The position numbers and the translations under genes are program-made. 20,000 bases of DNA from Chromera velia (taxonomy: Eukaryota > Sar > Chromeraceae): positions 1 through 20,000 of the forward strand of contig JAHBMJ010000606.1 of the NCBI GenBank assembly GCA_018398765.1. Direction: 5' to 3'. This document shows, piece by piece, positions 1 through 20,000 of the stretch; position 1 is the stretch's first letter; every line of letters begins with the position of its first letter. The notes under the pieces were generated by a model, which did no database searches, had not been told where the DNA came from, and was given only the letters and a program-made list of their open reading frames with translations.

Positions 1-739
1 CTCTAGTCGGAGCTAGTTTTGGTCAATCCTTTTAAGCGTCTACCAAGCTAAAAGTGAAACAGGGATCCTAGATATGATTCAAACTCTAGTTGAAGCTAGT
101 CATTTAACCTTTATTTTTTTTTACATATACAATAAAATTTTAAATAAATAAAAAAAAAAGAATAGACGTTTTCAGATTTTTTTTTTTTTTTTTTTACCAC
201 TGTGCGTCGCCTAGAGACGATCAGTGACGCTCGATGCATGTGCGTGCATGAACCCCCTTTTGTACGTACACGAAGAACATCAACGCCACACCGATGCGGA
301 GATCGGACAGACAGGAAATTCGATCTCAACGAGAGCACAGCTTTGAAAGAAATTCATCGTCAACTCCTTCATTCACTTGCACTACACCCACTTTCATATG
401 CGATCCGCCAGTCTATGAATTGCAACGGAGTCGGATGCCCATGCCTCTTGGTGTCACAGACAGAACGGGACAGAGAGATTAAATAGATACAAGGAAGACA
501 TGCGTACTTAAATGACACAATAAAAAACCACCGTGAACGACAAAAGGCCACTTGTGTGTGCGTGTGTGTCACACCACAGCTAAACACTACAACAATGATA
601 CCTGCTCCCCCTTCTGTTTCCACGACTGCCTCCACCTGTCGACCCGTCTGTCTATCTCCTCAGTCAACCGAAAGATCTGCATGCAGGGAGCAGCAAGGCA
701 AACAGATTAAGTAGTCCAACGAAGTTACACACATACGCA

Positions 740-809
<70 letters not shown>

Positions 810-1013
810 GAGAGAGACACGCCCCTAACCCATGACATCTTCTCCAGTCGATCAGCCTCTGGGGGACACGAATTTTCAAATTCTTGATCAAAGCTTGAGG
901 AGAATGTCTTTTAAGAGAAATCCCCGCCCCCAACGCAACCCTGGCAAACCCCTCTAACCGGTCATCTCCTCGTCACGTTCTTTGTACACAAAAATGAGAA
1001 AGAAAAAACGACT
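1..1013. other. Intergenic flank downstream of PDAT, AT-rich then microsatellite-bearing
   Basis: No convincing coding exon is seen on either strand. Bases 1-200 are AT-rich, with an A run near 150-159 and a T run near 177-195. A 17-base motif at 1-17 recurs with two differences at 84-100. Bases 200-730 are of ordinary composition with only short open frames. A compound (AC)n(AG)n microsatellite lies at 740-800. The 3' UTR of the minus-strand PDAT gene should fall just left of 1014, but I could not place a polyadenylation signal with confidence. Confidence 0.6.
740..800. repeat. Compound microsatellite (AC)n(AG)n
   Basis: About 15 AC units run directly into about 15 AG units, followed by a looser GACA/GA-rich tail to about 818. 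It lies in the 3' flank of the PDAT gene. The open frames over it translate only to dipeptide repeats and are not genes. Confidence 0.95.
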
Positions 1014-1317
1014 CTACGCATCACCGAGAACGAGCGAAACCCACAAAAACCCACTCCCACCCCCCCCATGCAGCCAGACCTGTGAGTGCACCCTCTGCTC
1101 GATCCTCTCCCTTCTCCCCGACGCTGCCAAGAGAACGTCCCTGATCATCTCGGAATTCCCTATCACGTCCACGTGGTCTGCAGCCTCAGGGCCCCCCCTC
1201 AGGTCCAGAGAGGGCCCCGAGGGCGTCCTGTACCGGAACTCTTTGAGGAGGACTTCGGGGCCTCTGGGGTTCAACTCCCGGCCTCTCTGCATATACAAAT
1301 ATATGCACACACACATC

Positions 1318-1400
<83 letters not shown>

Positions 1401-2621
1401 CAGACGCACAAACATGCACAGCGGATCAAAAGAGACACACAGACAGACACCCACCCTCCACCCTCCCACCGACCTGCAGAGGCCCTGCACAAGGATACCC
1501 AGAGGCCAGCAGAGGCACAGGCCCGTCTCCCTCCGAGAACGCAACTCCGTATGAGACCTCATATCTCCTGTCTCCCCCCAGAGCCCCCGTGGAGTGCAGC
1601 ACGCTGCCCCTCTCTCCAGGCGAGAGAATCATCTGCATGGATGGATGAATGGATGCAGGCAGGTCGACACAGACCGGGAAAGAGAAAGGGAAAGCAGGAA
1701 GGAAGGAAGAAAGGAAGGAAGGAAGAAAACCCCCTCCGCGTGTGTGCTGTGCACGTTCAAGCCAACTGTGTGCTTAATTGTTTGGCATTTTTCTCTTGAC
1801 ACTGGAGAGATGAAAAAAAACATAAAGAAAACAGAAAGAAAGGGAGGGAAAGAAGAAAGAAAGGGAGGGAGAGAACCAAAGAAGGTTCTCAAAAGAAAGC
1901 ACGCAAGAAAGCAAGAAAGCGAGAAAGCAAGAAAGCAAGAAAGAAAGAAAGAAAGAAAAGAAAGAAAGAAAGAAAAGTAGAGGAAAAACTGAGGTCTCTC
2001 TCAGCTGACCTCTTCTTCCTCTTCCCTCCCCTTCTTCTTTTCTTCGGAGGTCAACAAAACATGGAGGCTTCTATCGAGCTCCCACTCCTCCACCCTTCCC
2101 GCCCCCGAGGCAAAAGCAGCCGTCTCCTCCTTCTCCTTCGGATCCGACTCAACGACCTTCCGTCTCCTCTTGTAGAAGAAGGACCTCTCAGATGGAAGGC
2201 CGACTCCGTAATAACAAAACAGTTTCATGCCGGGGGCCTCCGGGAGGTTCCCCCCCAACACTGAGGTCATCATCCGTGGTGTCTCCTCCGCCGTTGCGTT
2301 CCTCTCTGCCTCCGTCACACCCACAAAACCCAAATAGAAGTTCTCATCAATTGCCCGGGTGATTGCCTCAGACTCCCCCTTCAAGGCTTCGATCGTTTCC
2401 TCGGCTGTCAGGTTGCCTGCAGAAGGAAAGTACGGACATGAGGCATAAAACTTGAATTCGTGCGTTGAAGAAAATGCACGGGGAAAACATCACGCAAGCA
2501 CACGCACACTCAAGCCGAAGGTCAAACAAACGCACGCAAAAAATATGAACGTCGGCTGCCAGACCGCCACATGATTTCAGGACAGGCTCTTTCGGTCGGA
2601 GCTGCGGAAACACCTCACTCG

Positions 2622-2658
<37 letters not shown>

Positions 2659-3814
2659 CGAGAGAGAGAGGGAGAAAAATTAGTGTAGGAACACAGCAGT
2701 TTCGACGCGAAAGCCCATATACCCTTTCACTTTTCCCGTACCGTTAAAAGGAACTTTCTCCTCCTTTCTCCCCTTCTCCATCAATGACAGGTCGCACTCC
2801 TCCCGGTCCCCCTCCTCGCACCCCTCTTCCCCTTCTGCCTCCCCCTCCCCCTCCCTCCGGGCAATCATGGAACCCAAAGACGCCATACCCTCAGCCCGAA
2901 AGAACGAATCCTCAGGAGACAACGGAAGATCCTCTGCCCCCCCACTCGGCAAAGGACCTCCCCAGATCGCATTTCCCCCCTGCAACGCAGAAAAGAAAAC
3001 GAACAAAATTAAAGTGCTACTTTGAAATACTCACAACCGCCTCATGCAGTAGAGATGCCACCCTATACACTGACGACAGCACAAACCAGCCAAAACTCGG
3101 CATGTCTACAATCCATCCGTAAGACGCCAGAAACTCAAATCCCTGCATGCCAAAAAAATCTCCTGGGAGGATTCGCATACGAAAGTGTCTGTATGCATGC
3201 AATACAGCGACTTTGAAAAATGCAGAAGCGATGCGCATGTGCTCATGATCATGCATAGACCACAAGTTTTGAAAACCTCTAGCGAAAATATGTGTGTTTG
3301 AATATGGAAGCGTGTATACGTGTACATGTATTTTTACATGTACTTGCGCCTGTGTGCCTTCGTATTTGTGTGTAAATCTGTCTCTGATGACGAACCTTGG
3401 GGAGCATGTTGAGGAGGGAGTACCAGGTGCGCCACATGGCCCTCCTTCGGTTCGCTGCTAAGCTAAACACACCGCGTGTGAGAATATCCTCCAACGGCCC
3501 CAATTGCGCAATATCCGGGAGCTGTCCCGAGAGCAGAGCCGTTAGTGCCTTGGGCACTCCCAACAGGCAGCCCGCAATTGTGAAGGCCGAGTCGACGTGC
3601 TTCTCGACCCAGTCCTTCCCTCTGTTGCCCCCAAAGGGACTCTCTGCCCACCGAAAGAAGTAGTGCATCATCTGCGTACATACATACACACATACACACT
3701 CACACGACCACATTCGTACTCATACATGCACGCACACACTCAACGGGAGGGAGAGAGAACGGCAAGGGAAGAGACAGACGGGAGAGTCAGGAAAACATGA
3801 GAAAACCATGCTGA

Positions 3815-3851
<37 letters not shown>

Positions 3852-5657
3852 CGCTCGCTCGCCTTTGTTTCCTCCCGTGTCCGTCTTGTGTGTGTACAGC
3901 AACCGGAGGGCCAACCACTTCTGCTCACCCCCATGCAGACCCCACCTCACGTCCCCCCCCTGCACCCACCTGTGTCCCCATGGAATGCGACACAAACACC
4001 GCCTTCTCCCCCGTGACTGCCACTAGAGCCTCCGTCTGGCTGAGGAGACGGGAGAAATACGCGTCCCGGGTCTGGAGGGTTTGGGGGCCCAGGCGCCAGT
4101 CGTACGAGGCCATGTGGAGCATGCCGGGGTCATACCTGCATGCACTCGGTCAGCCAAGCCGGGAGAGACGCTAAAGATCAAAAACCCTCACGCCCACTTC
4201 TCTGCATGCATGGCATCGAGTCCTCCATTCAGTCGGGTGTCGGTCTCAAGTCAATTCAACGAGAAGAGAAAGGAGTTGATTGACCCAGACCCTCTCTCTC
4301 TGTGGAGATCAAGGGGTCCACCCGGGTGTTGACTGTCGGGACTCCTGGAGGTCTCTCTCAAGTGTTCAGCTGTTTGCACAGGAAAAGAAAAAGGGTGGTC
4401 CTTCCTCTAGTCGGAAAAGAGAGAAGAGAAGAGAAGAGAAGAGAAGAGAAGCCAGGCCAAAGAGAGATTGAGATGCAGGAAAGCGAGCGAACAAATCAGC
4501 AGCTGCTAAAACAACAACAACAACAACAAGAAAACGACCCACTGACCCGATTTCCGCCAAGTTCTTGATCAATTTTGCCCACAGCCAGAACCCAGTCACG
4601 AAATAGTCCGCCGCCTCCAGTCCGCTGGCTGCTCTCACCTTGACTTCCTCTGTGTAGTCCTTCCCGTTCTCACTCAACGTCAGTGGGTCTGTGTTGTTCT
4701 CGTTCAAGGTCATGTGTCTCATCCAACAATCAGGGTCTCTCAACAACGAGGTGAACATCGTCAAACCTGAAAAATAAGAGAAAGAAAAAGAAAAAGACCA
4801 GCCTGGGCACGAGCACCATAAGACGTGGAAGAAAAAGGGTTGAAGGAACAAAAAAGATCCCATGCATGCAAGATCGAATCTCTACAAAGACAGAAAATGT
4901 CCAAGACACGGAATGAGTGTGCAGTTTCGGACATTTTCGAGAGAAGATTTCCATAAGTCTGCTTTGTTGCCCGAACCCCAGCTGTGCCTCGTACACCCCT
5001 CTCACAAATGATCGCGTGACTGAGTGAAGTGTATGTGTGTTTGCCTGACTCACCTGCCCATATCCTTTGTCTGAACATGTCCCCCTTCGCGCAGTCTGCA
5101 GGCTTCCAAATCTCCAACCCGCTGGTGATGAATCCAGGCACAATAATCACGGGGTGTTTGGCCCTCGCCCCCTCTTCTGCAAGGACCCGGCCAGGCTCTG
5201 GGGCCACCTCCGTCCAGTCCTTCGCAGTTCTCCGTAACATCATCAGAATATCCACCATGATCGTCGTATCGTTCAGGGACATCAACTCGCTCAACCCAGC
5301 CACGCTGTCCGTCAGCTGACCGTAGAACTGACTGGACACTTCGTCTGGCACCACCTGAGGGACCACAATGATGAGACCCACAAGCACAGATAAAATCCAG
5401 GTCCACCGCCTCTTCCTGCCTTGCGGCTTCTCTGTGACAGCTGAGGGCGTGCTGCCGTCGTCGGAGCCTGCCGGGGTTGTGGCTGGAGAAACGTCAGGCT
5501 CTTTTGATGTAGGGGGGATGTGAAGAAGGTGAGGGGCCGGCTGTGCCTGCGACTGAGGTTGAGGGGGTACCTGTACTTGGACCGTGGCTTTCGACTGCTC
5601 TGGTTGCTGTGCCTGGTTTTGGTTTTGGCGGGCTGCATTTTTTCGTTTCTTTGCCAT
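1014..5657 (-). CDS. PDAT: Phospholipid:diacylglycerol acyltransferase (LCAT family), 8 exons
   Basis: PDAT moves an acyl chain from the sn-2 position of a phospholipid to diacylglycerol, giving triacylglycerol at the ER. Exons in transcript order: 5657-5054, 4766-4547, 4135-3970, 3671-3396, 2979-2742, 2416-2010, 1632-1474, 1286-1014. All phases agree and give 780 residues. The start has a strong ACCATGG context. Residues 1-85 are Gln/Pro-rich with basic ends. One membrane helix lies near 86-103, so the catalytic domain should be lumenal. Family marks: PGFITSGLEIW (lid region), YDWRLG, nucleophile Ser326 in SHSMG, Asp673 in EGDGPVPL and His728 in DHVDVIG. The first residue of the usual GxSxG is Ser here; plant PDATs also depart from Gly at this place. 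Acidic or charged insertions occupy parts of exons 5 and 6, making it longer than yeast PDAT. The last 20 or so residues are uncertain, because a possible donor at 1079 could lead to another exon. Confidence 0.93.
1323..1400. repeat. Compound microsatellite (TC)n(AC)n(AG)n in the last PDAT intron
   Basis: About 16 TC units, 12 AC units and 11 AG units follow one another without interruption. The outer TC and AG blocks are reverse complements, so the stretch can fold as a hairpin with an AC (or, in the PDAT pre-mRNA, GU) loop. It lies wholly within the intron between the exons carrying the catalytic Asp and the catalytic His. Confidence 0.95.
1680..1976. repeat. Polypurine tract rich in GGAA and GAAA in a PDAT intron
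   Basis: On the + strand this stretch is mostly A and G, with irregular GGAAG, AAGAAAGC and GAAA repeats that are densest at 1885-1976. It sits in the intron between exons 6 and 7, so the PDAT transcript reads it as a long pyrimidine tract ahead of the acceptor after 1633. Open frames here (Lys/Glu/Arg-only on +, Phe/Ser/Leu-only on -) are products of the repeat. Confidence 0.9.
2624..2670. repeat. (CA)n microsatellite followed by a short (GA)n
   Basis: About 17 CA units and, after GCGA, about five GA units. It lies in the PDAT intron between exons 5 and 6. Confidence 0.93.
3817..3862. repeat. (TC)n microsatellite grading into (GCTC)n
   Basis: About 16 TC units followed by three to four GCTC/CGCT tetramers, in the PDAT intron between exons 3 and 4. 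Confidence 0.93.
4420..4450. repeat. (GAGAA)n pentanucleotide repeat
   Basis: About six GAGAA units, in the PDAT intron between exons 2 and 3. Confidence 0.9.
4511..4529. repeat. (CAA)n trinucleotide repeat
   Basis: About six CAA units in the same PDAT intron as the pentanucleotide repeat, close to the donor that follows exon 2 (GTCAGT, read on the minus strand from 4546). Confidence 0.9.
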
Positions 5658-6599
5658 GGTCTCTACTTGGGTTCCTCTTCAATGGCCAGTTGCAGGAGAA
5701 ACTTCAGAAGGAAAGGAAGTTTGGAGATCTAAGGTCAAAGCCCTCTAGCTATCCAACTTCTCTACGAAAAGCTTTTTCTAATCCGTAGACGGCACTGATA
5801 AATGTGTAGATTTTCAGTCTTTCGGCTTGATCAAGACAGCAAGAGACCAAGACAAAGACCACTACCTTCTGCCACGCTTCCAAATCTCGGTTTTAGAGAA
5901 AAAGCACCGGATCGAAACAAAAACCGAGGAAGGCTGATGAAGTTAAGAGACGGGACAGACATACACGTTCCCTGTACCTTCGGAGGATTTCACAGCGAAA
6001 CCGTTGGACGGAAGGAAGGCATCACGTCAAGCGAAAGAATATAGACGGGGTTTTCTGGTCAGTGAGTTGGGTGCTCCCTTCTCCTCGGCCAACAGATTCG
6101 CCCGTATCTTCAGTCGACCACAGTATATGATACCATTAATTATGATACCACAGTAACATCATTCGCGAGTCGACCATGCAATTTTTGTGCGAAGGCCGCG
6201 GGGGGGCCGGGGATGCGCATGCATGGTCGGGGAGGCCGCCGCGACCTCCCTAATTAAGTTAATTGAAAGTTTATGAAAGTTTCGGGCGCGCGGATAAAAG
6301 CCCGCGCGGCAGATGTGCGGAGACATGCCGGCCAGAAAAAATGAGGGAACGCCGGAGACTGACTCAGAATTAATTCGCAATTATTTCAGGTCGGTCTGAA
6401 ATTCCACTCTGAATCGCCTTATCTGTCATTGATTCACCTTCGATCTGACATTGCGGTTTCAAGTGTGAAGGAACACCTTCGATCGATCTTTGGCGGTCAG
6501 CCCTGTGTACGTTTGAATCACGGCTGGTCCGCTTTCCATCGAGTATTCAGTCTCTGTCTCTGTCTCCAGTTTCTTGTTTGCCGTCTCCACCTCGTAGAG
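5658..6599. other. Divergent intergenic region between PDAT and the collar-domain gene
   Basis: This 942-base stretch separates two genes that point away from each other, so it should hold both promoters. No coding exon is convincing. Bases 6112-6176 hold several short direct repeats: TATGATACCA at 6126-6135 and 6141-6150, ACCACAGTA at 6117-6125 and 6147-6155, AGTCGACCA at 6112-6120 and 6168-6176. Bases 6250-6310 hold an AT-rich run and then a GC-rich inverted repeat around ATAAAAG. I see no clear TATA-like box for the PDAT direction. Confidence 0.6.
6287..6308 (+). promoter_or_regulatory. Candidate core promoter: TATA-like box between GC-rich inverted arms
   Basis: CGCGCGG at 6287-6293 and CCGCGCG at 6302-6308 are exact reverse complements and enclose ATAAAAGC. 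The box lies about 300 bases before the ATG of the collar-domain gene. The candidate box ahead of the gene at 12646 lies at nearly the same distance and also adjoins GC-rich sequence. Promoter function is an inference. Confidence 0.35.
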
Positions 6600-7774
6600 A
6601 TGAAGCTGGTGTCGTTGCTGTTGGCGCCCTTGTCCCTCGTCTCTGTGGCACATGCGGGGTGTGGCCTGGACATTTTTGGAGTCTGTGGAGGGGCCAAAGA
6701 TGTGGCGGGAGCTCTAGACAGGCTGCCTGATAATATCCGTCAGGCCGCACAGAAAATCCTGGATCATTTGTTCGAGGTCGATTTCCCTCCGGCTGTCGAC
6801 AAAGTGACTGCAGCAGCCAAGGAGGTCGAGGACAGGGCATTGGAAGACTATAAGGAGGCGATCAACGCGACGCGACTGCAGCTACAGGAGCTAGCTGAGT
6901 TTGCCGTGCAGAGAGCAGAGGAGTTGATGAAGGATGCCCAGAGGTCTGTGGAGGAAGTGGTGATGCTGGTGGAGAAGGAGACGACCAAGAATATGCAGAA
7001 GATCATTGCAGACGTGGACAAAAGAGTCAACGCCCTGCTAGACAGACTGGAAAAGATTGGACAGGAGCTCTTTTGTGCAGTGACAGGGTCAGTGGGGGAG
7101 GGACGGGGAAGGGTCGGATTTCAGCAATGCCTCTCCGGAGGCTCATTTTTTCTTTTCTGTACGTTTACCAAGATGTTCATCATCTGTGTGCACGCCTTGA
7201 TTTCCTTGGCCTTGGCACCTTTAAGAAAATGTTCACGTGTTCAGCCTCAGTGGTGCATGTTGCCACAGAGGGAAGAAAATATTTCTTTTCTATTTTCCCG
7301 TCACACATTTACTGATTTGTCTCTCTGCTCGTATGAGAGAGGACATGCAGGTACGTGGACACATTTGAGAAGATGTTCGCGTCCTACTTCGAGAGCGTGG
7401 ATTGTGAGTGCGTCCAGGAGATGTTGAAGGACAATCCGGGGCTGAAGCAGGACTGCAAGTGCTCCAACTGCTTCCATATCGGGGGGTGGTATCCCTCGTG
7501 CAGGTGGGGAGGGGGGGGGAGTTTACAAATTTGCAGTTTGTTCTTTACTTTCTTCCGGCCTTCATAAATTTATGAGTTCACTGACTCGTTGGCCCTTTCA
7601 ATCCTCCCTCGCTGCCTTTGTTCGTTGCTCTTCCTATCCTCCGCGTCTTCCTCCGTGTGAATTCAGCAAGAGAAGGACGCAGGGACATCACGTGCGTGCA
7701 CTCATTTCCTTCCCTGTGTGGGTTCTCGTGATCGAGTCTCCTTTCTCTCCCTCTCACACACACGCACTTACACA

Positions 7775-7821
<47 letters not shown>

Positions 7822-9523
7822 TCTCTTTCTCTTTGACTGTTGTCTGCATCGCTTGACAGTGCAAATGGAAACCCATATGGGTCCCAACGAAGGAAAACCA
7901 TGAAGAACGTCAAACCGGTACGTCAGATTGTGAAGGCCGGCCTCGGCACATCCATTTTTGTTCCCCCCCCCCCCACACCGGATGCAGATGCAACCCCTGG
8001 AGTCTTCATTTTGGACCTGGGTGGTACAACAGAGGCAAATACCAGTACCTCAGGTGCCACATCGAGAAGCCGATCGACTGGGAGAGATGGACGGTGGACC
8101 AAATCGTCAACCAATTGTCCATAGTGCAGGAGGCATCTCTGTCCTTCAGGTAAGTAAATAAATAGTCATCAGATAAATAAGCAGATGCTCCGACAGAATT
8201 GTTGGATTTCTCTCTCGTGCGTTAATTTGCCTTATGTTTCTTTTCCCTCTCCCTTTCCCTTCCGCTCTTCCTCCTCCCCTGTCCCTTTGTCCGCGCATTT
8301 CTCCCCTTCATTGTCTTTCATGTCTCCTGCACTGCCCCATCTTTCTGTCCCTCCTGTCCAAAATATGTCTCCATTCCATTCCTCTCAGACGCACACACAT
8401 AATGCAGCGTCCCTCCCTTCTCGTCCCTCCTTCATTCCTTGCATGCAGATGTCTAGAGGACCTGCAGCCCGGCTCCACAGTGAACAAGAAATACTTCTCA
8501 GAGGAATTCGTGCACTACGCTGAGCAGATGCTCGTGTGGGGGGACAACAGGGCCTCCTCAGACGACGTTTCGTCTCCTCTCATCATCGAGGCTCCGTCTC
8601 CCTCCGTCTCCAACAGCAGCCTCTCTCTCTCCTCCTCAACCGCCTACATCGCCGCTTCCCTGAAAGCTCTGCGCTCCCCCGCCCCCTCTCCCTCCCTCCC
8701 AGCTCCCGCCAACGAAGAGACCAACGAAAGCGCCCTGACGGTTTCCTTCACCGTCGACACAGAGACAGTCGACACCCCTCCTGCCTTCCTTCCCGTCAAG
8801 GAGGAGACCAACACGGGTGCGAAGAAGAGCAAACACGCACAGAAGCAGAAGCAGGCGAGAGAGGGAGAAGATCCTTCCACAGACTGCAAAGGCCTCACAG
8901 TCGCCGAGTGTGCCTCAAAAGTGATGAAAGCGTTACAGTCCCAAAAGGCAGAACTGGATGCTGCAATGGCATCCTTCACGGAGAGGGAGAAGGCCCTAGC
9001 CACGAGAGAGGAGATGCAAAAGGCAGTGGAGGCAGTGAACGCCACTGCCATAGAGGCGAAAGAAGCAGCCTCCAAAACGGTCAGCACGGGGACGATTGTT
9101 GCAATGGCATCGTCTGAGGTGCCTGAGGGATTCCTCTTTTGTGATGGTTCCACCATCAGCAGGCTCGATTACGTGAGTCTGTTCAAAGTAGTGGGTGAGA
9201 CTTTTGGTGCAGGAGACGGCAGTTCAACGTTCAACCTGCCGGACTTGAGGGGAAGGACTCTGATAGGGCATGGGCAGGGGGTGGGGTTGACTGAGCGTGT
9301 GGTCGGTTCGACTGGGGGGAATGAGACGCACAAGCTGAGTGAGTCTGAGATGCCGAGTCATAGCCACTCTGTGACAATTTTCCAGGGCCAGTACCCCCAG
9401 AGCGGGAAGAGTACTAACTGCTGGTCCGGTACCAGAACGGCAGAGTCTGCGAAAGCGGGGGGGGACAAGCCTCATAACAACATGCAGCCGTTCGCTGTGG
9501 TGAAGTATTACATTAAGGCTTGA
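6600..9523 (+). CDS. Putative secreted fibre-like protein with C-terminal phage tail collar domain, 4 exons
   Basis: Exons 6600-7087, 7351-7503, 7988-8149 and 8449-9523 join with matching phase (2 at every junction) and give 625 residues. Residues 1-19 form a signal peptide (hydrophobic core, likely cut after AHA). Residues 35-155 are predicted helical, charged and coiled-coil-like, with one NAT glycosylation sequon. Residues 163-270 are rich in Cys and Trp (DCEC, DCKCSNC, WYPSCRC). A Ser/Pro/Thr-rich linker, a Lys-rich patch and a second helical stretch follow to about 480. Residues 483 to the end match the tail collar (PF07484) fold: EVPEGFLFCDGS, PDLRGR at 532-537, MPSHSHS at 569-575 and a NNMQPF C-terminal end. 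In phage fibres and the bacterial Mdp-like proteins this module forms a trimeric fibre tip. ATG 6600 is chosen because the signal peptide begins there. The ligand and role are unknown; export and fibre-like assembly are inferred. The junction 7503 to 7988 is the least certain. Confidence 0.8.
7778..7834. repeat. (TC)n microsatellite grading into (TTTCTC)n
   Basis: About 17 TC units pass into about four TTTCTC hexamers. In the collar-gene model this lies in the second intron, on the coding strand, where it could act as a pyrimidine tract. Confidence 0.93.
7860..7921 (+). other. Possible alternative or relict exon in intron 2 of the collar gene
   Basis: After a plausible acceptor (TTGACAG) one frame reads a Trp- and Lys-rich peptide beginning CKWKPIWVP, in style like the flanking Cys/Trp module. 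With the donor GTCAGA at 7922 it would enter the next exon in the right phase, but it cannot be joined in phase to any plausible donor of exon 2. The frame that does follow exon 2 leads to a stop in exon 4. It is left out of the main model. It could be an alternative exon, a decayed exon, or a sign of a sequence error. Confidence 0.3.
9092..9520 (+). other. Tail collar domain and C-terminal fibre tip of the secreted protein
   Basis: This part of the last exon encodes residues 483-625. The first half holds the classic collar signature: a Gly- and Pro-containing turn before LFCDGS, a Leu-Phe helix, then GDGSSTFNLPDLRGR. The second half has the His-x-His of MPSHSHS, which in T4 short tail fibre gp12 binds a metal ion at the trimer axis, and ends in a NNMQPF strand as gp12-like proteins do. 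There is no intron within the domain. Confidence 0.88.
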
Positions 9524-9853
9524 TTGAGAGCGGAAGGAAAGAGAAAAGAGACAAGCTGCGGAAAAATTGACGGACTGTTCCACGGGCAGGCAGGTTCATA
9601 CCAAAGAATCTGGGGAGAAAGGAAGAGAGAAGGGGGGAGGAGGGGATGCAAACCGCAGGACATCATCATACGCTCACCCGGCGTGAGAAGGGAAGAAGGT
9701 TTAATTCCTGTATGGGGGCGGAATGAATGTATATCCATACAGATGTCCTATGGAGTTGAGGAGAAGACAACGGTGAGGGAAAGCCGAACATGTCCTAATG
9801 CAAATGGAGACGTTGAATTGGCTGTCAAAGGATCCCCCCCCCTTGGCTTGTTT

Positions 9854-9880
9854 GTGACGTGAAAGAAATGCTGACGTCAC
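9854..9880. promoter_or_regulatory. Inverted ACGT-core motifs, including a perfect CRE-like octamer
   Basis: GTGACGT at 9854-9860 and ACGTCAC at 9874-9880 form a 7-base inverted repeat. The right arm overlaps the palindrome TGACGTCA at 9872-9879, a classical bZIP-type site. It lies about 330 bases after the collar-gene stop codon. Function is inferred from motif shape only. Confidence 0.25.
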
Positions 9881-10831
9881 GTCGTTTCTTCTTTTATTTG
9901 TGTGACTGCATGGACGTTTTCGTATTGACCACAAGGGACCTTGCTCATGGGGGGGGGCGGGGGGGAGGGAAGGAAAGAAAAAACAAAACCTTCATGTACA
10001 AAAGAAGCGCGGCACGTTTTTTCTGTGAGTATATTTGTGCATTCCATCGTATTGTTAGGCGACAAGACCTCAGACAAGAAAATTCCCCTGATGCTGAGTG
10101 AGTATGAAAGGTTTGTCTATCCTTTGGGCCACAGGGCAGCTCGGAAGATCATTATTCGCGAGTGAGGTGAGCTTGTGCATCCTCAATCTTTTTTTGCTGT
10201 TCTACAAGACGAGTCACTGATTCCCTTCTCACATCGATTGCCTTCTGTTGGCCGGTACGCTTCTGTTTTGGCGGGATCATTGTCAGCAAGAAGAACTTGT
10301 GGAAGGAAAGTGTCGATCGTTAACATTGCATGGGTCTTTCTTTCTTTCTCGATTCATCCTATCTGCTGACTGGACTGTCTGTCTGACTGACTGACTGCAT
10401 GCATGATTTGATTGATGGTACCTGACAGATGCATGCATACATGAGCAGCTTTAAACTTCGGGTATCTTTCCGTTCGTCTGTCTGTACATGTCTTGTCAGA
10501 ATCCGATCATCTGTTTGTACGTCTATTTCTGTGCGTTTATTTTTCTATCTGTAGGTCAATGCAGCAGTCTGCGAAATGAAACGGGGCACAAAGGGTGGAA
10601 AAGGTCGCGAGACGAGAGGAAGAGAGAGATGCGTCTTTCAGAAGAATGAATTTGTTATTGAACCAGGCAAAGCGAGCGTGAAAACTGAATTCGTTTCTCC
10701 CGTCTTCACTAATTTCCGTATGTATTTGTGCGTCCAGCTTTCTGTTTTTCTGGCAAGCTTGGCCGTAAACATTCGCTGAGGAATTCAAACGGGCAAAAAA
10801 GAGCAGAGCAGTGTGGTGAAGAGAGAGTCTC

Positions 10832-10857
10832 AGAGAGAGAGAGAGAGAGAGAGAGAG
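10832..10857. repeat. (AG)n microsatellite
   Basis: About 13 AG units in the intergenic region. Confidence 0.9.
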
Positions 10858-11069
10858 CGCCGAGACAACTGAAGAGAGACACAGCGAGCAAGGATCGAGG
10901 AAGGGATCGGACAGGGGAATGACAGTGGTAGAGAGAAGGGAGAGTAGAAATACTACTTGATGTCAAGTAAGTGAGTCTGAAATTCAGCTCCTACAACCTC
11001 TAAAGATCGACGCTTTGAGACTCACTCCTTACTGCACCATAAATACATGCACGTACGGATTCATGCTCT

Positions 11070-11187
11070 GCATGACGTGATTTTGAAACCAGTTTGAATA
11101 AAGCAATTCAAATGATAGAAACCTCCCAGAGCATGACGTGATTTTGAAACCAGTTTGAATAAAGCAATTCAAATGATAGAAACCTCC
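11070..11187. repeat. Perfect 57-bp tandem duplication, each copy with a hairpin
   Basis: Copies at 11070-11126 and 11131-11187 are identical over all 57 bases and are separated by CAGA. Each copy begins GCATGACGTGA, an ACGT-core motif, and holds TTTGAAT-AAAGCA-ATTCAAA, a 7-base-pair stem with a 6-base loop. Full identity suggests a recent duplication or active maintenance. Confidence 0.95.
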
Positions 11188-11189
11188 TA

Positions 11190-11510
11190 CCATATGTATT
11201 TTATAATACTTTGTAGCCACATCTACGTATATCTACACGAAATTTCTACACGTATGTAAATGTCTGGAACAAAGTAAAACTGTCAGAAATAGTTAGAAAT
11301 TAAGTAACACACACTGTTGTTTATAAGTTAAAGAACTGCAGCTTGGAACTGATGGTTTTCTATGTTAGAGTATGTTAGAATACTGTTTTGGTTAATCAAT
11401 TTAAATTTACATTTGAAACGGCTAATAATTTTTTAATGGTTAAAAAGCTAATTAAAAAGTCTAGAAAAGTCTTTTTCAATTTGATTTTATAATATTTTAT
11501 ACTGTAATTT
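11190..11510. other. AT-rich block
   Basis: This stretch is clearly richer in A and T than the genes around it. It contains many TTAA, AATT and TTTATA words, no microsatellite and no long open frame. It directly follows the tandem duplication. It could be a relic of a mobile element or a structural region; no ends or target-site duplications could be made out. Confidence 0.5.
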
Positions 11511-11595
11511 GGTGGTCCAATGGTGGATACGAATTTATGTGGATGTGAAAACTTGTGGGCCTTCGATTCTAGGCTTCGAATATCTTGATCGCCAT

Positions 11596-11619
11596 AGGAT
11601 TAGGATTAGGATTAGGATT
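11596..11619. repeat. (AGGATT)4 short tandem repeat
   Basis: Four exact AGGATT units. Read as TTAGGA, the unit differs by one base from the vertebrate-type telomere repeat TTAGGG, but the run is short and lies between genes. A single ATTAGGATT also occurs near 19636. Confidence 0.85.
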
Positions 11620-12339
11620 TATGTCCGGAGGATTGGCCTCCCGCCCCAATGCCGAATGTCCGATGTGCAGCTCCCAAGGAAAGCGCCTAGACACATCAGA
11701 CCTCCCTGGCCGGCCCGCACAGGTCTAGCCTGTACCGTAAACGGTTTACAATTGAAGAAAAAGCATACGCAGCATCATTTTTCCTTAATTTGAATGGCTT
11801 TCTCGTTCTGATCTGAGGCCATCTGGCAAAGGGGCAAAAGGCTACCAAAAGCAAAATGACTTTTAGTGCTGAAACGCAAGAGTGAAAAAGAGAAAAAGAA
11901 TTGAAAGAAGAGATTAAGACCAAGTGAGAGAGAGAACATGTTTATTTTACATTTTTCAGAGTAACCAAGAACGTTTCTTTTCCTGAGACGCGCAAAGGGG
12001 AATGGTAAAGCCCTCTCTCTTCTTACGGTATAGCCACCTTCTATACTTCGTCGCTCCGACTTGCTCGGTCAGGACCACCCTGCGCACCGCCTTTTCCCCA
12101 GCCTCTTCCATCCTCAGTCCCCTTCCGCTGCGGTCTTATACGCGCTCAATCACGCGTACGAAGGCCGCCACAGCTCTGACTGGATGGAGCCTGGCCCGCG
12201 CGCCGCCGCCATGCAGGACCGGCCATGCGTACGCCGCCGCGCTAGCGCGCCGCCGCAAAACCTAAGGGCGGTCCGCGTCCGATCGAGCCATTCCGAGCTT
12301 TAATATGCTTTAATCGCGCAACAAATCTAAGGATCGCAA

Positions 12340-12346
12340 TATAAAG
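12340..12346 (+). promoter_or_regulatory. Candidate TATA-like box ahead of the gene at 12646
   Basis: TATAAAG lies about 300 bases before the ATG and is followed at once by the GC-rich palindromic run GCGCCGGCCGGCCC. The arrangement resembles that around ATAAAAG at 6294-6300 ahead of the collar gene. It is a candidate from sequence only. Confidence 0.35.
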
Positions 12347-12645
12347 CGCCGGCCGGCCCGGCTATCAGGAGCTTTCCGACTTGATGGTGAAACCACGTGA
12401 ATCCTTGCCTTCTCACTGAGTACGAACTGATGCTGCGCGCCCTCTCCATCTGAAGAATTAGGACGATACAGAGAGAGTGGCCGAAAAGCCAGACAGAAAA
12501 GGGACACGGGGCGAGAGGTTTGAATTTATCTGTCTCCCCGCCTCAGTCCGACGCTGTGTCCCAATCGTGTATTAATATACGTTTCTGTATTTTCTCACCA
12601 GACACGACAGAACCGAAAAAGCTCAGCCTCAAAGGTCAAAAAGAC

Positions 12646-15600
12646 ATGTCAGGAGGAACAGGAGCGGCAAAGTCGCCCGGCCTTCGACCCAAGTCCCCAC
12701 GAGGGGTTTCTGCCTCTGTCGCCCCTCCTTTGCCTCAAAAAATGGACCCGGAACACGAGCCGCAGATTCTTCACAGAGTGAATTTTTCGACGTACAAGGC
12801 GTGTGAGGGACTTGAGGCGCTTGAGGCTCCCAAGTCGTTTGAAGGTCTTCTTCAGCAGTCAAAGGCGGGGAAGTTGGGGGAACCAGAGGAGCCTTTTCCT
12901 CCTGGAGTGGAATTCAAGTTCTCTCCTGTCAGCAGAGAGTGCGAAGAATTGGTCTCCTTGGAGAAACAGGCAGATGCCTTGTTCCATGATTTCTGGGTGC
13001 AGAGACAAAAGTACACAAACGCACAACAGCAACAACAGCAGGAGCAGAGCGGAAAGAAACGGCAACGAGGACATCTTCAGGAGGGGGGGAAAGGGCGAGA
13101 CGACTCATGTTCTTCGAGAGGAAGAGCAAAGGGGGCGGCTCAATTTTCTCCTCCCGAGGAACCCCTCGCCCAAAAGTCGAAGCAAGGCGAGAGATCGAAA
13201 CTAGGAGATGAATTTCCTTCCATGTCACCGAGAGGGGGGGGCCCTGCCTCCTCTCCCACTGCAGGGAGTCAGGCTGGGTTTGGGGGGGTTGGTGGGATGA
13301 AATTTGGGGATTTTCGAACGTACGCCTCTGTGATCGCCCAGATAGGGGCCCTTCAAAAGAGGGGTCCTCTCAATGCTGCGTGTGTGACAGAGCGGAGGTC
13401 CGCAAAGCCTTCCGGCCGGGAGAAACTGAAGAAATTCCGAGTCGAGGCCAGAAAAAGGTCAGCTACGTGGACCCGTTTTCACATGTATGCACATGGAAGC
13501 GATGTATCGGCACGCGACTTTTTTTTTTTTGGCTGCGCTCATTTTGATGTGTGGAGAGAGAGAGAGAGAGGCGGGATTCACTGCTCTGGTCATCAGGAAG
13601 AGAAAAACGAAGCAAAATCTATCCTTCCTTTGTCTGACTCTAGCATACCCACAAGCTCTCTACAACAAAGTTAGCTCCAGAAAGCCAACAGTCACCCATG
13701 CAGGTATCCTTTGGACATTGACTGCTTACCCCGCTCCTGCCTGCAGCTACAACACGTTTCGCACTGACGAGGCCAAAGCCTTCCAGAGCTTGAAGAACAA
13801 GCACATCGTCAAGCAAGAGCTCCAGTGCGTAGAGTATCACACCAAGGTGGAGGCAGCCCGTTCGCAGGAAGAGAATGCCGAGATCCGTCTCCACGACCCG
13901 AATTGTTTTGCCCCTCCCAAAGAGGCGATCTTCTTCTCGGACCTTCAGGGAGCACTCCCTGGAAAGGAAGAGAGTGACAACACATGGGACTCCATTCCCC
14001 CGAACGTCATTCCACTCTCCCGTGAAATCAGACACTCAGAACGAATCGGTTCCTCCACTGCCAAAGAACCCTCATGGAATCTGCACTTCAAAAAACTGAG
14101 ACAGGAAATCAGAAAGGAGGCAGACTTTCTACGAAGAGGACCCAAGAGCCCACACGCCCCTCAAGCCCCAAAAGAGCCGGCGATGATCACTCGACGAATG
14201 GTCAGAGACATATCGTCTGTGTCGGGAGTGGGGGACAGGAAAGACCGCTCACGTTCCCGCTCTCCCTGTGGGCATTCTGTTTTGCCCTCCGATGCTTTTA
14301 GAGGAGGAGGAGGAGGAGGCAGTGAGCCTGCACGGTCACCTGCCGCTGCAGCCGGACGTTTCCCCGATGCGTCCCCTGCCCCCCCGCCATTTAACCCCCC
14401 AGCCCCCCCCGGGAAACCCCCCGGGAGATGGAAGGATCAGCAGCTGAAATCACGTCTGCACGTGGACACCCACTTCGGCCCACTGAGAGACGAACCCCCG
14501 CGTCCCTCCCCTGCCACTGCCACTATTGCGACAGGACTGCATGGAATCTCCCCCTCCCACTGCGGGGGCATGTCCGTGTCTGCTTTTGGGCAGCAGTCTC
14601 CTCGTCCTTGGGGTTTAGCTCGGCCCGGCAAGGGGGCATCGACGCACGCAGAGGTTGTGGAGGAGAGAAGGAAGCAGGAGGACATCAGGTGGAGAGGGGA
14701 GGAGGCGAAGAGACTGGAGTATGACCGTCTGTGGGTGCTCAGAGAGAATGTGCTTCGGGCTCTCACCCAACAACAAGCACAAGGTGCGTTCAGCTGTTTG
14801 TCGGGTCTTTTCTTTCGTCACTCGGGGCGTCAGTGGGAGGGACGAGCACTTAGTTCTTCGGGTTTCATGCAGGGGAAGAGGCCAAAACGCCTCCTTCAGA
14901 CATTTTTTGGTTCATTTTGTCCCCGTCTCCCTCCCTCGCTTTTTCTCTGCAGAGACTGACCTGACTCAATCTCCCACCCTCAGGAACACAAACACGCAGA
15001 CACACACGCACGCACACACACAAGGGCAGACAAGCGCGTAGAAGGAAAGGTACATGTGTTGGAAAGATGTTTTCATCCCCCCTTTCCCCATTCTCCTTTT
15101 TGTGTCTACAGTTGTGTCCGCAGTTCTTTCTGGAGACTCCAGTGGGGCCAGTGGAGGTGGAATGGGAGGGAGGGGTCAAGAGGGAGAGGCAGCAGGGATG
15201 GCTTCCTCAGAAGTGCCAGAGAAGGGTCAGTCAGTCAGGTGTCTGGGGGGTGGGTGGGATATTTCTGTATAGGGGAAGTGCAGGCGTTTTGGTGCTTTTC
15301 CCAGGAGGTTCAGATGGCATTTCATGCAATTCGGAAGCTTTTGATGGAAGAATAGAATAGAAAGGTTCTGTCTGTCGTTGTTGCTCTCTTTCTTCCCTTG
15401 ACCCCTTCTCTGGTTCAATTCAAAAAGCAGACAGCGTAGACCGAGCTAACCTTTCTTCGTCCCCGTGTCTGTCTCTTTTCCTGTGTGCCCTGTTTTGTGG
15501 TTCATTCGTCCACGCCTTCATGGGCTTTCCTTTTCGTTCGTGTGTGGGGATGCAGACAAACGCCTTCCGGGACCGGACTTCAGAGTTCCCCCCGGTGACC

Positions 15601-16499
15601 CCAGCGCTCTGTACAATCTCTTGAACTCCCTCACCTTCCGGGGCCACTACCCGATACAGGGCCAGAGTCCTGCTGGGGCCTCCTTCGGTTCCTTCGGCCT
15701 GGTCCCTGCTCGCAGCAAGGGGCAGGAGAAGGAAAGTGTGAGGGGCAGTCCTCGGAGCAACAAGGAGAAGGATCAAGAAAAAGAGAAGGAAAAGAAGGAG
15801 AAGGAGAAAGGGAATCAGAAAGGAACTCCCAAAAACGAGGACGCAAAGGAAAAGGAGAAGGAAAAAGAAAAGAAGCAGAAAGAGAAGGAGAAGCAGACGA
15901 CGAAAGGGTCACCAAAGAACAAGGAGAAGAAAGAGGAGAAGGAGAAGGGGGGTCGATGTTCCCCTGCAGAGAGCGTTGAGAAAGACAAAGAGAAGAAGGA
16001 AAGAGACGAAGAGCTGTCCTTCATGGAAATGAAGGAAGTCACTGGACGAGGAGGCAACGAAGAGTCAGTCTGTCAGTCCCCCCACACAGCTAGCAGAACA
16101 GTTTGTTGACACTCGCGTATGTACATCAAGGAAAGTGGCAATGCTCTTTTGGGGGTGAAGGGACAGAAACGCTCGCACACCCACAACGACGTATGAGTTT
16201 CTGCGTTCATCAACTTTCCTCTCCCTTTTCGCACCGCCTGATGCTTGATGCTTCGATCCTTTTTAGTGACATGCGCAAGGAATGCATTCCACACTTTCTT
16301 TTGTGTCCATGCTCCTTCTTCCCTGTTTTCAATGCGCACTTCTCCCCCCCGGGCTAGAATCCATTCTTCTCTCTCTTTCTACATTTCATTCCTTCAACTC
16401 CGTCCTTCAAGGGATCCGTCTGACTCATCAAGAGTGTCTGCTTGCTCATCCTTTTGAATTGACCCATTGTGTATTTGGCTGACCGTCCCTCTGTCTGTC

Positions 16500-16542
<43 letters not shown>

Positions 16543-18621
16543 AGAGAATTCGACGACCCCTTCTGTGCCTACGCCCATCTGGTCGACATTCTCTCCCAAC
16601 AGTATATCCAGGCCAGACAACCCCTCCTTCCCTCCAGCCTTCCCCCCCATCGGAACAAGATCCTCTCACCCGAGACCTTTTTCGATCTGTTCGTCAGACC
16701 CCCCGGGGGATGGACGAAGGACACGGCGGCATGCAAAGCAGAACGAGTGTTCTTCTACTCACGATCTCAGTTCTTCAGTCAGAGGGGTGAAGAGAAACCC
16801 CAACTCCCACCCTCGCTTTCCCAGAACCCTGCACCGTCCAAAGCTCCTCAGTCTTCTTCCTCCCACGTCCCACCCGCCCTTGAATCCCTCACAGACCCTG
16901 AGAACGAGGAAATCATCCTCAACAACTCCTACTCCCCCGACGCCCTCACTGCAGCCGCAGGACGGTCCCTGTTGAAATGCGGGACCATCAGAAGTCCTGC
17001 CGGCCCCCCCGCGCCCTGCCCCCTCCACCTGACAGTCTCGTGGCCTGTCTGTCTCTTCTGTAGCGTCCGCCACCCCCCAGCCAGCGCTGAGTCAGAAGGA
17101 TTGCCCAAGTCCGCCTGCGCGTGTCCCTGGCACCTCAGCCCAAAGCTGGAATCCCGGTCTGATAATCTGAGTATCTTCTACTCCCCTCAAGTAAGGCTCC
17201 GTCTCCAAAGACAGATCCGAAGAGTTCTCTTCAGGAGACTCAACGGGAGGGAAGTGGGGGTAGATTTCGTGAAGGAATTTCCAATTGGAGAGAAAATGAC
17301 CCAAAGGGTGATTGACACCATGATGGGCCCCCTGTCAGCTGTCCTGCTCGGTCTCGGCGTCTTGTTGTCAACTTTCACGGCCTCCCGGAAAGAGCACCCA
17401 CGGCTTCAAGCTGCATGGGTAGCTCCAAGGGAATCGCCGGATGGCGAGTGTGACAAGGCGAATATGAAACAGAAGAAATGTATCTTCAGACCTGAGAACA
17501 CAAAGGAACATTTGCGTCACCCCGTCCTTCAACACATCACCCCTTCTGTGATCCTCGAAGCTGTTTTGCGACTTCGACGCCTGGAGGGCATTTCTGTCCT
17601 CTCCGACACAGAATGGACTTTGATGGGTTGTTTCCATCTTCCGTCCTCGGATATTCTATGGGGAGATATGCAGTGGGCTCGGGTCTGTGGGCCGACGTGT
17701 GAGAAGGCGCTGTCGACTTTGGAGAGGGAGGAGGAGAAAGATGCGTGCCGACCGGCAGTTCTGGAAATGTTTAAGGCAGAAAGAGACCCACTATGTGCCT
17801 CGGGTGGGGCCGGAATGGTCACTAAGTGGATGCTGCAGGCGCAGCAGCGGGAGGACGGAGAGAAAGAGAAAGAGGGGGGGGATGAGGAAGGGGGGGGTTC
17901 CCAAGGAAGTGAAGGGTGTTCGGTAGAGGACGGAGGTGAGAGTCCCGAGAAGGGGGCTCCAGACGTCTCCTCCTTTTCCTTGTCTGTTCCAGCACACTTG
18001 AATCCTCGTTATTCCGTTGCGTTCGCAGTTCACAGAGAGTCCTGTGCTCCCTCTTGCCGCTTCCCGCCTGTGAAGTCGTGGGAGAGGAAGACGGTGACTG
18101 GAGAGAGAGAGAGCGCGGCAAATGATGCGGACATGCGGAGAGAGTTTGAGGATTGGGGATATCCTCTTCTCACCAAAATGTTTGAAGAGAAGGAAAGGAT
18201 GGAAAGAAGAGCGGTTGAGGAGAAGAGGAAGGCAGAGAGAAGGAGGGAAAAGGCCAAGGAGAGAGCGGAAAGGAAAAAGGAGGAAAAGGCGTCGGCTGAG
18301 GGGGGTGGGGGGACCGTTGAGGAGAAACAGAAGGCGAAAAAGAAGTCGGATGAAGAGACGGAAAGGGAAAAGGAGAAGGCCGTGAAGAAAGTCAGAAAGA
18401 CAAACAGCAAGGCATCATTGACCGGGGGATCAGCTGATCCTCCTGCATTGTCCTCCTCTGCCTTCTCTGCGTCTGTCTCGTCTTCCTCTTCCTCTTCGTC
18501 GAAGCCAAAGAGTTCTGCAGCGAAGTCTGCAAACCAAGGGAAAGGGGGAAAAGAAACTGACAAGTCGGGGGAGGGATCGAAGGGAAGTGGGCCTCCGGGT
18601 GAGGGGGGGGAGAGAACCTAG
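12646..18621 (+). CDS. Large charged, low-complexity protein of unknown function, 6 exons
   Basis: I do not recognise this protein. Exons 12646-13457, 13747-14783, 14985-15050, 15112-15225, 15556-16063 and 16545-18621 agree in phase and give about 1537 residues. The ATG at 12646 is the first in this frame. The best-conserved-looking parts are about 33-125 and 272-400, where ordinary mixed sequence predominates. A Gln run lies near 126-134, a Gly run near 456, a Pro-rich stretch near 481-502 and a charged helix near 573-615. Residues 744-822 are almost only Lys and Glu. Exon 6 starts with EFDDPFCAYAHLVDIL and holds a hydrophobic stretch near 1105-1125 that might be buried or a membrane segment, a long Glu/Arg/Lys helix near 1391-1428, and a Ser-rich then Lys/Gly-rich tail. 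There is no signal peptide. A cytosolic or nuclear scaffold is possible. Exons 3 and 4 are small and the least certain. Confidence 0.75.
14985..15050 (+). other. Small exon 3 of the large unknown gene, acceptor uncertain
   Basis: A 66-base exon after CCCTCAG joins exons 2 and 4 in phase and reads a His/Thr/Arg-rich peptide from a CA-rich stretch. A stronger-looking acceptor, CTCTGCAG at 14952, gives a frame that stops at 15041 (TAG) with no usable donor before it. The codons are repeat-like, so this exon could also be partly wrong. Confidence 0.4.
16504..16538 (+). repeat. (TG)n microsatellite directly before a splice acceptor
   Basis: About 17 TG units end six bases before the TTTGCAG acceptor of the last exon of the large gene. 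On the transcript this is a long GU run in the place where a pyrimidine tract would usually lie. Confidence 0.93.
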
Positions 18622-18898
18622 GACAGATTGCCAGCAGTCACGTGAGCTTTGTTGAGAGCTCTCTGAATTCAAAAACAAAGGATTCCATGTGGTGCAAGAG
18701 TGGCGAGGCACATGAAGAAGCCTCGTGTACACACAATTAAGAACCTAATTCGATGTACTGCAGCAGAAATTCGCCAGAAAAAGTAGAATTCGCCGTCTAA
18801 CTATGACAAACATGCGCAGCCTGATTTGAGTCCATGTCAACCGTGTGTCACGAGTCACAAGGAAAAATAACACTGATTATATAACCTAGACGTGGTCT

Positions 18899-18998
18899 TT
18901 AGTTAGTTTAGTTCTTTAGTTAGTCGACATTTCCCCAGGAAACTAAACTGACATTAACTAACTAAATTGTGAACTAACTAGTGAACTAAACTAGTTAA
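18899..18998. repeat. Imperfect inverted repeat of about 26 bases built from TTAGTTAG words
   Basis: The left arm 18899-18924 and the right arm 18972-18998 are near reverse complements (TTTAGTTC against GAACTAAA at the core, TTAGTTAG against CTAACTA towards the ends), with about 47 bases between them. The spacer also holds AACTAAAC and TTAACTAACTAA, so alternative pairings exist. It could fold as a long hairpin. Confidence 0.7.
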
Positions 18999-19315
18999 TA
19001 TTTGCATGGTAAGCATGTCATTATTCAATGATCATTGCTTGGGTTGGGGCCGGGCGGCTCGGCATTGGGGCGTACTAGTAAGAGGCGATTCCTCTGGATA
19101 TTATGGATGGAAGGTTAAGAGTGAGGCAGACGTGCTAGGAACCGACCTTAAATGCAGTTTCCCTCCTATTAATCCTATCCTATCGTATCATCATACGGCC
19201 GGATCCGAGCCCGACTGCAGATTGCCCACCTGAAAGCGGTAAGCGCGTGTATTCGGGGGACCAGAAGAGTGCAGGGGGAGGTCTGGGAGGAAGGAGGAGT
19301 AGGCAGTGCGCTGGT

Positions 19316-19409
19316 CATGACTGAGGGGTAGGAAGTACTTAGCAAATGCCGAAGAAAAAAAAAAATGACATGACTGAGGGGTAGGAAGTAATTAGCAAAT
19401 GCCGAAGAA
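19316..19409. repeat. 41-bp direct repeat (one mismatch) with a terminal hairpin
   Basis: Copies at 19316-19356 and 19369-19409 begin CATGACTGAGGGGTAGGAAG and differ at one base (C in the first, A in the second, inside GTAMTTAGC). An A-rich spacer of 12 bases lies between them. At the end of the second copy AATGCC-GAAGAA-GGCATT forms a perfect 6-base-pair hairpin; the first copy has lost or never had the right arm. Confidence 0.88.
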
Positions 19410-20000
19410 GGCATTCGGACGGAGGAGCGTTAAGTATGAGGTCGCATAAGAGAGAGAGCTAGCAGTGAGAGCAGTAACCAGGACAGAAGGAAGAGACGAA
19501 AGACGTATAGGCTAGACGCTAGGAATAAACTTTAAGTCAATGCCCCCTTGTATCATCCTAGGTATCATCATCCTTTTTAATCCCATTCATCATTATCATG
19601 CGCCATCGCCATGAGCCCATAATATAGGCTATTAAGATTAGGATTCAGGCTAGATCACAGGTGTCGAGCGTTTGACGAGTCAGGCCGTACTTGGGTCTAG
19701 ACTCGGGTAGATTAGCCGTTCCTAACGGATATTACGTCGGATAAGGTAGGGTCATGGGAAGACATATCATTCTAGACCCAATTTCTGGTACTAGCCCTGC
19801 CAGCCTAGCCTGCCAGCAGTGGTATGAAGAGCCCACAGATGATTGAGACCACTGTTGCATGCCAGTCTAGGTGCTAGTTAGCTGTAGGTTCAATCAACTA
19901 TACCTTAGACTATACCGCAAACCAAACAAACTTTGATTAAAAGGCTAGCTACCAAGATCATAACATACAAGAAAAGTTAAAATATTTCCAGAAATATTTT

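Follow-up and report, generated by a model that had tools for sequence, protein, structure and literature searches.

The gene at positions 6600-9523 of a 20,000-nucleotide stretch of the Chromera velia genome, hereafter called the window, joins a predicted signal peptide and spliced upstream exons to a complete phage-type tail collar domain (PF07484). On balance, we favor the interpretation that its product is a secreted adhesin of a photosynthetic alveolate, rod-shaped and probably trimeric, with a collar captured from a phage or prophage tail gene. The collar of such a gene would have been fused to a eukaryotic export signal and a stalk. The signal peptide would send the protein into the secretory pathway, two helical stalks would space out a Cys/Trp-rich module, and the C-terminal phage-type collar would serve both as trimer clamp and as binding tip, as in short tail fibres. 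Three paralogues have collars of the bacterial microcystin-dependent type, which would have been acquired in a single capture or in several; two of these paralogues carry the collar in circularly permuted form.

The gene appears to be a clear example of a receptor-binding part of phages that serves in a eukaryotic secreted protein, in which the collar type is readable from the sequence, and the same genome appears to contain at least two collar captures. If these proteins are surface adhesins of a chromerid, they would be relevant to the way in which organisms related to the parasitic Apicomplexa deal with bacteria or hosts.

A spliced gene in eukaryotic DNA

The collar gene is located on the + strand and consists of four exons, which encode 625 amino acids in a spliced frame that is open over 625 codons. 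Exon 1 (6600..7087) starts with the first Met codon of its frame at 6600 and covers the signal peptide, the N-terminal part and helical stalk 1; it ends in phase 2 at the donor AGG|GTCAGT. The gene model assigns the first half of the Cys/Trp-rich module to exon 2 (7351..7503) and the second half to exon 3 (7988..8149). Exon 4 (8449..9523), supported by the gene model and the coding signal, contains the Ser/Pro-rich linker, the second helix, the collar domain and the stop codon. All three introns are of the GT-AG type and in phase 2, in agreement with the three phase-consistent introns proposed in the first-pass annotation. The donors GTCAGT and GTGGGG are not textbook sequences; the acceptor reads TGCAG at all eight sites in the models of the window gene and its three paralogues.

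The exons show a codon-position structure (GC3 0.65-0.86 vs GC2 0.33-0.49) that is absent from the introns, where GC is 0.44-0.54 at all positions. Stop codons in the three frames number 2, 0 and 2 in intron 1, 4, 4 and 1 in intron 2, and 2, 5 and 1 in intron 3. When 5000 sequences were simulated with a first-order Markov model, a stretch of the length of exon 1 was stop-free in two of them and one of the length of exon 4 in none. The frame of exon 1 remains open across intron 1 and ends only at 7427, and hence no stop within intron 1 forces its removal; as this intron is 263 nt long, its retention would nevertheless lose the frame of exon 2. The exon structure is established at the DNA level, and the gene is presumably transcribed.

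We consider it very improbable that the upstream exons are not joined to the collar, be it because the collar exon was recently inserted from a virus or bacterium or because two neighboring genes have been read as one. Such a reading could draw on the open frame of exon 1 without the first splice, on the location of the collar in a single exon and on the presence of PF07484 tail fibres in virophages as well (PMC12724248), which makes an endogenous virus a conceivable source. However, the three phase-2 junctions preserve one frame, and the coding signal of exon 4 is missing from intron 3, where a separate start would lie. Furthermore, no phage structural genes were found around the collar, and LCAT (lecithin:cholesterol acyltransferase) was the only other Pfam family when 10 of the 42 window ORFs of at least 120 aa were scanned.

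This LCAT-like gene adjoins the collar gene in divergent orientation (window 2001-5678, - strand); it is spliced, with pieces of PF02450 in three ORFs, and TTTTTCAG is the sequence at one of its likely acceptors, in contrast to the TGCAG of the collar-gene models. Further downstream, a frame of 712 aa from stop to stop is open on the + strand (window 16483-18621), the C-terminal part of which is charged and of low complexity; it matches no Pfam family at E 0.001. Neither Rfam, searched at the gathering threshold, nor a tRNA scan gave a match in the window.

The genome searched comprises 177.8 Mb in 4040 contigs, and the window belongs to contig C605, a label that we also use for its collar copy. 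The alveolin model PF12314 has 11 matches in this genome and matched one of 14 control genomes (a bacterium), and the light-harvesting family PF00504 has 58 matches and likewise matched one of the 14 controls (a cyanobacterium). The window reads as eukaryotic DNA, because the adjacent LCAT-like gene is spliced and the genome contains alveolin and light-harvesting genes, and the matches to PF12314 and PF00504 point to a photosynthetic alveolate as the source of the genome. Bacterial contamination of the assembly might come to mind with a collar family that is bacterial and phage-borne, but we rejected it: with introns in the gene itself, a spliced LCAT-like neighbor on the same contig and intron-bearing paralogues on three other contigs, its probability is close to nil.

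A collar domain at the end of a stalked, probably secreted protein

The collar core (residues 482-538; 9089..9259) matches the Pfam profile PF07484 with an E-value of 9.9e-21 and 73.9 bits, compared with a gathering cut-off of 24. The whole collar extends to residue 625, and its remaining part (9260..9520) comprises the MPSHSH motif, a variable loop of about 35 residues that reaches to NNMQPF, and the closing segment GGDKPHNNMQPFAVVKYYIKA, which ends the domain as in phage tail proteins. The profile match and the motifs FCDGS, PDLRGR, MPSHSHS and NNMQPF, all of which are found, agree with the full collar domain claimed in the first-pass annotation. Its relatives by sequence in the PDB are T4 gp12 (1ocy, 1pdi) and a long tail fibre (8kec), and in PHROGs it matches tail families. 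The domain has the normal order and is not permuted. The AlphaFold2 monomer of the collar is poor (mean pLDDT of 42-69 in 10-residue blocks), and its putative fold, the intertwined trimer known from T4 gp12, is therefore taken from homology.

The protein starts with a predicted signal peptide (residues 1-19, MKLVSLLLAPLSLVSVAHA; 6600..6656), recognized from sequence and hydropathy by a hydrophobic core (KD 2.3) that is followed by AHA|GC. No later transmembrane-like segment was detected by hydropathy along the protein, the best 19-aa stretch reaching a KD of 0.94. An N-terminal signal peptide and no second transmembrane segment are features of eukaryotic secreted proteins, and secretion is the fate they would predict for this one. 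Algae with complex plastids also start their plastid proteins with a signal peptide, and the genome, with its 58 PF00504 matches, is photosynthetic; the leader could accordingly belong to a bipartite plastid-targeting sequence of a protein that works in or around the complex plastid. We consider this improbable, because the region behind the signal peptide is not a basic, Ser/Thr-rich transit peptide but a mixed, acidic stretch leading straight into the stalk, and because the five N-glycosylation sequons of the protein suit a secreted protein.

Helical stalk 1 (residues 64-160; 6789..7079) was assigned by its helical periodicity, which none of 2000 shuffled sequences matched. The periodicity of the second stalk is weaker, with 85 of 2000 shuffles reaching it. 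For this stalk, AlphaFold2 predicts a single 60-residue helix (8900..9079; residues 8-67 of the piece window:8879-9520); the first five 10-residue blocks of this piece have a mean pLDDT of 94-96 and the following ones of 80 and 66. Between the Cys/Trp-rich module and this helix lies a Ser/Pro-rich linker of low complexity (about residues 303-400; 8552..8845), recognized from its sequence. Signal peptide, stalk, Cys/Trp-rich module, Ser-rich linker and second stalk had all been anticipated from the DNA, and sequence, periodicity and the AlphaFold2 helix bear them out.

For the Cys/Trp-rich module of exons 2 and 3, which is probably disulfide-bonded, the genome itself contains no relative (E 0.01), and Pfam offers no matching family (E 0.001). 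When residues 1-300 were compared with the genome, they returned themselves and one weak match on another contig, in the stalk region (E 0.002). No other part of the protein is as elaborate as this module, which could itself be the real binding part. It is possible, though rather unlikely, that the collar is only a C-terminal trimerisation clamp without adhesive function, and that the protein acts through this module or its stalk, e.g., as a structural protein of the cell wall or matrix. In line with such a role, the presumed binding loop is missing from the permuted paralogues. The window collar, in contrast, retains its 35-residue loop (approximate length), and in phages the collar end of the T4 gp12 fibre is the receptor-binding end. 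We prefer the reading of an adhesin with the collar at its tip.

Like T4 gp12 and phage tail fibres, the window protein carries its PF07484 domain (9.9e-21) at the C-terminus of a helical stalk. Unlike them, it starts with a signal peptide, its nuclear gene is spliced, and the 10 window ORFs scanned contained no phage gene other than the collar. That domains of the phage fibre type can occur in eukaryotes has a precedent in the eukaryotic transcription factor MyRF, which differs from the window protein in its domain and its role. MyRF is named in PMC10769870 as a protein with a phage-type S74 domain. The same paper describes the mosaic adhesive trimer (MAT) fibres of Bdellovibrio, a set that includes a member shown to bind surface glycans of the prey (PMC10769870). 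By anatomy, these chimeric fibres resemble the algal proteins in having a signal peptide, a stalk, a phage-fibre-like tip and several members, and the window protein may, by this analogy, work like a MAT fibre. It does not appear to be a MAT member, because the three of the four algal proteins that were tested (the window protein, C960 and C3680) show no match at E 0.1 to the model NF053851, which represents the conserved, beta-rich N-terminal domain that follows the signal peptide in the MAT superfamily. Two bacterial proteins with permuted collars match the MAT N-terminal model weakly, at 36.5 and 24.4 bits against a cut-off of 60. The word "collar" is absent from the main text of PMC10769870.

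At least two captures of algal collars

A search of the genome with PF07484 gave five matches at four loci, and four of the 14 control genomes, all of them bacteria, matched as well; a protein search with C3897 as query led to the same four loci. Besides the window gene, these are C960 (381 aa, one intron), C3680 (257 aa, three introns) and C3897 (211 aa, one intron), which lie on three other contigs and all begin with a signal-peptide-like stretch; the three paralogues score 96.1, 85.3 and 87.7 bits with PF07484. The search for paralogues in the same genome that the first-pass annotation had advised thus yielded three, and in the gene models all four collar loci are split by introns. In C3897, the intron lies within the collar (...SILGT|TYGGDG...), and in C3680 one intron lies within the collar (...PPAG|W...) and another between two collar parts. 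Consequently, the confinement of the collar to one exon, which had been expected of a captured module, holds for the window gene but is no feature of the family. C960 contains a short collagen-like stretch flanked by cysteines (CTGCREGPPGPRGPQGPPGPPGVCSC). In C3680, the last stretch of exon 2 together with the donor behind it (cagtacatcatcgcactcgag|gtcggttgg) occurs in three tandem copies (L007 2300-2580, G000:C3680), and the gene therefore has three equivalent donors.

For the tree, 438 domain hits were reduced to 382 of near full length, 324 unique ones and, by clustering at 66% identity, 102 rows, to which the four algal rows were added; clustering removed, for example, two of five phage-record domains as near-duplicates. 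The tree is based on 93 columns, and 46 of its 103 inner branches are open. One split, supported at 95/97, separates a phage-type side, consisting of 16 viral or phage rows and C605, from a bacterial side of 89 rows that includes the other three algal copies. The 26 rows from viral contigs are divided equally, 13 on the phage-type and 13 on the bacterial-type side, and "phage-type" for this reason denotes a type of collar and not proof of the donor. By identity, C605 is closest to a viral contig (57% over the N-part), and it shares the closing motif GGD.PHNNMQPF..V.YIIK with viral-contig and prophage tail proteins. The nearest kin of C960, C3680 and C3897 are bacterial proteins of the microcystin-dependent type, with maximum identities of 72, 62 and 69% in the N-part, respectively. 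In the loci fetched, these bacterial proteins are mostly ORFs of about 170-210 aa in tandem, whereas the algal paralogues occur one per locus, bear introns, start with a signal-peptide-like stretch and are permuted in two cases.

A clade of all four algal collars was rejected (AU p = 0.019), and at least two captures therefore took place, one of them from a phage-type gene. A clade of the three bacterial-type algal collars was not rejected (p = 0.237), nor was it shown, and C960 with C3680 in one clade was likewise not rejected (p = 0.252), yet the tree found leaves them apart.

Bacterial phage-type collars are hardly sampled in the main tree. In the phylum to which G400 belongs (the Tritonibacter genome that contains L030), 22 of 398 genomes had any match at 1e-18, and two of these matches are the strongest bacterial relatives of C605 that were found (47 and 46% over 146 aa). 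In the phylum that includes G404 (the Nocardioides genome with L099), 10 of 396 genomes had matches, none as strong as the 46-47% pair. Seven of eight ORFs tested next to the two strong relatives belong to major head, head-tail adaptor and tail protein families, and for this reason we refer to them as prophages. They were included only in a quick tree, in which they grouped with C605 at an SH-aLRT of 72 and were joined with the viral rows of L185 at 85; the branches around C605 had values of 67-90, and none was starred. The viral contig L185 has a frame of 1416 aa, read from the locus edge onwards, that contains three collar stretches; the whole protein also matches Fibritin_C and Gp10_C above the cut-offs.

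A collar of phage or bacterial kind in a eukaryotic gene with introns and a signal peptide, the central proposal of the first-pass annotation, has therefore stood, and intron-bearing paralogues now accompany it. The profile search and tree that it advised place C605 with phage, viral-contig and prophage tail genes. It had named a contaminant collar without intron-bearing relatives as evidence to the contrary; C605 instead lies outside the bacterial microcystin-dependent-type clade, on the phage side of the 95/97 split, and has such relatives. The proposed transfer from a bacterium or phage agrees with the phage-type affinity of C605 in the trees, but a single transfer does not suffice for the whole set, which has at least two origins.

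A circularly permuted collar and its possible route

In C960 and C3680, the C-terminal strand of the collar precedes the N-terminal part and is not repeated afterwards. Both proteins show the order of closing segment (PY..LNYIIALEGIYPSRN in C960), linker, N-terminal part (TIGQVALFAG...LPDLRGR...IPSHNH) and protein end, the latter following just past the PSHNH-type motif, so that the variable loop is missing. Protein databases list some eukaryotic PF07484 proteins. Among the titles and beginnings of abstracts listed from the open-licence literature, neither an algal collar protein nor a permuted collar is described, an absence that carries little weight; the circular permutation in the two algal paralogues is new here.

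The same order is present in four proteins of Bacteroidota (L044, L050, L205 and L222). The ORFs of 164 loci (L023-L186) were scanned for the two collar parts, and 310 of them had a match: 241 in normal order, 63 with the first part only, two with the last part only, one with three first parts, two permuted (L044 and L050, both Bacteroidota) and one compound (L071, from a planctomycete). In the phylum of L044, 86 of 395 genomes match the permuted profile at 1e-20, many of them with the N-terminal part only. Among the matches listed, at least four genomes have a full-length, stop-free match, of which at least three have a genuinely permuted order (L187, which is the L044 gene again; L205; L222) and at least one, L225, is a fusion of tandem collars that keeps the normal order. 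L044 carries a collagen-like stretch ahead of its permuted collar, and C960 a shorter one. For L050, the structure prediction was low (mean pLDDT 40.7).

Permuted collars represent a rare structural marker, and their possible origin is suggested by the bacterial loci. At least one tandem collar pair was found in 68 of 79 scorable loci (80 fetched), 121 pairs in total. These numbers are no census, because the permuted C960 collar served as query for the loci, and such a query favors junctions between the end of one collar gene and the beginning of another. The median distance between one collar's end and the next one's start in these 121 pairs is 36 nt; 87 pairs share a frame, and in 69 of the 87 a single stop codon splits the stop-to-stop frames. 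This arrangement suggests that tandem genes one stop codon apart fused, and that trimming at both ends of the fusion left the permuted domain. In L225 (G170), a 560-aa ORF contains three complete collar domains head to tail in one bacterial frame; such a fusion could be the kind of intermediate able to yield a permuted collar.

The two permuted algal proteins possess one cysteine shortly before the first collar segment and another within five residues of the C-terminus (positions 224 and 377 in C960, 103 and 254 in C3680). The positions suggest a disulfide that may re-close the cut loop; this pair was not seen in the four bacterial permuted proteins. The linkers of C960 and C3680 are alike and longer than the bacterial ones. 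A single origin of all permuted collars, algal and bacterial, was not rejected (p = 0.128). Repeated permutation is possible, because the tree found demands at least five changes of state.

Taken together, the four algal loci may, though we think it less likely than not, form a small repertoire of secreted fibre proteins, built from several independent captures of phage or bacterial tips, including a permuted collar born of tandem genes, and as such a eukaryotic counterpart of the fibre sets of predatory bacteria. The permuted collars of Bacteroidota, which sit on proteins with signal-peptide-like starts, would form part of this reading. A different arrangement is found in the planctomycete locus L071 (G003), where a long open frame holds collar parts in the order C-N-N-C-N, with an HEQGH motif between them that is reminiscent of a metalloprotease.
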